Source: Levilactobacillus angrenensis
GTDB lineage: Bacteria; Bacillota; Bacilli; Lactobacillales; Lactobacillaceae
Reading direction: 5' to 3'
Assembly: GCF_003946085.1 (NCBI RefSeq)
Contig: NZ_RHOB01000008.1
Location: 1-64,000 of the forward strand
Length of the DNA: 64,000 bases
How positions within the stretch are numbered: the stretch's first letter is position 1; each line of letters opens with the position of its first letter. The notes under the pieces are model-generated. The model was not told where the DNA came from. It was given only the letters and a program-made list of their open reading frames with translations, and made no database searches. Both the position numbers and the translations under genes were made by a program. Below are positions 1-64,000 of the stretch, piece after piece.

Positions 1-31
1 CAGCGATAATTTCTGTGGTAAGTTCATTCAT
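1..31 (-). CDS. 5' end of an unidentified gene leaving the window
   Basis: Reading the minus strand from position 31 gives an ATG and ten open codons (MNELTTEIIA) to the window edge. A good ribosome site (AGGAGG, around 41-46) lies about 9 bases upstream of the ATG, which is why I call a gene from so little sequence. It is divergent from the membrane protein that starts at 119. The short peptide is not enough to recognise a family. Confidence 0.6.
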   Translation of the reverse strand, partial: MNELTTEIIA

Positions 32-118
32 GGGGAATGCCTCCTGTGATGTTTTCTGTGGTTACTAAATATCATAAGGGAAGGCATTCCCTATTTCTAT
101 ACAATTTAGAAATCTTTT

Positions 119-1834
119 GTGCGTTTACACAAGATATTTTACGCTCTCTTAATTTTTGCTGTTATCAGTATGATTGATATTAGCGTTTTTTTGAAGTTTA
201 ATTGGCTTTTTGGCGCACCAGATTTACAATTCCATTTACAAAGAATTGATGAACTATACCAAAATGTTTTGAGCCTTCACTTCTTTCCGTTATTAGCGAC
301 GTACCACTTTAACCAAGTAGGTTCAGCTGTAATGTCGATGTACCCTAAATTGCCACTATATGTATATGTTTTCGTGAGAGTCTTGTTAAGAAATCCCATT
401 CTCAGTTATTATGTCGGAAATGCTGTGATGGTTTGGATAGGATTATTGATCGGGTATTTCAGCTTTTTGTCGGTTATGCCTAAAGAAAAAGTGATGGCAT
501 TTATTTTTTCCATCACATATGGACTGTCTTCTGTCCTAGTTTCTTATCAGTATCGAATAGCAGATCTTGGAGTTGTGTCAGCACTTTTGGTTTTACCATT
601 GGCCTTTTCAGGATTTTATCACTGGATTTCTAGTGGGCGTTATCGGATGATGGCGATAGGAATCACACTAGTATTGCTTTGCCATGTGTTGACTTTTATT
701 TTCTTGATTTTGACATTGATTATTTTTACCATAATAAATATTAAAAAAATCAGTAAGAAAAAAATACTTAGTTTAAGTAAGGCCGTTGTGGCAACCGTGT
801 TATTGACTAGTACGTATTGGTTACCAGCGATGGTTATTAGTTTTACTACTCGTATTAATCCACCGCAAGTATTCTCTTTGGGGGGGATGGACTTAAGCCA
901 ATTTGTGAAGGATGCGCTGACCAATAATGTTACATTTGGATTTTCAATTATTGCATTCTTAGGATTTGTACTTGGGACAGTAGGCTATAAACAGTTATAC
1001 AAACCGTTTAAACAGATTTATTGGGTTTCTATAAGTTATGTAATTCTTAGCAGCTCACTAATTCCTTGGAAAATTTTTCAGCATACGCCACTTTGGATAA
1101 TCCAATTTCCTTGGCGGTTTATTGGTATTTCCCAGCTGGGTTTTAGTGTTTTATTCAGTATTGGGTTAATTACATTTCTCTCTAGTTTAAGCAAAAAATT
1201 TAGTGTTATATTGTGTGTTATGGCGGTGACAATCATTACTGTGGGATTGGCAGTGAACCTACAAGCACGCTATGTGTCTTTTGAACTACCTTCTCCAGAG
1301 TTTAAACATCCTGTGACACCTACACACAGTTTTGTTGTACGCAGGAGTGAAGTGTGGGATAAGATAACGAATAAACGTGAATATCAAAATTTGATGAAAT
1401 TTAACGGAACATATGATTACTACCCACAGAAAACAATGCATCTATCAGCTTGGATTTCAGAAGATAAAGCACGCATTAATGGAAAAAAGAGAGACGTTAT
1501 CACTACAACAAAAAGTCTTCCTGATGGAAAGATCTTTATCTTGAGAACCAAGAGAATGCGTAAGTATCTCACTTTGCCATTTATTCTCTACAATAAGAAC
1601 TATTCTGTTTCAGTAGATGGTCGAGGAGTTGCACCTGTCTTGAATAGGCAGCAGTTATTAACGATTAACGATGTTTCAGCAGGAAGACATGTTATTAAAG
1701 TCTCATATAATGAAACTATCATTTTTATTGCAATGATTTTGTTAACGATGAGTGGTGTGGTTTGGTTGGTACACCCAGGAAATTTAATGTCAAAACGACT
1801 CAAATTCGGAATGAAACAAGGAGTCAACGAATAG
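119..1834 (+). CDS. Polytopic membrane protein, PTPS_related/YfhO-like family
   Basis: A 571-residue protein with about a dozen hydrophobic segments and a C-terminal extracytoplasmic domain ending in one more membrane span. It shares two landmarks with the protein at 4208-5890: an early FHLxR motif after the first span (FHLQRIDEL here, FHLNRVQGL there) and a late IQFPWRF motif, so the two are paralogs. The family resembles GT-C-fold envelope glycosyltransferases such as YfhO; I infer a role in moving or adding a lipid-linked sugar, but substrate and reaction are unknown. The start is a GTG without a convincing ribosome site, so the N-terminus could begin later. The DNA is visibly A+T-rich compared with the 4208 paralog, which suggests separate acquisition. 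Confidence 0.75.
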   Translation: MRLHKIFYALLIFAVISMIDISVFLKFNWLFGAPDLQFHLQRIDELYQNVLSLHFFPLLATYHFNQVGSAVMSMYPKLPLYVYVFVRVLLRNPILSYYVGNAVMVWIGLLIGYFSFLSVMPKEKVMAFIFSITYGLSSVLVSYQYRIADLGVVSALLVLPLAFSGFYHWISSGRYRMMAIGITLVLLCHVLTFIFLILTLIIFTIINIKKISKKKILSLSKAVVATVLLTSTYWLPAMVISFTTRINPPQVFSLGGMDLSQFVKDALTNNVTFGFSIIAFLGFVLGTVGYKQLYKPFKQIYWVSISYVILSSSLIPWKIFQHTPLWIIQFPWRFIGISQLGFSVLFSIGLITFLSSLSKKFSVILCVMAVTIITVGLAVNLQARYVSFELPSPEFKHPVTPTHSFVVRRSEVWDKITNKREYQNLMKFNGTYDYYPQKTMHLSAWISEDKARINGKKRDVITTTKSLPDGKIFILRTKRMRKYLTLPFILYNKNYSVSVDGRGVAPVLNRQQLLTINDVSAGRHVIKVSYNETIIFIAMILLTMSGVVWLVHPGNLMSKRLKFGMKQGVNE

Positions 1835-2006
1835 GTATTTGTCGGATGCCGTTACCCTTTTATGGCCCCATCAGCTAACGCTTACAACAATTGTCACTAT
1901 CAGTGAAAATGCCCCTTGACGGATGAGGGGGAAAGAACTACGATTATTTAGTAATAAAATTATTTTATAGTTTTATTAGACTTACATATCTGGGAGGGTA
2001 TTTTTC

Positions 2007-2471
2007 ATGAAGAAAGTATTTGGTTATGTCTTAAGTTTACTGGCTGCCTTGACGTTTGCCGGGGTTATCGCCACGACTGCTAACGCTGCTGGTAGCAGTG
2101 CAACTGCCACTAGTGGTAGCGGTGTTTCTAGCAGTGTTGTTGCTTCCAGCAGCTCCAAGAAAGCTACGAAGAAAGCTAAGAAAGCTGTTAAGAAGACGGT
2201 CAAGAAGTCAAAGCGTGTTAAGTTAAGCAAGAAGTACAAGAAGAACGCACGTAAGGTCTACATCAAGAAGGCCATGAAGGGCTCCAAGATCAACTTCAAG
2301 AACAGCAAGAACAAGTCTGTCAAGAAGGTTTCTGTCAAGAAGGCCGGCAAGAAGACTGTTAAGTTCAGCAAGAAGCAAGCTAAGAAGCTCAACAAGGGTA
2401 AGAAGTTCAAGATGACTGTTACCAAGAAGGGCTACAAAGCTTACACGGTTAAGGTTACCATCAAGAAGTAA
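2007..2471 (+). CDS. Lysine-rich secreted protein with Ig-like C-terminal module
   Basis: 154 residues: an N-terminal signal peptide (about 1-27, ending in ANAA), a Ser/Ala/Gly linker, then an extremely basic region in which roughly every third residue is lysine. The last 60 residues alternate short beta-like stretches with Lys-Lys pairs (KGKKFKMTVTKKGYKAY) and resemble the end of the Ig-like modules in the proteins at 16656-17505 and 17795-18742. No membrane anchor or sortase motif follows, so it probably binds the anionic wall by charge; that is inference. The ribosome site GGGAGGG lies about 9 bases before the ATG. A strong terminator follows, so it is probably monocistronic. Codon use is biased to highly expressed codons (AAG for Lys). 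Confidence 0.8.
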   Translation: MKKVFGYVLSLLAALTFAGVIATTANAAGSSATATSGSGVSSSVVASSSSKKATKKAKKAVKKTVKKSKRVKLSKKYKKNARKVYIKKAMKGSKINFKNSKNKSVKKVSVKKAGKKTVKFSKKQAKKLNKGKKFKMTVTKKGYKAYTVKVTIKK

Positions 2472-2492
2472 GGGTTAATTTTAACGTAACAG

Positions 2493-2524
2493 AAAGGACG
2501 TGGCTGAACCACGTCTTTTCTTTT
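2493..2524 (+). terminator. Rho-independent terminator of the lysine-rich protein gene
   Basis: Stem GACGTGG/CCACGTC (2497-2503 with 2509-2515), extended by A/T pairs, followed by TTTTCTTTTT. Confidence 0.85.
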
Positions 2525-2554
2525 TGAGTTTTTTAGGAAAAGGAGCAGGGTCCC

Positions 2555-4201
2555 GTGTACTTACGAATCAAGGAAAAATTGCAAAGCCACGAAGCTCAGT
2601 ACTTTGTGTTACTCGCCATTATTGGGGTTTTTATGATGGCGTTTTGTTCATACACCTCGCCGGCATTTTATTTTGACACGTCGCCCGACAACAACGCCTT
2701 CTTCACGGTCGGCAAGGCCATGATGCACGGCATCACCCCCTACAAAGATATTTTTGAACAGAAGGGGCCGTACGTCTACCTGTGGCATGGATTGGCCTAT
2801 TTGGTCAGTCACCGCAGTTTTCTGTTGATTTTTATTTCAGAAATTGCCGTGCTGATTGCGGCCATGATTTTGACGTATAAAATCGCACGCCTGCTCAAGT
2901 TAACTGAGCTACCGGCCTTTTTGGCGGCTATGCTGTCGCCCATGTTATTTCTCTACCATCCCTACTACAACTACGGCGATACGGTGGAGTTCTTTACGCT
3001 GCCACTATTGTTGTCGCTGATTGACCTGATCTTCTTGTTAGACCAGCACCGCACCGTCAGTCACTGGTGATATTTCACTCAAGGCCTGTTCGTGGGCGTC
3101 GTCTTCCTGTCCAAGTACACGCTACTGGGCGGCTGGATCGCCTTTTATCTGGCTTACGGCATCTACCTGCTGGTTAAGAAACAGTGGCGTGAACTGGGCC
3201 GACTCGTTTGGTGGAGTGGGCTAGGCTTCTTGTTAGCGACGTTGCCGTGGCTGATTTATTTCCTGGCGACCGGGTCGTTAGGCGACTTCGTCCGGGTTTA
3301 TATTTTATTTAATACCAAGGTCTACATGACGTCATCGGTCTCGTTTTTCTCAAACCTGATTCAGTCGGCCATCTTGCTGGGGCATTTTTACCTGAGCGAT
3401 GTGCTGTTCTTCATTCTCGGGGTGGGCGGCACGCTGCTGATCATGTTCCAGCGCACGATTTTGACCAGCAACTTCGCCCGAGCGCTCTATCTGGCGGCTT
3501 TTTTGGGCAGTGACCTGTTGGCGCTGTACGGCTACCAGACCGGGTCGCTGTACCAGTATTATCAGCTGGTGTACTTCGCTTTCTTCGTGGTGCCGTTCAT
3601 TTTCCTGCTCGACCGCTTTTTCAAATGGGTGCATCTCCCCGCTGGCGACGACCCGTTTGTGATTCTGGGTACCTTGGTCTTAAGCGTGTTCTTAGTTCTC
3701 GGGGTCAACAACAACGTGGTCAGTTCGCGGCTATTTCCGAACAACCAGGCGATTACCAAACGCAACACGACCAAGCCGCAACAGCCGGCTCAAGTGGAAT
3801 TTGCCCGGATCATGAACCGCCACAGTTCCCACCCGACGCTACTGAATTATGGGTCAATCGACATGGGCTTTTACACCGCGGCTGACGCCCTGCCGCCGAC
3901 TTATTATTTCCAAAATTATAATATCCCCGAAAAGGCGGCGCCACAGATCTTGCGGTCCCAACGCAAGCTGATCCAGCGGCACCAGGTCCAATGGGTCGTC
4001 CTCAACACGCCGGCAAAACAGTCCGTGCGGGAATGGGACGGCGATAGCGATACGCCGGGCCGCATCACCAGTGGCAACCTGAACCCGGGGACGGCCAAAT
4101 TAGCGTCGGCGCTGTATCGCAACTACCGCGTGGTCAAGGTCCACCGGCAGATGTTTGAACAGGTCGACGTCAAGTACTGGTTGTTTGAGCGGAAGGGGTA
4201 A
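2555..4201 (+). pseudogene. GT-C-like membrane glycosyltransferase gene split by an in-frame TGA
   Basis: A single reading frame of 549 codons is interrupted at 3068-3070 by TGA. The upstream part (171 codons, GTG start at 2555 with AAGGAG 9 bases before) and the downstream part (from 3071) are in the same frame, and the hydrophobic pattern continues across the stop, so this is a nonsense change rather than a frameshift. The N-terminal motif DTSPDNNAFFTVGKAM and the following ITPYKDIFEQKGP are typical of lipid-linked-sugar GT-C glycosyltransferases, with the acidic residues after the first span. A restart at GTG 3092 is possible but lacks an obvious ribosome site and would drop the catalytic N-terminal loop. 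The gene is followed after 6 bases by the PTPS_related-like gene at 4208, so the two form an operon probably concerned with envelope glycan synthesis. TGG to TGA would be the simplest explanation; a sequencing error cannot be excluded. Confidence 0.75.
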
Positions 4202-4207
4202 CCACAC

Positions 4208-5890
4208 GTGAAAAATAAGCAAGGCGCGCCGGACTGGCTGACGCGGTATCGCTGGTTCTGGGAACTGTTGCTCTTCAGTGCGTTGAGTGTGTTTTGGTTG
4301 TTCCTGTGGGCCAGCCAGGGGAAAATTTACATGGGCGACGACTTGAGCTTTCATTTGAACCGCGTCCAGGGACTCGTCCAACAGCTGGTCACGGGGCATT
4401 GGAGCTTGGGCCACATCGCCACGACCACCTTTAGCGGATGGGGATATCCCATCAATTTGTTTTATCCGGCCTATACTTTGGTGCCGCTGGCCATGCTCCA
4501 GGTCTGGTTGGGCGGCGTCCGGGCCTATACGGTATTTTTATTTTTGGTGACGCTACTAACGCTGTACGTGACCCGCTTTGTGGGGCAGCGCCTGTTGGGC
4601 AGCTACTTCCAAGGGGTCTTGATGGCGATTCTTTACAGCTTTTCGCAGTACCGCATCCTGGATTTCTTTGCCCGCGGTGCTTTGGCGGAGGGCATCGTCT
4701 TTGCCTTCCTGCCATTGGTGCTGTACGGGACCTATGAGCTGGCGATTGGCGACGTTCATCAGAGTTATTGGCTGGTGGTGGGGATGGCCCTGATTGGCCT
4801 GACCCACGTCGTTTCCTTATTGCTGGCATCCGTGCTAGTCTTGCTGACGTTAGGCTTGTTTTTCCTGCACCGGACAGATTTCAAACGACGCCTGGGTGCA
4901 CTCGGCCTGGTGATTGGGGCGACCGTCTTGTTGACGCTGACCTTTCTTGCGCCGCTGGCCGAACAGCTCCGTAGCCTGTCTGCGCTGAGTATCCTGCAGT
5001 TTAAGTTGACCCAAAGTGCCGTGCCCATGGGAACGTTCTTGGTAAACTCGGCGGTCAATCAGATGTGGTCGGGGCAGATCAACCTGGGATGGCTGATGTT
5101 GATGCTCTTGCTGCTGTCGCTGGTGATGTGGCGGCGACTGACGCCCGTGCTACGCTACTGGTTAGTGCTGGCGGTGGTCTTCGTGTGGCTAGTGACCACC
5201 TGGTTTCCGTGGGCGGTGTTTCAGCGTGTGTTAGGGATGATCCAATTTCCCTGGCGCTTTCTCGCGATTGCCAGCTTGCTGATTGCCTTGGTGGGGGCAC
5301 GGGCCTTGACGCTAGTCCTCCCCCGGCTGACGCGACGTGGTCAGTGGGGAATCCTGACGATAGTGGCCGTCTTTGGCGTTGTTCTGAATACGACCAGCTA
5401 CATTGCCTTTTATCAAAATCCTTATGGAAACGCCATTACCCAGGCCGATTATCACCGAGTGGCCACCACCAGTACCAGTACCGATTACGTGCGGCCCCAG
5501 TCGTTGGTGGCTATGCCGGCTTTGCGGGCGCATTCGGTGGCGGTCATGAATCCCGGCCACGGCTTGCGTCAGTTGAGTCGTCGCGTGAGTTCGGACCAGT
5601 TCAGATACCTGGTCCACAGCCCCCGCGCGCAAACGGTCAAGTTGCCCCATCTCTATTACCCGGGCTATCGGGTGACGGTCAACGGCCAGCGTCAACGCGT
5701 CCGGCACAATGGCATGGCCATTTTACAGGCGCGGCTCAAAGCGGGCCACAACCACATTCAGGTGGCTTATCAGGCTACGGGGATTCAGCGGGTCAGTGCC
5801 TGGATTTCAGCGCTGGCTTGGCTGGGGTTAGTGATCTTCTGCGGGCAAAAATGGCGCCGAAACTGGCGTAACCATCACCAGACAAATTAG
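4208..5890 (+). CDS. Polytopic membrane protein, PTPS_related/YfhO-like family
   Basis: 560 residues. After an N-terminal span comes MGDDLSFHLNRVQGL, followed by about eleven further spans, the motif MIQFPWRFLAI, a C-terminal extracytoplasmic beta-rich domain (roughly 400-520) and a last membrane span with a basic tail. This architecture matches the paralog at 119-1834 and fits a GT-C-like envelope enzyme. The start is GTG with GGAAGGGG overlapping the end of the upstream broken gene, from which it is separated by 6 bases, so translation is probably coupled. Function beyond envelope glycan or lipid-linked sugar handling cannot be assigned. G+C is high, like most of the window. Confidence 0.75.
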   Translation: MKNKQGAPDWLTRYRWFWELLLFSALSVFWLFLWASQGKIYMGDDLSFHLNRVQGLVQQLVTGHWSLGHIATTTFSGWGYPINLFYPAYTLVPLAMLQVWLGGVRAYTVFLFLVTLLTLYVTRFVGQRLLGSYFQGVLMAILYSFSQYRILDFFARGALAEGIVFAFLPLVLYGTYELAIGDVHQSYWLVVGMALIGLTHVVSLLLASVLVLLTLGLFFLHRTDFKRRLGALGLVIGATVLLTLTFLAPLAEQLRSLSALSILQFKLTQSAVPMGTFLVNSAVNQMWSGQINLGWLMLMLLLLSLVMWRRLTPVLRYWLVLAVVFVWLVTTWFPWAVFQRVLGMIQFPWRFLAIASLLIALVGARALTLVLPRLTRRGQWGILTIVAVFGVVLNTTSYIAFYQNPYGNAITQADYHRVATTSTSTDYVRPQSLVAMPALRAHSVAVMNPGHGLRQLSRRVSSDQFRYLVHSPRAQTVKLPHLYYPGYRVTVNGQRQRVRHNGMAILQARLKAGHNHIQVAYQATGIQRVSAWISALAWLGLVIFCGQKWRRNWRNHHQTN

Positions 5891-6009
5891 TTTTTTGAAT
5901 AATCATTTTAGCCACTGTGAATAATTAAACCATGATAGTTCCATGAGAAACCTTGACCTGAATGGCCTAGACTGGTAAATTAAGAAACAATATCTCCCAG
6001 GATTCCTAA

Positions 6010-7188
<1,179 letters not shown>

Positions 7189-7265
7189 ACAAGCGTGAGG
7201 CCAAGTGCCTGCGTCAGTGCTGTCTTGACTGGTAGTGTCTACTAACTTTAGAAAAATTATGATGA

Positions 7266-7308
7266 AGACCATTTACCTGGCTGTAGCTGGGGGGAATGGT
7301 CTTTTTTC
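7266..7308 (+). terminator. Terminator after guaB
   Basis: AGACCATT (7266-7273) pairs with AATGGTCT (7295-7302) around a 21-base loop and is followed by six T residues. Confidence 0.8.
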
Positions 7309-7431
7309 ATGAAGCTAAAAGAATGTGATATTGTCAAAGTTGCTGGTATCGGCTTGTAACGATTGCTATCGTAGACGAGTGGTGCAAGCGGTCTAAATCA
7401 TTGTTGCTGGCATCGGCCACAGTAGCCGTGA

Positions 7432-7600
7432 GTCCGCCAACTATGGGTTCAGCCGTGGGAGTTGTCTTAGCGGCGCGATTCATGCCGCTTAGACAACTGG
7501 CGTCTTTGAGACGCGGGCTTCCGGCTCAAAGCGAGGGCCGAGACCGGTTCTCAGGCTCGGTCCGGTCCGCCCACCGCGTTCCAACCCATAGTTGGCGGAC
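7432..7600. repeat. Structured intergenic repeat, copy 1
   Basis: The gene-free stretch 7310-7840 holds an element bounded by a perfect 16-base inverted repeat, GTCCGCCAACTATGGG (7432-7447) and its complement (7585-7600). Inside are further hairpins: GTTGTCTTAGCGGC/GCCGCTTAGACAAC (7461-7497, one mismatch), GCGTCT-TTG-AGACGC (around 7500-7514) and a GCCGAG/CTCGGT arm. About 95 bases of its right half (7515-7608) match, in reverse complement, the element at 33055-33190, and a shorter part matches 23345-23420. No protein is encoded. It could be a non-autonomous transposable element or a structured RNA. Confidence 0.75.
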
Positions 7601-7840
7601 GGTAGGCGGAGTTCCCCTCAATCTCGTCAGCCAGCAACGATATTTAACCCCAGCTTAAACGCTAGGTTGGCGACGGGCCCACAAATAGTGTAAGATTAAG
7701 GAATGGTAAAGTGCCTTACGCCCGACTAAAGGTTCGGGTTTTCCGGTCACGCTGCGGGATTTATTTGCTAAAATAGACGTAAACCTACGGGGAAGACCGC
7801 TAGTGAAGTAATCTAGCTGGTAAAAGGAGATTTGCACGTT

Positions 7841-8530
7841 ATGAAAATTCTAGTTGTCGATGATGATAAAGAAATTGCGCAATTACTTGAAATCTACATT
7901 AAAAATGAAGGCTACGAACCCTTGACCGCTTACAACGGGAAGGAAGCCTTGACCAAATTACACACGACGCCGGATATTGCCCTGATGATTTTGGACATCA
8001 TGATGCCCGAAATGAGTGGGATTGAAGTCGTCAAGGAAGTACGGAAGGACTCACAAATTCCGATTTTGATTCTGTCAGCCAAGACGGGTGACATGGATAA
8101 AATTCAGGGATTGATCACTGGGGCCGACGATTACGTTACCAAGCCATTTAACCCCTTAGAGGTCATGGCCCGGGTCAAGTCACTGTTGCGGCGGAGCCAA
8201 GACCAAGTGACTGATGATAGCCCCGATATCCTGGACATCGGGACGTTGACCATCAATAAGGATTCCCACGAAGTCAAGACGATTGCCGGTAAGACGGTGT
8301 CGTTGACGGCCTTAGAGTTCGGGATTTTGTACCTGCTGGCGAGTCACCCCAACCGGGTCTTCTCCGCAGACGAGATTTTCGAGCGCGTTTGGCGGCAGGA
8401 AAGCATCGTCTCGGCCAAGACGGTCATGGTCCACGTGAGCCACTTGCGGGATAAGATCGAAGACGCCACCAACGGCGAAAAGGTCATTCAAACCGTCTGG
8501 GGCGTGGGCTACAAGATCGAATCGCACTAA
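7841..8530 (+). CDS. OmpR-family response regulator (cell-envelope two-component system)
   Basis: 229 residues from the ATG at 7841, chosen because AAGGAG at 7824-7829 sits at normal spacing; a TTG nine bases earlier is too close to it. An N-terminal receiver domain has the acidic pocket VVDDD, phospho-acceptor Asp52 (MILDIMMPE) and conserved Lys in ILSAKT; the C-terminal winged-helix domain ends in VIQTVWGVGYKIE, typical of OmpR/PhoB. It is followed by the histidine kinase at 8629 and the D-Ala-D-Ala carboxypeptidase gene at 9853, so the system probably senses wall or membrane stress and tunes peptidoglycan trimming. It resembles the VanR type, but no van resistance genes are present. Confidence 0.92.
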   Translation: MKILVVDDDKEIAQLLEIYIKNEGYEPLTAYNGKEALTKLHTTPDIALMILDIMMPEMSGIEVVKEVRKDSQIPILILSAKTGDMDKIQGLITGADDYVTKPFNPLEVMARVKSLLRRSQDQVTDDSPDILDIGTLTINKDSHEVKTIAGKTVSLTALEFGILYLLASHPNRVFSADEIFERVWRQESIVSAKTVMVHVSHLRDKIEDATNGEKVIQTVWGVGYKIESH

Positions 8531-8578
8531 GGCATTCGGCGGCCAGCCAGTCAAGAACCAATCTAGAGAGGGAATTAT

Positions 8579-8632
8579 ATGGTTAAAACAAAAAAATCCC
8601 CAGCACAACGCCGCCAGGGGGCCCGAGCATGA
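8579..8632 (+). CDS. 17-codon leader ORF overlapping the histidine kinase start
   Basis: ATG at 8579 preceded by GAGAGGGA opens a 17-residue, strongly basic peptide (MVKTKKSPAQRRQGARA) whose stop overlaps the kinase start as ATGA (8629-8632). Either it couples translation of the kinase, or it is the original N-terminus of the kinase separated by a one-base shift, since cytoplasmic basic leaders are common before the first membrane span. Sequence alone does not decide. Confidence 0.4.
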   Translation: MVKTKKSPAQRRQGARA

Positions 8633-9804
8633 AGCTGACCACCCGAGAAAAAAGCGCGTTGTTCATGGAGGGTGTCGTCACCGTCATCTTACTGTTGATG
8701 CTGAACTTGGCGCTGCTGGTATTGATCAGCCAAGCCATCGAAAGCAACCCCGGTCTGCGGGACGGTATTTTTATCATCAAACGGTCCGTAGTGTTTGGGC
8801 CGAATCACTTTCAGCTGTGGAGCTGGGAAAATGTCTTCATTGGCTTCATGGTGATTGCGGACGCCGTGGTCGTTTGGTGGCGGCTGATTCGGCGTTACCG
8901 GCAAATGCAGCTGCACCACATCATTGAAGAGCTGCACTACATTGCCAACGGCCATTTTGACCACCGCATTCCGTTTCGGGTCAGCGGCGACGTACAACGG
9001 GTCGTGGACTCGGTCAACGCGCTGGTCGATTCCGTCATCCACTCGATGGATGAGGAGCGGGCCATCGAGAAGTCCAAAGACGAGCTGATCACCAACGTCA
9101 GCCACGATATCCGGACGCCGTTAACGTCCATCATTGGCTATCTGGGGCTGATTGAAGACCAGCAGTATCACAGTGAGGACGACTTGTTAAAGTACACGCA
9201 CACGGCATTTTTGAAGTCTAAACAGATGAAATCCTTGGTGGACGACCTGTTCGAATACACCAAGGTCCGGCAGACGGATACGCCGCTGAGCCTGACCACC
9301 ATTGATTTGGCCGCCATGCTGGAACAATTAGGTGCCAGCTTTGAGTTGGAGGCCCAAAAGAAGGGCATGACCATCGGCGCGTCCAGCGACCCGGCCAGCT
9401 TGATGATGGAGGCCGACCCCGAAAAATTGGTCCGTGTCTTCAACAATTTGGTAGCTAACGCCCTGAAGTACGGTGACGGCGGGAAGGAAATCAATTTGAT
9501 TGCCAAACGCGTCACGGCCAATGAGCTGGAGGTCCGCGTGACCAATGACGGGCCGAAGATTCCACAAGAGTCGCTGGCCCTCATCTTCGAGCGGTTCTAC
9601 CGCGTCGAGGAGTCACGCTCCAAGGAGACCGGCGGCACCGGGCTGGGGTTGGCGATTGCCCAAAGCATCGTCGCCCTGCACGGTGGCTACATCTACGTCG
9701 AATCCGACGACGACCTGACCAGTTTTGTGATTCATTTACCCGTAAAACACGACCACCCTTTGGCGATTCCCCAACGGTTAAAAACGGCGGGAACGCTCAA
9801 GTAA
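8629..9804 (+). CDS. Membrane sensor histidine kinase
   Basis: 391 residues. Two membrane spans (about 13-35 and 70-88) flank a short extracytoplasmic loop; then HAMP-like helices, the dimerisation motif NVSHDIRTP with phospho-accepting His159, N box (FNNLVANALKYG), G1 (VRVTNDGPKIP), F box (FERFYRVEESRS) and G2 (GTGLGLAI). It phosphorylates the regulator encoded 98 bases upstream. The ATG follows AGGGGG at 8615-8620. The small sensory loop is typical of intramembrane-sensing kinases responding to envelope damage; the ligand is unknown. The C-terminus extends about 20 residues beyond the ATPase domain. Confidence 0.92.
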   Translation: MKLTTREKSALFMEGVVTVILLLMLNLALLVLISQAIESNPGLRDGIFIIKRSVVFGPNHFQLWSWENVFIGFMVIADAVVVWWRLIRRYRQMQLHHIIEELHYIANGHFDHRIPFRVSGDVQRVVDSVNALVDSVIHSMDEERAIEKSKDELITNVSHDIRTPLTSIIGYLGLIEDQQYHSEDDLLKYTHTAFLKSKQMKSLVDDLFEYTKVRQTDTPLSLTTIDLAAMLEQLGASFELEAQKKGMTIGASSDPASLMMEADPEKLVRVFNNLVANALKYGDGGKEINLIAKRVTANELEVRVTNDGPKIPQESLALIFERFYRVEESRSKETGGTGLGLAIAQSIVALHGGYIYVESDDDLTSFVIHLPVKHDHPLAIPQRLKTAGTLK

Positions 9805-9852
9805 CGCTGCCGGGCGACCGGCAACTACATAAGATAGAGGAGTTTTGATGAA

Positions 9853-11175
9853 ATGAAACGTTTAAAGCAAGTTGTGATGGGCCTGGTAACGGCGATGACG
9901 CTGTTTGCCGGGAGCCTCAGTGGCTTCAGCGCGCCGGTAACGGCTCAGGCGGCCACCACCAACGCCAGCACCACGGTCAACCTGAAGGCCAAAGCCGGTA
10001 TCGCGGTCGACGCCAAGACGGGCCAGATTCTCTACGATAAAAATAGTGATAAAGTCCTGCCGGTGGCTTCGATGACCAAGCTGTTGTCGATTTACCTGGT
10101 CTTGGATGCGGTCCACAGTGGCAAATTAAAGTGGGACCAAAAGATCACCATCAATAAGGCCACGGCCAAGGTCGCCCAAGACACGAACTTGTCCAACGTG
10201 CCACTGCGGGCGGGTCACCAGTACACGGTCAAGTCCTTGTACCAAGCGTCCCTGATCTACTCCGCTAACGGCGCCATCGAAGCGCTGGGGACGGCGGTGG
10301 CCGGTTCGCCTCACGCCTTCGTGACGATGATGCGTGCCCAAGCCAAGAAGCTGGGGATGACCAACGCCAAGATTTACAACGCCTGTGGCTTGACTAACAA
10401 GCAGGTCGGTAAGCTGGGTTACAGTAACGAGGCCGGTTCGGCGGAAAACGAATGGTCCGCCGCTGACCAAGCAAAATTAGCCGTGGCGTTGCTCGACAAG
10501 TACCCCGAAGTCCTGAAGACCACCAGCATCAAGAAGATGTGGTTTGAAAAGGGCAAGGCGGACGCTACCAAGATGGAGAACTGGAACTGGATGCTCAAGG
10601 GCTTGTCCGCTTCCTATTCGAAATTACACGTGGACGGCCTGAAGACCGGGACCTCTGATGCGGCCGGTGCCAACTTTACCGGGACTGCTAACAACGATGG
10701 TAACCGCATCGTGACGGTCGTGCTCCACGCGGCTCACAAGTCAGAGACTGACCCCTCACGTTTCCAACAGACCCAAAAGATGATGTCTTACGTCTACAAC
10801 AACTTCAAGACGGTGAACCTGAAGGCCGGTAGCCAAGTCGCTGGCAGTAAGACGGTCAAAACTAATGACGCCAAGCAACCAACTGCCAAGACGGTCTTGA
10901 CTGATGGTTTGAAGCTGTGGATCCGCAACGACCAAGTCGCTAGCAATGTCCAATCCACGACGACGCTGAAGCACAAGCTGACCAAGAACAAGGCGCTGGA
11001 AGCCCCAGTTGCCAAGAATACCCAAGTGGGGACGGCCAACATTTCCTTGAAGGGTGACCAGCTCGGGTTCTTGGGGAACACCAAGACCACGACGGTACCA
11101 TTGAAGGTCACCCAGACCGTGGAGAAGGCCAATGTCTTCGTTCGTATCTGGCGGTCGATCGTCGCGTTATTCTAA
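9853..11175 (+). CDS. dacA: D-alanyl-D-alanine carboxypeptidase (class A PBP, PBP5/DacA type)
   Basis: 440 residues, secreted. A signal peptide ends near AQA (31-33). The three penicillin-binding motifs are present: Ser73-Met-Thr-Lys76 (nucleophile and base), Ser137-Ala-Asn139 and Lys264-Thr-Gly266. A PBP5-type C-terminal beta domain follows, and the last 17 residues (EKANVFVRIWRSIVALF) form the amphipathic membrane anchor. It removes the terminal D-Ala of the stem pentapeptide and so limits cross-linking. Ribosome site AGGAG (9838-9842); an ATG five bases earlier reads only two codons. It lies 48 bases after the kinase gene and is probably co-transcribed with the two-component system, which suggests it is a target or effector of that system. 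A terminator follows. Confidence 0.93.
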   Translation: MKRLKQVVMGLVTAMTLFAGSLSGFSAPVTAQAATTNASTTVNLKAKAGIAVDAKTGQILYDKNSDKVLPVASMTKLLSIYLVLDAVHSGKLKWDQKITINKATAKVAQDTNLSNVPLRAGHQYTVKSLYQASLIYSANGAIEALGTAVAGSPHAFVTMMRAQAKKLGMTNAKIYNACGLTNKQVGKLGYSNEAGSAENEWSAADQAKLAVALLDKYPEVLKTTSIKKMWFEKGKADATKMENWNWMLKGLSASYSKLHVDGLKTGTSDAAGANFTGTANNDGNRIVTVVLHAAHKSETDPSRFQQTQKMMSYVYNNFKTVNLKAGSQVAGSKTVKTNDAKQPTAKTVLTDGLKLWIRNDQVASNVQSTTTLKHKLTKNKALEAPVAKNTQVGTANISLKGDQLGFLGNTKTTTVPLKVTQTVEKANVFVRIWRSIVALF

Positions 11176-11190
11176 TTTAACGATGCCAAA

Positions 11191-11219
11191 AGTCCGGGCC
11201 AAGTGCTCGGGCTTTTTTT
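11191..11219 (+). terminator. Terminator after dacA
   Basis: AGTCCGGG (11191-11198) pairs with CTCGGGCT (11206-11213) with two G-U pairs, followed by a run of seven T residues. Confidence 0.8.
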
Positions 11220-11492
11220 GTCGCCATTGATTTGAATCAAGGCCCCCGCTGACCGGCAATGATAAGCTAGATGATGTTGTCAGGACCTGACTTTAGCGAA
11301 TCTGGAAAATTAATTTATTTAATTAATCAGCGTCCAAACGCCGTCGTATTGCGATTGGTAGCGATTTTGTGAATTGATTGATGGCCTGTTGTTATTTTGA
11401 CAAGTCAAGTATTAATGTGCGAAGATACTTTTAATATTAGCTGAGAACGCGCAATTTTAAGATTATTTTGAGGAAAAAGGGAGTTGGCATTC
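11220..11492 (+). promoter_or_regulatory. Upstream region of the YhgE/Pip gene
   Basis: A 270-base gene-free stretch. It contains an A+T block with near-palindromic ATTAATTTATTTAATTAAT (around 11310-11330), a TTGACA at 11397-11402, and the inverted pair AAGTAT...ATACTT (11408-11430). I could not fix a matching -10 box, so the promoter itself is uncertain. Confidence 0.35.
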
Positions 11493-14400
11493 GTGAACAT
11501 GATTAAAGGCGAATGGAATTACATCCGGCACAATCGGTTGATCTTGATCTCCGTACTAGCCATTATGTTTATTCCATTCCTCTACAGTATCTTCTTTCTG
11601 AAGTCGGTCTGGGACCCGTATGGGGAGACCGGCGAACTGCCCGTAGCGGTCGTGAACCAGGATAAGCCGGTCACGTACCAGGGACAGAAGCTAAACGTTG
11701 GGGACCAAACCATCACCAACTTAAAGAAGAATCACCAATTGGGTTGGAAATTTGTCTCCGCCAAAACGGCGGCAGACGGCTTAAAGCACCACAAGTACTA
11801 CACCGTCATTACGATTCCGAAGAACTTCTCGGCCAACGCGGCGACCGCGCTGGATGCCCATCCGAAGAAGATGACGTTTACCTACAAGACGAATGGTTCA
11901 GCCAACTACATCGCGCAAGTTATGAGTGAAGTTGGTTCTTCCAAGCTGGATAGCCAGATCCGCGCTAAGGTGACGAAGGCCTACGCCCAAGCCACATTTA
12001 AGCAGATCTACGCTGTCGGTAAGGGGATGGACAAGGCTGCCAAGGGGTCCGCGAAGTTGAAAGATGGGACCGTGACCTTGACGGATGGCCTGAACACCTA
12101 CACGACTGGGGTTCACACGTTGAACAACGGCCTGCAAGAAATGAAGACGTCCGTGACGCCATTGGCTAACGGAATTCAAAAGCTGACCAGTGGGGCTTCG
12201 ACCCTACAGAGTGGGCTGTCGACTTACACGTCTGGTGTCGGGCAATTCGCTAGTGGGGTGGATACCTACACGAGCGGGGTCGGTCAATACACGAATGGTG
12301 TCAACACTTATACGAGTGGCGTTGGTCAATACACGAATGGTGTCAACCAGTTCACTGGCGGGGTCTCCAAGCTGAGTGCGGGGATGCCAAAACTGACCGC
12401 CGGCACGTCACAACTGGCTAGTGGGGCCAACTCGTTGAAGAGCGGGACCTACAAGTACGTGGATGGCGTTTATACGCTGAATTCTGGTGTGAAGACCTTG
12501 GGCGCGGGTTCGACTTCTTTGGCTAGCGGCGTTACGAAGCTGGCTGACGGGAGTAAGACTTTGAACTCTGGGTTGAGTACTTTGAGTGGGAAGTCTAGTG
12601 AACTGAACAGTGGGGCCAATACATTGTCATCGCAAGCTTCTACGCTCTCATCAAATATCGCATTGTTAAGTGAAGCGGCTCAGGAGATTTCTGGACAATT
12701 AGATGCGATGTCCCCTTCCTTGTCGGGGATTTCTGGTGCGTCTAGTGCCATTGAGGGTTTAAGTAATGGATTAACTGATTTTTCTAGGGCAATCAAACTT
12801 ATTGATGATAAGAGTAGTGAGATCAATAAACTTGCAACTTCGGGAAATGGAGATAACGGGAGTGCTACGGTTACTGGGCAAGACGGTGCCCAAACCGCTA
12901 TTAACAATGCCCGAGATGCTGCCTCAGCGATAGATGAAGCAACCAGTGTTGATGACGCAAAGAAGCTTGCTAAGGAAGCTGTTAATAATATGGATACTGC
13001 TAAGACAGCAGTATCAAATATTAAAGCTACCGGAGGAACCAGTAATGATTCCTCCAATGCAACGACAATTAAAGCGGATGTGACTGTTATTCAAAAAGCC
13101 ACTAAGGGAATGACTGATGGGATTTCTACAATCAATGCTTCACTTAGCAAGTTGTCACTACCTGATACTTCGGGACTGACTAGTCAAATTCAAGGACTAC
13201 AAACTTTTATGTCCAAAGTAGTTGAGTTGAACGCGGCGGTTAATCCAACAGAGGGAACCAGTTTAGTCGCTGGTGTTAACCAGCTGGCTTCAGGTGTGAC
13301 TCAGTACACGTCCGGTGTAGACCAAGCCTTCGCCGGGTCAACGACCTTAAACAATGGCTTGTCACAACTTAACAGCCAAGTGCCGACCTTAACCAACGGG
13401 GTAACCCAGATCATGAACGGAACTGCCAAGTTAGCTAAGAATGGTGGCACATTGAAGAGTGGATCTAAGCAAGTCGCTGCTGGTGCTAACCAGTTGAACT
13501 CTGGCTTGAAGACCGCTGCTTCGGGTGTTAACCAACTGAACGCCAACACGGGTAAGCTGACGGCCGCTGGCAACAAGCTTAACGCCAATACGCCGAAGTT
13601 AACGGCTGCTGGCAACAAGCTCAACGCCAACACGCCGAAGTTAACCGCCGCTGGTAACAAGTTGATGAGCGCTTCCAGTCAACTGAACAACGGTGCTGGC
13701 CAGCTGTCTTCTGGTTTGAACACCTTGAATGGCAAGATTCCAACGCTGACCAGTGGGGTCAACCAACTGGCCGACGGGTCACAAAAACTGGACAACAACA
13801 GCAACAAGCTCATGCAAGGGGCCAACAAGCTGAAGAACGGGAACGGCACGTTAGCCAAGTCACTGAAGAGTGGGGCTGATCAGATTCAGAACCAACCACT
13901 GTCCAGCAAGACGGCCGACATGTTCGCGGCACCAACACAATTGAAGCACGAAAGCTACAGCTACGTGCCAAACTACGGCCACGCCCTGGCACCTTACGTG
14001 CTGTCCGTTGCCTTGTACGTTGGGGCCTTGGTCTTCAACTTTGCCTTCCCAATTCGGAAGGTCTCACGTGAAGACGGCACCGCTACGGGCTGGTACTTGA
14101 GTAAGATTTCCATCGGAGCAGTGGAAGCACTGGCCATGGGTCTGATCGAACCAGTCTTGATGATGTTAGGTGGCTTGAGTGTTGATCACCCAGGTCAAAT
14201 GATTCTGATTTCGATTTTCTTCGCGGAAGCGTCGATGTTTATCGTCATGTTCTTGTCAATGTTACTGGACAACCCTGGTCGATTCATCGCCATGGTTCTC
14301 CTGATGCTACAACTTGGTGGTTCCGGTGGGACGTTCCCAATGGAAGTGACCAACCACTTCTACAACGTCGTGCACCCATTCCTACCAATGACTTACTCAA

Positions 14401-14612
14401 TCCTCGGATTCCGGCAAGCCATTACGTCAGGGATGCAGGGCATGGTCGGTCAAGCACTGTGGGTCTTAGCACTCTTTACCGTTATTGGTTTAGCTCTGTT
14501 ATGGCCAACCATGGTTTGGCTCCAGAAGAAGCATCTCATGGGCAAGTCACAATTGGATGATAATCAGAAACTCCAAGCAGTGGAAGATCCAACTTCCAAT
14601 TCACACTCATAA
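11493..14612 (+). CDS. Giant YhgE/Pip-family membrane protein
   Basis: About 1,040 residues. A first span (IPFLYSIFFLKSVWDPYG) is followed by the YhgE N-terminal domain, a very long extracytoplasmic region of heptad-like repeats (xLxxGxxxLxxG), then five C-terminal membrane spans of the ABC-2 permease type. The family includes the phage infection protein Pip and type VII-associated YhgE/EsaA-like proteins; its activity is unknown. Two blocks of near-identical 42-base DNA repeats encode 14-residue units (TSGVGQYTNGV near 12240-12350; LNANTPKLTAAGNK near 13540-13670). The start is taken as GTG 11493, nine bases after AAAGGGAG; TTG 11484 abuts that site and ATG 11499 is also possible. The central section (about 12590-13260) is A+T-richer and poorer in repeats, as if exchanged. 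Monocistronic. Confidence 0.85.
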   Translation: MNMIKGEWNYIRHNRLILISVLAIMFIPFLYSIFFLKSVWDPYGETGELPVAVVNQDKPVTYQGQKLNVGDQTITNLKKNHQLGWKFVSAKTAADGLKHHKYYTVITIPKNFSANAATALDAHPKKMTFTYKTNGSANYIAQVMSEVGSSKLDSQIRAKVTKAYAQATFKQIYAVGKGMDKAAKGSAKLKDGTVTLTDGLNTYTTGVHTLNNGLQEMKTSVTPLANGIQKLTSGASTLQSGLSTYTSGVGQFASGVDTYTSGVGQYTNGVNTYTSGVGQYTNGVNQFTGGVSKLSAGMPKLTAGTSQLASGANSLKSGTYKYVDGVYTLNSGVKTLGAGSTSLASGVTKLADGSKTLNSGLSTLSGKSSELNSGANTLSSQASTLSSNIALLSEAAQEISGQLDAMSPSLSGISGASSAIEGLSNGLTDFSRAIKLIDDKSSEINKLATSGNGDNGSATVTGQDGAQTAINNARDAASAIDEATSVDDAKKLAKEAVNNMDTAKTAVSNIKATGGTSNDSSNATTIKADVTVIQKATKGMTDGISTINASLSKLSLPDTSGLTSQIQGLQTFMSKVVELNAAVNPTEGTSLVAGVNQLASGVTQYTSGVDQAFAGSTTLNNGLSQLNSQVPTLTNGVTQIMNGTAKLAKNGGTLKSGSKQVAAGANQLNSGLKTAASGVNQLNANTGKLTAAGNKLNANTPKLTAAGNKLNANTPKLTAAGNKLMSASSQLNNGAGQLSSGLNTLNGKIPTLTSGVNQLADGSQKLDNNSNKLMQGANKLKNGNGTLAKSLKSGADQIQNQPLSSKTADMFAAPTQLKHESYSYVPNYGHALAPYVLSVALYVGALVFNFAFPIRKVSREDGTATGWYLSKISIGAVEALAMGLIEPVLMMLGGLSVDHPGQMILISIFFAEASMFIVMFLSMLLDNPGRFIAMVLLMLQLGGSGGTFPMEVTNHFYNVVHPFLPMTYSILGFRQAITSGMQGMVGQALWVLALFTVIGLALLWPTMVWLQKKHLMGKSQLDDNQKLQAVEDPTSNSHS

Positions 14613-14620
14613 AATAACGA

Positions 14621-14656
14621 AAGCGTCGTGAAGCCACTGGTTTTGCGGCGTTTTTT
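14621..14656 (+). terminator. Terminator after the YhgE gene
   Basis: AGCGTCGTGAA pairs with TTTTGCGGCGTT with several G-U pairs, ending in TTTTTT (14651-14656). A TATAAT at 14660-14665 right after it is the likely -10 of the next gene. Confidence 0.6.
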
Positions 14657-14697
14657 GCGTATAATGAGATTCATTGAGAGAAGAGAGGAACTTAAAA

Positions 14698-15192
14698 ATG
14701 TCAGTTAGTTTTCGTCTAGCCACCACCGCGGACCAGCCGCGTATCGTCGAGATTTATAACCAAGCCATCGCCACCAAGGGGAGTACCGCCGACCTGGCAT
14801 TGACCACCGTTGCGCAACGCCAACCGTGGTTCGCTGAATTTTCTGCCGACCATTTTCCGTTATGGGTGATTGAAAATGACGGCCAGGTAGTCGGTTATGT
14901 CGGCTTGGAACCGTACAGTGATCGCGTAGCTTACGCGCAAACGGCCGAAATTGCCCTGTATTTGGCTTCCGAGGCCCAGGGCCATCACTTGGGTGGCCAG
15001 GCCATTCAGTGGGCTGAGAACGCCGGAAAACAGCTGGGACTGCACGCCATTATTTCGCGAATTTTTGGACACAATCAGGCAAGTCGCCATTTATTTGAAA
15101 AACACGGCTATGAACACTGGGGACATTTGCCAGCAATCGCCGACATGCAGGGCTTTAGCGCTGATTTGGAAGTCTACGGCAAGCATTTCTAG
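14698..15192 (+). CDS. GNAT N-acetyltransferase, phosphinothricin/methionine-sulfone acetyltransferase-like
   Basis: 164 residues from ATG 14698, eight bases after AGAGGA; an upstream TTG in frame has no ribosome site. FRLATTADQPRIVEIYNQAI at the start, GYVGLEPYSDR in the middle strand, IALYLASEAQGHHLGGQAI as the acetyl-CoA loop, and IFGHNQASRHLFEKHGYEHWG near the C-terminus are the signatures of the Pat/MddA subgroup, which acetylates small amino-acid analogues. The acetyl-CoA loop QGHHLGG is a modified form of the usual QxxGxG/A. The true substrate is unknown. It appears to be a single-gene unit between a terminator and the azlCD region. Confidence 0.8.
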   Translation: MSVSFRLATTADQPRIVEIYNQAIATKGSTADLALTTVAQRQPWFAEFSADHFPLWVIENDGQVVGYVGLEPYSDRVAYAQTAEIALYLASEAQGHHLGGQAIQWAENAGKQLGLHAIISRIFGHNQASRHLFEKHGYEHWGHLPAIADMQGFSADLEVYGKHF

Positions 15193-15394
15193 GTGGCCGT
15201 GGGGGATGAAAATTCGCTGGTTTTTTTCACAAACTTTTAATCAAACCAGGGTAGATTGCGGATTCTCTTTGCTAAATATCAGAAGTGTTATATGAAAATA
15301 GCGTGAAACATGTTAAAATATCATCGTGTGGTTTTCTCATGTAAACCCATTAACTTGCTTCATATCTCAGAGTATTCGACGGAGGCAAACATTC

Positions 15395-16201
15395 TTGAAT
15401 AAACGACGGCCAAACCCCAAGCAGGTGCCGGACCCCAATGAACCCTTATGGCGGTCGACACTGCGGGTAGCCATGCCCCTTAATTTGAGTTACATTCCGA
15501 TTGGGCTGGCTTGTGGGATTTTGCTACACGCGGCAGGGTTCAATACCTTACTGACTGGATTAGTTTCAATCTTGATCTTTTCTGGTGGGGCACAATTTTT
15601 AATTGCCACGATGTTGACCATTAATTCCCCACTACTTTCAATTGTTTTGATGTTGTTCTTTTTGGAATTACGGTATGCATTACTAAGTTCGAGTCTATCG
15701 CCTTACTTAAAAGGCCAGTCCAATCGCTTCTTATTTGCGTTTGCGATTTCTCTAAACGATGAAAATTACGCCATTAATTACTTAAAATTCGCCACGGATA
15801 AAAAGTGGACGGGTAAGGAAGCCCTGATGGTGGAGCATTATTCCTTGCTGTTCTGGGCCGTCAGCAACGTTATCGGCAGTCTGATCGGTAGCGCGCTGAA
15901 GATTGACCTGGGTGTCGTAAACTTTGCGTTAACAGCCTTGTTCTTGTACATGATCGTGATGCAGATCAAGAACCGTCTGACCATTGTGATTTGTCTGGTC
16001 TCAGGCGTCTTGGCGGCGGTCTGCATGATGCTCACCAAGAGTACATTAGGGCTAGTTATTTCGACGATTATCGCTTCATTGATTGGGTTCTTCTTGGAAA
16101 CCACGCTGCGGAAACACTTGCCGGCGAGTCATTGGCTGTGGAAGTTACGTAGCCCGGGTGCCAAGAAGTCGACCGTGGAAAGCGAATCGGATGCTAATTA
16201 G
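15395..16201 (+). CDS. azlC: Branched-chain amino acid exporter, large subunit (AzlC)
   Basis: 268 residues from TTG 15395, nine bases after GGAGG (15381-15385). LNLSYIPIGLACGILLHAAGFN begins the first span, followed by the FSGGAQFLIATML re-entrant-like motif, LRYALLSSSLSPYLKG and about seven spans in all, with a polar C-tail. With the small partner AzlD (17 bases downstream) it forms the LIV-E type exporter for valine, leucine and isoleucine analogues. The pair is an operon closed by a terminator. Confidence 0.9.
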   Translation: MNKRRPNPKQVPDPNEPLWRSTLRVAMPLNLSYIPIGLACGILLHAAGFNTLLTGLVSILIFSGGAQFLIATMLTINSPLLSIVLMLFFLELRYALLSSSLSPYLKGQSNRFLFAFAISLNDENYAINYLKFATDKKWTGKEALMVEHYSLLFWAVSNVIGSLIGSALKIDLGVVNFALTALFLYMIVMQIKNRLTIVICLVSGVLAAVCMMLTKSTLGLVISTIIASLIGFFLETTLRKHLPASHWLWKLRSPGAKKSTVESESDAN

Positions 16202-16218
16202 GATACAGGAGACGCTAT

Positions 16219-16566
16219 ATGAGTGCAGTTAATACGTGGAACAGTACGCAACACTTTTGGTTGATCATTCTTGGTTTTTGCGTTGCCTTCGTGCCGCGCT
16301 TCCTTCCCTTGATGTTATTCACCAAGCGGGCCATTCCGGAATGGTTCAACGAATGGATGAAGTTTGTGCCGGTATCGCTATTTACGGCGCTGGTCGTGAA
16401 GGATGTCTTCATCGACAGTGCCACGTACCAAATCATCTTTACCCATTTTTCCGAAATGATTGCGGCCGTGATTGTCGTCGTCATTGCTTATCGCACGCGA
16501 TCCATGGCCATTTCGGTGATTACAGGATTGATAGCTGTTTTCCTGTTGTCTATGTTTATTGCGTGA
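16219..16566 (+). CDS. azlD: Branched-chain amino acid exporter, small subunit (AzlD)
   Basis: 115 residues with four spans; FVPRFLPLMLFTKRAIPEW near the N-terminus is the AzlD hallmark. Ribosome site CAGGAG before ATG 16219. Always found beside AzlC, with which it makes the functional exporter. Confidence 0.9.
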   Translation: MSAVNTWNSTQHFWLIILGFCVAFVPRFLPLMLFTKRAIPEWFNEWMKFVPVSLFTALVVKDVFIDSATYQIIFTHFSEMIAAVIVVVIAYRTRSMAISVITGLIAVFLLSMFIA

Positions 16567-16593
16567 GTGAATTTAATTGAATGAGACTATGTA

Positions 16594-16626
16594 GGGCGGA
16601 GCCGGTTTTTGGCTTCGCCCTTTTTT
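16594..16626 (+). terminator. Terminator after azlCD
   Basis: GGGCGGAGCC (16594-16603) pairs with GGCTTCGCCC (16611-16620), then TTTTTT. Confidence 0.9.
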
Positions 16627-16655
16627 GAAAAAAATAATTAGCAGGGGGGAACGTG

Positions 16656-17505
16656 TTAAGCATGTGCTGGAGCTGCAGTTGGAGTTAGTCCAGGCATGGT
16701 TGTAACAACCGTAGAAATTTCGTTCCAATTGTCTAATACGTTACCATAGTCAATTACAGCTTTATAAGCAGCGGGATTTTGGGGAAGTCCATCGATAAAG
16801 TTAGCAAAGGATGTCTTAGCATCACTATTTCCTGCCTTGTAAGGAGTTTTACCCTGTAAAGCTACAAATGCATCTTTGTCTGCCTGCTTACCAGTTAAAG
16901 TCTTGTGTTGAGCCTTGGCATACTTAACGAATGAATCAAAAGTGTCTTTGTTGTATGAAAAGTTAGAAATTCGCTCAAGCTCTGTCTTGGCAGTAACTAA
17001 CTTTTCGTGTGCTTTTGTGATCTTATCTTGAGCAGTCTGAGTATCAGTTACGTGAACAACACTGACACTAGGTTTGCTCTGTGGCTTTTCCTTATCCGCA
17101 GGTTTCTTCCCCTCATCAGGCTTAACAGGGGTAGTCGAAGCAGGCGTTTCAGTAGTCACACTGTTATCAATCGCTTGCACGGCTTTCTTCACCTTGTGGG
17201 TGTAAGTCCGGGCCTTCATGCCGGGCTTAGTTGCTTTGATCTTGAACTTCAGCTTGGTTAAGTTATTGTTCTTGACCTTGACCGTGAACTTGCCTTTCTT
17301 GTTGGCCGTAGCTGAAGCCTTTTCCCCGTGCTTCAGCTTCATCAACTTTGGCCGTGGTGTAACCGGTGACTTTGTGCTTGGTGACTTTGACGTGGGTGAT
17401 TTTGGCAACTGACTGGTGCGTGGTCTTGGCCGCTAAGGCACTGACTTCTCCACCGGTAACAATTGAGAGCAACGTTGCGGCCATAACAATCTTTTTCATG
17501 TCCAT
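16656..17505 (-). pseudogene. Frameshifted secreted Ig-like domain protein
   Basis: Two minus-strand frames join into one protein like its neighbour at 17795-18742. From ATG 17505 (AAAGGGG upstream) come a signal peptide (MDMKKIVMAATLLSIVTGG), then THVKVTKHKVTGYTTAKV, after which the frame is lost. The other frame resumes with KLMKLKHGEKASATANKKGKF, matching the paralog residue for residue in spacing, and continues through a Pro/Lys linker and a 140-residue C-terminal helical region. The alignment implies loss of 5 bases at about 17344-17348: a tandem AAGTT-AAGTT collapsed to a single AAGTT, consistent with slippage. Without the shift it would have 284 residues. No anchor motif is visible; the C-terminus is GLTPTAAPAHA. 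The role was probably cell-surface adhesion or structure. Confidence 0.75.
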
Positions 17506-17794
17506 AACAAATATAATCCCCTTTATAAGTTGGTGTACCAACATCTCTGTCGGTAAAATCACTATATCATGTTGGCCACCCCAGCAAAAGAAGAGATGCC
17601 AATCAGTCACAAAGGTTCATATCATATACAGCGTTAATCGCCTATGCTGACGGTGATTCTGGGGCACCACCATTTATCCATAAATTTAGTAATACGAGAA
17701 ATCGCTACTTTTCGGCGAGCCAGCGGCAGTGAGTAGGGGACGAAAAAAGGAGCCGGGACAACCGCCCCAACTCCTGATTTCACTTGCAAGTCGC

Positions 17795-18742
17795 TTAATT
17801 TAATTCTTCTGGAATGTAACTGTTATCCAAGACCCACAGCTCGTCCATCAGGGAACTGACCTTGGTCCGCGCATCTTCCAGGGGCAACAGCTTGGGATAA
17901 AGGTCGGCACGCTGGTCCTGCTTAGCCGCGATAATGTCACTGATTATTTTTGCTTGTTCCGTCAGTGTCGCCATTTTTTGCGTATCGTGGTTATCGGTGG
18001 CCACCTTCAAATCCGCCTGAATGACCCGTAAGTTATTCAATTGTTTGTGAATCTCAGTGGTCAAAGCCTCAATCTGATCCGAAATCGGCTGTAACTGTTT
18101 CTTCACCTGGTAGTAGTTCTGCTTAGCGGCCTCAATCTGGGCCTTCTTCGCCGCAATTTGGCGGTCCTTAGCCGACAGGTTGTTTCCTGGCCGACTCGGC
18201 GTTGTTGGCTTGCCAGGGTTTGCCGGACTCGCTGGACCGGACGGCTTGGTTGGCTTACTTGGTTTTACCGGTTTCGTCGGTTTCACTGGTTTTGACGGTT
18301 TCACCGGCTTGGCGGGCGTCGTCGGTTTCACCGGTTTATTCGGCTTATCCGGTTGACTGGGTACCGTCACGTTCGGCGTGGTGGTTGGCTTGGCCGGTTT
18401 TGCCTGTGCCCGTTTGATCTGCTTATTCGAGAACGTCCGGGACTTGAAGCCGGGCTTGGACGCCGCGAGTTTGAACGACAATTTCGTCAGATTTTGTTTC
18501 TTCACCGTGATCTTAAACTTGCCGACCCGGTTGGCCTTACCGCTAGCAAACGACTTCCCCTGAGCGTTCACTAACTTGATGCGGGCGTACTTGGTGGTCT
18601 TACCGGTCAGGCGGTGCTTGGACAGCTTGACCTGCGTGAGCTTACCAATCGTGTGGCTCTTAGCCATCGCGTTGACTTCGCCCCCGAAAGCCACCGTTAA
18701 CGCCGCTGCGACCAGTAATGCTGGTTTAATCCCCATACTCAT
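17795..18742 (-). CDS. Secreted protein: Ig-like module, Pro/Lys spacer, coiled coil
   Basis: 315 residues. Signal peptide (about 1-27, ending NAMA), one positively charged Ig-like module (about 30-105; GKTTKYARIKLVNAQGKSF, then GKFKITVKKQNLTKLSFKL), a long KPxKPTKP repeat spacer, and a C-terminal helical region (about 195-300) that looks coiled-coil. No LPxTG motif or C-terminal membrane span follows, so attachment, if any, is non-covalent. It is the intact paralog of the frameshifted gene downstream on the same strand. GGGGAGAAA precedes the ATG at slightly long spacing; a second ATG two codons in is possible. Function unknown; a wall-associated structural or adhesive role is inferred. Confidence 0.75.
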   Translation of the reverse strand: MSMGIKPALLVAAALTVAFGGEVNAMAKSHTIGKLTQVKLSKHRLTGKTTKYARIKLVNAQGKSFASGKANRVGKFKITVKKQNLTKLSFKLAASKPGFKSRTFSNKQIKRAQAKPAKPTTTPNVTVPSQPDKPNKPVKPTTPAKPVKPSKPVKPTKPVKPSKPTKPSGPASPANPGKPTTPSRPGNNLSAKDRQIAAKKAQIEAAKQNYYQVKKQLQPISDQIEALTTEIHKQLNNLRVIQADLKVATDNHDTQKMATLTEQAKIISDIIAAKQDQRADLYPKLLPLEDARTKVSSLMDELWVLDNSYIPEELN

Positions 18743-19066
18743 GATGAAATTTTTCTCCCCATTCTTTTTGCTAACACAATTTAATTGCGTACCATCAGTC
18801 TAACATGAACCATTTCAGAAAAAAAGCAGAGATGAAAATCACAAATAAAGATTGAGGGGCAACAGTTCACAATTCCTCGCGCCAATTAAATTGCGTATCA
18901 ATAGGAAAGACAACGGTTACACAAATATCAAAATTCACAACCGAATATAAATAAGATTGTGAAAAATCAACCATCACCAACTAGACCACCCCTGGCTTAG
19001 CCTCCGCACGACTCGCTACAAGCTTCAAGACAGCTGGTCATTAAGACTAGCTAACCGCAGGCACAC
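18743..19066. other. Gene-free region upstream of the Ig-like protein gene
   Basis: No credible gene. It carries two copies of an 11-base palindrome in opposite orientations, each followed by GCGTAYC: CAATTTAATTGCGTACC (about 18777-18793) and CAATTAAATTGCGTATC (about 18884-18900), roughly 107 bases apart. They could be paired operator sites for the minus-strand gene that starts at 18742. Confidence 0.4.
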
Positions 19067-19113
19067 AAAAACACCCAACTACCGGTGATCAATCCGCTAG
19101 CTGGGTGTTTTTT
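19067..19113. terminator. Terminator after cfa
   Basis: AACACCCAACT (19070-19080) pairs with AGCTGGGTGTT (19099-19109) with one mismatch; T runs occur on both strands. It lies just past the end of the minus-strand cfa gene. Confidence 0.75.
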
Positions 19114-19147
19114 AGTGAGTGATCCGCGGTCACTCGACTGATTTGAA

Positions 19148-20344
19148 TTAATCCGCTACCTTGGCGTGGGTCTCATCATACATGTAATCCCGCGTCATTG
19201 GTAACATCCGGGCAGACGGGCCCTTGGAAATCAAATACTGAATCACGTCAATATTACCAGACTTGAAGGAAGCTGCGCAAGCTTGGAGGTAAAGATCCCA
19301 CATGCGAACGAAGTTTTCGTCAAACATCTCGGCAACCTCGTCGCGGTGTTGGTTGAAGTTCTGATCCCAGATCTCCACGGTCTTTTGGTAGTGACGACGT
19401 AGGGGTTCCATGTCGTCGATCTGTAGGCCGTTTTCAATGATGTGGGTCGTGTTTTCAATCAAGCCGGGCACGTAGCCACCAGGGAAGATCCACTTGTTCA
19501 ACCAACCGTTGTTGGCGCCACCTTGTTGCCGGGTAATCCCGTGAATCAAAGCGACCCCGTCGTTCATCAGGTACTTTTGGACGCAGTCGAAGTATTGGCC
19601 CAAGTTTTCTTGGCCAACGTGTTCGAACATGCCGACAGAGGTGATGTAGTCCCACTGTTCGTTGCCCAATTCGCGGTAGTCTTCCAAGCGAACTTCGGCG
19701 ACGTCTTGGAGGCCTTCGTCTTGGATGCGTTGGTTCACGTAGTCGTATTGTTCCTGGCTCAGCGTGATCCCGGTAACGTGCAGGCCGTAGTCTTTGGCCG
19801 CCGTGAGCATCAAAGTGCCCCAGCCACAACCAATGTCCAGCAAGGTCTTGCCGGGTTGTGGGTTGAGCTTCTTGATGATGTGGTGGACCTTGTTCATTTG
19901 CGCCGTGTAGAGGCTGTCGTCCGGCGTTTCAAAGTAGGCACAGGAGTAAGTCATGGTGTCGTCCAACCAGAGCTTGTAGAAGTTATTACCGATGTCGTAG
20001 TGGTTCTGGACGTCGGCCTTGCTTTCCTTTTCCGTGTGCTTTTGTTTTGGTAAGAAATGAATGAACTTCTTGTTGTGGAAGAAGCTATCGGCGTTCTCGT
20101 AGGCTGCGGTCAGCAGGTCTTCGATACTACCGTCAATTTCAATCGTCCCATCCATGATGGCTTCCCCCAACGCGATGGAGGCGTTGCGGGAGATTTCCTT
20201 GACCGGAATGGCCTCGTGAATGGTAATCGTGATGTCGGGAGTGCCAGTCCCATAAACATCGGTGGTGCCGTCCCAGTAGTTTACGCGGACGGGGATGTTA
20301 AAGGTGTGGCTGAGAAATGTTTTGTAGAATGTTTTTTCAAGCAT
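19148..20344 (-). CDS. cfa: Cyclopropane-fatty-acyl-phospholipid synthase
   Basis: 398 residues from ATG 20344, chosen because AAAGGA lies eight bases upstream; an earlier in-frame GTG (20383) has no ribosome site. It transfers a methylene from S-adenosylmethionine across double bonds of membrane phospholipid acyl chains, giving lactobacillic-type acids and acid tolerance. Seen: substrate-binding N-terminal domain, [23 protein letters not shown], the SAM-binding loop [26 protein letters not shown], and the [11 protein letters not shown] active-site region. Single gene, followed by a terminator on its own strand. Confidence 0.95.
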
Positions 20345-20513
20345 GTCAGGAGTCCTTTCCGGTTTTCTCTTAGATTTGGACACAAGAAAACGAAATTTAC
20401 TTAGCCATTATACGCCTTTAATGGGAGAAAGGGTAAGGGGCGACTTCGTGTAACCGCTTAACATTAATTTGCCATGAGGGCGTGGCAAAAATGACGGATT
20501 CTTAAATGGAGCA

Positions 20514-20522
20514 TGGTATAAT
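20514..20522 (+). promoter_or_regulatory. Extended -10 promoter for the Ser-rich anchored protein
   Basis: TGGTATAAT (extended -10) 33 bases before the start codon at 20555; no good -35 is visible at 16-18 bases, as expected for an extended -10 promoter. Confidence 0.5.
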
Positions 20523-20554
20523 GGACTTACAATTAACCAGCGGAGGTCTTTCAT

Positions 20555-21460
20555 TTGAAAAAATGGGTATGGGTCGTGGCAACAATCGTTGTGGCACTGC
20601 TGATTGGCGGGTACGCGTATTCCAATCACCACGCGACAGCCAAGGAGTACCAAGCGGCAATGGCCAACGGACGGACTGCCATCCAAGCGAAACATTATAC
20701 GCAAGCGGAAAGTTATTTCCAAAACGCCTTGAAACGGCGGCTAAACGACAAGCCAGCCCAACGCTACCTGACGCAGACCCAACGGTTCGTGTCAGCGGAA
20801 AATGCGTTGAGCGACCTGAAGTTTGCGAGCGCCGAGAGCCACTACACGGCGGTCGTGAATACCACCAATGCATCTAACGTGCTGGTGACGAGAGCCAAGG
20901 CCAAGGTCAAACAGGTCAAGGACATTCGCGCCAACGTTAAGCAATTTAAGAAGATTCTGAAGACGGCTAGCGGGCAAAACCTGGCGCTGAACTATGGCCA
21001 ATCCAACACCACGTTAGACGAACTCTTCAACAATGCCAAGTTCCGGCAGAAGTACTACAAGGACTTGTATGACCAAGCCTTAGCCTTACGCAAGGCCAAC
21101 AATGCTGGTCAATCGGCGGCAACGTCGAGCGCTAGCAGCACCAGTAGCAGCAGTAGTGCGGCGGCTAGTTCCTCTAGCAGTAGCACCTCAACGGGCAGTT
21201 CTAGTGCCTCGTTGACGTCTTCTGAACAGGCAGCGGCCAACAATTATTCCGGGAGCAACGAATACACCGTGACCCAGAAGCAAAAGGAACTCAACGGCAA
21301 GACCATCACGGCCGGCCAGATCGACAGTGCCCGTAAGACCATCAATGCGGCGGGCGGTCAAGCCGATGCCATGAGTGATCAAGACGTGCGGGTCGCCTTA
21401 CAGACCGCTAGCAAGAAGAACATGTCATTGACACAATACACGAAACAATACCTCAAATAG
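20555..21460 (+). CDS. Membrane-anchored extracytoplasmic protein with TPR-like helices and Ser-rich linker
   Basis: 301 residues from TTG 20555, eight bases after GGAGG. One N-terminal span (6-22) with the bulk outside the cell; residues 30-170 are helical with a tetratricopeptide-like repeat pattern (AIQAKHYTQAESYFQNAL, then ALSDLKFASAESHY), followed by an almost pure Ser/Ala/Thr linker (about 186-220) and a C-terminal domain of about 75 residues (QKQKELNGKTITAGQI). The layout resembles lactobacillar anchored proteins of unknown function. A terminator follows, so it is expressed alone. Confidence 0.7.
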   Translation: MKKWVWVVATIVVALLIGGYAYSNHHATAKEYQAAMANGRTAIQAKHYTQAESYFQNALKRRLNDKPAQRYLTQTQRFVSAENALSDLKFASAESHYTAVVNTTNASNVLVTRAKAKVKQVKDIRANVKQFKKILKTASGQNLALNYGQSNTTLDELFNNAKFRQKYYKDLYDQALALRKANNAGQSAATSSASSTSSSSSAAASSSSSSTSTGSSSASLTSSEQAAANNYSGSNEYTVTQKQKELNGKTITAGQIDSARKTINAAGGQADAMSDQDVRVALQTASKKNMSLTQYTKQYLK

Positions 21461-21497
21461 GTCGGTTGGTTCGCCAATCAGCGAAACGACTCACCGC

Positions 21498-21543
21498 GCA
21501 GACGTGGTTAGCCCCTCATGGGTTAGGCACGCCTGCTTTTTTA
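21498..21543 (+). terminator. Terminator after the Ser-rich protein gene
   Basis: A long imperfect stem: GCAGACGTGGTTAGCCC against GGGTTAGGCACGCCTGC, followed by TTTTTTA. Confidence 0.75.
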
Positions 21544-22115
21544 TTGCTCATTTTTTGACGAAATGGCTTGTATTTTGGGAGGCCCCTGCGCCTGGACAGT
21601 GAGTTCAGGTTATGGGACGTAGAAATTGCGACGGCGGAAATCTAAATCCCTTGATTGGCGCGCCTTTAACCGGTGATGAAGGGGCCACATCCCCCGACCG
21701 TGAAATTAGGTTGCCCGTTAAAGAGTTCAGTCGATTAAGTAAGAAACCTTACCTTTCCCAACCTTTTGAGGTAATAACTTGACATGTAAGGTAGGTTAGT
21801 AAACAAATTGGTTAATCAACTGAACGGGTAAATTACTGACGTATTTAAGAAATTAACGCCGTCAGACCGGGCCGCAACGGCATTTTTCCGAAAATTCCCG
21901 TTAAAAACCAGGAGAAAATTCGCGAGTCATAATCCAAGCACTATTTGTAAAGAGGAATTACTATATAGTTAGAATCAGAATCTACAAGGGGGGTTAGGTA
22001 ACACGGCCCCCACAATAAGCAGGTGAGCACCAACCTTGGGGGATGGGGCAACCTAAACTGATTTGATTCCCGAATCACCGTAAGCTATTGGGGGAGTAGT
22101 GTTACCAAGAAAATT
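21544..22115 (+). promoter_or_regulatory. Long non-coding leader/operator region before the ROK repressor
   Basis: About 570 bases without a supported gene. It holds an imperfect inverted repeat with arms 21714-21754 and 21786-21828, sharing CCCGTT, TTCAGT(C/T)GATTAA and ACCTTAC in opposite orientation; a terminator-like hairpin GCCGT/ACGGC with TTTTT at 21858-21887; and a G/C-rich structured section (21990-22100) with several GGGGG and CCCCC tracts and repeated GGTTAGGT/AACCTAA pairs. It matches no riboswitch class I know. Autoregulation by the downstream repressor, or an uncharacterised regulatory RNA, are both possible. Confidence 0.45.
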
Positions 22116-23300
22116 ATGATTATCAACAAACACATTATGCGCACCACCAATGAAAAACAGGTTTTGCAGCAGATTGTGAATGCTGGCCCGATTTCTCGGA
22201 GTCAGATATCACGAAATCTTAGTCTGAATAAGGTGACGGTCTCGGATATTTATAGTCAGTTACTTCATGAAGGGTTGATCCGTGAGGTTGGTCACGGTGT
22301 CAGCACCCGGAATGGTGGACGGAAACCAGTGATGGCATTGCTAAACGTGGGGTATGGCTATGTCATCAGCATTAACATCTTGCGGTCACGCTTCTCGATG
22401 ATCACTTGCCGGTTGGACGGGCGATCTGAGAATTATGAGAGCGTCTCGACGCGGGATGTGGACTTGACCTCGGTCCTGGATATGATTGATGAACGCATCA
22501 ATCACACCGTGGCGGCTAGTGAAACGCGGCTGCTCGGGATTGCCTTTGGTCTGGACGGCACGATTTACGAAAACCAAATCTTGGACGCCTCATTGAAAGG
22601 CTTTAAGAACTTTGATTTGGCGAAATACTTTAGTGATAAATTTCAGGTCCCAGTTGTTTTGGAAAACTTAGCCAACGAATCCGCTATTTACGAACGAGAC
22701 TTCGCAGGTGAAGGGGTCTACCGTAACCTGATCTCCGTGACCATTCGTGACCAGGTCGCTGCGGGAATCGTGGCGGAAGGCCACCTGTACCGTGGCCACA
22801 ACGGCGAGGCCGGCAATATTGGCTGTTGCCCATTGGCAGACCGCTATCAAGAAGATAATATGGAAACGGTCAACCACTACGTCGCTGAGGGTAATGTCTT
22901 ACAACGCATCATGGCCTATCAACACCTAGACCGGGTAGACGTGAACCGCATTCGGCGGGACTACTTAGGTCACCGGCCAGAACTGTTGAGCATTTTGGAT
23001 GAATTTGCTTACTACCTAGGGAAAGTGCTGGGCAACCTGTCCAGTACCTTTGCCCCCGATGCCATCGTGGTCAACGCGCCAATCTTGGAGCTGTTACCGG
23101 AATTAATGGATCAGGTCCGCGAGTACGTTGGCCAGCTGGATATTTGCCGCAAGGCGCCGTTACTTCTGACCAAGAACTCTAAGGAAGCATCCCTGATGGG
23201 TGGGGCTTCCGCCATCATTCACCGGGCCTTGGCCTTGGATGACTTGCAATTGACGTTTGGCAATCAACGGTCGGCAGTTTTAGAGGAAGTTGAATCGTAA
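22116..23300 (+). CDS. ROK-family transcriptional repressor (NagC/XylR type)
   Basis: 394 residues. An N-terminal winged-helix (SRSQISRNLSLNKVTVSDIYSQLL) precedes a ROK sugar-kinase-like domain with GIAFGLDGTI, ENLANESAIYERDF and GHNGEAGNIGCC. The ROK zinc motif CxCGxxGCxE is not intact (CCPLADRYQED), and the catalytic Asp of the ENDAN motif is replaced (ENLAN), so it should be a regulator and not a kinase. It probably senses a sugar or amino-sugar, but no sugar operon is adjacent, so the target is unknown. The start lacks a good ribosome site (only AAGAAAA); no better in-frame start exists. Monocistronic with a terminator. Confidence 0.85.
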   Translation: MIINKHIMRTTNEKQVLQQIVNAGPISRSQISRNLSLNKVTVSDIYSQLLHEGLIREVGHGVSTRNGGRKPVMALLNVGYGYVISINILRSRFSMITCRLDGRSENYESVSTRDVDLTSVLDMIDERINHTVAASETRLLGIAFGLDGTIYENQILDASLKGFKNFDLAKYFSDKFQVPVVLENLANESAIYERDFAGEGVYRNLISVTIRDQVAAGIVAEGHLYRGHNGEAGNIGCCPLADRYQEDNMETVNHYVAEGNVLQRIMAYQHLDRVDVNRIRRDYLGHRPELLSILDEFAYYLGKVLGNLSSTFAPDAIVVNAPILELLPELMDQVREYVGQLDICRKAPLLLTKNSKEASLMGGASAIIHRALALDDLQLTFGNQRSAVLEEVES

Positions 23301-23314
23301 ACACTTTGGATGGA

Positions 23315-23344
23315 AGCCCGGGCATGGTGCCTGGGCTTTTTTTG
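23315..23344 (+). terminator. Terminator after the ROK gene
   Basis: AGCCCGGGCA-TGG-TGCCTGGGCT (23315-23337) followed by a run of T. Confidence 0.9.
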
Positions 23345-23420
23345 TTTCGAGTGGGGCCAAAGGTGCTTAGCCGGCCGCCCACCGCGTGCCAGCCACATAG
23401 TTCACGGCCGGTAGCGATAA
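23345..23420. repeat. Intergenic repeat, partial copy 3
   Basis: CCGCCCACCGCGT and the following CATAGTT...CGGTAG match the right end of the element at 7432-7600 (7568-7606) in the same orientation, with scattered differences. The inner hairpins of copy 1 are absent. Like the other copies it lies in non-coding DNA directly after a terminator. Confidence 0.6.
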
Positions 23421-23564
23421 CCCCAGCCTGCTGGCCTGGATTTCACGCACTGGTAGGTAGCTGGAGCCGGCCATTTCGAATTTTGACCAAGATTCACCGA
23501 AACTATTAGGGATTTAGCCGAGATACGGTATAATAAAACTATTACGGGATGGAGGAATTTATCA

Positions 23565-24650
23565 TTGAGTTTATGGCAACGCTTCGTTGAAAATGTTCGG
23601 CTCCGACGCTTTACCGTGCTGGCGCTGATTATCTTTGTGCTCTGGCTAATTCGCGCGGAAATGAACATGATTCTGCTGACGTTTATTTTCACGTTTTTAG
23701 TCCTGCAATTGGTTAAGGCGATTCGCAAGGTCGTCAAGCTACCGCCAGCGCTGATCGTGACGGTCACCTACGTCGTCGTGATTGGGGCGCTCTACTGGGC
23801 GGTGACCACGTATCTCCCGCAGATTCTGAATTCCTCGATTCACGGGATTGAGAACCTGTACCAGTTTTATCAAAATCCGAAAAATAACAGTAATGAGATT
23901 ATCAGTTATGTCACGAATTATATTCAGACGTCGGACATCGTCAACCAGCTGCAGAACGGGGCTAAATTGGTGCTGACGTACGTGTCGACGATTGGATCGT
24001 TTGGGGCCACGCTGTTCATGTCCATGATCTTGAGTTTCTTCTTCACGATTGAAAGCAAGCAAATGGGTGAGTTCTCTCAGCGCTTCTTGACCAGTACCTA
24101 CGGATGGTTCTTTCAAGACATTAACTTTTTTGCCACGAAATTTGTAAACACCTTTGGGGTCGTCTTGGAGGCGCAATTCTTCATTGCCCTGTGCAATACC
24201 GTGATTACCACGATTGTGCTGGCTATCATGGGGATGCCGCAACTGCCGACGCTGGCGATTATGATTTTTATTTTAAGCCTGATTCCAGTGGCCGGGGTCA
24301 TCGTGTCCATCGTACCGCTGACGATTCTGGGCTACTCCGTGGGCGGCTTCCGCTACGTCATTTATATCCTAGTGATGATCGTGGTGGTCCATGCGCTGGA
24401 AGCCTACGTGCTGAACCCTAAGTTCATGTCGAGCCGGACTGAATTGCCCATCTTCTACACGTTTGTGGTCCTCCTCGCCGGTGAGCAGCTGTTCGGCGTC
24501 TGGGGGCTGATCGTCGGGGTCCCAATTTTCACGTTCTTCTTAGATATCCTAGGGGTGCGGCCGGTCCACGGTTTACATCCGGCGCCACACGTCGACGTGA
24601 AAAAATTGCGCGAGATTCGCCGCAACCATAATCAAAATAATGAAAAATAA
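23565..24650 (+). CDS. AI-2E family permease (PerM/YtvI-like)
   Basis: 361 residues from TTG 23565 behind GGAGG. About eight spans, with a large loop after the third (LNSSIHGIENLYQFYQNP to TYVSTIGSFG) and a C-terminal signature, PIFYTFVVLLAGEQLFGVWGLIVGVPIFTFF (read across 24445-24545), typical of the AI-2E/UPF0118 family. Members export autoinducer-2 or act as Na+/H+ antiporters; the substrate here cannot be told. Preceded by TATAAT around 23533; followed by a terminator. Confidence 0.85.
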   Translation: MSLWQRFVENVRLRRFTVLALIIFVLWLIRAEMNMILLTFIFTFLVLQLVKAIRKVVKLPPALIVTVTYVVVIGALYWAVTTYLPQILNSSIHGIENLYQFYQNPKNNSNEIISYVTNYIQTSDIVNQLQNGAKLVLTYVSTIGSFGATLFMSMILSFFFTIESKQMGEFSQRFLTSTYGWFFQDINFFATKFVNTFGVVLEAQFFIALCNTVITTIVLAIMGMPQLPTLAIMIFILSLIPVAGVIVSIVPLTILGYSVGGFRYVIYILVMIVVVHALEAYVLNPKFMSSRTELPIFYTFVVLLAGEQLFGVWGLIVGVPIFTFFLDILGVRPVHGLHPAPHVDVKKLREIRRNHNQNNEK

Positions 24651-24662
24651 TTGGTAGCACTT

Positions 24663-24697
24663 AACGGTCGTCCCGAGAAATGGGGATGGCCGTTTTA
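24663..24697 (+). terminator. Terminator after the AI-2E permease gene
   Basis: AACGGTCGTCCC (24663-24674) pairs with GGGATGGCCGTT (24683-24694), then TTTT. Confidence 0.85.
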
Positions 24698-24818
24698 CTT
24701 CACAGGATTCTCACAGAAGAAAACGATTACATGCAAAGAAGCGCACAATTTAGCTGAAATCCGCGGCTAGATGGTGTAAAATGACAAGGTATTCTACGAC
24801 AGAAAGAGGTTATAAGTG

Positions 24819-25511
24819 ATGGCAAAATTAGTATTGATTCGCCACGGCCAAAGCGAATGGAACTTGGCTAACAAGTTCACTGGTTGGGTTGACGTTGATT
24901 TAAGCGAAAAGGGTGTTGAAGAAGCTAAGTCCGCTGGTCAAAAGATCAAGGAATCTGGCTTGAAGTTCGACTACGCTTACACGTCAGTTCTGAAGCGGGC
25001 CATCAAGACGTTGCACTACGTTTTGGAAGAATCTGACCAACTTTGGATTCCAGAAACCAAGACTTGGCGTTTGAACGAACGTCACTACGGTGCTTTACAA
25101 GGCTTGAACAAGAAGGAAACCGCTGAAAAGTACGGTGACGACCAAGTCCACATCTGGCGTCGTTCTTACGATGTCTTGCCACCACTCTTGGACGCAGACG
25201 CTGAAGGCTCAGCTGTCAAGGATCCTCGTTACGCTAACTTGGACCCAAACATCGTGCCTGGTGGGGAAAACTTAAAGGTTACCCTGGAACGTGTAATGCC
25301 ATTCTGGGAAGACCAAATCGCACCAAAGCTGCTTGACGGCAAGAACGTGATCATCGCCGCCCACGGTAACTCACTGCGTGCCCTTTCCAAGTACATCGAA
25401 CGGATCAGTGATGATGACATCATGAACCTTGAAATGGCAACCGGCGAACCAGTTGTCTACGACTTCGATGACAAGTTAAACATGACTAACAAGACGAAGT
25501 TGGGCAAGTAA
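24819..25511 (+). CDS. gpmA: 2,3-bisphosphoglycerate-dependent phosphoglycerate mutase
   Basis: 230 residues from ATG 24819 (AGAGG at 24805-24809; the preceding in-frame GTG is too close). Interconverts 3- and 2-phosphoglycerate in lower glycolysis. [12 protein letters not shown] carries the phospho-histidine (His9), followed by [25 protein letters not shown], and [13 protein letters not shown] with the second active-site His. Codon choice is strongly biased (GGT, AAG, GAA), as expected for a highly expressed glycolytic gene. TAAAAT at 24777-24782, with TG upstream, is the likely -10. Monocistronic. Confidence 0.97.
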
Positions 25512-25527
25512 TTCTCAACTGACTCGA

Positions 25528-25557
25528 AGCCGCCTCGTTTGTGGGGGCGGCTTTTTC
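25528..25557 (+). terminator. Terminator after gpmA
   Basis: AAGCCGCC (25528-25535) pairs with GGCGGCTT across a short loop, then TTTTT. Confidence 0.85.
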
Positions 25558-25598
25558 GTGGGAAAAAATGTCACTAGAGGTCACTAGAGGGGCCGCTA

Positions 25599-25886
25599 GT
25601 GACCGAAAATTTAGATAAGAGAAAAGAGATTGAATTGGCAGACAAAGAAGTATCACAGATTGAAATGATGAAGATTATCGCCTTATTCCGCAAAGAAGGG
25701 TTCAAGGGTGAATACGAAGACTTCCAACGCGTCAGCGGCACTGACCGGGAGTTCTTCGTGGTGATGAGTAATGAGCAAGGCATCAAGGCGTTGTTCCGGG
25801 CAAGCCTGATGTTGAATTCCGTGGCCTTCCAGTATGTGTTGGATGACAAGCATACGTTTGTGCAGGAAGACGCGGACGCTAGCTAG
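25599..25886 (+). CDS. Small hypothetical protein (95 aa)
   Basis: GTG start with AGAGGGG upstream, next to a 10-base tandem repeat TCACTAGAGG (25571-25590). The acidic soluble protein starts MTENLDKRKEIELADKEV and has helices around KIIALFRKEGFKGEYEDFQRV; no family recognised. Its last 36 codons and terminator are repeated at 26244-26421, so the locus has been partly duplicated. Confidence 0.65.
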   Translation: MTENLDKRKEIELADKEVSQIEMMKIIALFRKEGFKGEYEDFQRVSGTDREFFVVMSNEQGIKALFRASLMLNSVAFQYVLDDKHTFVQEDADAS

Positions 25887-25955
25887 GGTAGAATGAACCA
25901 CTAGAATACGGTTAGGCTCTGTTGGGGGCCTAGCCGTATTCTTTTACGATAAGCT
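25778..25955 (+). repeat. 178-bp direct duplication, left copy
   Basis: Matches 26244-26421 at a constant offset of 466 bases with about ten differences. It covers the 3' end of the gene at 25599 and its terminator. Confidence 0.85.
25904..25945 (+). terminator. Terminator of the 95-aa protein gene
   Basis: AATACGGTTAGGC pairs with GCCTAGCCGTATT around a G/T-rich loop, then CTTTTA. Confidence 0.85.
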
Positions 25956-25956
25956 A

Positions 25957-26082
25957 ACTTATACGAGGACCACTCAGGTAAATAAATATTTAAAGCAGCT
26001 GGTCGACTCTAACGTTTTGAAAAAGGTTGGTGCGGGTCCCACGACAAGATACGTGCTGGTGCAACAAATTCTCAATAAATAA
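25957..26082 (+). pseudogene. C-terminal winged-helix fragment
   Basis: An open stretch without a start codon ends in TAA at 26080-26082 and reads TQVNKYLKQLVDSNVLKKVG, then GPTTRYVLVQQILNK. This is the typical last winged-helix of Fic-family or AlbA/RecG-like DNA-binding proteins (pattern xxYLKxLVxxxxLxKxGxGxxTRYxL). The rest of the gene is absent, so it is a deletion remnant within the duplicated locus. Confidence 0.6.
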
Positions 26083-26243
26083 AAATTGGCCGGGAGATAC
26101 CGGGAAACTGGAAAATTTGGTTATGATTGATGGTTCATGCTAGGAAGATTCGAACCGAATCAAAGTCATCTAACGATAAGAATATGATTGTGTTCGTGTA
26201 ACTCCCAGTTGTTTCATTTGCGAGGGCGAGTGAAGGCAACCTC

Positions 26244-26352
26244 AGGCATCAAGGCGTTGTTCCGGGCAAGCCTGATGTTGAATGCCGTGGCTTTCCAGTA
26301 TGTGTTGGATGACAAGCCTACGTTTGTACAGGAAGACGCGGACGCTAGCTAG
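26244..26352 (+). pseudogene. 3' remnant duplicate of the 95-aa protein gene
   Basis: Repeats the last 36 codons of the gene at 25599 (IKALFRASLMLNAVAFQYVL, then LDDKPTFVQ) up to the same stop, but has no start region. Upstream sequence is unrelated. Confidence 0.8.
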
Positions 26353-26369
26353 AGTTGAATGAACCACTA

Positions 26370-26411
26370 GAATACGGTTAGGCTCTGTTGGGGGCCTAGT
26401 CGTACTTTTTT
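26370..26411 (+). terminator. Duplicated terminator
   Basis: Same hairpin as 25904-25945 with AATACGGTTAGGC/GCCTAGTCGTA and a longer T run (seven T). Confidence 0.75.
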
Positions 26412-26421
26412 TCGATAAGCT

Positions 26422-26723
26422 TCTTTGCCCTTGGCCCCCTGGTGTACGGGCTCTCCAGCCAAACTATCATTATTTCAGTGATAAGCAACGCGGCGCTTGT
26501 GGTGAACACGCAAAATTTAGGGCAATTGGGGCGCGGTTAAAACAGGTTGCCAATAGACTGATGCGACGATTCACGTCATAGATTATTAGCATGAACCATC
26601 AAGCTATGAAATGAAGCATGTGTAATAAAGTTAATTACATTTTTGGTTAAAATAATGTACCAAATATGATAAACTGAAAGTGTCATAATAACGATTTTAA
26701 CTTGTTTTAGGGAGGAGAAGCTC
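26422..26723 (+). promoter_or_regulatory. Gene-free stretch with the promoter of the DUF5776 protein
   Basis: No gene is supported. Near its end TTGGTT (26643-26648) and TATGAT (26665-26670), 16 bases apart, make a plausible promoter, and GGGAGGAG precedes the TTG start at 26724. The stretch is A+T-rich from 26570 on. Confidence 0.5.
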
Positions 26724-28617
26724 TTGAAACGAAGACTTATTACACACTTACAGGCCGGCTTAATAGTAGTTATGCTAGCAGTGACTGTTTTGCTAATCTG
26801 TCCAACTGCAGTGGGACGTGCGGACACTGCTGCGGATATCAATCCGGTAACTCAAAAGCCAATTACTTTTTTGGACAATCTGGATGATCTCTTACCTCCA
26901 GGCGACCCTAACGCTGATATTGTGCGAGCGGCTTTGGAACGATATAACATACGTACCAATACTATCAATAATGAACCGCGTTACCTCACTATGTCTGGTC
27001 AGCAGTTGGGACTCCTTCCAAACCATGGGTACACAAATCTACATTGACCAGCCGATGACCGACTACACGCCGTTATTGCGAGTTGCGAGGGGCCTGACCG
27101 GACTACATCTCTACAATCAAACGGCACTCAAGTCGACGGACATTACCGCGATCACCAATGCAATGCTGAACAATCGTCTGACAAGTTCTAGGGGAGAGAT
27201 TGCTTCCTATCCGGCGGTGATTGATTTTTCTAGACATAACTTAGGTAATTCAGAATTTTCGGCCTTTGTTAAAGCGGTTCGGGCGAATGTTGACTTGGCG
27301 GCTTCTCGACCACCAGTCAGATTAGGATTTGCTCAAAATCGGGTGACTGACTTTGGTCCGTACTTAGCTTATAAGCAAGCGCTACTTAAAAGTGAATCGG
27401 AGAATCAGCGTTTTTCAGCCTCAGGTTTGACTCTTTCGGCCCCCTTTCAGCAGGCGCACGGAAGTATCAAACTCCCTGATACCAGTGACGTGAAGCTAGA
27501 CGGGAACACACTCACGGTACCATTTTCGGCATTCCCCGAAAATAAAATTCAGACGTTACAAGATGCCAAAAAGGAAATACCAATGGTGATCGGTTATCGG
27601 ATGGACCATGGCGAGCCGGATTACTTTGACGACCCACAAAACGTGCAAACGCATGTCAGCGCTAACCCAAAGCAGCAGAGCCAAGAAGGGGTCGATCAGG
27701 ATCAGGATACGGCTGGTTTTAAAAATTCATATGGGCCGTTCATCGCTCTGGATCAATTAAGTGACAAACTAGGTAGCAATGACCTGACACGAGTGAATCA
27801 GTTGGATGCGCAGCAGCGGTTGACCAAGTATGCGACGCGGTTAAGTACCGACGATTTGGCCGAATTGAAAGAGCTGGTACAGGAAGTTCCGGAGTACTTT
27901 AAAGGGGAGTTGCCCGACCAAAATATCTTGCGAATCACCAATGTACCAGCTGATAGTACGTCGGTTAAGATTCGCGTAATGTCTTTTGCGGTGCCGATTT
28001 CCAATTCACCACTTAGCAGTATTTTGCCGTACGCTCAGACGTACAACATTCCCATTCCCCGGGCAACGACGACCGGCAATCACGGGACTTCAGGAGAAAC
28101 TGACTCGTCTCAGTCGGACACTGTAGCCCCACAACCAGATGCTGTAGCCACGCGACCGGCCAAGGTGAAGCAGAAGTTGGTCTGGTCCACGCGAAAGATT
28201 GGCTTGTATCGGCGACCAACCTTTACAGTCAAGAATCGCCTGCGTTGGTACCAGAAACAGCCACGGATCAAGCGGCCCATGTTCAAGGTGATCGGGTACG
28301 CCCGTTCTAAGCATGGTGTGTTGCGCTACCGAGTACGTGAGGTCACACCGGGGGCTGCCGGACGCCAGGGGTACATTACCGCTAGAAAAGCCTTTGTCGA
28401 CCAGGCCTATTACCAAACGACTGCCAAGCAGATCAAGGTTCTTAAGGGACTAAATGGTTATCGGACAACAGACCATTTGGGCAAACAAGCCCACTACAAG
28501 AAAGGTCAGATTCTGCGAGTAAAGCGTTTGGTCAAATGCAAGCTGACAGCGCGTTACCAACTGACGAACGGTCAATATGTTTCGGCGGCTAAGCGATTGG
28601 TTCTCAAGGTGAAGTAA
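26724..28617 (+). pseudogene. Frameshifted secreted surface protein with DUF5776 C-terminal domain
   Basis: The TTG start, signal peptide (RLITHLQAGLIVVMLAVTVL, cleavage near GRADT) and first 100 residues are in one frame; the rest is in the next frame, the switch lying at about 27000-27040 (MSGQQLGLLPNHG then TQIYIDQPMTDYTPLL). The total is 1,894 bases, one more than a multiple of three, so one inserted (or two lost) bases explain it. The body reads like a leucine-rich or adhesin-type surface protein (GLTGLHLYNQTALKSTDI). The last 150 residues are a lysine/tyrosine-rich DUF5776-like domain (YARSKHGVLRYRVREV; HYKKGQILRVKRLVKCKL) found at the ends of many lactobacillar surface proteins and thought to hold them to the wall. 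It is probably not expressed full-length. Confidence 0.75.
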
Positions 28618-28671
28618 GTTGGTTTGCGGGAGTCAAGCCAGGCTTTGACCATTAGCCTAGCCGTATTTTGA

Positions 28672-28878
28672 GTAACAATTGCGTCTGGTGATTTAATCAT
28701 AACAAAAACCAGTGATTCCGGAGCGGTTGATTTAAACGCAGCGAAAACCGGCGATTCCGCAGCCACCACCTTGTCGCAAACCGATGAGCAACAGTCCGGC
28801 CTGGCAGCCTGGTTTGGTAGCTGGCTGCTGGCCTTGGCGAGTCTCTCATTGTTTAAACGGCGGAAGAAACGAGATTAG
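28672..28878 (+). pseudogene. C-terminal sortase-anchor remnant (degenerate LSQTDE)
   Basis: An open stretch with no start codon ends in TAG and reads TGDSAATTLSQTDEQQ, a hydrophobic span (AAWFGSWLLALASLSLF) and a basic tail RRKKRD. This is the standard C-terminal sorting signal of a sortase substrate, with LSQTDE in place of the LPQTDE/LPQTGE usual in lactobacilli. The rest of the gene is missing. It lies directly after the DUF5776 pseudogene but in unrelated sequence. Confidence 0.7.
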
Positions 28879-28916
28879 CTAACTCATCTTTCAACCTTCA
28901 GCAGCTAGCTAAATAA

Positions 28917-28958
28917 AAATCCGGTCAGGCCCTGTTCAAGGGTCTGACCGGATTTTTT
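28917..28958. terminator. Bidirectional terminator
   Basis: AATCCGGTCAGGCCC pairs with GGGTCTGACCGGATT, with TTTTTT on the plus strand and a T run on the minus strand. It serves the minus-strand metallothionein-like gene, which ends at 28960. Confidence 0.9.
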
Positions 28959-28959
28959 A

Positions 28960-29136
28960 CTAATGCTTCGGGGTGCCGCAGAAGCCGTCACAAGCGCACT
29001 TGCGATCAGAAATCATGGGGCAGTGGCAAATACCATCGGCACTGGCACAGCCGCAGCCGGGGGCGCAGGTCATCCCCGCGTGGCAGAAGGGATTGTCGTC
29101 AGTTTTCGGATTGTTCTGTTTGGAATTTTCAGCCAT
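28960..29136 (-). CDS. Cysteine-rich metallothionein-like protein
   Basis: 58 residues from ATG 29136 (AGGAG nine bases upstream; an ATG two codons earlier is too close to it). Nine cysteines at 18, 24, 28, 30, 37, 39, 47, 49 and 53, three histidines, and three CxC pairs (GCGCA, ICHCP, KCACD). The N-terminal 16 residues are polar and unstructured. Cysteine number, CxC spacing and size resemble bacterial metallothioneins of the SmtA/BmtA type, but the order of motifs differs from those, so this may be a separate family. A soft-metal-binding role is inferred. It is co-transcribed with the 94-residue protein encoded 24 bases upstream and ends at a bidirectional terminator. Confidence 0.65.
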   Translation of the reverse strand: MAENSKQNNPKTDDNPFCHAGMTCAPGCGCASADGICHCPMISDRKCACDGFCGTPKH

Positions 29137-29160
29137 CGTCATCGTCTCCTATTCAGTTCG

Positions 29161-29445
29161 TTAGCAGCTTTCCAAGTTATCGGTACTGATGATTTCAAAG
29201 CGGGCGTCGAGCTTTTCCGTCAATTGCGCCTGTTCCTGCTCGCTCAGTTGGGAACGCTCGCTACCGACCGCGGGATGCGTTAAGACCTGTTGGTATAGCG
29301 CGGCTTTGGCGTCCGTTGGGGTCGCGCTTTTAACGGCGGCGGCGACATCCAACCCCGCGGCTGTGTCGACGTAGGCGTTGCCATGATTGACGGTAAAGCC
29401 CGCTGCGAAGTAGTCCTGTTGATTCACCAGAAAGTACTCGGTCAT
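29161..29445 (-). CDS. Small conserved-looking hypothetical protein (94 aa)
   Basis: ATG 29445 behind AAAGGAGG. Begins MTEYFLVNQQDYFAAGFTVN, is acidic and alanine-rich, mostly helical, and ends in a single cysteine (NLESC). No family recognised. First gene of a two-gene operon with the metallothionein-like protein, so it may assist metal or redox handling; that is only context. A likely -10 (TATACT, read on the minus strand near 29486-29491) lies upstream. Confidence 0.65.
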   Translation of the reverse strand: MTEYFLVNQQDYFAAGFTVNHGNAYVDTAAGLDVAAAVKSATPTDAKAALYQQVLTHPAVGSERSQLSEQEQAQLTEKLDARFEIISTDNLESC

Positions 29446-29635
29446 GTTGTTCCTCCTTTGAAATCAAAAACCCATCACTTACTCAAAGTATACTAGCCCA
29501 AGCTGAAAAAACAACCGCCGCTGAGCCGACATCAGGGCGATTTAAAAATTAAGGCACGCAGTCACCCCTGAAATAGCCGGTGTTGAGCGGTGTCGGTTCG
29601 AGGATTGGGCGCTGGTGCCAGCCGAGCAACGCACG

Positions 29636-30154
29636 CTACAAAAACCAATCCCGCAAATGATCCGCCACCGACCGCTGGAAATTCTCAAACCAGTGGGGAT
29701 TCTCCGTGTGGATCTCGTCGTACAGGCTATTGTTGATCTTGGTTAAAATCGCAATCAGCTGGTCCAGTTCGGTATCCGTCAAGTCGTCTAGGTAGGCGGG
29801 AATCTTCGCGGATTCCTTGCTGGCGGTTTGGCGGCCGTGGTCGGTCAGCCGAATGATGGTCTTACGCCGGTCGACCGTGGATTTTTCCTTAGAGACCAGG
29901 TGTTTCTTGACCAGTTTATTGACGAATTCGGCCGTGGACTGGGCCGTCATGTTCAGCCGGTTGGCCAGTTCCTTTTGGGAGAGGCCGTCCGTTTGCGACA
30001 GGGCTAGCAGGATTTTTCCCTGGCCCTGAAATGGCGATTGCTGGTCGCCCTTATTGGCGTGGCGGCGGTGGGCGAGGTCATCGGCCATGTGCTGGACCAT
30101 GCCGTACTCAATCAGCTTACCGGCCGCGTTTCTTTTCTTCGTTAAATTAGGCAT
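29636..30154 (-). CDS. MarR-family transcriptional regulator
   Basis: 172 residues from ATG 30154, eight bases after GGAGGG. Winged helix with GKILLALSQTDGLSQKELAN, the recognition helix MTAQSTAEFVNKLVKK and the wing STVDRRKTIIRLTDHGR. Its C-terminal helices mediate dimerisation. It is divergent from the DrrA/DrrB-like exporter genes and most likely represses them through the perfect palindrome at 30220-30235 that covers the -35 box. Confidence 0.88.
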   Translation of the reverse strand: MPNLTKKRNAAGKLIEYGMVQHMADDLAHRRHANKGDQQSPFQGQGKILLALSQTDGLSQKELANRLNMTAQSTAEFVNKLVKKHLVSKEKSTVDRRKTIIRLTDHGRQTASKESAKIPAYLDDLTDTELDQLIAILTKINNSLYDEIHTENPHWFENFQRSVADHLRDWFL

Positions 30155-30219
30155 GTTATCGCCCTCCATACAGTCATTATACCTGACATCGGCGACGAGG
30201 CCAGCGGAAGTTGTGGCAA

Positions 30220-30256
30220 AATTGTTGACAATTTCATCAGGGGGCCTTATTATAAT
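30220..30256 (+). promoter_or_regulatory. Exporter promoter with overlapping MarR-type operator
   Basis: AAATTGT-TG-ACAATTT (30220-30235) is a perfect 16-base palindrome overlapping the -35 TTGACA (30226-30231). TATTAT (30248-30253) lies 16 bases downstream, and TATAAT (30251-30256) 19 bases downstream. A second inverted pair, TCAGG-GGGA-CCTGA (30262-30275), follows near the expected transcription start. Confidence 0.7.
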
Positions 30257-30303
30257 TTTAGTCAGGGGGACCTGATTAATCGAACAGCTAAGAGGGAATG
30301 AAC

Positions 30304-31239
30304 ATGTCACAAGAAAATGCCATTGAAGTACGTCATTTAACGAAACGGTTTGGGACGAATCTGGCGGTCGCCGATGTCTCGTTTGATGTCCATCAAGGTG
30401 AGGTGTTTGGCCTGCTGGGGCCCAATGGTGCCGGGAAGACCACGACGCTGCGGATGATCACCACGTTACTCAAGCCGGATGCCGGGCAGGTCAAGATTTT
30501 TGGCCACGACACCGCGACTGAGGGGCGATTGGCTCGGTCCTTGTTTGGGTTGACCGGGCAATATGCCTCAGTAGACGAAGACATTTCGGCCCGGGAAAAC
30601 CTGATGATCTTTGCGCGGTTAAATGGCCTGTCGCGCGCAGATGCCAAGGCGCGGACGGCGGAGTTATTAGCCGAGTTCTCGCTGGAACATTCGGCGGATA
30701 AGGCGTTGAAGCATTTTTCCGGGGGGATGCGCCGGCGTTTGGATTTGGCCGTCAGCTTGATCACGCGGCCGGCGTTGATTTTCCTGGATGAACCGACGAC
30801 GGGGTTGGACCCGCGGACGCGCACCCAGATGTGGACCACGATTCGCGGCTTGGTGGCGCAGGGGTCGACCATCGTGCTGACGACGCAGTATTTGGAAGAA
30901 GCCGACCAGTTGGCCGACCGGCTGGCCGTGATTGACCACGGTAAGTTAGTCAAGATGGGCACGCCCGCAGAGCTCAAACGACAGGTCGGCGGCACGGTAC
31001 TGACTTTCACCGTGAACCAGGCCGAACAAGTTAAAGCGGCCCAGACCGTCCTGGCCCAACAGGGGGTCGGGACCGGCCAACTGACCGGCTCACAGCTTAG
31101 CGTCACGTTGGCCCGGCCAGCCCAGTTAACGTCGATCTTGGAAAAGCTGGCGCAGGCCCAAGTGGCCATCAGTCATTTAACGGTCAATGAACCCTCACTG
31201 GACGATGCCTTTATGGCGTTGACCGTGGGGCAGAATTAG
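30304..31239 (+). CDS. ABC transporter ATP-binding protein, DrrA type
   Basis: 311 residues from ATG 30304 (AGAGGG seven bases before; ATG 30298 is too close). Walker A GPNGAGKTTT, Q-loop GLTGQYASVDEDI, signature FSGGMRRRLDLA, Walker B LIFLDEPTTGLD and switch TTQYLEEAD, whose Gln in the H-loop position is typical of the DrrA subgroup. A C-terminal domain of about 90 residues follows. With the permease encoded 12 bases downstream it forms a drug or lipid exporter, presumably induced through the divergent MarR regulator. Substrate unknown. Confidence 0.9.
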   Translation: MSQENAIEVRHLTKRFGTNLAVADVSFDVHQGEVFGLLGPNGAGKTTTLRMITTLLKPDAGQVKIFGHDTATEGRLARSLFGLTGQYASVDEDISARENLMIFARLNGLSRADAKARTAELLAEFSLEHSADKALKHFSGGMRRRLDLAVSLITRPALIFLDEPTTGLDPRTRTQMWTTIRGLVAQGSTIVLTTQYLEEADQLADRLAVIDHGKLVKMGTPAELKRQVGGTVLTFTVNQAEQVKAAQTVLAQQGVGTGQLTGSQLSVTLARPAQLTSILEKLAQAQVAISHLTVNEPSLDDAFMALTVGQN

Positions 31240-31251
31240 GAGGTCTTGAGA

Positions 31252-32025
31252 ATGGATGTACAAACACACAGCGGCAACGTGGTCATGAATACGGCCACGA
31301 TGGCTTATCGGAATTTATTAAAGACGGTGCACAACCCGGACCGGTTCATGGATGTGATCATCCAACCCATCTTGTTCATGATGATGTTCGGCTACCTGTT
31401 CGGCGGCGCGATTGCCGGCAACGTGCAGGCGTATTTGCCGACAATCGTGCCCGGCATCTTGGCGCAAACGATGTTGTCAGCGGCGTCTGGATCGGGATCC
31501 CAGTTGCGTGAAGACCTGGATTCCGGTATCTTTGACCGGTTCAAGTCCTTGCCGATGGCCCATATCGCCCCACTAGCCGGGCAACTGTTCGCCGACAGTC
31601 TACGGCTAGTGATTGCGGCCATCACCTCGCTGACCACCGGCTTCTTGATGGGCTGGCGGCCAGCCGCAGGGTTCGGCTGGGTCTTAGTCTGTGGCCTGCT
31701 GGCGATTTTCACCGGCTGGGCGCTGTCCTGGGTCTTTGCCTTGTTGGGACTGTTGGCCAAGCAAGCGACGACCGTCCAGAGCTTTTCGCTGATCACCATG
31801 CTGGTCCTGTCGTTCGTATCCAATGCCTTCGTGCCGCTCAAATCGCTGAGTAAGCCATTGCGTGTGCTGGCGGAGCTGAATCCCGTGACCTACGTGATTA
31901 CCGCGATTCGCCAAATCTTAGCCACGGGTGGCTGGACTCGCGAATCACTGCTGGTGCTGGTCGCCGGGGTGATCATCGTGCTGGTCTTTGCGCCGCTAGC
32001 GGTGTGGGCGTATGACCGTAACTGA
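31252..32025 (+). CDS. ABC-2 type permease, DrrB type
   Basis: 257 residues from ATG 31252, eight bases after AGGAGG. Six spans; FMDVIIQPILFMMMFGYLFGG at the first span and AELNPVTYVITAIRQIL near the end are ABC-2/DrrB hallmarks. Membrane partner of the ATPase immediately upstream. Confidence 0.9.
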   Translation: MDVQTHSGNVVMNTATMAYRNLLKTVHNPDRFMDVIIQPILFMMMFGYLFGGAIAGNVQAYLPTIVPGILAQTMLSAASGSGSQLREDLDSGIFDRFKSLPMAHIAPLAGQLFADSLRLVIAAITSLTTGFLMGWRPAAGFGWVLVCGLLAIFTGWALSWVFALLGLLAKQATTVQSFSLITMLVLSFVSNAFVPLKSLSKPLRVLAELNPVTYVITAIRQILATGGWTRESLLVLVAGVIIVLVFAPLAVWAYDRN

Positions 32026-32034
32026 AGGGGTTTA

Positions 32035-32074
32035 TTGAAAAAACTGCGGGGTAACCAGACCACACAGTTTTTTT
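32035..32074 (+). terminator. Terminator after the exporter operon
   Basis: AAAAAACTG...CAGTTTTTTT with inner GGGGT/ACC pairs. Confidence 0.6.
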
Positions 32075-32219
32075 GCGTTGATCGGTGGGACTCACAACTT
32101 GGGTAGGTGGTCTGCCTAACTGGTAAGGTGGTCAAGACGTTTTCTGTCGTACCTGATCAAAATCTGCTGGTACTCGTCAGCGTTTTTTCCTATACTTAGA
32201 GATACGGAGGATGATATGC

Positions 32220-32936
32220 ATGGCGGTCAATTATACCAATCGTGGCGAGTACCGAACTTATAAATTATTAAAAGAATTAAGCAATAAATATCCAGAGGAT
32301 AAATTTCATATATTTGCCAATTTATATCTAGATTCAGATGACAGTCGCTTTCCCAACCGGCAAGTCGATCACCTGGTGATTTGTCGCAAGGGCATCTTCA
32401 TGATTGAGACCAAATATTGGACGGGGACGGTCTACCATGACGTGCGGCTACGAGATCTATTAAAAATGGTCGGCGGCAACGAAGCGGGCAAAACCCTGTT
32501 ATCGCGGCTGTTACCGCAAGAGGTCATGGACCAGGGCAACCAGAGTTTTACGATGTGTATTAAAAGTCCAGAGAATATCCAGGTGTATGCCGGGGATGAG
32601 AACCCGATTCGCCAGGTGGAACTGTCCGGGCTCAGTCTGAACAGTTTGATTCAAGATAAATTAAACGAGTTAGGCATCAAGCCCTATATTCATGAGTTTG
32701 TGTTCTACAATTACGTCAGCCGGGCCGAAGACGACCAGGTCGTGGACCCTAACGGCGTGTTGAACCGGCCATATAGCAATAACTACGATGACTGGGGTGA
32801 GGGCTTTACCAAGCCGCAGCACTTCCGGGAATTCTACGAGGCTGTCCATGAACGGTTGCCTCATCAGCTGGAGCTGAAAGAGGGACAAGTCAACGCGATT
32901 GCCCGGCTGATTCACCGGACGATTTTGTTTGATTAG
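32220..32936 (+). CDS. NERD-domain (nuclease-related) protein
   Basis: 238 residues from ATG 32220; CGGAGG is nine bases upstream but directly abuts the earlier ATG at 32211. GEYRTYKLLKEL, HIFANLYL, RQVDHLVICRKGIFMIETKYW is the NERD core (with the acidic and Glu-x-Lys residues of the restriction-endonuclease-like fold), about residues 8-65; the remaining 170 residues are not recognised. NERD proteins are thought to act in DNA processing, but no activity is established for this one. TATACT near 32191 may be the -10. It stands alone. Confidence 0.8.
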   Translation: MAVNYTNRGEYRTYKLLKELSNKYPEDKFHIFANLYLDSDDSRFPNRQVDHLVICRKGIFMIETKYWTGTVYHDVRLRDLLKMVGGNEAGKTLLSRLLPQEVMDQGNQSFTMCIKSPENIQVYAGDENPIRQVELSGLSLNSLIQDKLNELGIKPYIHEFVFYNYVSRAEDDQVVDPNGVLNRPYSNNYDDWGEGFTKPQHFREFYEAVHERLPHQLELKEGQVNAIARLIHRTILFD

Positions 32937-33054
32937 TGGGTTGAGATAGGCGGTTATCAGCTAAAGGTTGAGAGCTGAAAGTTAGCTAGAAACATTGGCA
33001 CCACGCGACTGATGGCATAAAGATTAGTCGTTTACAGCTTCATAGTGAGGAATG

Positions 33055-33190
33055 GCCGCCTACCGTCCGCCAACTATGGGGTGGAACGCGGTGGACGGAC
33101 GGGTCGAGCCAAAGGCCGGTCTCGACGCCTCGCTTTGAGCCGGAAGACCGCTCCTCAGGCTGGAGGTGTTCCCCATAGCAGGCGGAACCC
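33055..33190. repeat. Structured intergenic repeat, copy 2
   Basis: Inverted relative to copy 1 (7432-7600): CCGCCTACCGTCCGCCAACT and the following TATGG, GGAACGCGGTGG, GGTCTCG and CGCTTTGAGCCGGAAG match 7608-7515 in reverse complement. Its far end, CCCCATAGCAGGCGGAAC, is a degenerate inverted copy of the first end, so this copy is also bounded by inverted repeats. It lacks the inner GTTGTCT hairpin. The adjoining CTGACGCAGGCATCTGG is like 7206-7222 in reverse complement. It fills the 330-base gap between the NERD gene and the HxlR gene. Confidence 0.75.
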
Positions 33191-33271
33191 TGGCTGACGC
33201 AGGCATCTGGTTTCACTAGTTCTGGTGGACAAAAAACGAGTTTGGGCGGTTTGGGCCCAAGCTCGTTTCGT

Positions 33272-33673
33272 TTACTGTTTAACTTTCCCCAACCCGAACT
33301 GGACATCGTGGACGTTCAGCTCGCGTAGGCGCTTGTCACCCCAGTCGTACATGGCGTCGATGATGGGGAGTAGCGAGCGCCCCAGCGGCGTCAGGGAATA
33401 GGCGACCTTGACACGGGGGCCGTTGTCCTCAATTTCGCGGTCGATCAGGCTGTCTTCTTGGAGTTCCTTGAGCTTCTTGGCCAGCTCCTTGTGTGAAGCG
33501 TGGGGCAACAGCGCCTGGAGCTCGTGAAAGTAGTAGCTGCCCTCGTGGCCCAGGTGATAAATAATATTGACTTTCCATTTGCCATTGAACATGGCCAAAG
33601 TGAACTCCTTGCGGCAGGTGTAATCGCCGTCACGGAGCCGTTGTTGGACGAGTTTGCGAACTGAATCAGTCAT
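33272..33673 (-). CDS. HxlR-family transcriptional regulator
   Basis: 133 residues, ATG 33673 behind AGGAGG. YTCRKEFTLAMFNGKWKVNI with the conserved early Cys and the GKWK motif, then HELQALLPHASHKELAKKLK (recognition helix) and PRVKVAYSLTPLGRSL (wing), are diagnostic. HxlR proteins often sense reactive electrophiles or aldehydes through that Cys. Divergent from the D-2-hydroxyacid dehydrogenase gene, which is the probable target. Confidence 0.9.
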   Translation of the reverse strand: MTDSVRKLVQQRLRDGDYTCRKEFTLAMFNGKWKVNIIYHLGHEGSYYFHELQALLPHASHKELAKKLKELQEDSLIDREIEDNGPRVKVAYSLTPLGRSLLPIIDAMYDWGDKRLRELNVHDVQFGLGKVKQ

Positions 33674-33715
33674 GTGATTTCCTCCTTGTAGATTGGGTAA
33701 CTAAAAAGTGCGTTA

Positions 33716-33743
33716 TTGAGAATGTATCCGTTTCCATTATACT
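33716..33743 (+). promoter_or_regulatory. Promoter of the D-2-hydroxyacid dehydrogenase gene
   Basis: TTGAGA (33716-33721) and TATACT (33738-33743), 16 bases apart. Just upstream TAAC-N10-GTTA is a possible HxlR half-site pair. Confidence 0.65.
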
Positions 33744-33772
33744 AAGAGTATCAAATCTTTAGGAGGCAAATT

Positions 33773-34735
33773 ATGAAAAAAGTCTATTTATCCGCCCAGT
33801 TTCCCCAAGTTGCGCTTGATGAATTGCGCCAAAACAATCTAGAGTTCGCCAGCTATACGGGTGAGGGCTTGATTTCACATGCAGAGTTATTGCGTCAAGT
33901 AGCTGACGTGGATTACCTGATCACCACGCTGTCCACGCAGGTCGACCAGGAGATCATCGACGCGGCGCCCAAGCTCAAGCTGATTGCCAACTTTGGAGCG
34001 GGCTTCAACAATATCGATACCGCCTACGCTAAGACTAAGGGCATCCAAGTCACCAATACGCCGGCGGTCTCCACGAATTCCGTGACGGAAGTGACCATGG
34101 GCTTGATGCTGGCATTGAGCCACCGGATGGTCGAAGGCGACAAGCTGATGCGGACCAAAGGCTTTGCCGGCTGGGCCCCACTGTTTTTCTTGGGCCACGA
34201 GATTGCGGGCAAGCAATTGGGAATCGTGGGTCTCGGCAGCATTGGTAAGGAAGTGGCCAATCGCGCGAACGCTATGGGGATGTCTGTGACTTACTACGGC
34301 CCACATCCACTGGCCGCTGAAGACGCCAAACGGTTGAACGTTCACTACCTGCCGCTGGAAGAACTGATCAAGACCAGTGACTTCATCAGTATCAACGCAC
34401 CGGGCACGCCGCAAACGCATCACATGTTTGACGCAGCTGCCTTTGACAACATGAAGGACACGGCTTATTTGATCAACGTTGGGCGGGGTCCAATCGTTGA
34501 CGAGGCCGCTTTACTGCCAGCATTGAAGGCGGGAAAGTTGGCCGGGGCCGCTTTGGACGTTTACGAAAACGAGCCCGAAGTTGACGACGGCTTCAAGGCC
34601 TTAGACAACGTGATTTTGGTGCCACACATTGGTAACGCCACCGTGGAAGCACGGAATGCCATGGCTAATATCGTGGCCCACAACGTGGTTTTGCTGGACC
34701 AAGGCCAAGCGCCGAAGTTCGTGGTCAACGCTTAG
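33773..34735 (+). CDS. D-isomer-specific 2-hydroxyacid dehydrogenase
   Basis: 320 residues, ATG behind AGGAGG. NAD-binding motif GIVGLGSIGKEVA, then the catalytic Arg in LINVGRGPIVDEAALL, Glu in VYENEPEVDD, and His in LVPHIGNATVEAR. It reduces 2-keto acids (or glyoxylate/hydroxypyruvate) with NAD(P)H to D-2-hydroxy acids. The catalytic-domain sequence is nearer glyoxylate/hydroxypyruvate-type enzymes than to D-lactate dehydrogenase; substrate not resolved. Probably controlled by the divergent HxlR. Confidence 0.9.
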   Translation: MKKVYLSAQFPQVALDELRQNNLEFASYTGEGLISHAELLRQVADVDYLITTLSTQVDQEIIDAAPKLKLIANFGAGFNNIDTAYAKTKGIQVTNTPAVSTNSVTEVTMGLMLALSHRMVEGDKLMRTKGFAGWAPLFFLGHEIAGKQLGIVGLGSIGKEVANRANAMGMSVTYYGPHPLAAEDAKRLNVHYLPLEELIKTSDFISINAPGTPQTHHMFDAAAFDNMKDTAYLINVGRGPIVDEAALLPALKAGKLAGAALDVYENEPEVDDGFKALDNVILVPHIGNATVEARNAMANIVAHNVVLLDQGQAPKFVVNA

Positions 34736-34768
34736 CGGACTTGATTTTAGCAAATTGACGAGAATGAG

Positions 34769-34808
34769 AAAGGCCATCGACTGGAAATTACCGGTCGATG
34801 GCCTTTTT
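34769..34808 (+). terminator. Terminator after the hydroxyacid dehydrogenase gene
   Basis: AAAGGCCATCGAC pairs with GTCGATGGCC, then TTTTT. A copy sits at 36184-36223. Confidence 0.9.
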
Positions 34809-34834
34809 CGCCATGAATCATTTGAAATGACAAG

Positions 34835-34859
34835 TTGTGACACCCCCAACCGCTATAAT
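34835..34859 (+). promoter_or_regulatory. Conserved TTGTGRCACCCCCA-N5-TATAAT promoter motif, copy 1
   Basis: TTGTGACACCCCCA followed after five bases by TATAAT, upstream of the secreted protein at 34935. The same 14-mer with identical spacing occurs at 36250 and, in otherwise unrelated sequence, at 58949 upstream of another protein of the same family. The lack of a normal -35 at 17 bases suggests an activator site. Confidence 0.7.
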
Positions 34860-34934
34860 GAAATTTAGTTGGTGGGATACATAAGCAAATGGCGTAAACG
34901 ACCACCAACAGAACTTAATGAGGAGGAACAGATC

Positions 34935-35495
34935 ATGCGAGTGAATCATATTTTAGGCGCCCTCTTAGTGGCGACCACGATTGGCATCGGCGGTACGACG
35001 CTGAGTGCCCCGACCACGGCTCAGGCCAAGGCGAAGAGTAGTTTGACGACCTTTCCCAAGAACATGCGGGGGACTTGGTACCACTATGAGGAGAACAATG
35101 GGTATTACTACAAGAGTATGAAGTTTACGACGAAGAAGCTGGTTTTGCGGAACTACTTTGGCTATTCCGGCGGCGGTTTTACGGCTAAGCGGACATTAAA
35201 ATATGTTAAGGCAAAGAGCCCTACTAGTCTTGAAGAAACTTACAACTTCACGAGTAAGCGTCGTAATCGTGTCAGTGCGTTTGCGGCCAAGAGTGGCTAC
35301 ACCAAGTTGGTGTCGGGTGGTCTAATGGTCACAGACGGTAATGGAACTTACAAGGTGATTCACAAAAATTACAAAGGTAAGTCAGTGAAGGTGTTATATA
35401 AGAAGGCTGATAACATGGGTAAAATCACGGATCATTTCTACCAAACCAAGGCGCAGGCTAAGCACTTCAATCCAGTTGGCGCGCTGCACAAATAA
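34935..35495 (+). CDS. Small secreted 'GTWY' protein (A1)
   Basis: 186 residues from ATG 34935, eight bases after AGGAGG. Signal peptide to about residue 33 (TTAQAKA), then SLTTFPKNMRGTWYHYEE, a Tyr/Lys-rich beta-like body, and the C-terminal motif HFYQTKAQAKHFNPVGALHK. Paralogous to 35514, 36350, 36844 and, more distantly, 59025, which share FPK/LPK-x3-GTWY near the mature N-terminus. The GxWY motif with a single beta domain recalls lipocalin-like barrels, but that is only a resemblance. First gene of a tandemly duplicated pair; function unknown. Confidence 0.75.
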   Translation: MRVNHILGALLVATTIGIGGTTLSAPTTAQAKAKSSLTTFPKNMRGTWYHYEENNGYYYKSMKFTTKKLVLRNYFGYSGGGFTAKRTLKYVKAKSPTSLEETYNFTSKRRNRVSAFAAKSGYTKLVSGGLMVTDGNGTYKVIHKNYKGKSVKVLYKKADNMGKITDHFYQTKAQAKHFNPVGALHK

Positions 35496-35513
35496 GCAAG
35501 GAGGACGAAATCA

Positions 35514-36077
35514 ATGAAATTCACAAATATGGTAGGCGCATTACTAGCGACCGTTAGCTTTGGCGCGGCCTTAGCTGTGACAATGCCAACGACGGATGCA
35601 CAAGCCAGTACTAAGATGACCATGGCTAGCTTCCCGAAGAAATTTCAAGAGACCTGGTACTACTACCAAAAGGGTCACTACAACCGGTATACGATCAAGG
35701 CCAAGCAGACTTCGTATCGGAACTTCAGCGGTAAGAAGTGGCGTACGGGGCAGAGTCCAGTTAAGGTAACACCACTGAACAAGAAGACTAAAAATGTGAA
35801 GAAATATCAGGGGTATACGGTTCTGTTCATGAGCAAGGGCTGGTTGATGGATCATCCCTGGGAAAACTACTCCAAGGGCATTAAGTTCCAAGACCCAGGA
35901 ACAGAGGGCTATAAGATTGTGACGCGTCATTACCAGGGTAAAAAGGTTAAATCACTAGTCGTTAGCAGCATGTGGTCTCTTAGCAACGGCGAAATCCATC
36001 AGCAACACTACTACAAGACCAAAGCCCAGGCTAAGGCGTTTAACCCAACCGGCTTGGCGGAAGACTATCTGGATTAA
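35514..36077 (+). CDS. Small secreted 'GTWY' protein (B1)
   Basis: 187 residues, ATG behind AAGGAGG, 18 bases after A1. Signal peptide cut near AQAS (about 32), then MASFPKKFQETWYYYQKGHY, with ETWY where paralogs have GTWY, and the C-terminal KTKAQAKAFNPTGLAEDY. B2 at 36844 is nearly identical in the first 75 residues and diverges after that. Same operon as A1. Confidence 0.75.
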   Translation: MKFTNMVGALLATVSFGAALAVTMPTTDAQASTKMTMASFPKKFQETWYYYQKGHYNRYTIKAKQTSYRNFSGKKWRTGQSPVKVTPLNKKTKNVKKYQGYTVLFMSKGWLMDHPWENYSKGIKFQDPGTEGYKIVTRHYQGKKVKSLVVSSMWSLSNGEIHQQHYYKTKAQAKAFNPTGLAEDYLD

Positions 36078-36183
36078 GCATGATTGTCCTTGGTTGCGAG
36101 CGCAGGTCAAACTGCTTTTCGAGCCAAGTAATATGAGGATTGATTGCTAGGCTTTAGGCCTTAAATCTGTCTAATCGCGTAGA

Positions 36184-36426
36184 AAAGGCCATCGACTGGC
36201 AATTACCGGTCGATGGCCTTTTTCGCCATGAATCATTTGAAATGACAAGTTGTGACACCCCCAACCGCTATAATGAGATTTAGTTGGTGGGATACATAAG
36301 CAAATGGCGTAAACGACCACCAACAGAACTTAATGAGGAGGAACAGATCATGCGAGTGAATCATATTTTAGGCGCCCTCTTAGTGGCGACCACGATTGGC
36401 ATCGGCGGTACGACGCTGAGTGCCCC
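36184..36426 (+). repeat. 243-bp direct duplication, right copy
   Basis: Second copy of 34769-35011; ends exactly where the 85-base deletion in A2 begins. Confidence 0.95.
36250..36274 (+). promoter_or_regulatory. Conserved TTGTGRCACCCCCA-N5-TATAAT promoter motif, copy 2
   Basis: Duplicate of the motif at 34835-34859, upstream of A2/B2. Confidence 0.7.
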
Positions 36427-36825
36427 AAAGGCTACTACTACAAGAGTATGAAATTTAGTGCCAAGAAGCTGACCGTGAAGAACTATTTCGATGCTTATGG
36501 TAGGAAAAAATCTAAGCGAGTGATGACGCTACATGCGGCTAAGAGCTCTCTGAATTATCGGCAAGGGTTAAGCAACAAGAAATTTAAGCAACACCTAGTG
36601 AGTGCCTTTGCCGCCAACGGGAGCTATACCCAAGTAACACCTTATGGCTTTCTCGCTACTGACGGGTTGGGCAAGTATAAAGTTATTCATAAAACTTATA
36701 AAGGTAAATCCGTAAAAGTGTTGTATAACAACTTGAACGATGATCACTTTAAGGTCAAAGACCATTTCTATCAAACGAAGGCTCAGGCCAAGTACTTCAA
36801 TCCAGTTGGCGCGCTGCACAAGTAA
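36350..36825 (+). pseudogene. Secreted 'GTWY' protein copy A2, broken by an 85-bp deletion
   Basis: Start, ribosome site and first 26 codons match A1 (34935). The sequence then jumps from TGCCCC to the equivalent of A1's YYYKSMKF, so about 85 bases are missing: the signal-peptide cleavage region, the FPK-GTWY motif and the reading frame. The original frame ends after KATTTRV; the remaining body (36448-36825, ending FNPVGALHK) is open but without signal peptide. A2 as a whole is 85 bases shorter than A1, which fits a single event. Confidence 0.9.
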
Positions 36826-36843
36826 GCAAGGAGGATGAAATCA

Positions 36844-37407
36844 ATGAAATTCACAAATATGATGGGTGCATTGTTAGCCACCGTCAGCTTTGGCGCGGCC
36901 TTAGCCGTGACGACACCAACGACGGATGCACAAGCCAGCACCAAAATGAGTATGGCTAGCTTCCCGAAGAAATTTCAAGGGACCTGGTACTACTACCAAA
37001 AGGGCCACTACAACCGGTATACGATCAAGGCCAAGCAGACTTCGTATCGGAACTTCTTCAGTAAAAAGTGGCATACGGGTCACAGTCCAGTTAAAGTGGT
37101 TAACTTAAACAAAGATACGCATAACGCTACAAAAGGTAAGTATGATACACTGCTTTTCATGAGTAAGGGCTGGTTGATTGACCAAGGACGTGACCAACAT
37201 CATAAATGGTCTGGCTTTGAAACGCCAGGTACAGAAGCCTATAAGATTGTGTCTCGGAAGTATAAAGGAAAAATGATTCAGTCATTAGCTATGGACATCC
37301 AATATAATGCTAGCAACGGCGAAGTCCATCTCCGACATTACTACAAGACCAAAGCCCAGGCTAAGGCGTTTAATCCAAACGGCTTGACTGAGGACTACCC
37401 AAATTAA
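36844..37407 (+). CDS. Small secreted 'GTWY' protein (B2)
   Basis: 187 residues from ATG 36844 (GGAGG upstream abuts the earlier ATG at 36835). Signal peptide and first 75 residues almost the same as B1 (FPKKFQGTWYYYQKGHYNRY), then divergent in the middle and again alike at KTKAQAKAFNP. Here the GTWY motif is intact. Followed after 22 bases by the CAP-domain gene, so the duplicated cassette and the CAP proteins may share a transcript. Confidence 0.75.
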   Translation: MKFTNMMGALLATVSFGAALAVTTPTTDAQASTKMSMASFPKKFQGTWYYYQKGHYNRYTIKAKQTSYRNFFSKKWHTGHSPVKVVNLNKDTHNATKGKYDTLLFMSKGWLIDQGRDQHHKWSGFETPGTEAYKIVSRKYKGKMIQSLAMDIQYNASNGEVHLRHYYKTKAQAKAFNPNGLTEDYPN

Positions 37408-37429
37408 GGCGCATAAAGGAGGAAATCTC

Positions 37430-38539
37430 GTGAAAAAACTAACGCGGCTACTGGCCGTCAGTGCGTTGACCGTTCTGGTCGGTGGTGGGGTCGTTGAGAC
37501 CGTGACACCACAGTCGACCGTTCAGGCGGCGAAGAAGGCCAAAGCCAAGAAGGCTAAGAAGACTAAGGCCAAAAAGACTAAAGCTAAAAAGAGTAAAGCC
37601 AAAAAGAGCAAAGCTAAAAAGACTGCCAAGGAAAAGAAATACTACACGGCTAAACAGTGGTCCCAGGTCTTGCATTACCGCAAACAGGCCAAGAAGATTG
37701 GCGTAACGACCAAGGGTATGTACGCGCAGAAGCCGCGGTTGAAGAAGTCATTTCGTCCCGGCAAGCTGAGTGCCAGCTATATCAATCGAACCGTCAATTG
37801 GATCAATTTCTACCGGACCATGTTTGGCCTGAGTAAGGTGCAGGCCGATAGTGACTGGAACACCTCGGCTCAGTATGGTGCGGCCACGTTAGCCGCTGCC
37901 GATAAGGGCCTGTCCCACGGTTTGGTTGGCATCAAACGGCCTAGCTTTGTTTCTAAGGCTGATTGGCAGAAAGGGGCGGACGCAACCAATCAGAGTAATC
38001 TTTCTCGAGAGGTGACTGGACCTTATGACATTGTTACGGGATACCTCAGTGATGACAATGATCTTAGTGGCTTAGAACCAGGTCACCGGTTGTGGATCCT
38101 GGGGGGCATCGATCGAGTTGGTGTCGGTCAGGCTGATGGTTATAACGATTTAAGAGTTTTTGCTGATAATAGCTATGGAGCAACAACGCCTGTTAAGAAG
38201 ACTGCCTTCCCACGAGCAGGTCTTATGCCATATGCACTAGTCAGTCAGGGAGCACCATGGTCGGTCTCTTGGCCTGATGAATACACTGGCGACAGTAGCT
38301 CAAGCCCCCAAGTGAGTGTTTATGATAAGACTGCTAAGAAAGCTGTGAAAGTGACACACGTCAATGCCAGTCAGGCCGGTTATGGCTTTTTCGGGACCAC
38401 AGTTTACTTCTTACCCAAGAAGAGTCAGCTTAAAGTCAACCATGCCTATAAGGTTGAGGTTTCTGGCGTCGAAGATCAGTCAGATATTTCGTACACGACC
38501 CGGCTATTTGATTTAAAAGTTAATGGAGCGTTCTACTAA
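37430..38539 (+). CDS. Secreted CAP-domain (SCP-like) protein with Lys-rich repeat linker
   Basis: 369 residues from GTG 37430 behind AAAGGAGG. Signal peptide to about residue 33 (TVQAA), then a 40-residue linker of KAKKT/KAKKS repeats encoded by near-identical 15-base DNA repeats (37540-37625), then a CAP/SCP domain (about 110-265; INRTVNWINFYRTMFGL, QYGAATLAAADKGLSHGL, PGHRLWILGG) and a C-terminal beta domain of about 100 residues. CAP domains in bacteria are of uncertain activity. The linker probably binds the anionic wall. The stop overlaps the ATG of the next gene (TAATG). Confidence 0.8.
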   Translation: MKKLTRLLAVSALTVLVGGGVVETVTPQSTVQAAKKAKAKKAKKTKAKKTKAKKSKAKKSKAKKTAKEKKYYTAKQWSQVLHYRKQAKKIGVTTKGMYAQKPRLKKSFRPGKLSASYINRTVNWINFYRTMFGLSKVQADSDWNTSAQYGAATLAAADKGLSHGLVGIKRPSFVSKADWQKGADATNQSNLSREVTGPYDIVTGYLSDDNDLSGLEPGHRLWILGGIDRVGVGQADGYNDLRVFADNSYGATTPVKKTAFPRAGLMPYALVSQGAPWSVSWPDEYTGDSSSSPQVSVYDKTAKKAVKVTHVNASQAGYGFFGTTVYFLPKKSQLKVNHAYKVEVSGVEDQSDISYTTRLFDLKVNGAFY

Positions 38540-39306
38540 TGAAAAAAGTTGGAAAAAGTTTACTGGTACTGGCGAGCGTGGGTATTCTAGGATTAGGTGT
38601 GCTCCCGGCGCTGCCAGCGCAAGCCGGGACGAAGACGGTCAAGGTCACCAAGGTAAAGCGGGCCGCTTATCATGCAACTAAGGGAACCATTTACACGTCA
38701 AAGAAACTGAACAAGGTGCGGGGGAAGGCCCAAGCCTATCAACACGTGACGCTGTACGTGACCAAGCACGCGACCATCAAGCAGAATGGCAAGAAGAAAA
38801 TTTATTACTACATCAATACGAGCAAGGTCAAAGGCTGGCTTTGGCGTGGGGACCTCAAGTTTGGCAAAGCAACGCCTTCCGTGGCTTCAATGAATGCGGC
38901 CATGGCAAAGCGCTTCGTGAAACAGGCCAATACTTACCGTGCGGCCAAGGGGATTGCGCCACTGAGCTTGGACGCAGCGCGAGTGAACGTCTTGAAGACG
39001 CATGCTAGTTGGCTCACGTTCGGGAAGTACCCTAGAACAAAAATTGACTGGGATGCTTATAATCAGGAGGCTGCTAAGTTCGGGCTTCCCGCCGATAGTG
39101 CTGTGATGGAAATTGGGTCCACCAGCAGCAAGGCCGACCTGAAGAACAGCCAACGGTTAAGCCAAGCAACGATTGATTTTTACATGATTACGGGTCGCAA
39201 TCAACCGGACTATACCCAAACGGTTTTAAAGGCGGCAACGACCAAGATTGGGATTTACTGGTTTAATGACCACGGCACGGTGTGGTTCATCCTGTTACCC
39301 AACTAG
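38539..39306 (+). CDS. Secreted protein with SH3/GW-like module and CAP-like domain
   Basis: 255 residues, translation coupled to the upstream CAP gene through TAATG. Signal peptide (cleaved near AQAGT), then a basic module (about 40-110: GTIYTSKKLNKVRGKAQAY ending VKGWLWRGDLKFG) like the wall-binding surface modules of lactobacilli, then a short CAP-like domain (about 128-255; ANTYRAAKGIAPLSLDAARV). The CAP part is shorter than usual and lacks the obvious His/Glu cluster. The pair probably acts together at the cell wall. Confidence 0.75.
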   Translation: MKKVGKSLLVLASVGILGLGVLPALPAQAGTKTVKVTKVKRAAYHATKGTIYTSKKLNKVRGKAQAYQHVTLYVTKHATIKQNGKKKIYYYINTSKVKGWLWRGDLKFGKATPSVASMNAAMAKRFVKQANTYRAAKGIAPLSLDAARVNVLKTHASWLTFGKYPRTKIDWDAYNQEAAKFGLPADSAVMEIGSTSSKADLKNSQRLSQATIDFYMITGRNQPDYTQTVLKAATTKIGIYWFNDHGTVWFILLPN

Positions 39307-39325
39307 GTTGGCTAAATTGTTTCGC

Positions 39326-39357
39326 AAAGGCAAGGTGCCCAGCACCTTGTCTTTTTG
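39326..39357 (+). terminator. Terminator of the CAP operon
   Basis: AAGGCAAGGTG-CCCAG-CACCTTGTC followed by TTTTT. Confidence 0.8.
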
Positions 39358-39492
39358 CGCCCCACCACCATACGCCAAAAGCATAGCTACCAATCACAAA
39401 CAAGCATTGGACATCCCCACCGCCGACGCCTATGCTAGGACCAAGCAAAGACAACTGCCACGTTACGCGGCAAGGAAAAGGAGCTTTTATTC

Positions 39493-40434
39493 ATGAAAAA
39501 CACAACCGCTAAAATTGCACTGGGTACCTGGGCCTGGGGCGACACCAGTGATGGGCAAGTCTTCGGCGACCACCTGACTGCTGAAGACCTTCAACCCGTC
39601 GTGGCCGACGCCATGGCCGCTGGCCTGAACGTCTGGGACACCGCCTATGCTTACGGTTCCGGCGAATCCGAAAAAATGTTGGGGACACTCTTACAGAAAT
39701 ATCCGCGGGACAGCTACCAACTCTCGACCAAGTTCACGCCGCAGATGGCAGGGACCGGCGATAACGAAGTCGCCGACATGCTGGCCGGTAGCTTGCAGCG
39801 CCTGCACACGGATTTCATTGACATTTACTGGATTCACAACCCGGCCGACGTGGAAAAATGGACGCCAGCTCTGATTCCACTCCTGCAAAGTGGCAAGGTC
39901 AAACGCGTTGGCGTGTCCAACCACAATTTAGCCCAGATCAAGCGTGCCGATGAAATCTTAGCCACGGCGGGTTTCCACGTATCTGCCGTACAGAACCATT
40001 TCAGCTTGCTCTACCGGTCTTCCGAAGAGGCGGGCATCCTGGATTACTGCCGTGACCACGATATTGACTTCTTCGCCTACATGGTCTTGGAACAAGGCGT
40101 GTTATCCGGGCGTTACGACGTCCAGCACCCGCTGCCAGCCGGGAGCATGCGCGCTCAGGTCTACAACCAAGTGCTGCCGCAAGTCGAAGACCTGACCGCG
40201 GGCCTGACCAAGATTGGCGCCAAGTACGACGCTTCAGCCGCAGAAGTGGCCACTGCCTACGCCTTGGCCAAGGGCACGACGCCGATCATCGGGGTCACCA
40301 AGCCCAAGTACATCGCCAGTGAAATGAAGGCGGCGAGCCTAGACCTCACGCCAGTTGACATCATTGAATTGGAAACGCTAGCCGCCGCAACTCACGTGGA
40401 CACCAAGGGGTCCTGGGAAGCACCGATGGCTTAA
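39493..40434 (+). CDS. Aldo/keto reductase
   Basis: 313 residues, ATG behind AAAGGAG. The catalytic tetrad is visible: Asp49 and Tyr54 (WDTAYAYGSGESE), Lys80 (LSTKF) and His115 (IYWIHNP). GVTKPKYIASEM near the C-terminus is the cofactor-binding loop. NAD(P)H-dependent reduction of carbonyls; substrate unknown. Convergent with the HxlR gene downstream; its own promoter region (39360-39480) holds nothing else recognisable. Confidence 0.9.
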   Translation: MKNTTAKIALGTWAWGDTSDGQVFGDHLTAEDLQPVVADAMAAGLNVWDTAYAYGSGESEKMLGTLLQKYPRDSYQLSTKFTPQMAGTGDNEVADMLAGSLQRLHTDFIDIYWIHNPADVEKWTPALIPLLQSGKVKRVGVSNHNLAQIKRADEILATAGFHVSAVQNHFSLLYRSSEEAGILDYCRDHDIDFFAYMVLEQGVLSGRYDVQHPLPAGSMRAQVYNQVLPQVEDLTAGLTKIGAKYDASAAEVATAYALAKGTTPIIGVTKPKYIASEMKAASLDLTPVDIIELETLAAATHVDTKGSWEAPMA

Positions 40435-40466
40435 TCCTGTGTAAACGAAAGGTCCGCCGCGCTGGT

Positions 40467-40820
40467 TTAGCGTTGCGAACCTTTTGTTTGTTGCCGTTCA
40501 CCCCAATTGCAGAGGTCATCCATGACGGGGATGAGTGATTGCCCCAGAGCCGTCAAACTGTATTCGACCTTGGGCGGAATCTGCGGATATTCCTGGCGGT
40601 GGATGAGGCCATCTACTTCGAGCTCACGCAGCGTGTTGGTCAGCGTTTTAAAGGAAATCGGGACTAGCAGTCGTTTCAAGGCGTTGTAGCGCAACGGGGC
40701 GTGGTTGAGATGCAGGGCGTAAAGTGTCTGCATCTTGTATTTACCACCGATGAGTCGCAAGGTGTAGGCAAAGCCGGTATCTTCCAATCGATTCTCTTTG
40801 ATGTAGTCAATGTCAGCCAT
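40467..40820 (-). CDS. HxlR-family transcriptional regulator
   Basis: 117 residues from ATG 40820 (AAAGGAG upstream; GTG 40826 is too close). FAYTLRLIGGKYKMQTLYAL, ALKRLLVPISFKTLTNTLREL and PKVEYSLTALGQSLIPVMD define the family. The conserved N-terminal Cys of redox-sensing members is absent; the only Cys is near the C-terminus (DDLCNWG). Divergent from the quinone oxidoreductase gene, with a clear palindrome between them. Confidence 0.88.
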   Translation of the reverse strand: MADIDYIKENRLEDTGFAYTLRLIGGKYKMQTLYALHLNHAPLRYNALKRLLVPISFKTLTNTLRELEVDGLIHRQEYPQIPPKVEYSLTALGQSLIPVMDDLCNWGERQQTKGSQR

Positions 40821-40838
40821 GAACACTCTCCTTTGGGT

Positions 40839-40865
40839 AAGTACCGCACTTTAATTTGCGTACTT
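40839..40865. promoter_or_regulatory. HxlR operator and divergent promoter
   Basis: AAGTACCGCA (40839-40848) and TGCGTACTT (40857-40865) form a near-perfect dyad of the GTAC type used by HxlR regulators. TTGCGT (40856-40861) with TATAGC (40880-40885), 18 bases apart, is a likely promoter for the oxidoreductase, so repressor binding would block RNA polymerase. Confidence 0.65.
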
Positions 40866-40922
40866 GTTTGTCTACTGAGTATAGCATAGACTTTAAGCAA
40901 CAACTTGAAGGAGGACGCCTCA

Positions 40923-41510
40923 ATGAAGACCATTGTATATGCGCATCCCTATGCCGGTAGCCTCAACCACGGTATCTTGACGCGACTCACGGACTATTTT
41001 ACCCAAACCCAACAGGACTTTCAGGTCATCGACTTGTATCAAGATGGCTTCGACCCGCGGTATTCACCGGAAGAACTGCGCTTGTTCAGCCGAGGTGAGA
41101 CGCCGTACCCGTTGGTCAAACACTACCAGCAACTCATTAGTCGGTCCACGGAATTGGTGATCATCACACCGATTTGGTGGTTCCAGTTGCCCGCTGAGCT
41201 CAAGGGATTCTTTGACAAGGTCATGTTAAAAGGGTTCGCTTACGAAGAGGACCCAGCATGGCAGGGCTTGTTGACCGATATCCAAAAGGCCACGGTCATC
41301 ACGACGGCGACGGTGACCAAGGATTATTTACGCACGCAAGCTGGCGACCCCATTCAGGGTAATCTGATCAACCGCGTCTTCGCCGACATTGGTATCGACC
41401 CACAGCGCACCAACTGGATTCATTTGGGAGAAGCCAACACCACGACAGACGCCGTACGTGAACAGTTTTTGGCGGCGCTACCGCAGTTGTATTTGACCGG
41501 GCAAGACTAG
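40923..41510 (+). CDS. NAD(P)H:quinone oxidoreductase, flavodoxin-like fold
   Basis: 195 residues from ATG 40923 behind AAGGAGG. KTIVYAHPYAGSLNHGIL (FMN/FAD phosphate loop), TPIWWFQLPAELKGFFDKVM and KGFAYEED are signatures of the MdaB/YwrO/Kef-ancillary family of two-electron quinone reductases. Probably detoxifies quinones or aldehydes and is induced through the divergent HxlR. After the TAG stop the same frame stays open for 32 codons to 41610, with no sign of use. Confidence 0.88.
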   Translation: MKTIVYAHPYAGSLNHGILTRLTDYFTQTQQDFQVIDLYQDGFDPRYSPEELRLFSRGETPYPLVKHYQQLISRSTELVIITPIWWFQLPAELKGFFDKVMLKGFAYEEDPAWQGLLTDIQKATVITTATVTKDYLRTQAGDPIQGNLINRVFADIGIDPQRTNWIHLGEANTTTDAVREQFLAALPQLYLTGQD

Positions 41511-41621
41511 TGGGTCTCGGGTTCTACTCCTAGCAGCGACAGGCCGGTCAATACGGCGGCTGATTATCGCGCCTATGATACGGTAGCTGATGAAGCTGAC
41601 GAGGCGTAAAAAAAGTAGCTA

Positions 41622-41668
41622 AAAAGGCTGACCAGTGCTGGGAGAAATTTCCCGGCTGGTCAGCCTTT
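41622..41668. terminator. Bidirectional terminator
   Basis: AAAGGCTGACCAG pairs with CTGGTCAGCCTTT around a loop that itself pairs GGGAGAAATTTCCC; A/T runs on both sides. It separates the oxidoreductase from the truncated gene on the minus strand. Confidence 0.8.
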
Positions 41669-41681
41669 AGTGTCTATTAAA

Positions 41682-41933
41682 TTACCGCTCGCCACCCACC
41701 AACGTGATTCGTTGGCGTACGTACTGGCCGCTTTCCAACAAGTCAAGCATGCCGGTCGCATAGTCGGCGTAGCTAATGTAGCTGTCGGCATCGTTGGTCG
41801 CCAGGTAGTCTTCACCGTCGACGTGGTAGTGGCCGGTGGCGGCCCCAGTCGCGTCGTAATTGAAGGCGGGAGTCACGTAGGTCCAAGCCAAGTTGGCGTA
41901 GGAGGGTCGCCGGTCCAGGCTGGCCCAACACAA
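41682..41933 (-). pseudogene. Truncated NAD(P)-binding oxidoreductase (3' end only)
   Basis: SYANLAWTYVTPAFNYDATG, then DADSYISYADYATGMLDLLE and QRITLVGGER form the C-terminal third of a NAD(P)H-binding flavin/NADH reductase of the short-chain dehydrogenase-like type. The N-terminal two-thirds with the Rossmann motif are missing; beyond about 41930 the DNA encodes a different protein on the other strand. Confidence 0.75.
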
Positions 41934-41937
41934 TCAC

Positions 41938-42111
41938 GGCGTTGTGGTGTGCCTGAAGCTGAATCAACACTTTGACCATTTGAAGTTCATTCCGCTAGCC
42001 CCGAAGCTAGAACTCCGCTCCGCCTTGGTCTGGCGCGCCCAACAGGTTCACTCGCGGGCGGCGACGGCCTTTGTGGAATTCTCGCGGGAGAAGAAGGGGT
42101 GGGTGAAGTAA
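41938..42111 (+). pseudogene. Truncated LysR-family regulator (C-terminus only)
   Basis: 57 codons open to TAA at 42109-42111: VVCLKLNQHFDHLKFIPLAP, then LRSALVWRAQQVHSRAATAF and VEFSREKKGWVK. This is the last effector-domain segment of LysR regulators (pattern IPLxPKLxxxxxLVWRxxxxxSxAxxxFxEF). The helix-turn-helix part is absent. Its 5' end abuts the truncated oxidoreductase, so one deletion probably fused two genes. Confidence 0.65.
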
Positions 42112-42181
42112 GGCTAGAAGGTCGTGTGTTTCTGACGCTGAGCTGGTATAGTAAAGACACATGTTTGGGAGGGATAGGCCA

Positions 42182-43813
42182 ATGGACTGGGAAACGTTAT
42201 TTGAGCCGCAAATCATTAAGCGGGGCTGGGATTATTATCAGCAGGGTCTGGTGAGAAATTTTCGTAACCGTGACGGGCAGATCACAGCGACGGTGTTGGG
42301 GAGCAAGCGCTATCAAGTCACGCTCGCCGTGGATGGTGAACGGCTACTGGCGGGCAGTTGTACCTGTCCGTATGCCGCTGAGGACCGCTATTGTAAGCAC
42401 ATGGCCGCGGTCTTGTTCATGGCCGATGACGTGGATGCTGGCAAGCCTGACGAAACGACCGTCGCCAACCTCCTGAAGCGCGCGACAAATCAGCAGGTGC
42501 GCGACTTCTTGGCCCAAATGATGCAGGTCGATCCCGGATTGGTGACTCGGTTTGCGCAGCAATTGGACCGTGATACCCACAAGCCGGGCATGGACCTGAG
42601 CGACTATCAACACCAGCTGGACCAAATCATGCAAAAGTACACGGACGGCACCTACTTCGTTGACTATCCCCAGGGTGATGCTCTCACCACGGCCATCGGC
42701 GACTTCTTAGCGCAAACGGTGCGGCGATTGCTGGCGGCGGAACAGATGAAGCTGGCCGTTGAGGTAGTTAACCAGGTGGCCCTGAACGTCGCCAAGTTGG
42801 AATTCGATGACGGTCTGGAAGACGAGACCATGTGGCTGGTCGATGCGTGCGCGCACGCTTGGCGACAGGTGCTTAAACCGGCCGATTACCGGGTGAAAGA
42901 ATTCGCGTTGGACTGGTTTTTAGCGAATGCGTTACGGCTGGGAGTAGTCGAAACGGATGCGCTGACCGTGATGTTTGATACCTTTCTAGAGCCGGACTTT
43001 CTTCAGAAAAAAGCCGCCTGGACCGCACATCAGTTGGCCATCGTGCCCCAGATTCGGGAGCGGCAGGAACGCCAGCGGCAGCGCAATCGCTGGGTGAAGT
43101 TGCATTTACTGACCATGCAACAGCTTGAACTGCCACCGGCCGAAATTGAACGGTTCTGTGTGGGCTATCTCAGCACCAAGCAGGCGCGATTGGCGTACGT
43201 GGCGTTGCGACTGGACCAGCAGGATTACGCAACGGCCGTGCGCCAACTGATTCTGGGCCAACAGGCCGCCCCGTCATGGGACAAAGCGGACTTTAGCGAC
43301 CAACTGCGCCAGCTGTATCGTCAGTTGGCCCAGACCGCCACCCCGGAACTGCAGCGGTCTCTATTTGTCCTGAGCTACGGCCTTGGAGACCTGGACTTCT
43401 ACCAGGTCTTGAAGCGGCAGTGTGCGCCCGAACAATGGCTCCAGTGGCGTCAATACCTGTTAGCTGGGTTACCCCAAAATACGGATCAGCTGCCCTTGTT
43501 GGCCGTGGACCAGGCATACCCCGACTTGCTAGCAGGAGTCCTGGCCCGACCAGGATTACAGGCGGTGCAGGACTATCAACGGCTCTTGTTGCCGCAATTT
43601 GCCCCACAGCTGGTTGAAAAATACGTGCGGGAGCTGCATCAGGCGGCCCAGTCGGCGAAGTCACGTACCCAGTATCACCAGTTGGTCGCCTGGTTGACTG
43701 ACCTAGTCAAGTTGCCCGGTGGCCGACTGGTTGCCAATCGGGTGGTAAGAGATTGGCGGCAGCGTTACCGCCGGCGCTCGGCCATGATGGCTGAGCTCAA
43801 CGTTTACTTTTAA
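42182..43813 (+). CDS. SWIM zinc-finger protein
   Basis: 543 residues from ATG 42182, eight bases after GGGAGG. N-terminal SWIM motif CxC-x8-CxH: Cys60, Cys62, Cys71, His73 (SCTCPYAAEDRYCKHMAAVL). The rest is helical with repeated tetratrico-like pairs. SWIM domains bind DNA or protein; stand-alone members next to PRiA4_ORF3-like proteins are found in many bacteria without a known role. Extended -10 TGGTATAGT is at 42144-42152. Followed after 19 bases by the PRiA4-like gene, so the two form an operon. Confidence 0.85.
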   Translation: MDWETLFEPQIIKRGWDYYQQGLVRNFRNRDGQITATVLGSKRYQVTLAVDGERLLAGSCTCPYAAEDRYCKHMAAVLFMADDVDAGKPDETTVANLLKRATNQQVRDFLAQMMQVDPGLVTRFAQQLDRDTHKPGMDLSDYQHQLDQIMQKYTDGTYFVDYPQGDALTTAIGDFLAQTVRRLLAAEQMKLAVEVVNQVALNVAKLEFDDGLEDETMWLVDACAHAWRQVLKPADYRVKEFALDWFLANALRLGVVETDALTVMFDTFLEPDFLQKKAAWTAHQLAIVPQIRERQERQRQRNRWVKLHLLTMQQLELPPAEIERFCVGYLSTKQARLAYVALRLDQQDYATAVRQLILGQQAAPSWDKADFSDQLRQLYRQLAQTATPELQRSLFVLSYGLGDLDFYQVLKRQCAPEQWLQWRQYLLAGLPQNTDQLPLLAVDQAYPDLLAGVLARPGLQAVQDYQRLLLPQFAPQLVEKYVRELHQAAQSAKSRTQYHQLVAWLTDLVKLPGGRLVANRVVRDWRQRYRRRSAMMAELNVYF

Positions 43814-43832
43814 AAAAAGAGGAAAGATTATC

Positions 43833-44363
43833 ATGCAAGAGAAACCCGTTGCGATGGAAATCACGATTAAATTGAAGGATGTTCGCCTGGCGACGTGGCG
43901 GACGTTGTTGGTCCCCATTGACATTCGCTACGATCAGCTACACGTGCTGTTACAGCTAGCGTTTGGCTGGGAAAATGAGCACCTCTACGGCTTCTGGCCC
44001 AAGAGACACAGCGACCAGATGTACGTGCAATCAGTCGATGAGTGGGGTGGCTTGGGGGACATTCCCGCGTCCCAGGGGCATCTGTACACCGATGTCGCGG
44101 TCGGACCGGTGATTTACGAATACGACTTCGGCGATAGCTGGGAGCACGTGATTACCTTAAAGCACGTCTTAACGGCACCCCAACTGGCGGGGCGGCAGCT
44201 GCCCAGTTGCGTGCGGGGTTCCGGTGCTAACCGCTTGGAAGATGCGCGGGGAATGAGTGACGAAGGCCAGGGTGACCGTTACAACCGGTCGGCAGTGAAT
44301 CATTTGCTGGCACATTGGAAGACGGCTGAGAAGGCTATGAATGCTGAGGAGGGGTACTTCTGA
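43833..44363 (+). CDS. PRiA4_ORF3-like protein
   Basis: 176 residues. The core is KLKDVRLATWRTLLVP (the 'P.IWR' strand), DQLHVLLQLAFGWENEHLYG, and the family hallmark IYEYDFGDSWEHVITLK, matching the plasmid pRiA4b ORF-3-like family, whose function is unknown. The C-terminus carries RNRLED-like and KTAEKAMNAEEGYF segments. ATG 43833 reads MQEKPVAMEITIKL; the Met at codon 8 is an alternative. Downstream partner of the SWIM gene. Confidence 0.85.
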   Translation: MQEKPVAMEITIKLKDVRLATWRTLLVPIDIRYDQLHVLLQLAFGWENEHLYGFWPKRHSDQMYVQSVDEWGGLGDIPASQGHLYTDVAVGPVIYEYDFGDSWEHVITLKHVLTAPQLAGRQLPSCVRGSGANRLEDARGMSDEGQGDRYNRSAVNHLLAHWKTAEKAMNAEEGYF

Positions 44364-44671
44364 CGGAAAATTCGCGTAGGGTTAAAGCGGTTAGGCTGAG
44401 CCCGGATACGCCGTACAATCTGGGGTCATTCTTTAGATGGTACCAACAGTTATTTTTGGCGAATTCTATAAGCAAGTTAGCCGCTTAAAGATTGGTTCTG
44501 TTTTGGTTTAATTGAAGTGAGCAGACTAAAACGACGGGTGGACTTGATTACTGTTAAAAGATTGTAAGTCAGAATTGTTAATCAACTGCGATGTTTTGAA
44601 TAAATCGTCCATATTGTGATAGATTTAGGCCAAGAGGTAACGTTGATGCTTTAAATTTTGGGGGAATGGTT
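44364..44671. other. Gene-free stretch
   Basis: No gene seen. TTAAAGCGGTTAG (about 44380-44393) and CTAACTTGC-side sequence TTAGCCGCTTAAAG (about 44477-44490) form an imperfect inverted repeat of 12 bases. GGGGGAA ahead of 44672 serves the next gene. Confidence 0.4.
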
Positions 44672-44986
44672 ATGAATAGGCGAGAGTTAGTGCTCAGCAC
44701 AACTTTTCAGGCGGAGAAGTTTGAACAACGAGTCGAGAAAATGGTTTCGCCATTTCGGGGATTGACGACGGTCAAACGGATTTGGTGTGTGAATCGCGAT
44801 GTCCAGCAAAAGAGTGAGTCGGCGTATACCGTCGTGGCGTTTGCTCGGCAGGCGGATGTTGGATTGGTGCGGCAACCGGAGGGTGAAAGCCGTGCCTCGT
44901 ATCGGAGAATTCTTCAGCACGCCAATGCGACTGAAATTTTAGCCTCTGAAGTGGAAACGGATTCGATATTTCTGCATCGGCTTTAG
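44672..44986 (+). CDS. Small hypothetical protein (104 aa)
   Basis: ATG 44672 after GGGGGAA (ATG 44666 is inside that site). Basic soluble protein starting MNRRELVLSTTFQAEKFEQR, with an alpha/beta pattern; no family recognised. 34 bases before the next small gene, possibly co-transcribed. Confidence 0.5.
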   Translation: MNRRELVLSTTFQAEKFEQRVEKMVSPFRGLTTVKRIWCVNRDVQQKSESAYTVVAFARQADVGLVRQPEGESRASYRRILQHANATEILASEVETDSIFLHRL

Positions 44987-45020
44987 ACAGAATTGTGATA
45001 AGGGATAGGGGGAGATCACA

Positions 45021-45221
45021 ATGACATTGCAAGTACTATTGGAAAATTTGGGGACCCTGTTGGGCTTGTTTTTCTTGACCTACGGCATTGTGCTGTTTTG
45101 TTACCAAATCTGGGAGCTACACAAAAAGCACCGCGATTACCGCAAGTGGTGCCAAAGCGTTAAGCCCAGTGGCGTGCAAATGGACATCCAAAAGCGCGGT
45201 GGCAAGTATCGCATGCAGTAG
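45021..45221 (+). CDS. Small single-span membrane protein (66 aa)
   Basis: ATG behind AGGGGGAGA. One hydrophobic span (about 9-29, TLLGLFFLTYGIVLFCYQIW) and a basic cytoplasmic tail rich in Lys/Arg (KKHRDYRKW). No family recognised. A terminator follows at 45279. Confidence 0.6.
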   Translation: MTLQVLLENLGTLLGLFFLTYGIVLFCYQIWELHKKHRDYRKWCQSVKPSGVQMDIQKRGGKYRMQ

Positions 45222-45278
45222 CGGGGGCAAGGGTCAGAACAGCTGACGCAATCAGCCAGATAATTTAGGGCCATCATG

Positions 45279-45316
45279 AAAACGACTAATTTCGTTTAAT
45301 GGGATTAGTCGTTTTT
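45279..45316 (+). terminator. Terminator after the small membrane protein gene
   Basis: AAAACGACTAAT (45279-45290) pairs with ATTAGTCGTTTT (45304-45315), with further T. Confidence 0.85.
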
Positions 45317-45343
45317 GCATGGGACGGTCAATGTTTAGTTCTG

Positions 45344-45472
45344 ATGATGATAAACACGGCTACACAGTTACCACAAACTGGTGAACTGGTGACCAGTTGG
45401 ATCCAGTGGCTGGGCGCGGTCTGCCTCCTGGTCTTAGGCGGGGCTGGTCTGCGTTGGTGGCGACGACACTAA
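45344..45472 (+). pseudogene. C-terminal sortase-anchor remnant (LPQTGE)
   Basis: 42 codons: MMINTATQLPQTGE, a hydrophobic span (LGAVCLLVLGGAGL) and the tail RWWRRH. This is a complete LPxTG sorting signal without the protein it should anchor; there is no ribosome site and no signal peptide, so I read it as the end of a lost surface-protein gene. A hairpin terminator (45502-45536) follows it. Confidence 0.7.
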
Positions 45473-45501
45473 ACGACAGTAAGTCAGTAGAATAGACGTG
45501 C

Positions 45502-45536
45502 AAACGGTCAGACCGCCACATGGTTTGGCCGTTTTT
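45502..45536 (+). terminator. Terminator after the LPQTGE remnant
   Basis: AAACGGTCAGACC pairs with GGTTTGGCCGTTT, then TTTTT. Confidence 0.8.
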
Positions 45537-45540
45537 AGTC

Positions 45541-45905
45541 TTAGTTGCGCATGACTGATTTTGACCTTAATAGGAAAGCTTATCGTAAGCTTAAAATTTG
45601 TGAGTGATTTTCACGTGCTTTCTTCCCGACAAAAAGTGACGTGAAAAGTTCGCTACTGGCGCCAAAACCTAGTACAATGGAGGTGGTTAAGGGCCGTCAT
45701 GATGACGCCTGAGTGGGGTGCGTAAATGGCCATTAAGCCAGGGATTACCAAACGATTAGAAACTATATATTGTATGAAAATGTTAGCTTGCTTAATGGAC
45801 AATGATGGCATAGTATAACGATAGATGAAACATTTGATAGTTGCACAGGTAGCGGCCGGTTTAGATAACGGGCTGCTTGCCTTCTTGGAGGGAGGATTTG
45901 ACCTC
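45541..45905 (+). promoter_or_regulatory. Upstream region of the XrtG operon
   Basis: A 365-base gene-free stretch. It has a perfect dyad AAGCTTA-TCG-TAAGCTT (about 45576-45592), then TTTTCACGT (45608-45616) and ACGTGAAAA (45639-45647) in inverted orientation. TACAAT at 45673-45678 is a possible -10, giving a 5' leader of over 200 bases, and GTATAAC near 45812 a possible second start. GGAGGGAGG at 45887-45895 is the ribosome site of the substrate gene. Confidence 0.5.
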
Positions 45906-47123
45906 ATGAAGTTGTGGAAGTTAATGATAGCAGGTGTGGTTGCGTTAGGACTAGCTGGCGCAGCGACCGTGAGCGCGACACCGGTGACGGCTCACGCGAG
46001 CGATAACGTCACGATTGATGGCAAGTTTTCGGATTGGGACGGGACCAGTCTTACCGTGGGGTATAACGGGTACACGGCTCTGAAGAGTAATGGTAAGTAT
46101 ATTGATGTGTATGTGAAAATGAAGAACGGTCCAGTTCCAGGACATGGTGATTACATTTTTAAAATAGGCGGGAAAACTTACCATGCCTGGTCAAATGATA
46201 TTGATGGTACGCCTAGCAAAGGGAGCGTTAAGTCGTTTACCGTGACCGGTGGTTCTGATTTTGATGGCACGCAATATGGTACAGTTGGTGCCGGATATAC
46301 AACGAACGATGGTAGCAATTATCTGGGAGAATTTCGAATCGATCTCAGTAAGTTTGGGCTAAAAGACTCAGACAACGGTGATCAGGTCACCATGACCAAT
46401 CCCAATATTGGTAGCGATGCAGCGAAGACCACTGTAGACGATATGTCCGCTAGTGACGATGCCAATGCCACTTCCGGTGTTGTTGATGGCAAGGCTGACA
46501 GCAGTTCCAAAGCCACGACCACAACTGATACCAATGCCAGCAACGATAACGATAATCTCAATATTAAGATTGATGGGAAGTATGAAGACTGGAAGGACAT
46601 CAAGTTGACTGAAGGTTATGGTGGCTACACCGCCTTGGTTAGTGATGGTGACAAGGTCTATGCTTATGCTCGAATGAAGTATCAAACGATTCCTCGCACG
46701 GGGTATCGGTTTGACTTTAATGGCAAGACGATTTATGTCTGGGCCAATGATGTGCCGACGAATCCGGTGAAACATGGTGAAGCAGTTGCTGTCCACTTCT
46801 ATGGCGGTAATACTGAACAAGACTACGATCCTAATGCTGATTATGGTCAAGTGGGGATGGGGTACGTCTCCAGTGACAGCAATGGAAAGAATATTATCGA
46901 ATTTGAAATCGATGTCGGCAAGCTGAATCTATCGAGCATGACTGGTCAAACGATTACCATGGATAATTCCAGTATCGGTGATAAAGCGGTCACCGTCGCC
47001 GGTGGGTCCACCGGCCCTTACGTCATCTCCGGCATTGGTCTGGGAATCGCTGGTCTCGGCTACTGGCGGTTACGCAAGTCGGGCAAGCTGAAGCGCCGCG
47101 AGAAGCAAACGACCGGGAAGTAA
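45906..47123 (+). CDS. Exosortase G substrate: secreted protein with Firmicutes-type CTERM tail
   Basis: 405 residues. Signal peptide (to about AHAS, 32), two homologous domains of about 135 residues (VTIDGKFSDWDGTSLTVGYN and IKIDGKYEDWKDIKLTEGYG), a Ser/Thr/Asp linker between them, and a C-terminal sorting tail: GGSTGPYVISGIGLGIAGLG span followed by WRLRKSGKLKRRE. The IDGxxxDW starts resemble family 9 carbohydrate-binding modules, so sugar binding is possible. The tail (small motif, membrane span, basic end) is the Firmicutes CTERM type processed by XrtG, whose gene follows 64 bases later. It is the only CTERM protein in the window. The C-terminal tail replaces the LPxTG motif used by ordinary sortase. 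Confidence 0.85.
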   Translation: MKLWKLMIAGVVALGLAGAATVSATPVTAHASDNVTIDGKFSDWDGTSLTVGYNGYTALKSNGKYIDVYVKMKNGPVPGHGDYIFKIGGKTYHAWSNDIDGTPSKGSVKSFTVTGGSDFDGTQYGTVGAGYTTNDGSNYLGEFRIDLSKFGLKDSDNGDQVTMTNPNIGSDAAKTTVDDMSASDDANATSGVVDGKADSSSKATTTTDTNASNDNDNLNIKIDGKYEDWKDIKLTEGYGGYTALVSDGDKVYAYARMKYQTIPRTGYRFDFNGKTIYVWANDVPTNPVKHGEAVAVHFYGGNTEQDYDPNADYGQVGMGYVSSDSNGKNIIEFEIDVGKLNLSSMTGQTITMDNSSIGDKAVTVAGGSTGPYVISGIGLGIAGLGYWRLRKSGKLKRREKQTTGK

Positions 47124-47187
47124 ACGTTAGTGGCCAGCAGTCTGTGGTCAGCAACGTTAGCAAAGTTAATTAATAGGACTGGTGCGA

Positions 47188-47787
47188 ATGAAGATAAGTA
47201 TCCTAGTGGGAACGGTCGTGTGGCTGTATGCGTTATCCGTTTTAAAGCGAGCTCGGTTGTCTGCCTACTTCTTTATTGTGGGAAGCGCCGGACTCTTCTT
47301 TATCCTCTCGGCCATCAGTCGGCCGTACTGGGTCTGGTTCTTCACCCACGCAGTCATTCACGGCGTCGCGCTATTTCGCGACCTGACGGGGTGGTGCACG
47401 ATCATGTACAATACCGGACTGGTCTATATCACCAATGGCGCCAATCCGGTCATCATGTCGATCGACTACGAGTGTTCGGGTATCATTGAGACTTGTGCCT
47501 TCGTGGCGCTGGTCGTCTTCTTCCCCATGTACCACCGCAAGGAAAAGGTGTTCTACGCGCTATTTGGCTTAGTTTACATTTACGCCATCAACGTGATTCG
47601 CCTGTGCCTCGTGATTATCATCGTCCACTTTGGCGGCGGGCAAACGTTCTTCATTGCCCACTCGATTATCGGGCGGCTGGTCTTCTACGTGCTGGTGATT
47701 GCCTTGTACTACAACGTCTTTACCTATTCACAGTTGGCGCACGGCATTTATCGGGAGTTCATCGATTGGAGGCAAGATAAACTTTGA
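47188..47787 (+). CDS. xrtG: Exosortase family protein XrtG
   Basis: 199 residues with about six membrane spans. The exosortase/archaeosortase catalytic triad is present and in order: Cys96 (DYECSGIIE), Arg138 (INVIRLC) and His158 (IAHSIIGR). XrtG is the Gram-positive exosortase, a membrane-embedded cysteine transpeptidase thought to cut CTERM-tagged proteins and link them to an unknown acceptor. ATG 47188 was chosen over GTG 47182 because of spacing from AGGAC. The stop overlaps the start of the glycosyltransferase gene (TGATG). All genes from 45906 to 51173 run in one direction with tiny gaps, so it is one operon. Confidence 0.9.
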   Translation: MKISILVGTVVWLYALSVLKRARLSAYFFIVGSAGLFFILSAISRPYWVWFFTHAVIHGVALFRDLTGWCTIMYNTGLVYITNGANPVIMSIDYECSGIIETCAFVALVVFFPMYHRKEKVFYALFGLVYIYAINVIRLCLVIIIVHFGGGQTFFIAHSIIGRLVFYVLVIALYYNVFTYSQLAHGIYREFIDWRQDKL

Positions 47788-49142
47788 TGTACTGGATCAA
47801 TTTAGCATTGACACGGATGGGGTTCTGGATTACCTGGGCGTTGATTCCCATTGTGGTGGAAATCATTCCGGCCATCATCTCGACCATCAAGCTGATGCGG
47901 CTCCATCTCCATGAGCCCAAGCTGACGCCGCCGGGTAAATGGCCGTGGGTGACGATTATCGTCCCGGTTTATAACTCAGAGGATACTTTATTTGAGTGTA
48001 TCCGCTCGATCAATAACCAGACCTATCCCAAGAGTGCCATGCAAATTGTTCTGGCCAATAACCAAAGCACCGACGACAGTTTCGGCGCCTACGCCCGGGC
48101 GCAAAACACCTTTCCGGAACTGATTTTACGTTACGTCAACACGGACAAAGGGAAGGCCCGGGCGCTCAACACCGCCATTTACGAAAGCATCGGCATCTAC
48201 GTCATCAACATTGATAGTGACGGCCTGCTGGAGAAAAACGCCGTGAAGAACATGGTGTTGCGGTTTGAAAATGATAATAGCATCGCTGCCATGACCGGGG
48301 CCATTTTACCCAAACGGGAAATGGTTCAAAACGTCAAAGGGTTCTGGCATAAGATGTTGGCGAAAAATGAATACTACGAATATGCCCAGGCCTTCCTGTC
48401 GGGGCGGACGATTGAGTCGTCTAAAGACCAGCTGTTTACCATGTCGGGGGCCTTTTCTGCCTTTCGTCGGGAAGTCTTGATGGAGACGTTTCTCTATGAC
48501 ATCGACACGATTGGCGAGGATACCGACATGACCTTTCAGATTCGTACGCGGCTGGGTAAGAAGGTCGTCATCTGTGCCGACGCCATCTTCTACGTCGAGC
48601 CGATTTCGGGCTTTTCCGAGCTGTACACGCAGCGGCAACGCTGGCAACGTGGCGAGTTGGAGGTTACTGAGAACTATATGTCGCAGACCGCCAGCCTCAA
48701 GCGGTTCTTCAAGAACTTTCTGGTGCGGCGGATGATTATTGACCACACCTTCACGTTTCCGCGGATGATTTGGACATTTGCCAGCTTTGTCCTGGTGGCG
48801 TTCGGGTATGCGCCGTTGATCTTGATTTTGTCGTATGCCCTGATTTATGCGCTCTACGTCTTCGTAGCCATTATCAACTTCGCCAGTGTCTGCGTGATTC
48901 TGCGCAAATACCCGGGCGAGCAGCATTTCTACTCCCATCTGTGGTGGGTGACCTTACTGCTACCGCTGTATATGTTCGTCAATTCATGGATTCGGCTGGT
49001 CGGTATCATCAACGCCATGACCACCCAGGCGACCTGGCACATGCGCGGTGTCGGTGAGGAATACCACCGCATCACGGCCGTATTACGCGACGACGTGGAA
49101 ACGATTCGCGAGCAGCGTCGGCGTGATCGGAAAGGAAAATGA
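47787..49142 (+). CDS. XrtG-associated family 2 glycosyltransferase
   Basis: 451 residues. One N-terminal span, then a GT-A domain with TIIVPVYNSEDTLFECIRS, the DxD motif in YVINIDSDGLLEKNA, GEDTDMTFQIR, and QRQRWQRGELEV (the Q/RxxRW motif of processive enzymes), and three or four C-terminal spans. It resembles cellulose/hyaluronan-synthase-like transferases and the glycosyltransferase regularly found beside xrtG. I infer that it makes or extends a glycan on the CTERM substrate or its acceptor. Overlaps xrtG by 1 base and the next gene by 4 bases. Confidence 0.88.
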   Translation: MYWINLALTRMGFWITWALIPIVVEIIPAIISTIKLMRLHLHEPKLTPPGKWPWVTIIVPVYNSEDTLFECIRSINNQTYPKSAMQIVLANNQSTDDSFGAYARAQNTFPELILRYVNTDKGKARALNTAIYESIGIYVINIDSDGLLEKNAVKNMVLRFENDNSIAAMTGAILPKREMVQNVKGFWHKMLAKNEYYEYAQAFLSGRTIESSKDQLFTMSGAFSAFRREVLMETFLYDIDTIGEDTDMTFQIRTRLGKKVVICADAIFYVEPISGFSELYTQRQRWQRGELEVTENYMSQTASLKRFFKNFLVRRMIIDHTFTFPRMIWTFASFVLVAFGYAPLILILSYALIYALYVFVAIINFASVCVILRKYPGEQHFYSHLWWVTLLLPLYMFVNSWIRLVGIINAMTTQATWHMRGVGEEYHRITAVLRDDVETIREQRRRDRKGK

Positions 49143-49588
49143 GTATGCAAAAACAACGCAGCTATAAAATTAAATCATATGTCAATGCCAGTCACGCGGT
49201 CCGGTGGAAGTCCGGGACTGGGAAGAAGCACAATCACACCTGGGAAATCGTCTGTGAGCTGCACGTGTTTGAGGGGATGGTGTCGTTCTTTGACATCGAA
49301 AAGTCGCTGAACAAGGCCATCGATGCCTTGTCCGGTAAATACTTGAATGACCTGCCAGAATTCAAGGTGATCAATCCCACCGTCGAAAACGTCACGGAAT
49401 ACCTCTTTAATCAAATTGACGGCATCCTGCGGCAAAATAACGCGGTACTCTTACGTATCGAGGTCAGTGATTCGCCGACCCGGTCGTATTGTATCGACAT
49501 CACGGAGCGGCAGTTCCCGACCGAAGCAGAAGTCACCCAGCAACAAGCCACGGGCAAGCAGTCCCCCCAGGCGGACGACCATGCGTAG
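49139..49588 (+). CDS. 6-pyruvoyl-tetrahydropterin synthase-related protein of the XrtG cluster
   Basis: 149 residues; start overlaps the glycosyltransferase stop (ATGA). The T-fold zinc site is visible: His19 (NASHAVRW), His31 and His33 (KKHNHTW). The catalytic cysteine that QueD/PTPS enzymes carry between those histidines is missing (WKSGTGKKHNH), so neither classical PTPS nor QueD activity is expected. Conserved parts NPTVENVTEYLFNQID and VSDSPTRSYCID remain. A protein of this kind is a regular part of XrtG loci; its task is unknown. Metal binding without the usual chemistry is inferred. Confidence 0.85.
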   Translation: MSMQKQRSYKIKSYVNASHAVRWKSGTGKKHNHTWEIVCELHVFEGMVSFFDIEKSLNKAIDALSGKYLNDLPEFKVINPTVENVTEYLFNQIDGILRQNNAVLLRIEVSDSPTRSYCIDITERQFPTEAEVTQQQATGKQSPQADDHA

Positions 49589-51173
49589 GTTTTATAATTT
49601 CAGCCAAAGCGTCATTAATTTTTTCTGGCGGATTTTGTTTTTCTTGACGCTGTTTTTTGCGCTGACGTCGCCGAACATCATTCTCGGAGATAATCCTACG
49701 TTTGGGACCAGCACGACCCTGTTGACCACTGGTTTAGTGATTGGCATCGTGGCGATTTTGGTCATGAATTATGCTTATCCACGGGTGCATGCGTGGTTGG
49801 TGAACATCTTAGTGACTGAACAGATTCGGACTGGGCTGGTTTTGCTAGGTTTGGTTTTGATTGGTCAGATTATCTTTATCTACTTTGTCCATCCCGTCAG
49901 TGGGTTTGATGCCGGCATGCTACACTATGCGGCCGTTAACGTGACGCACGTCCAGGAAGTTGGGGTCACTTCGTATTACAGCCTCAACCAAAACAACATG
50001 CCAATCATGCTGTTCATGCACTGGCTAGTCACGTTAACGGGGCAGACGTCGTGGATGTTTTTTGATTACGTAACGCTAGTCTTTGTAGATTTGTCGGCGG
50101 TCTTAAATCTGCTGATCGTCATGCTGGTGCAGCGGCGGGCGCTGGGAACCGCGATGTATTTGCACGCGGCTTGGTTAGCCGTGTTTCCCAGCATTATCAT
50201 GCCATATACCGATGCATGGGGCTTGCCGTTGGTGTCATTTTACCTGTTGTGCTACTTCATTATGCGCCGCGCCACAGTGCACCCGCTGATTCGGGCAGTG
50301 GCGGCCAATGGCTTTGGAATCAGTGTGATGCTGACGTATTTCATGAAACCTTCGTCGATCATTCCGGTCATTGCGATTGCCATTATTGAGCTATTGAACC
50401 TATTGATCAATCATCGACGAGTGACGTTAGAGGCGGCTTTTATTGCCTTTGCCATGCTGCTATTCATCGGCCGTAGTGGATTTGAGACGTACCGTTACGT
50501 CGACCACAAAGTTGAAAGTCAGACCTATATTCAGCTAGATAAATCACGGGCGATTCCAGCGATTCACTTCATGGCCATGGGTATCTATGGTCAGGGTGGC
50601 TATAGCGAAAAGCAAGCGATTATGATGGCGGTGTTGCCCACGGCAAAGCAGAAATCTGATTATTCCATCAAGATGTTTAAGAAGCGGCTGAAGAAATTAG
50701 GGCCGCTGGGGTACTTGGAATTTCTAGTCAAAAAACAGCGAAATAACACGGCTGACGGGACCTTTGGCTGGCTAAAGGAAGGGAATTTCTTCCGTGAGAA
50801 TCAAAAGCCTAATAATAACGGCATTGCGAATAAACTGAAAAATTTTATTTACCTGTATGGTCGGCATATCGCCGATTTTCGGTTTGCCGCGCAACTCTGG
50901 TGGATTGCACTACTGCTGATGATTGGCTTAGGCTTTGGCCCGCGTCGAGATGTGATTCAAATCCTCCGACTAGCCATGGTCGGCGGCTTCATGTTCCTGT
51001 TGCTCTTTGAAGGGGGCCGGAGTCGCTACATCATTCAGTATTTGCCATGTCTGCTGTTGCTAGCGACCTTCTCGTATGAACGGGTAGTCATCAACGTTAA
51101 GCGGCTAGCCGGCGTGTATGAACGCAAGCTGGACGCGGCTATTGCGGCGGATGAACGGGAACAAAGTGAATAG
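49581..51173 (+). CDS. XrtG-associated polytopic membrane protein, GT-C-like
   Basis: 530 residues from ATG 49581, overlapping the upstream gene by 8 bases; the longer upstream-open frame has no start signal. About twelve spans; IFIYFVHPVSGFDAGMLHYA after the third span and NQNNMPIMLFMHWLV look like the catalytic first loop of GT-C glycosyltransferases of the dolichyl-phosphate-mannose type (GT39-like). A large loop (about 325-440) is extracytoplasmic, ending in KNFIYLYGRHIADFRFAAQL. Last gene of the operon; a terminator follows. It may transfer lipid-linked sugar to the CTERM protein, which is an inference. Confidence 0.8.
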   Translation: MRRFYNFSQSVINFFWRILFFLTLFFALTSPNIILGDNPTFGTSTTLLTTGLVIGIVAILVMNYAYPRVHAWLVNILVTEQIRTGLVLLGLVLIGQIIFIYFVHPVSGFDAGMLHYAAVNVTHVQEVGVTSYYSLNQNNMPIMLFMHWLVTLTGQTSWMFFDYVTLVFVDLSAVLNLLIVMLVQRRALGTAMYLHAAWLAVFPSIIMPYTDAWGLPLVSFYLLCYFIMRRATVHPLIRAVAANGFGISVMLTYFMKPSSIIPVIAIAIIELLNLLINHRRVTLEAAFIAFAMLLFIGRSGFETYRYVDHKVESQTYIQLDKSRAIPAIHFMAMGIYGQGGYSEKQAIMMAVLPTAKQKSDYSIKMFKKRLKKLGPLGYLEFLVKKQRNNTADGTFGWLKEGNFFRENQKPNNNGIANKLKNFIYLYGRHIADFRFAAQLWWIALLLMIGLGFGPRRDVIQILRLAMVGGFMFLLLFEGGRSRYIIQYLPCLLLLATFSYERVVINVKRLAGVYERKLDAAIAADEREQSE

Positions 51174-51182
51174 GAGTTGTGG

Positions 51183-51212
51183 GATACCTAGTCCATTGAC
51201 TGGGTATTTTTT
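51183..51212 (+). terminator. Terminator of the XrtG operon
   Basis: GATACCTAGTC-CATT-GACTGGGTATT with TTTTTT. Confidence 0.8.
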
Positions 51213-51250
51213 ATGTGAATGTAATAAATTATTTGTAGTGGAAAGAATAA

Positions 51251-51291
51251 AGCATCTGGTTATCAGCCAGATAAGTTGATAACCAGATGCT
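51251..51291 (-). terminator. Terminator of the catabolic island operon
   Basis: AGCATCTGGTTATCA pairs perfectly with TGATAACCAGATGCT (15 bp) just beyond the stop of the minus-strand gene at 51319; the T-run on the minus strand is weak (TTTATTCTTT). Confidence 0.75.
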
Positions 51292-51318
51292 CATATATAA
51301 ATTTAGAATTAGACGTAA

Positions 51319-51987
51319 TTAGTTATTAACGATTTCAGATTCTAACTTACTCGCTTTGCCTTCAGCAACCCATTTCGAGAAAGGAGTGAGTATTTTCATT
51401 AACTGATCGACAATTGGGCCATATCCGAATATTGCGACTAGTGTACCAATTCCCCAGGCGCCACCAAGTGCCCATGCAGCGCTAAACAAAATAGCATAGA
51501 CAATTGTTAGTGATATGCCATAGCCCTTATGAATGATTTCGCCTAGTGAGAGGGTTAAGATATCTGAAGTTTGATAGCCGAAATTCATCGGAATATAGTA
51601 GGCTAACGCCAAGCATACCAGTGCGGTCCCGATAATGATGCAAAGAATTTTAACTGCAATCGATGGGTTTCCTGGAATTACAGCATTGACTACGGGTGAC
51701 ATTAAGTCTAGACAGGGACCGATACCAAAGCAATAAGCGAATGAACCGAAATTAACAAGCTTACGATTGAGAAAGAAAAATAAGACGAAGATACCACCTT
51801 CAAAAGTTAGTGAGGCCATTCCTAATGAGATGTTAAACGTTGAGGATAAAGCCAATTCCCACATTGTTAGGGGATCGGTACCCCATCCTGCTTTAACGAA
51901 GAAATCCACACCTAGAGCGCAAATCGGAACAGAAGGGACTACAGCTAAGCATTTTCGTAAGTAGTAGCCAATCTTATTTTTAGTCAT
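51319..51987 (-). CDS. YczE/YyaS-type polytopic membrane protein
   Basis: 222 residues, five spans; PSVPICALGVDFFVKAGWGTDP, then the FGYQTSDILTLSLGE segment and GIGTLVAIFGYGPIVDQLM near the C-terminus fit the YczE/YyaS group, transporters or permeases of unknown substrate. Overlaps the cyclase gene by 8 bases, third gene of the operon that starts at 53814. A role in moving the substrate or product of the two enzymes is inferred. Confidence 0.7.
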   Translation of the reverse strand: MTKNKIGYYLRKCLAVVPSVPICALGVDFFVKAGWGTDPLTMWELALSSTFNISLGMASLTFEGGIFVLFFFLNRKLVNFGSFAYCFGIGPCLDLMSPVVNAVIPGNPSIAVKILCIIIGTALVCLALAYYIPMNFGYQTSDILTLSLGEIIHKGYGISLTIVYAILFSAAWALGGAWGIGTLVAIFGYGPIVDQLMKILTPFSKWVAEGKASKLESEIVNN

Positions 51988-52639
51988 CATCTTCTACCTC
52001 GATTGCCACTGGCCGAACGGGAGATCCATCACAGTGCCAACGGATTGGAAAACTAGCTAGATAGAAATTCTTGCTGTGGATACGGTCAAAGTGCCCCCAG
52101 TTTTCTCCAATCATTAAGTTACGATTGCTAAATAAATCGTGTACTGGAAATTCAGTACCACCGGTTTGGTCAGCATTAATAGTATCAATTCCTAAGAACT
52201 TGATACCATGATTCACTAACTCTTCAGCAACTTCGCCATTCACGTAGGGGTGTTTGAAGTAAGTTTCGGTATGGATATATTTATCTGTCCACCCGGTTTT
52301 GAATAAGACAAATGGATGTGATTTTACGTCTTCCAGGTATGGCGCCACATCATCCAGTGTAATGGCTTCATTTTCTTTTTTTCCAGTGACATCAATCAGC
52401 ATTGCCTTTCCAAAGAAAAGATCTAGTGGCATGTTGTCTACTCGAGTACCGGCATCGCGAAAATGAAATGGTGCATCTACGTGAGATCCAGATTGAGAGC
52501 CTAAATGGATGCTTGATAAATTGTAACCATCGTGTTCTGTAGTTGTAGCGACTTCAAAATGAGGTTCTGGATCGCCAGGGTAAATTGGAGTATCGTCATT
52601 TAAGTCTAAAGAAAGATCATCAAATTGTTTGATATGCAT
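51980..52639 (-). CDS. Cyclase-family (kynurenine formamidase-like) hydrolase
   Basis: 219 residues. The metal motif HLGSQSGSHVDAPFHF (HxGTHxDxPxH variant) and later VLFKTGWTDKY and FLGIDTINADQ are signatures of the cyclase/arylformamidase family, which hydrolyses amides, isatin or lactams using bound Mn/Zn. SQSGSH has Ser in place of the usual Thr. Substrate unknown. Encoded between the alcohol dehydrogenase and the membrane protein. Confidence 0.82.
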   Translation of the reverse strand: MHIKQFDDLSLDLNDDTPIYPGDPEPHFEVATTTEHDGYNLSSIHLGSQSGSHVDAPFHFRDAGTRVDNMPLDLFFGKAMLIDVTGKKENEAITLDDVAPYLEDVKSHPFVLFKTGWTDKYIHTETYFKHPYVNGEVAEELVNHGIKFLGIDTINADQTGGTEFPVHDLFSNRNLMIGENWGHFDRIHSKNFYLASFPIRWHCDGSPVRPVAIEVEDDD

Positions 52640-52662
52640 AATTGTTACTTCCTTTCGTCATG

Positions 52663-53814
52663 CTAGAGACTGTAAGCTTTTTCAATGATTTCTTTGTAGG
52701 CGGATGCTGTCATTGTTTTTGAATTATCCAAAGTTAAATCATTTTGCATAGCCTTTTTAGAAATATCGGAGAATTCATTAGTATGGAGACCACCAAGTTC
52801 TTGCAGATTCGGTAAGTCAAACGAACTGATTAACTTTTTTAAAACGCTTACGCCGGCATGTGCAGTTTCTTCTACTGAGTCCAAAGGGGTGACGCCTAAG
52901 GCTTGAGCAATATCGGAAAAACGCTTCCAATTGGAGTCTAGGTTGTATTCAATTGTAGGCACTAACAGAAGTGCGTTAACCAAACCGTGTGGGAAATCGT
53001 GGAGCGCACCAATTGTTTCAGATAAGGCATGTACAGATCCAACATTTGCGTTGATAAAGGCCATTCCAGCAATAGAGGAAGCTACAAGCATGTTCTCTCT
53101 TGCATTAATATCCTTTGGATTTTTAAAAGCTTTTGGTAAATTTTCATAAACCAGCCGAATGGCTTGTAGCGCTAAGGCATCTGAGATGGGATTATGTACT
53201 TTGCACGTATATGCTTCGATAGCGTGGGTCATAACGTCCATCCCAGGACCGGCCGTGGCTTTAGCAGGTAAAGTTACTGTTAACTCAGGATCTAACAAGG
53301 CAATTGTTGGAATTAGATTTACCTCATCTTGGAACGCCATTTTAAAATGACGTTGGGTATCATCAATTACCGCGCAGAAGGTGACTTCACTCCCTGTCCC
53401 AGCGGTAGTTGGAATACAAATCATTGGGAGCATAGGCTTATTTAATGGCTTAGCGTCCCAGTCAGAGCATTTCCCACCATTTGTCATTAAAGCGCCAATT
53501 GCTTTTCCTTCGTCCATTGCGCTTCCTCCACCTAGAGCAATAATTAAATTTACTTTGTGAGCTTGGGCAACTTTGACGCCGTTTTCACAGTCGTAATCTC
53601 TGGGATTGGGTTGCACATCAGCGTATTCTTGTGACTTAATTTCCAAAGTATTTAGTGACTTCTGAATCCGATTCATAACACTGGAATCTTTGAAGAATGG
53701 ATCGCAAACAATTAAAGCGCTGGTTGCAGAAAGGGTTTTTGCAAGTGAACCAACATTATCTAATTCACCAGCACCAGAAATAATTCGTGTCTGATGATTA
53801 AATTGAAAATTCAT
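52663..53814 (-). CDS. Iron-containing alcohol dehydrogenase
   Basis: 383 residues, ATG behind CAGGAGGC. NAD-binding GGGSAMDEGKAIG, then TTAGTGSEVT, and metal ligands in GMDVMTHAIEAY and VHALSETIGALHDFPHGL. Oxidises or reduces a primary alcohol/aldehyde or 1,2-diol. First gene of the A+T-rich operon 53814-51319; probably controlled by the divergent MerR regulator at 53896. Confidence 0.92.
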   Translation of the reverse strand: MNFQFNHQTRIISGAGELDNVGSLAKTLSATSALIVCDPFFKDSSVMNRIQKSLNTLEIKSQEYADVQPNPRDYDCENGVKVAQAHKVNLIIALGGGSAMDEGKAIGALMTNGGKCSDWDAKPLNKPMLPMICIPTTAGTGSEVTFCAVIDDTQRHFKMAFQDEVNLIPTIALLDPELTVTLPAKATAGPGMDVMTHAIEAYTCKVHNPISDALALQAIRLVYENLPKAFKNPKDINARENMLVASSIAGMAFINANVGSVHALSETIGALHDFPHGLVNALLLVPTIEYNLDSNWKRFSDIAQALGVTPLDSVEETAHAGVSVLKKLISSFDLPNLQELGGLHTNEFSDISKKAMQNDLTLDNSKTMTASAYKEIIEKAYSL

Positions 53815-53859
53815 AAGATTGCCTCCTGATTTGTGATATCATTTACAATGTTAAGATAA

Positions 53860-53880
53860 ACCCTACAGTAACAATAGAGT
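53860..53880. promoter_or_regulatory. MerR-type operator dyad
   Basis: ACCCTA-N9-TAGAGT (53860-53880), an inverted pair with one mismatch, lying between the divergent MerR and alcohol dehydrogenase genes, at the position expected of a MerR operator that sits between -35 and -10. Confidence 0.5.
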
Positions 53881-53895
53881 AAAGGGGATTTTAAA

Positions 53896-54699
53896 ATGAA
53901 TACAAAGCAGTATCGAATAGGTGAGTTTGCCCGTCTGACAGGGGTTAAGAAGCAAACACTGTTATGGTATGACAAGATTGGATTGTTCAGTCCAGCTGAA
54001 GTTGGAGCAAATGGCTATCGTTACTATACGCTCAATCAATTTGATCTTTTTAGCGTCATCCGTAGTTTTCAAAGCATTGGCATGTCTCTGGAAGAAATAA
54101 AAAACATCTTACAAAATAGGAATCCACAATCCAGTCAAAAAATTTTTGCACAACAACTTAAAAAAGTTCAATCAGAAATCACTCTCGAAGAAAATTTAGC
54201 CAATTCTCTTCAGCAACGAATCGAAATAATTCGAGACGTTAAGGAAGTTAATACGCAATCAATTCGAATCGAAAATCAATCGGCTCAATTTTTATTTCGT
54301 TCAAAGAGTTTTAAGGATATTTCGCAAGAGGAGCAGGCAATGGAGATATCAAAGATATCAAATTTTCGATATCAAACTAATCAGTTTGGCAGTGCGCTAG
54401 GAGCAATGGTTAGTAGGAATAACTTCTTGAATGGTAAAACTATCTACAATTATTATTACTGCGAAGTCCGTGCGGAAGATAGTAATTATATTAAGCCACA
54501 GGGCACTTATTTAACGGGATTTTATCATGGAGATTATCGCGATACGTATAAGATTTACATGGAAATAAAGCGTTATGCACAGCAACACCATTTCGAACTG
54601 GGAGATTTTAGTTACGAACAGAGTTTAATTGATGAGACGCTTTCGGCGACTTCCCGGGAGTACTTGACACGTGTCTCTATTCCTCTTCGAGACAACTAA
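53896..54699 (+). CDS. MerR-family regulator with effector-binding domain
   Basis: 267 residues, ATG behind AAAGGGG. Winged helix (YRIGEFARLTGVKKQTLLWY, then GANGYRYYTLNQFD), a dimerising coiled coil (about 95-135), and a C-terminal BmrR/GyrI-like domain (about 150-265) with RSKSFKDISQEEQ and TYLTGFYHGDY, which normally binds a small hydrophobic ligand. Divergent from the alcohol dehydrogenase operon and presumably its activator. Strongly A+T-rich, as is the operon. Confidence 0.88.
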   Translation: MNTKQYRIGEFARLTGVKKQTLLWYDKIGLFSPAEVGANGYRYYTLNQFDLFSVIRSFQSIGMSLEEIKNILQNRNPQSSQKIFAQQLKKVQSEITLEENLANSLQQRIEIIRDVKEVNTQSIRIENQSAQFLFRSKSFKDISQEEQAMEISKISNFRYQTNQFGSALGAMVSRNNFLNGKTIYNYYYCEVRAEDSNYIKPQGTYLTGFYHGDYRDTYKIYMEIKRYAQQHHFELGDFSYEQSLIDETLSATSREYLTRVSIPLRDN

Positions 54700-54734
54700 T
54701 CCTATTATTGTAATGTGTAGAGGATATCAAAGAG

Positions 54735-54767
54735 TAAGTCTGGGATGAGTTCTCAGGCTTTTTTCTA
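54735..54767 (+). terminator. Terminator after the MerR gene
   Basis: AAGTCTGGG pairs with CTCAGGCTT with two wobble pairs, then TTTTTT. Confidence 0.6.
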
Positions 54768-55100
54768 ACGAATAGCTAGCGCCCTCAATCAGCGAAAACC
54801 TAAAGAAATCTGTAAGCTCGCCGTAAATCTACCAGATCAGGGGGATGTTGCCAGCGACTCTGCTATACTCGGGCCATCAATCACACGAGTAGGTCACTTT
54901 TCATCGGGATTTTAACGAAAATTGCCGATTGATGAGCAAACCAAGCCGTGTTGGTTCAGAAATTTGCTATACTATGAGCGGAAATGTGTTTGGTTCAGGA
55001 AAGCTTGTCAGGACAACTACTAGGAAGGATGTGCCTGCTAAAGACGACTGAATTCACCCCGTAATTTTTCCAAATTGGCGCTCGTGAAAATCAATTAATT
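54768..55100 (+). other. Non-coding region far upstream of the phosphoketolase gene
   Basis: No gene supported. CATCAATC (54875-54882) and GATTGATG (54927-54934) are inverted copies. TGTTGGTTCAGAAA (about 54949) and TGTTTGGTTCAGGAA (about 54987) are direct repeats. Two GCTATACT sequences (54862 and 54968) resemble -10 boxes, so additional start sites are possible. Confidence 0.4.
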
Positions 55101-55126
55101 TTATAATTGGTTCGTCCCAATTATAA
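55101..55126 (+). promoter_or_regulatory. Perfect inverted repeat upstream of the phosphoketolase promoter
   Basis: TTATAATTGG (55101-55110) - TTCGTC - CCAATTATAA (55117-55126) ends six bases before the -35 box; a probable operator or activator site. Confidence 0.6.
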
Positions 55127-55132
55127 AAAAGG

Positions 55133-55160
55133 TTGACTTTTCGGAAAACTTTAGTATGAT
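55133..55160 (+). promoter_or_regulatory. Phosphoketolase promoter
   Basis: TTGACT (55133-55138) and TATGAT (55155-55160), 16 bases apart, give a leader of about 70 bases before ATG 55240 with CGAAGGAG as ribosome site. Confidence 0.7.
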
Positions 55161-55239
55161 TAAAGAATACAAATTAGCTACGGCTGATTGACGTTAATTG
55201 TTGCAAAGCAAGTTACCTAACGAAGGAGTGTAAGAATTC

Positions 55240-57699
55240 ATGGCAGTAGATTACGATTCCAAGTCTTACTTGGAAAAAGTTGACGCTTGGTGGCGTGCCA
55301 CGACGTACCTTTCCGGTGGTATGATCTTCCTGAAGAGCAACCCATTGTTCTCAGTAACGAACACACCAATCCAAAAAGATGACGTTAAGGTGAAGCCTAT
55401 CGGGCACTGGGGTACGATCTCAGGACAAACGTTCCTGTACGCCCACGCCAACCGTTTGATCAACAAGTACGGCTTGAACATGTTCTATATCGGTGGTCCC
55501 GGTCACGGTGGCCAAGTTATGGTAACGAACTCTTACTTGGATGGGACTTACACGGATGCATATCCAGAAATCACCCAAGACCTTGAAGGGATGTCTCGCT
55601 TATACAAGCGCTTCTCCTTCCCTGGTGGTATCGGTTCCCACATGACTGCCCAAACGCCTGGTTCACTCCACGAAGGTGGGGAACTTGGTTACTCTCTTTC
55701 CCACGCAACTGGTGCTGTCTTAGACAACCCAGACCAAATCGCCTTCACTGTTGTTGGTGATGGGGAAGTTGAAACTGGCCCAGCCATGACTGCTTGGAAC
55801 TCCATCAAGTTCTTGAACCCTAAGAACGACGGTGCTGTTTTACCAATCCTTGACTTAAACGGCTTCAAGATTTCTAACCCAACGCTGTTCTCACGGATGA
55901 GCGATGACAAGATTGCTAAGTTCTTCGAAGGCTTAGGCTGGTCACCACGTTTCCTTGAAAACGACGATATCCACGATTACATGACTTATCACGAAAAGGC
56001 TGCGCAATTATTTGACCAAGCCATCGCTGATATCCAACAAATCCAAAAGGATGCCCGCGAAAACGGCAAGTACGAAGATGGGACTATCCCAGCTTGGCCA
56101 GTTGTTATCGCTCGTTTGCCTAAAGGTTGGGGCGGTCCTCAAAAGAACCCAGCCGGCGAACCTATCGAAGGCTCCTTCCGTGCTCACCAAGTTCCGCTTG
56201 GCTTGAGCCAAAACAACTTTGATGAATTACCACAATTCGAAGCTTGGATGAACTCATACAAGCCAGCTGAATTATTCAACACTGATGGTTCATTGAAGGC
56301 AGAAGTCGCTGACTTTGCACCTAAGGGTGACAAGCGGATGGCTGCTAACCCAGTTGCTAACGGTGGCCGTGTTCGCGGTGCCAAGGCCGACATGCTCGAC
56401 TTGCCTAACTGGAAAGACTACGCTAACGACATCAACGAAAACAACCGTGGGACGCAATTGCCAGATGGCAACAAGAACATGGACATGAACGTTCTGTCAA
56501 CCTTCTTCGCTGGCGTTGCTACGAAGAACCCATCATCATTCCGGATCTTCGGACCTGATGAAACGATGTCTAACCGTCTTTGGGAAATGTTCAAGATTAC
56601 CAACCGTCAATGGATGAGTAAGGTCAAGGAACCAAATGACCAATACGAAGCTCCTGAAGGTCGTATCTTGGATGCCCAATTATCAGAACACCAAGCTGAA
56701 GGTTGGCTTGAAGGTTACACCTTAACTGGTCGTACCGGTGTGTTCACGTCTTACGAATCATTCTTGCGGGTTGTCGACTCAATGACGACGCAACACTTCA
56801 AGTGGATCCGTCAGGCCGCCGCAGAACCATGGCGTAACGATTACCCATCCCTGAACTTGGTCTCAACTTCCACTGTGTTCCAACAAGACCACAACGGTTA
56901 CACCCACCAAGATCCAGGTATGCTGACTCACTTGGCAGAAAAGAAGTCTAACTTCATCCGCCAATACCTGCCAGCTGATGGGAACACGTTATTGGCTGTC
57001 TTTGACCGGGCCTTCAAGGACCGTCAAAAGGTTAACCATATTGTTGCTTCCAAGCAACCTCGTCAACAATGGTTCTCAATCGATGAAGCTGAAGAACTGG
57101 CTACGACTGGTTTGAAGACGATCGACTGGGCTTCTACTGTTGCTGAAGGCGAAGATGCTGATATCGTCTTTGCTTCTGCTGGTGTTGAACCAACCATCGA
57201 AACGCTGGCTGCTGTTGACTTGATCAACGATGCCTTCCCAGCTGTTAAGATGCGTTACGTCAACGTGGTTGAATTAGAACGTCTGCAAAAGAAGAACGGG
57301 CCTTTAAACGACGACCGTGCTTTGAGCGATGCTGAATTCAGTTCACTCTTCGGCGAATCCGGGACTCCTGTTGTCTTTGGTTTCCACGGTTACGAAGACT
57401 TGATCGAATCCTTCTTCTACGAACGTCAACACTTAGGCTTACACGTTCACGGTTACCGTGAAGACGGTGATATCACGACTGCTTACGACATGCGTGTATA
57501 CTCCGAACTTGACCGGTTCCACCAAGCCAAGGATGCTGCGAACACCTTAGCTGCTAAGGGCGTTATTGACGAAGCTGCCGCAAAGGCCTTCGACAAGAAG
57601 ATGGATGACATCTTAGCTAAGCACTTCAAGGTTACCCGTGACGAAGGTCATGATATTGAAGAATTCACGAAGTGGGCATGGACCCCATTGAAGAAGTAA
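55240..57699 (+). CDS. xpkA: Xylulose-5-phosphate/fructose-6-phosphate phosphoketolase
   Basis: 819 residues, full length for the family. Cleaves xylulose 5-phosphate (and possibly fructose 6-phosphate) with phosphate to acetyl phosphate, the central step of heterofermentation. Thiamine diphosphate enzyme: [20 protein letters not shown], then [15 protein letters not shown], the [19 protein letters not shown] metal/TPP motif and [16 protein letters not shown]. The C-terminal part has [20 protein letters not shown]. Very strong codon bias (GGT, AAC, GAA, AAG) marks one of the most highly expressed genes in the window. Monocistronic between its own promoter and terminator. Confidence 0.97.
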
Positions 57700-57744
57700 T
57701 TCTTCGATTCAACTAACTTAACATTTCGCGCGTCAGGCGCAGGA

Positions 57745-57776
57745 AAGGATCAACTCATTTTGTGGGTTGGTCTTTT
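57745..57776 (+). terminator. Terminator after xpkA
   Basis: GATCAACTCA pairs with TGGGTTGGTC (with wobble) around TTTTG, then TTTTT. Confidence 0.8.
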
Positions 57777-57904
57777 TCGTTTTGCCATAAATTTTGAAAC
57801 GGCGGTTTACTTTTACAGAGTAACGCTTCATAATGGTGGATATAGTCTTGGTTAATTCGGTGATGAACTAATAACATAGTGACACAGTGAGCGAGGTGAG
57901 AGAG

Positions 57905-58852
57905 ATGCAGAGTAATCAGCGAATTGCAGAGTTGATGGTCCGACTAATGTCCGGCGAAACGCTCAAGCAAAGCGATTTGGAAGCCAAATACGGCGTCAGT
58001 CGGCGAACTTGCCAGCGGGACTTTGCGTATATTCGGCGCGCACTCTCGGAGTACGTCGCTGGAAATTTGCTGGAAGAGCAGGGCACTTACCGGCTGGCCC
58101 GGCAAAGCGAAGAGACAGACTTTGAAATGGCGCTGACCACCAGCAACATTCTCATCGGCTCGCGGGCCTTGGATCAAGACGAGTTAAGCGGCACGCTGGA
58201 CTTTTTGGTGGGTAGCCTCTCTCCGCAAATGCAAGCGGCCGTGCGTCAACAGCTGACGTTGTCGCGCGGCAGTTATGTGCCACTGTCACGGGCCAAGCCA
58301 TTGTTGAAGCGGTTAAAAGAAATGACCGAAAGCATCGCGCAGACGCAGCGGTTAGTCTTCACGTATCGTGGCAGTAGTGGTGATGATCAAAAGCCCCAAG
58401 TCCATCACGCTCAGCCAGTTGCCTTGTTCTTTGAAACGTACTACTTCTACGTGGCGATGCTGAGCGAAGAGCACGGGGGTTACTGGTTGTATCGGCTCGA
58501 TCGCATCGTCGAGATCTTGGCGCAGTTACCCGGTGAGAAGCTGGACTACGCCAAACGTTTTTCGCTCCAGGAGCACCGCAACTACACGTACTTGCTGGAT
58601 ACCGGCGAACTCACGCAGATTCGCTTCCTATACCGCAATTATCCGCAAACGGCGCTAGACCATTTTCCCGGGTCGCGCATCATCAAGCAAAATGCCGATG
58701 GCAGCTGCGTTATCGAAGCCTACGTCAAGACAGACGGGGCCATGCTGTGGCTCTTGAGCCAAGGGGCCGGACTGCGCGTGCTGTCGCCGGTCTCACTGGT
58801 GCGCCGGGTGCGCGATGCACTGGCTGCTGCGCGCAATCAGTATGATGATTAG
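57905..58852 (+). CDS. WYL-domain transcriptional regulator
   Basis: 315 residues from ATG 57905 after AGGTGAGAGAG. An N-terminal HTH (RIAELMVRLMSGETLKQSDL, then KYGVSRRTCQRDFAYIRRAL) and a WYL domain (about 140-240: QPVALFFETYYFYVAMLSEE, YRLDRIVEI) with a C-terminal WCX extension ending VSLVRRVRDALAAA. Such proteins sense nucleic-acid or small ligands and regulate DNA repair or catabolic genes. The target is not evident; its neighbours are xpkA and a secreted protein. GTG 57887 is a longer alternative start. Confidence 0.85.
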   Translation: MQSNQRIAELMVRLMSGETLKQSDLEAKYGVSRRTCQRDFAYIRRALSEYVAGNLLEEQGTYRLARQSEETDFEMALTTSNILIGSRALDQDELSGTLDFLVGSLSPQMQAAVRQQLTLSRGSYVPLSRAKPLLKRLKEMTESIAQTQRLVFTYRGSSGDDQKPQVHHAQPVALFFETYYFYVAMLSEEHGGYWLYRLDRIVEILAQLPGEKLDYAKRFSLQEHRNYTYLLDTGELTQIRFLYRNYPQTALDHFPGSRIIKQNADGSCVIEAYVKTDGAMLWLLSQGAGLRVLSPVSLVRRVRDALAAARNQYDD

Positions 58853-58882
58853 GTGGGAGACATTTAAATAGTCAGTTAGGTC

Positions 58883-58913
58883 AAGGTCACGTCAATTGGC
58901 GTGGCCTTTTTTG
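58883..58913 (+). terminator. Terminator after the WYL gene
   Basis: AAGGTCACG pairs with CGTGGCCTT, then TTTTT. Confidence 0.8.
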
Positions 58914-58948
58914 GGACTTTTTTAGTCGGACAGAGAGCCAGCGCCAAA

Positions 58949-58973
58949 TTGTGGCACCCCCATTTTGTATAAT
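58949..58973 (+). promoter_or_regulatory. Conserved TTGTGRCACCCCCA-N5-TATAAT promoter motif, copy 3
   Basis: TTGTGGCACCCCCA, five bases, TATAAT: same 14-mer (one base different) and same spacing as at 34835 and 36250, although the flanking DNA is unrelated. It lies 52 bases before the ATG of the secreted protein at 59025. Confidence 0.75.
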
Positions 58974-59024
58974 CAAGTCAGTGCTTGGCAGTGAGACTAA
59001 GCCAAATAAGGAGGACACATACAT

Positions 59025-59672
59025 ATGAAAATGCTTAAATTTGTTAGCGCGTTGTTAGTAGCGGCGGGGTGTGGCTTGTTTGCCAGCGGGGCCGGGACGA
59101 CGCTCACGTCAGCGCAAGCGGCGGTCAAGACGCACAAGGTGACGAAGCTACCGAAGACTTTTCGGGGAACATGGTACAACAAAGGTCATAAGTTTAAGGT
59201 AACGGCCAAGAAATTTGGCCCATCGACTTATCGTAAGAAGCATGATACCAACGCTATTGCTAGTAGCGAGCGGTACTTCATGCCATATACTTTAAGCAAA
59301 CCCAAGCACACCATGTATTTGGTCACCAGCATGGGTATCAACACGATTCGACGGACAAAGATTGGCGGACGGGCCGTGCTGATTCGGTATGATCAACAGG
59401 AACATGGCAATCAGTTGATCATTTACACCAAGGCGAAAAAGGCCAAGCAACAAAAGAATATTTTCGCCACCAATCCCTTTGGTATCAACATTTCGACGCG
59501 TAAGGATGCGCTGAATAATCAAAAGGGTTACCGCAAGATGAATCCAACGGTGAAAAAATACCTACGGCAAGCCACGAAAAAGAAGGTTGATAAAATCAAC
59601 GCCAAACCATTTAAGGGGATTAAGATTACTTCCTACACGGCGTACGGCTTCTTTAATAAAGTTGTTGGCTAG
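59025..59672 (+). CDS. Small secreted 'GTWY' family protein, distant paralog
   Basis: 215 residues from ATG 59025 behind AAGGAGG. Signal peptide to about residue 33 (SAQAA), then THKVTKLPKTFRGTWYNKGH, a Lys/Arg-rich body and a Gly-Phe-rich end (AYGFFNKVVG). The LPK-x-FRGTWY motif and layout match A1, B1 and B2 near 35 kb, and it shares their promoter motif, so it belongs to the same regulon-like family. Function unknown. No terminator with a T run is visible after it, but AGCAAT-CAT-ATTGCT is a small hairpin. Confidence 0.75.
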   Translation: MKMLKFVSALLVAAGCGLFASGAGTTLTSAQAAVKTHKVTKLPKTFRGTWYNKGHKFKVTAKKFGPSTYRKKHDTNAIASSERYFMPYTLSKPKHTMYLVTSMGINTIRRTKIGGRAVLIRYDQQEHGNQLIIYTKAKKAKQQKNIFATNPFGINISTRKDALNNQKGYRKMNPTVKKYLRQATKKKVDKINAKPFKGIKITSYTAYGFFNKVVG

Positions 59673-59785
59673 CAATCATATTGCTGGTAATGGCTACGGC
59701 GATTTGCTATCTTTAATACTCAGAAAGGTGGGTTGCTGCCATTGCCTAGGAACAGATTAAAGAATGGCGTTGGCAGAGACAAGCA

Positions 59786-60181
59786 ATGCAGACAAAGTTA
59801 GTTTATCCCATCATCGCGCAAGAAAATGATGATGCGGATGGCCATTACTTCGTGGGGTTCACGCCGAATCTTCCGGGAGTGGTTACCCATGGCGGAACGT
59901 TAGTCGACTTGGTCATCAATGCAGAAGATGCCATTGCAACGATGTTAGATGGCGAGTCCTATCCAGCAGTTCAGGATCCACGAAAATGGACGCTGCAGGC
60001 CAATGAATCAATCATCTACGTGACTGTTGACATAACAGCTTGGCAGCGAAGAAACGCGCGCAAGGTCAGACGAACCATCGCAGTGCCACAGTACCTTAGC
60101 GAGATGGTTGACCAGCGAAAAATTGATGTTTCCCGACTCACGATTGAGGCATTGGAAGACGTCTTCCGTGCGGATCGCTAG
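59786..60181 (+). CDS. HicB-like antitoxin-fold protein, orphan
   Basis: 131 residues. An N-terminal HicB fold (YPIIAQENDDADGHYFVGFT, PNLPGVVTHGGT, ADAIATMLDG-like helix) is followed by a ribbon-helix-helix-like end (TIAVPQYLSEMVDQRKIDVS). HicB normally neutralises the HicA mRNA interferase encoded next to it. No hicA is visible up- or downstream, so this is an orphan that may act as a regulator. The ribosome site is poor (AGAGACAAG). Confidence 0.75.
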   Translation: MQTKLVYPIIAQENDDADGHYFVGFTPNLPGVVTHGGTLVDLVINAEDAIATMLDGESYPAVQDPRKWTLQANESIIYVTVDITAWQRRNARKVRRTIAVPQYLSEMVDQRKIDVSRLTIEALEDVFRADR

Positions 60182-60201
60182 TTCAAGATGATAGAGACAC
60201 C

Positions 60202-60252
60202 AAAAGGACATCCCTACCGGCAATCGTATTGCTGGTAAGGATGTCCTTTTTG
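60202..60252. terminator. Bidirectional terminator between hicB-like gene and ugp operon
   Basis: AAAAGGACATCCCTACCGGCAAT region pairs with ATTGCTGGTAAGGATGTCCTTTTT, T runs on both strands. It closes two convergent transcripts. Confidence 0.9.
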
Positions 60253-60276
60253 ATACTTCACGTCAGCTGATTAAGC

Positions 60277-61536
60277 CTATTCGCCATCCGTCTGCAAAGC
60301 CGTCAACTTCCGCTGCAACTGGGCCAATCCTTGTTTGGGCGTCGTTTGCAAGGCTGCCAACTCGTCGGCGACCTGGGTAGCGGCGTCTTGCGTTTCACTG
60401 TAACCGTAGAAGGCGGTGTCGGGTTTGCCGTATGGCAGGGACTTGACGGTAGCCTTGGCCGCTGGGTTCTTGGCCAGGTAGTCGCGGTAATCTTGGCTCC
60501 GTAAGGCCTTGGTGGTCAGTGGCAGGTAGCCCGTGGCCTTGGCCCATTTGAGCGTCTGCTTTTCGGCCAACAGGAATTTCATTAATGCCGCAGCCCCGCG
60601 ACGTTGCGCCGGAGACGCTGAGCTGAACATGACCAGCTCGTTGCCTTGTACGGCGTAGACCCGCGGATTGCCCCGGAAACTCGGCATCTTGGCGGCGGAC
60701 CAGTGAAGCCCTTTAGGCGTGTTGGCCTGCATGATACCGATGGCCGCGGAAGTTCCCGTGTAAAAGAGCGTCTTGCCCTTGAGGAAGCGGACGTTACCGA
60801 AGCCATCCGTTCCTGCGGTGGCGGCCGTTTGGTGTTTGATCATTTGGTAGATCACGTCAGTTGCTGCTAGCATCCGGGGACTCGACAGCTGAGGATGCTT
60901 GGCGACCAGTGGGGTGCCGGCTTGACAGGCTAAGGCGCTCCACTGTGGCCGGAAGGTTTGGTCGAGGGCGAGTCCCGTGTAGCCGTTGGCGTGGGCCTTC
61001 GCCGCGTCACGCGCCAGGTCGTTCCAGGTCCGCGGAACGGTCAAATGAAGCTGCCGCAAGAGGTCTTGATTGTAGAAGAGCAGACCGATCGACTTGGAAA
61101 AAGGCATGGCGTAGGTCTTCCCATGATATTGGCTGACTTGGCGCAATGTAGGATCAATGCGGTTGAGCGTGCGCTTGGTAATGTAGCCGTTGAGCGGAAC
61201 GATAAATTTGCCGTGCAAATAATCGGGAACGTTGGTGTAAGTGGTCTGCGCCAACGTTGGTAGCGTCTGTGATTTGGCGGCGGCCGTGATTTTTTGCTGG
61301 ACGTTGGCAAAGTTACCCTGACCGCTGGCGACCACGCGATACTTGGTCTGGGAATGGTTGAAATCGCGAATCATGGCGTTGAGCGTCTGCTGGCTGGTTC
61401 CGGTCATACCGTGCCAGAAGGTCACCGTGGTCCGTTTGGTCGGCGCGGGCGCTGTCGTTTGGCGACCACAAGCACCGAGCACGCCCACCAGGCCGAGGGC
61501 GGCCATGATTAGCAGATAGCGAGATAATTTTTTCAT
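60277..61536 (-). CDS. ugpB: Sugar-phosphate ABC transporter substrate-binding lipoprotein (UgpB-like)
   Basis: 419 residues from ATG 61536 (AAAGGA nine bases upstream). Lipoprotein signal with lipobox GVLGAC; mature protein WHGMTGTSQQTLNAMIRDFN, later MPFSKSIGLLFYNQDLL and GTSAAIGIM, which are UgpB/MalE-cluster features. WHGMTG is the usual signature for glycerol-3-phosphate binders. Last gene of the operon ATPase-UgpA-UgpE-UgpB, overlapping the UgpE gene by 4 bases. Confidence 0.85.
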   Translation of the reverse strand: MKKLSRYLLIMAALGLVGVLGACGRQTTAPAPTKRTTVTFWHGMTGTSQQTLNAMIRDFNHSQTKYRVVASGQGNFANVQQKITAAAKSQTLPTLAQTTYTNVPDYLHGKFIVPLNGYITKRTLNRIDPTLRQVSQYHGKTYAMPFSKSIGLLFYNQDLLRQLHLTVPRTWNDLARDAAKAHANGYTGLALDQTFRPQWSALACQAGTPLVAKHPQLSSPRMLAATDVIYQMIKHQTAATAGTDGFGNVRFLKGKTLFYTGTSAAIGIMQANTPKGLHWSAAKMPSFRGNPRVYAVQGNELVMFSSASPAQRRGAAALMKFLLAEKQTLKWAKATGYLPLTTKALRSQDYRDYLAKNPAAKATVKSLPYGKPDTAFYGYSETQDAATQVADELAALQTTPKQGLAQLQRKLTALQTDGE

Positions 61537-62360
61537 TGGGTTGATCCTTTCCACCGGGATTGGGTGATTCCCAGCATCAGATATTTTTGCAAGCAGAGGT
61601 AGAGAATCAGCAGTGGCAAAATCACGCACACCGAGGCCGCCATTAAGAGTGGGTAGTTGGTCCCCTGCTCACTGGTAAAGGCCATCAAGCCGACCGGTAG
61701 CGTGCGGAGCTGATCACTGTTGGTCATGATCAGGGGCCACATGAAGGCGTTCCACGAAGCAATTACCTGGAGGACCGCCACGGCCGTAATGATGGGCCGG
61801 TTGGTCGGCACCAGGATGTGCCAGAGATATTGCCAATCACTAGCGCCGTCGATGTGCGCCGCATAGTAGAGCGACCGCGGTTGTGATTGAAAGGCTTGGT
61901 GTAGCGTGACGACCATGAAGACGCTGGCGAGCCAGGGGATGATCAGCGCGGCGTAGGTGTTGACCCAGTGGAGTTGCGCAATCGTCACGAAGTTGGGAAT
62001 CAGCAGCAGTTCGCCGGGGACCAGCATCAAGGCCACTAGCAGGCCGAATAAAAAGCGCCGACCGTAGAATTGGAGATGCGTGAAGGCAAATGCGGCCAGC
62101 AGACTACTGAAGAGTTGGCCCAGCGTCGTAGTCGTCGTGACCAGTAGTGAGTTGAGCCAGTATCGGGTAAATGGCGCCAGCTGCCAGACGTGTTGGTAAT
62201 TGACCCACTGCAAGGTCCGTGGAAGCCAGTTGGTCGGCATCGTCAGGGTGGTCGCCGCCGGTTGGAGGCTGGTCAAAATCATCCAGGCAAACGGCAGTAG
62301 CATTAAAGTAGCCCCACAGATGAGGAGGAGATACCAGAGAAGCGTCGTGAACACTCGCAT
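61533..62360 (-). CDS. ugpE: ABC transporter permease (UgpE-like)
   Basis: 275 residues, six spans, with the EAA loop YYAAHIDGASDWQYLWHILV that docks on the ATPase. It begins MRVFTTLLWYLLLI, and its stop overlaps ugpB. One of the two permease halves of the uptake system. Confidence 0.88.
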   Translation of the reverse strand: MRVFTTLLWYLLLICGATLMLLPFAWMILTSLQPAATTLTMPTNWLPRTLQWVNYQHVWQLAPFTRYWLNSLLVTTTTTLGQLFSSLLAAFAFTHLQFYGRRFLFGLLVALMLVPGELLLIPNFVTIAQLHWVNTYAALIIPWLASVFMVVTLHQAFQSQPRSLYYAAHIDGASDWQYLWHILVPTNRPIITAVAVLQVIASWNAFMWPLIMTNSDQLRTLPVGLMAFTSEQGTNYPLLMAASVCVILPLLILYLCLQKYLMLGITQSRWKGSTQ

Positions 62361-63268
62361 TAGGACCGCCCCCCTAACCGGCGGCGTTGCCAGCGGAAAT
62401 AGCCGTAAGTCAGCAAGGTCAGTAGCCCGACCAAGCAGAACAGGACCACGCCGCTAGCCGCCGCTACCGTGAATTGGTTGTCGACATAAAATTTTTGATA
62501 CAGGTAAAACATCAGCGTCAAAGCAGCGTTGCCAGGTCCCGCGGCACCGTGAAACAGCGCGAAAGCCTGGTCGAAGACTTTGAAATTGGTGACTGCCGTG
62601 TTGATGACGATCAGGACCGTCATTGGCAACAGTAATGGCCAGGTCACGTTGGTGAAACGTTGCCAAGCGTTGGCGCCATCGAGTTGGGCCACGCGCGCGT
62701 ATTTATCATCAATACGGTTGAGTCCGGCGAGAAACAAGACGACGTTGAAGCCGAGCCCTTGCCAGACGCAGACCACGATGAGGGCCAGTAAGGCGACGTG
62801 CGGGTCGTTGAGCCAGTCGATGGGGGCTATCCCCAGGTGGTGCAGGCTGACATTTAGCAGGCCGCCGTCCAGGCGAAAGATCCAGTTCCAAACCAATCCC
62901 GTGGCAATCGTGGCGGTAACGAAGGGCAGAAAATAGATGGTCTGAAAGAAGCGGGCTAGTCGGGGGATGTGGTTGAGCCCTAGGGCAATCAGTAGCGCGA
63001 GGGCCACGGTCACGGGCATCGCCACGAGTACCAGCCAGAGCGTGTTGCGCAGGGCCAGGTGAAAGAGCGGGTCGTGCCAGAGGTAAACGAAGTTGTCCCA
63101 GCCCAGCGCGCCCACGTGATTGGTGAAGTAGTTGTAGCGCACGTAGCTACTCATGAGCAGGGCGTGAATCAGGGGCCACACGGTGAAAAGTAGTGTGATG
63201 ATCAGCAGGGGTGCCAGGTACAACAACGCTTTGAGCGTGGACTTCAAGGTTGGTTTGGCATTAAGCAT
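62360..63268 (-). CDS. ugpA: ABC transporter permease (UgpA-like)
   Basis: 302 residues from ATG 63268 (AGGAGG upstream), six or seven spans; EAA loop region YARVAQLDGANAWQRFTNVT. Shares one base with ugpE (stop/start overlap) and overlaps the ATPase gene by 8 bases, so the four genes are translationally coupled. Confidence 0.88.
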   Translation of the reverse strand: MLNAKPTLKSTLKALLYLAPLLIITLLFTVWPLIHALLMSSYVRYNYFTNHVGALGWDNFVYLWHDPLFHLALRNTLWLVLVAMPVTVALALLIALGLNHIPRLARFFQTIYFLPFVTATIATGLVWNWIFRLDGGLLNVSLHHLGIAPIDWLNDPHVALLALIVVCVWQGLGFNVVLFLAGLNRIDDKYARVAQLDGANAWQRFTNVTWPLLLPMTVLIVINTAVTNFKVFDQAFALFHGAAGPGNAALTLMFYLYQKFYVDNQFTVAAASGVVLFCLVGLLTLLTYGYFRWQRRRLGGRS

Positions 63269-64000
63269 GGTCGTCACCTCCTGACCACAGGCAAGCACCT
63301 TGCGCGTCAAACAGCAAACAGCCGTGCCGGTCAATCGTGAGGGGCAAAGCGGTCGCCGTGGTCGGCGCGATGGCGGTACTGATGAGGTCGCCGTAGCTGG
63401 TATGTAAATGAGATTGCGTATCCCGGCCCAGGCGGACTTGGGCGGTGAGCGTGGCGGTCAGCAGTGAAGGGGTCGTGGCCACGTGCAAGGCCTCGCTCCG
63501 GATTCCCAAGGTCGTGGCTTGAGCCAGCTGGGCCGCCGGGAGCAATGCCCGCAGTGTTGCGGGCAATTTGGTGACGGCACAGAGGTTGATCTGCGGGCGG
63601 CCAATGAATTGGGCCACGGTCAGGTTTTGCGGCGACTGATAGAGGGCTTGCCCCGTGCCACCCTGTTGCAAGCGACCGTGGGCCAACACCATGATCTCGT
63701 CAGCAATCTGTAGCGCGTCTTCTTGGTCGTGAGTCACAAGCAACGTGGTCACGCCGGTCTGCCGTTGGATGTGGCGAATGACCGTGCGGAGTTCTTCGCG
63801 CAGGGCGGTGTCGAGACTGGATAGGGGTTCGTCGAGTAGGAGCAGCGCTGGGTGTTTGGCCAGCGCGCGGGCAATGGCGACGCGTTGCTGCTGGCCGCCA
63901 GAAAGTTCTTGGGGAAATTTCCCAAGTTGGTCGGTCAATTGGACCAAATCGGCCAACTCAGCCACCCGTTGGTAGCGCGCGGCTTTTTTGGCGTGGGCCA
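63261..64000 (-). CDS. ugpC: ABC transporter ATP-binding protein (UgpC/MsmK-like), 5' end beyond window
   Basis: 246 codons to the right edge; Walker A and the start are outside the window. Seen: LSGGQQQRVAIARAL signature, LLLLDEPLSSLD Walker B, VTHDQEDALQIAD switch, and a C-terminal MalK-type regulatory domain of about 120 residues ending LWSGGDDHA. Energises import by the UgpA/E permeases. The last codons overlap ugpA. Confidence 0.9.
   Translation of the reverse strand, partial: AHAKKAARYQRVAELADLVQLTDQLGKFPQELSGGQQQRVAIARALAKHPALLLLDEPLSSLDTALREELRTVIRHIQRQTGVTTLLVTHDQEDALQIADEIMVLAHGRLQQGGTGQALYQSPQNLTVAQFIGRPQINLCAVTKLPATLRALLPAAQLAQATTLGIRSEALHVATTPSLLTATLTAQVRLGRDTQSHLHTSYGDLISTAIAPTTATALPLTIDRHGCLLFDAQGACLWSGGDDHA

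Follow-up and report, generated by a model that had tools for sequence, protein, structure and literature searches.

The window, the whole stretch of 64,000 nucleotides of Levilactobacillus angrenensis DNA that was analysed, contains a complete exosortase G (XrtG) operon at positions 45906-51173. Its five genes are all present, open and in the order Firmicu-CTERM protein, XrtG, TIGR03111 family 2 glycosyltransferase (GT2), TIGR03112 PTPS-like protein and TIGR03766 membrane protein (GT-C protein; Table 1). Each product scores above the curated cut-off of its expected NCBIfam model, with 218.9 bits against 50 for the CTERM protein (TIGR04145), 246.5 against 102.75 for XrtG (TIGR03110), 687.1 against 363.95 for GT2 (TIGR03111), 127.6 against 69.35 for the PTPS-like protein (TIGR03112) and 720.4 against 500 for the GT-C protein (TIGR03766). 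The first two genes are separated by 64 nt, and the following junctions (XrtG/GT2, GT2/PTPS-like and PTPS-like/GT-C) overlap by 4, 4 and 8 nt, respectively; the GT2 gene starts with TTG. The initial annotation, which had proposed five coupled genes forming a complete XrtG operon and had called for checking them against family models, is borne out, and its numbering of the Cys96/Arg138/His158 triad is right when XrtG is counted from the ATG at 47188. Its operon start at 45541 lies in leader DNA; the CTERM gene begins at an ATG at 45906 with a good ribosome site in front.

Table 1. Positions of the operon genes and associated features within the window
Feature	Position	Strand	Basis
Terminator-like hairpin and T tail, upstream of operon	45502..45534	+	pattern scan
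Firmicu-CTERM substrate protein, 405 aa	45906..47123	+	TIGR04145
CTERM sorting tail: GGSTGP motif, hydrophobic helix, Lys/Arg-rich end	47001..47123	+	sequence, alignment
Exosortase XrtG, 199 aa, putative catalytic Cys96/Arg138/His158	47188..47787	+	TIGR03110, alignment
TIGR03111 family 2 glycosyltransferase, 452 aa	47784..49142	+	NCBIfam, motifs
TIGR03112 PTPS-like protein, 149 aa	49139..49588	+	NCBIfam, alignment
TIGR03766 GT-C fold membrane glycosyltransferase, 530 aa	49581..51173	+	NCBIfam, modelled fold

Pattern scanning found eight terminator-like hairpins in the stretch against 6.1 expected in shuffles, which is weak by itself, and 11 promoter sites against 8.7 expected, a count that is not informative; no Rfam family matched the window at its gathering score.

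An XrtG search retrieved 80 loci in which XrtG is surrounded by the same gene set, so the operon is not a chance arrangement. With the window included, and with losses at contig edges counted as misses, the 81 loci contain CTERM in 81, GT2 in 80, GT-C in 74 and PTPS in 66 cases. One fetched locus (L083) is labelled archaeal (a Methanovirga genome); its contig also encodes Mga-type and Cro/C1-type regulators and is probably a misplaced Lactobacillales contig, and we claim no archaeal transfer. The XrtG/Firmicu-CTERM system catalogued in NCBIfam comprises the same five families (TIGR03110, TIGR03111, TIGR03112, TIGR03766 and TIGR04145) and has been named the 'Exosortase G (XrtG) system' in L. 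plantarum (PMC12854382), making the window operon a further member of a known system. The components listed for L. plantarum are a CTERM protein, an Xrt and two glycosyltransferases, whereas the window copy also has a PTPS gene in the operon (PMC12854382).

The exosortase, its substrate and two glycosyltransferases

All 80 aligned XrtG sequences, that of the window included, have the Cys/Arg/His triad. The window's own genome contains one XrtG match. Its only Firmicu-CTERM protein is that of the operon, in which the repeat domain occurs twice, and a search of the genome at E up to 1 gave no second substrate; this indicates one enzyme with one substrate. The Gram-negative PEP-CTERM/EpsH system likewise combines a sorting tail and a membrane enzyme of conserved triad with adjacent polysaccharide genes, but usually has many substrates per genome rather than one, and differs in motif and cell envelope (PMC1569441). 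Archaeosortase A of Haloferax shares the tripartite tail, the active-site Cys and a proposed transfer to an acceptor, but there the attachment is to lipid and needs PssA/PssD homologues, whereas the partners in the window are glycosyltransferases (PMC7157517).

Besides its signal peptide and C-terminal sorting tail, the substrate has a Ser/Thr-rich linker and two TIGR04145 repeat domains, which are all-beta in the model. The signal peptide and the motif, helix and basic end of the tail can be read directly in the sequence, as expected of a Firmicu-CTERM protein, and among 62 aligned rows G366 and T369 of the tail are each conserved in 60 and G370 in 58. Residues 177-222, mostly linker, include 13 Ser/Thr among 46; in many relatives the CTERM protein has a single repeat domain and lacks a linker of this kind. 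We had taken the IDGxFxDW repeat as a possible sign of a carbohydrate-binding module (CBM9-like), an idea dropped when no Pfam family matched the window protein at E 0.01. A sub-cut-off DUF5065 match (E 0.027) was the single Pfam match of the substrate, the 62 CTERM members gave five families with one member each (all weak, one named CBM-like), and searching PDB sequences with the substrate profile gave one match at E 0.11. Foldseek and VIA-align matched the substrate model mostly to antibody domains (Z up to 7.0), a likeness that may reflect just the common beta-sandwich, and we claim no fold family.

By its motifs (D97, D144xD146, E245-D246 and QRQRW at 283-287, with hydrophobic segments at both ends), GT2 bears the hallmarks of a processive synthase of the BcsA/PgaC type, and every one of the 73 aligned sequences has the DxD, ED and QxxRW elements. 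It scores 125.8 bits against the 422.3 of the PgaC/IcaA equivalog model TIGR03937, which marks it as a relative of PgaC, not PgaC itself. The modelled TIGR03766 protein has the ArnT/Pmt GT-C fold: it superposes on ArnT with Z 21.7 (310 residues, 3.5 A) and on Pmt4 with Z 17.5, and the first 48 structure matches are GT-C proteins by title, with the next at Z 5.0. Of 64 aligned rows, 63 have residue D110, which we read as the catalytic acid of the first outer loop.

The initial annotation had suggested that the substrate becomes glycosylated or linked to a glycan. The processive GT2 motifs and the GT-C fold fit this suggestion, in which the protein-glycan bond itself is hypothetical. Another possible, though unlikely, arrangement is that XrtG attaches the substrate to a lipid of the membrane, that the GT-C protein O-glycosylates the Ser/Thr-rich linker, and that the protein never becomes linked to the exported glycan. 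The resemblance of the GT-C model to Pmt4 and ArnT and the Ser/Thr content of residues 177-222 are compatible with such a division of labour, as are the lipid attachment backed by haloarchaeal ArtA work (PMC7157517) and, in a PEP-CTERM system, a polysaccharide unaffected by EpsH disruption (PMC1569441). However, the many relatives with a single repeat domain have no such linker, and this arrangement would not explain why a processive-type GT2 is constantly present.

Cyclic di-GMP genes at XrtG loci

GGDEF and/or EAL genes are present in 22 of the 81 XrtG stretches, and in 12 stretches they lie within 300 nt of a core gene on the same strand, as in an Enterococcus locus with the order XrtG-GT2-PTPS-GTC-EAL-GGDEF-CTERM. 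Across 70 genomes, XrtG loci contain 17 GGDEF genes against 2.5 expected or, because the supposedly archaeal L083 is suspect, 16 against 2.49 when it is left out. In E. gallinarum, L. falkenbergense and a Streptococcaceae MAG, the sole GGDEF and the sole EAL match of the genome are found at the XrtG locus. The Lactococcus plasmid pBV60, which groups with a Streptococcaceae locus (L085), carries DGC-EAL-CTERM-xrtG-GT2-PTPS-GTC in one row, with motifs checked; among the control genomes, L. lactis had no GGDEF or EAL match. GGDEF is present in 68 of 70 XrtG genomes and in 109 of 238 others from the order sample, counts that are not independent in related genomes (L069 and L070 are one species); within the order sample XrtG-negative genomes are often GGDEF-positive and Fisher's test gives a P of only 0.002.

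In the window, the operon has no GGDEF or EAL gene next to it, so the linkage seen for the XrtG family does not extend to the immediate surroundings of this copy. The genome has three GGDEF and four EAL matches over cut-off, and one GGDEF gene ~19 kb downstream of the operon is 64-69% identical to the GGDEF genes that three relatives carry 0.6-3.1 kb behind their operons. A Pfam scan of the five proteins at E up to 1 showed neither PilZ nor any other known c-di-GMP-binding domain.

One of the closest known systems is the c-di-GMP-controlled gts operon of Lactobacillus acidophilus, in which a GGDEF protein raises EPS and co-aggregation (PMC6123363). Like XrtG systems, it has a PgaC/BcsA-like GT2 with an EAL protein encoded beside it, but no sortase, CTERM or pterin protein is named there (PMC6123363). 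The gts receptor is a degenerate EAL protein (PMC6123363), whereas several EAL proteins near XrtG keep their catalytic motifs, as judged by eye.

Taken as genomic evidence, these observations suggest that XrtG systems are probably c-di-GMP-controlled. It seems rather improbable that the c-di-GMP genes are neighbours merely through the clustering of biofilm genes, with the system under other control and the PTPS-like protein binding another ligand. In favour of this reading are the 59 of 81 loci with no GGDEF/EAL gene in the DNA stretch covered, the E. eligens and Aneurinibacillus loci, where none is annotated within 9 kb (in an incomplete gene table), and Oenococcus oeni, which keeps an XrtG system with an intact-looking PTPS alongside no GGDEF or EAL matches and is, with L. 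selangorensis, one of the two XrtG genomes missing GGDEF. Against it stand GGDEF/EAL genes placed inside operons under several genus labels, pairs that are the only ones of their genomes and the self-contained plasmid cassette of pBV60. In the open-licence papers searched, we found none stating a link between XrtG and c-di-GMP, and 'c-di-GMP', 'diguanylate' and 'GGDEF' are absent from the main text of the L. plantarum study (PMC12854382).

The PTPS-like protein as a candidate sensor

The PTPS-like protein shares PF01242 and the zinc ligands with QueD/6-pyruvoyl-tetrahydropterin synthase (H19 in 65 of 65 aligned sequences, with one gap, and H31 and H33 in 66 of 66), but three QueD residues that we take to be catalytic, Cys27, Asp70 and His71, are replaced by T27, S65 and G66. 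A working enzyme making a pterin or deazapurine for the system is very improbable: the PF01242 score (51.6 bits) and the invariant zinc histidines would favour it, but besides these replacements no Cys occurs at positions 24-31 in any of the 66 sequences, and the QueD model TIGR03367 gives 30 bits against a cut-off of 89.25. The acidic residue 111, where PTPS enzymes presumably hold the guanine-like pterin ring, is kept in the window protein and is non-acidic in only one of 66, that of L. selangorensis; the co-loss of GGDEF and this residue in L. selangorensis was not counted, because Oenococcus, also without GGDEF, keeps it.

Among 246 genomes of one order, TIGR03112 is above cut-off in exactly the eight genomes with XrtG above cut-off and in none of the 238 others. 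Twelve XrtG genomes were checked for PTPS, of which four lack it and a fifth has only sub-cut-off pieces; an unlinked PTPS lies between GGDEF and EAL genes in one MAG, and in two species it has no c-di-GMP gene nearby. These features make the PTPS-like protein a candidate c-di-GMP sensor. A cyanobacterial genetic interaction between a PTPS-like protein and a c-di-AMP gene (PMC5897029) was set aside.

A working model and its implications

We give about even odds to the operon encoding a c-di-GMP-switched machine at the cell surface that produces a glycan and processes a single dedicated secreted protein. The signal peptide would direct export of the CTERM protein, which the C-terminal helix would then hold in place. 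GT2, as a processive PgaC/BcsA-like synthase, would make and export the glycan. ArnT and Pmt use a polyprenyl-phosphate donor on the outer face, and the GT-C protein may likewise add sugars there from such a donor. XrtG would cut the substrate near GGSTGP through its Cys-Arg-His triad and transfer it, with the glycan or a glycolipid from the two glycosyltransferases as the most likely acceptor. The genomic association suggests that c-di-GMP, made by diguanylate cyclases and removed by EAL proteins, turns on the synthase. The least certain step is the link from c-di-GMP (or a pterin) to GT2, for which the PTPS-like protein would probably serve as sensor or adaptor.

A wider and decidedly speculative extension is that XrtG systems are portable c-di-GMP-gated machines loading a dedicated protein onto a new surface glycan. 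TIGR03112 would then form a new class of c-di-GMP (or pterin) receptors with a tetrahydropterin-synthase fold, lacking the catalytic Cys/Asp/His but keeping the zinc site and the acidic anchor of a guanine-like ring, that gates a processive glycosyltransferase.

In the open-licence literature searched we found no established role, acceptor or trigger of XrtG, in agreement with the initial annotation, which had described the acceptor and the task of the partners as not established. To this the present analysis adds likely c-di-GMP control and a PTPS-like protein without catalytic residues that occurs with XrtG. L. plantarum strains that strongly induce interferon over-express the system (PMC12854382), and its product may therefore be relevant to food and the gut. 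The c-di-GMP link offers a concrete handle on XrtG, with the glycan and substrate cleavage as read-outs. To our knowledge c-di-GMP has been little studied in lactic acid bacteria; its control of XrtG systems, if true, would connect this messenger with protein sorting and could extend the range of receptor folds.

The exosortase G operon and its conservation

The exosortase G (XrtG) operon of the window is tightly packed, with 64 nt between the genes for the CTERM substrate and XrtG, and overlaps of 4, 4 and 8 nt at the remaining junctions; the next long open reading frame downstream (51319–51990) lies on the opposite strand. The catalytic triad proposed in the initial annotation, Cys96, Arg138 and His158, is correct with XrtG numbered from the ATG at 47188. 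This XrtG shares 98% identity with its L. suantsaiihabitans counterpart, and the window's own genome contains a single XrtG match and a single Firmicu-CTERM protein.

Coordinates of the operon features in the window and of the plasmid cassette
Feature	Location	Strand	Remark
Terminator-like hairpin	45502–45534		upstream of the five-gene operon
CTERM protein	45906–47123	+	NCBIfam score above cut-off
XrtG	47188–47787	+	NCBIfam score above cut-off
Family 2 glycosyltransferase (GT2)	47784–49142	+	NCBIfam score above cut-off
PTPS-like protein	49139–49588	+	NCBIfam score above cut-off
Large membrane protein (TIGR03766)	49581–51173	+	NCBIfam score above cut-off
pBV60 seven-gene cassette (L115)	NZ_CP110851.1, 4413–10691		own cyclase and EAL protein

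Immediately 5' of the operon, a 42-codon frame beginning MMINTATQLPQTGELV (45344–45472, +), with a hydrophobic stretch and a WWRRH end, resembles an isolated LPQTG sortase signal, perhaps left over from a gene for a surface protein. Further upstream lie a gene for a SWIM zinc-finger protein (42161–43813, +; 25.7 bits) and, after it, a pRiA4b ORF-3-like gene (43833–44363).

A profile built from 8 aligned XrtG sequences was used to search a genome collection with one genome per species (84,980 species). The search yielded 129 relatives; keeping the best 80 loci and adding the window gave a set of 81. Partner genes, called by home-made profiles at E ≤ 0.001 with losses at contig ends scored as misses, were CTERM in 81 loci, GT2 in 80, the TIGR03766 gene (GT-C) in 74 and PTPS-like in 66, and the window operon is ordinary for the family. 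The Cys/Arg/His triad is invariant in 80/80 aligned XrtG sequences, the window's included, in an alignment that omits four shorter or weaker matches. In the substrate, a G-G-S-T-G-P motif precedes the helix of the tail; across an alignment of 62 of the 77 CTERM proteins passing our filter (the window's counted), G366 is kept in 60 rows, T369 in 60, G370 in 58 and P371 in 54. Five genomes have two XrtG loci each. In L. brevis CD0817 (8536–10510 of locus L032), the XrtG match is split into two pieces ~1.3 kb apart, as if an insertion interrupted the gene.

Glycosyltransferases and the PTPS-like partner

By sequence, GT2 is a relative of PgaC/IcaA, scoring 125.8 bits against that family model, below its cut-off of 422.3. 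The DxD, ED and QxxRW motifs of processive synthases are kept in 73/73 aligned GT2 sequences, and the window protein has hydrophobic segments at both termini; a Pfam scan of GT2 found no PilZ domain. For the TIGR03766 protein, a structure was predicted using 64 sequences (pLDDT 91.2). Foldseek alone returned nothing under 0.001 for this model, and VIA-align on the Foldseek candidates placed ArnT at the top (Z 21.7, 310 residues, 3.5 Å), followed by ALG12, Pmt4, oligosaccharyltransferases, EmbB, GPI mannosyltransferase and a GPI transamidase subunit (chain U). Judged by their titles, the first 48 rows are all GT-C proteins, and Z drops to 5.0 at row 49; given these matches, the protein as modelled has a GT-C fold. 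GT-C enzymes take polyprenyl-phosphate sugars at the outer face, as established for ArnT and Pmt. Loci L042, L044 and L079 have additional TIGR03766-like genes near XrtG, which suggests a more complex glycan there.

The PTPS-like protein belongs to PF01242 (51.6 bits), and its T27, S65 and G66 align with QueD Cys27, Asp70 and His71, which we take to be catalytic. In an alignment of 66 sequences from 64 loci, with shorter or weaker matches omitted, no sequence has a cysteine at positions 24–31, and the zinc histidines are invariant (H19 in 65/65, with one gap; H31 and H33 in 66/66). Position 111 is acidic (Glu or Asp) in 65 of 66 sequences and, by our reading, aligns with the glutamate that grips the pterin ring of PTPS enzymes. 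Two PTPS-like genes occur at the XrtG loci L095 and L096 (a Clostridiales MAG) and L116; in E. eligens, one of the two encodes an 811-residue PTPS-related protein and takes the place that the GT-C gene has at other loci.

Within the order, TIGR03112 exceeds its cut-off in 8/246 genomes, the same eight with XrtG above cut-off, and in 0/238 others, where one genome with a weak, stop-containing XrtG match was scored XrtG-negative; ten further genomes have weak TIGR03112 matches below cut-off. We also searched 12 genomes selected for an XrtG locus with PTPS missing, broken or inverted, or for one that stopped early: PTPS exceeds the cut-off somewhere in seven of these genomes, is present as sub-cut-off pieces in one and is absent from four. 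The incomplete MAG UBA5815, whose XrtG locus lacks PTPS, has the gene order GGDEF-PTPS-EAL elsewhere, with <40 nt between frames; Pfam confirmed its GGDEF (diguanylate cyclase) and PTPS domains, and the partly masked EAL (c-di-GMP phosphodiesterase) frame comes from the profile only. EAL lies directly 3' of PTPS in Limosilactobacillus and Ligilactobacillus. Because of these PTPS neighbourhoods, a modest ground, we regard the PTPS-like protein as a candidate c-di-GMP sensor. The lone PTPS genes of L. plantarum EGD-AQ4 and Paucilactobacillus have no GGDEF/EAL neighbour within 4 kb.

c-di-GMP genes at XrtG loci and genome-wide

When non-core open reading frames of the 81 loci were clustered by similarity, a GGDEF/EAL family came under the most genus labels (13); Pfam on 32 of its 33 members assigned 19 GGDEF and 13 EAL. 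These genes occur in 22/81 stretches, in 12 of them within 300 nt of a core gene and on its strand, for example XrtG-GT2-PTPS-GTC-EAL-GGDEF-CTERM in Enterococcus, EAL-GGDEF-CTERM-XrtG-GT2-PTPS-GTC in Leuconostoc falkenbergense and GGDEF-CTERM-GTC-XrtG-GT2-PTPS-EAL in Ligilactobacillus. Seventeen family members have a GGDEF-type motif. By eye, most of the 13 EAL rows retain ExLLR, the acidic pair and the final Glu and Gln; L044, L045, L057 and L083 deviate. The L083 contig (JAISTD010000016.1), which holds a full XrtG cassette, was assigned to the bin of the methanogen Candidatus Methanovirga australis, probably in error, because it also carries Mga-type and Cro/C1-type regulators.

In 70 XrtG genomes, the fetched loci hold 17 GGDEF genes against 2.5 expected (Poisson 1.5e-9), or 16 against 2.49 without L083, both figures ignoring relatedness. 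Among 14 genomes with a single GGDEF match, it sits at the XrtG locus in five (L083 among them) against 0.13 expected. The XrtG locus holds both the sole GGDEF and the sole EAL match of E. gallinarum, of L. falkenbergense and of a Streptococcaceae MAG. GGDEF was found in 19/20 and 49/50 XrtG genomes and EAL in 19/20, in genome-wide counts that leave out loci L064, L088, L066, L087 and L099. In the order sample, GGDEF (E ≤ 0.001) occurs in 8/8 XrtG-positive genomes versus 109/238 others (P 0.002), and among the genomes listed from the window's family in 7/7 versus 10/28 (P 0.003). Oenococcus oeni DSM 20252 (L084), whose genome gave no GGDEF or EAL match, has an XrtG system that is perhaps decaying, its GT-C frame being split.

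After the c-di-GMP idea arose, annotated plasmids were searched with GT2 (E ≤ 1e-60); four records matched, and three were examined, the fourth being a second L. eligens record. Lactococcus lactis plasmid pBV60 carries, in one row, genes for a diguanylate cyclase, EAL, Firmicu-CTERM, xrtG, GT2, PTPS-like and GT-C proteins. GGDEF, QRQRW and zinc motifs are kept, and the PTPS cysteine is absent. The plasmid is predicted to be conjugative, and bacteriocin genes as well as an IS6 transposase lie close to the cassette. Because its GT2 groups with Streptococcaceae locus L085, pBV60 is not a fully independent case. The L. lactis among 14 control genomes, a strain other than the pBV60 host, has no GGDEF or EAL match. 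Counting against the c-di-GMP idea, an incomplete gene table lists no GGDEF/EAL gene within 9 kb of the E. eligens locus or the Aneurinibacillus locus; both loci have a PTPS-type gene.

Proposed control of the window copy and relation to earlier work

The window genome has three GGDEF and four EAL matches over cut-off, none of which adjoins the operon, so for this copy we infer c-di-GMP control rather than see it alongside. One GGDEF protein, encoded on the operon's contig ~19 kb further downstream, is 64–69% identical to GGDEF proteins encoded behind the GT-C gene in three relatives (at 0.6 kb in L. fuyuanensis and in one uncultured species, at 3.1 kb in L. hammesii) versus 39–41% to the other two of its own genome. 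In a midpoint-rooted GT2 tree, in which several outer rows are long-branched, the outer branches hold most tightly linked loci and the window clade is among the rows not tightly linked. An early GGDEF/EAL linkage, separated later, is possible.

A complete XrtG system has been named in L. plantarum and is over-expressed in strongly interferon-inducing strains (PMC12854382); the available portion of that paper contains no xrtG mutant, and its main text no c-di-GMP terms. The family also appears as a table entry in L. brevis in the accessible part of PMC8951740. In L. acidophilus, a GT2 operon has been linked to c-di-GMP, but without an exosortase, as far as the available text goes (PMC6123363). 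The accessible portions of the open-licence literature on exosortases, E. gallinarum, archaeal GGDEF proteins, pyruvoyl-tetrahydropterin and lactobacillar cyclases contained no statement joining XrtG to c-di-GMP. To our knowledge, both the evidence tying the XrtG family to c-di-GMP and the PTPS-like member as a dedicated XrtG partner that lacks the catalytic residues are new.
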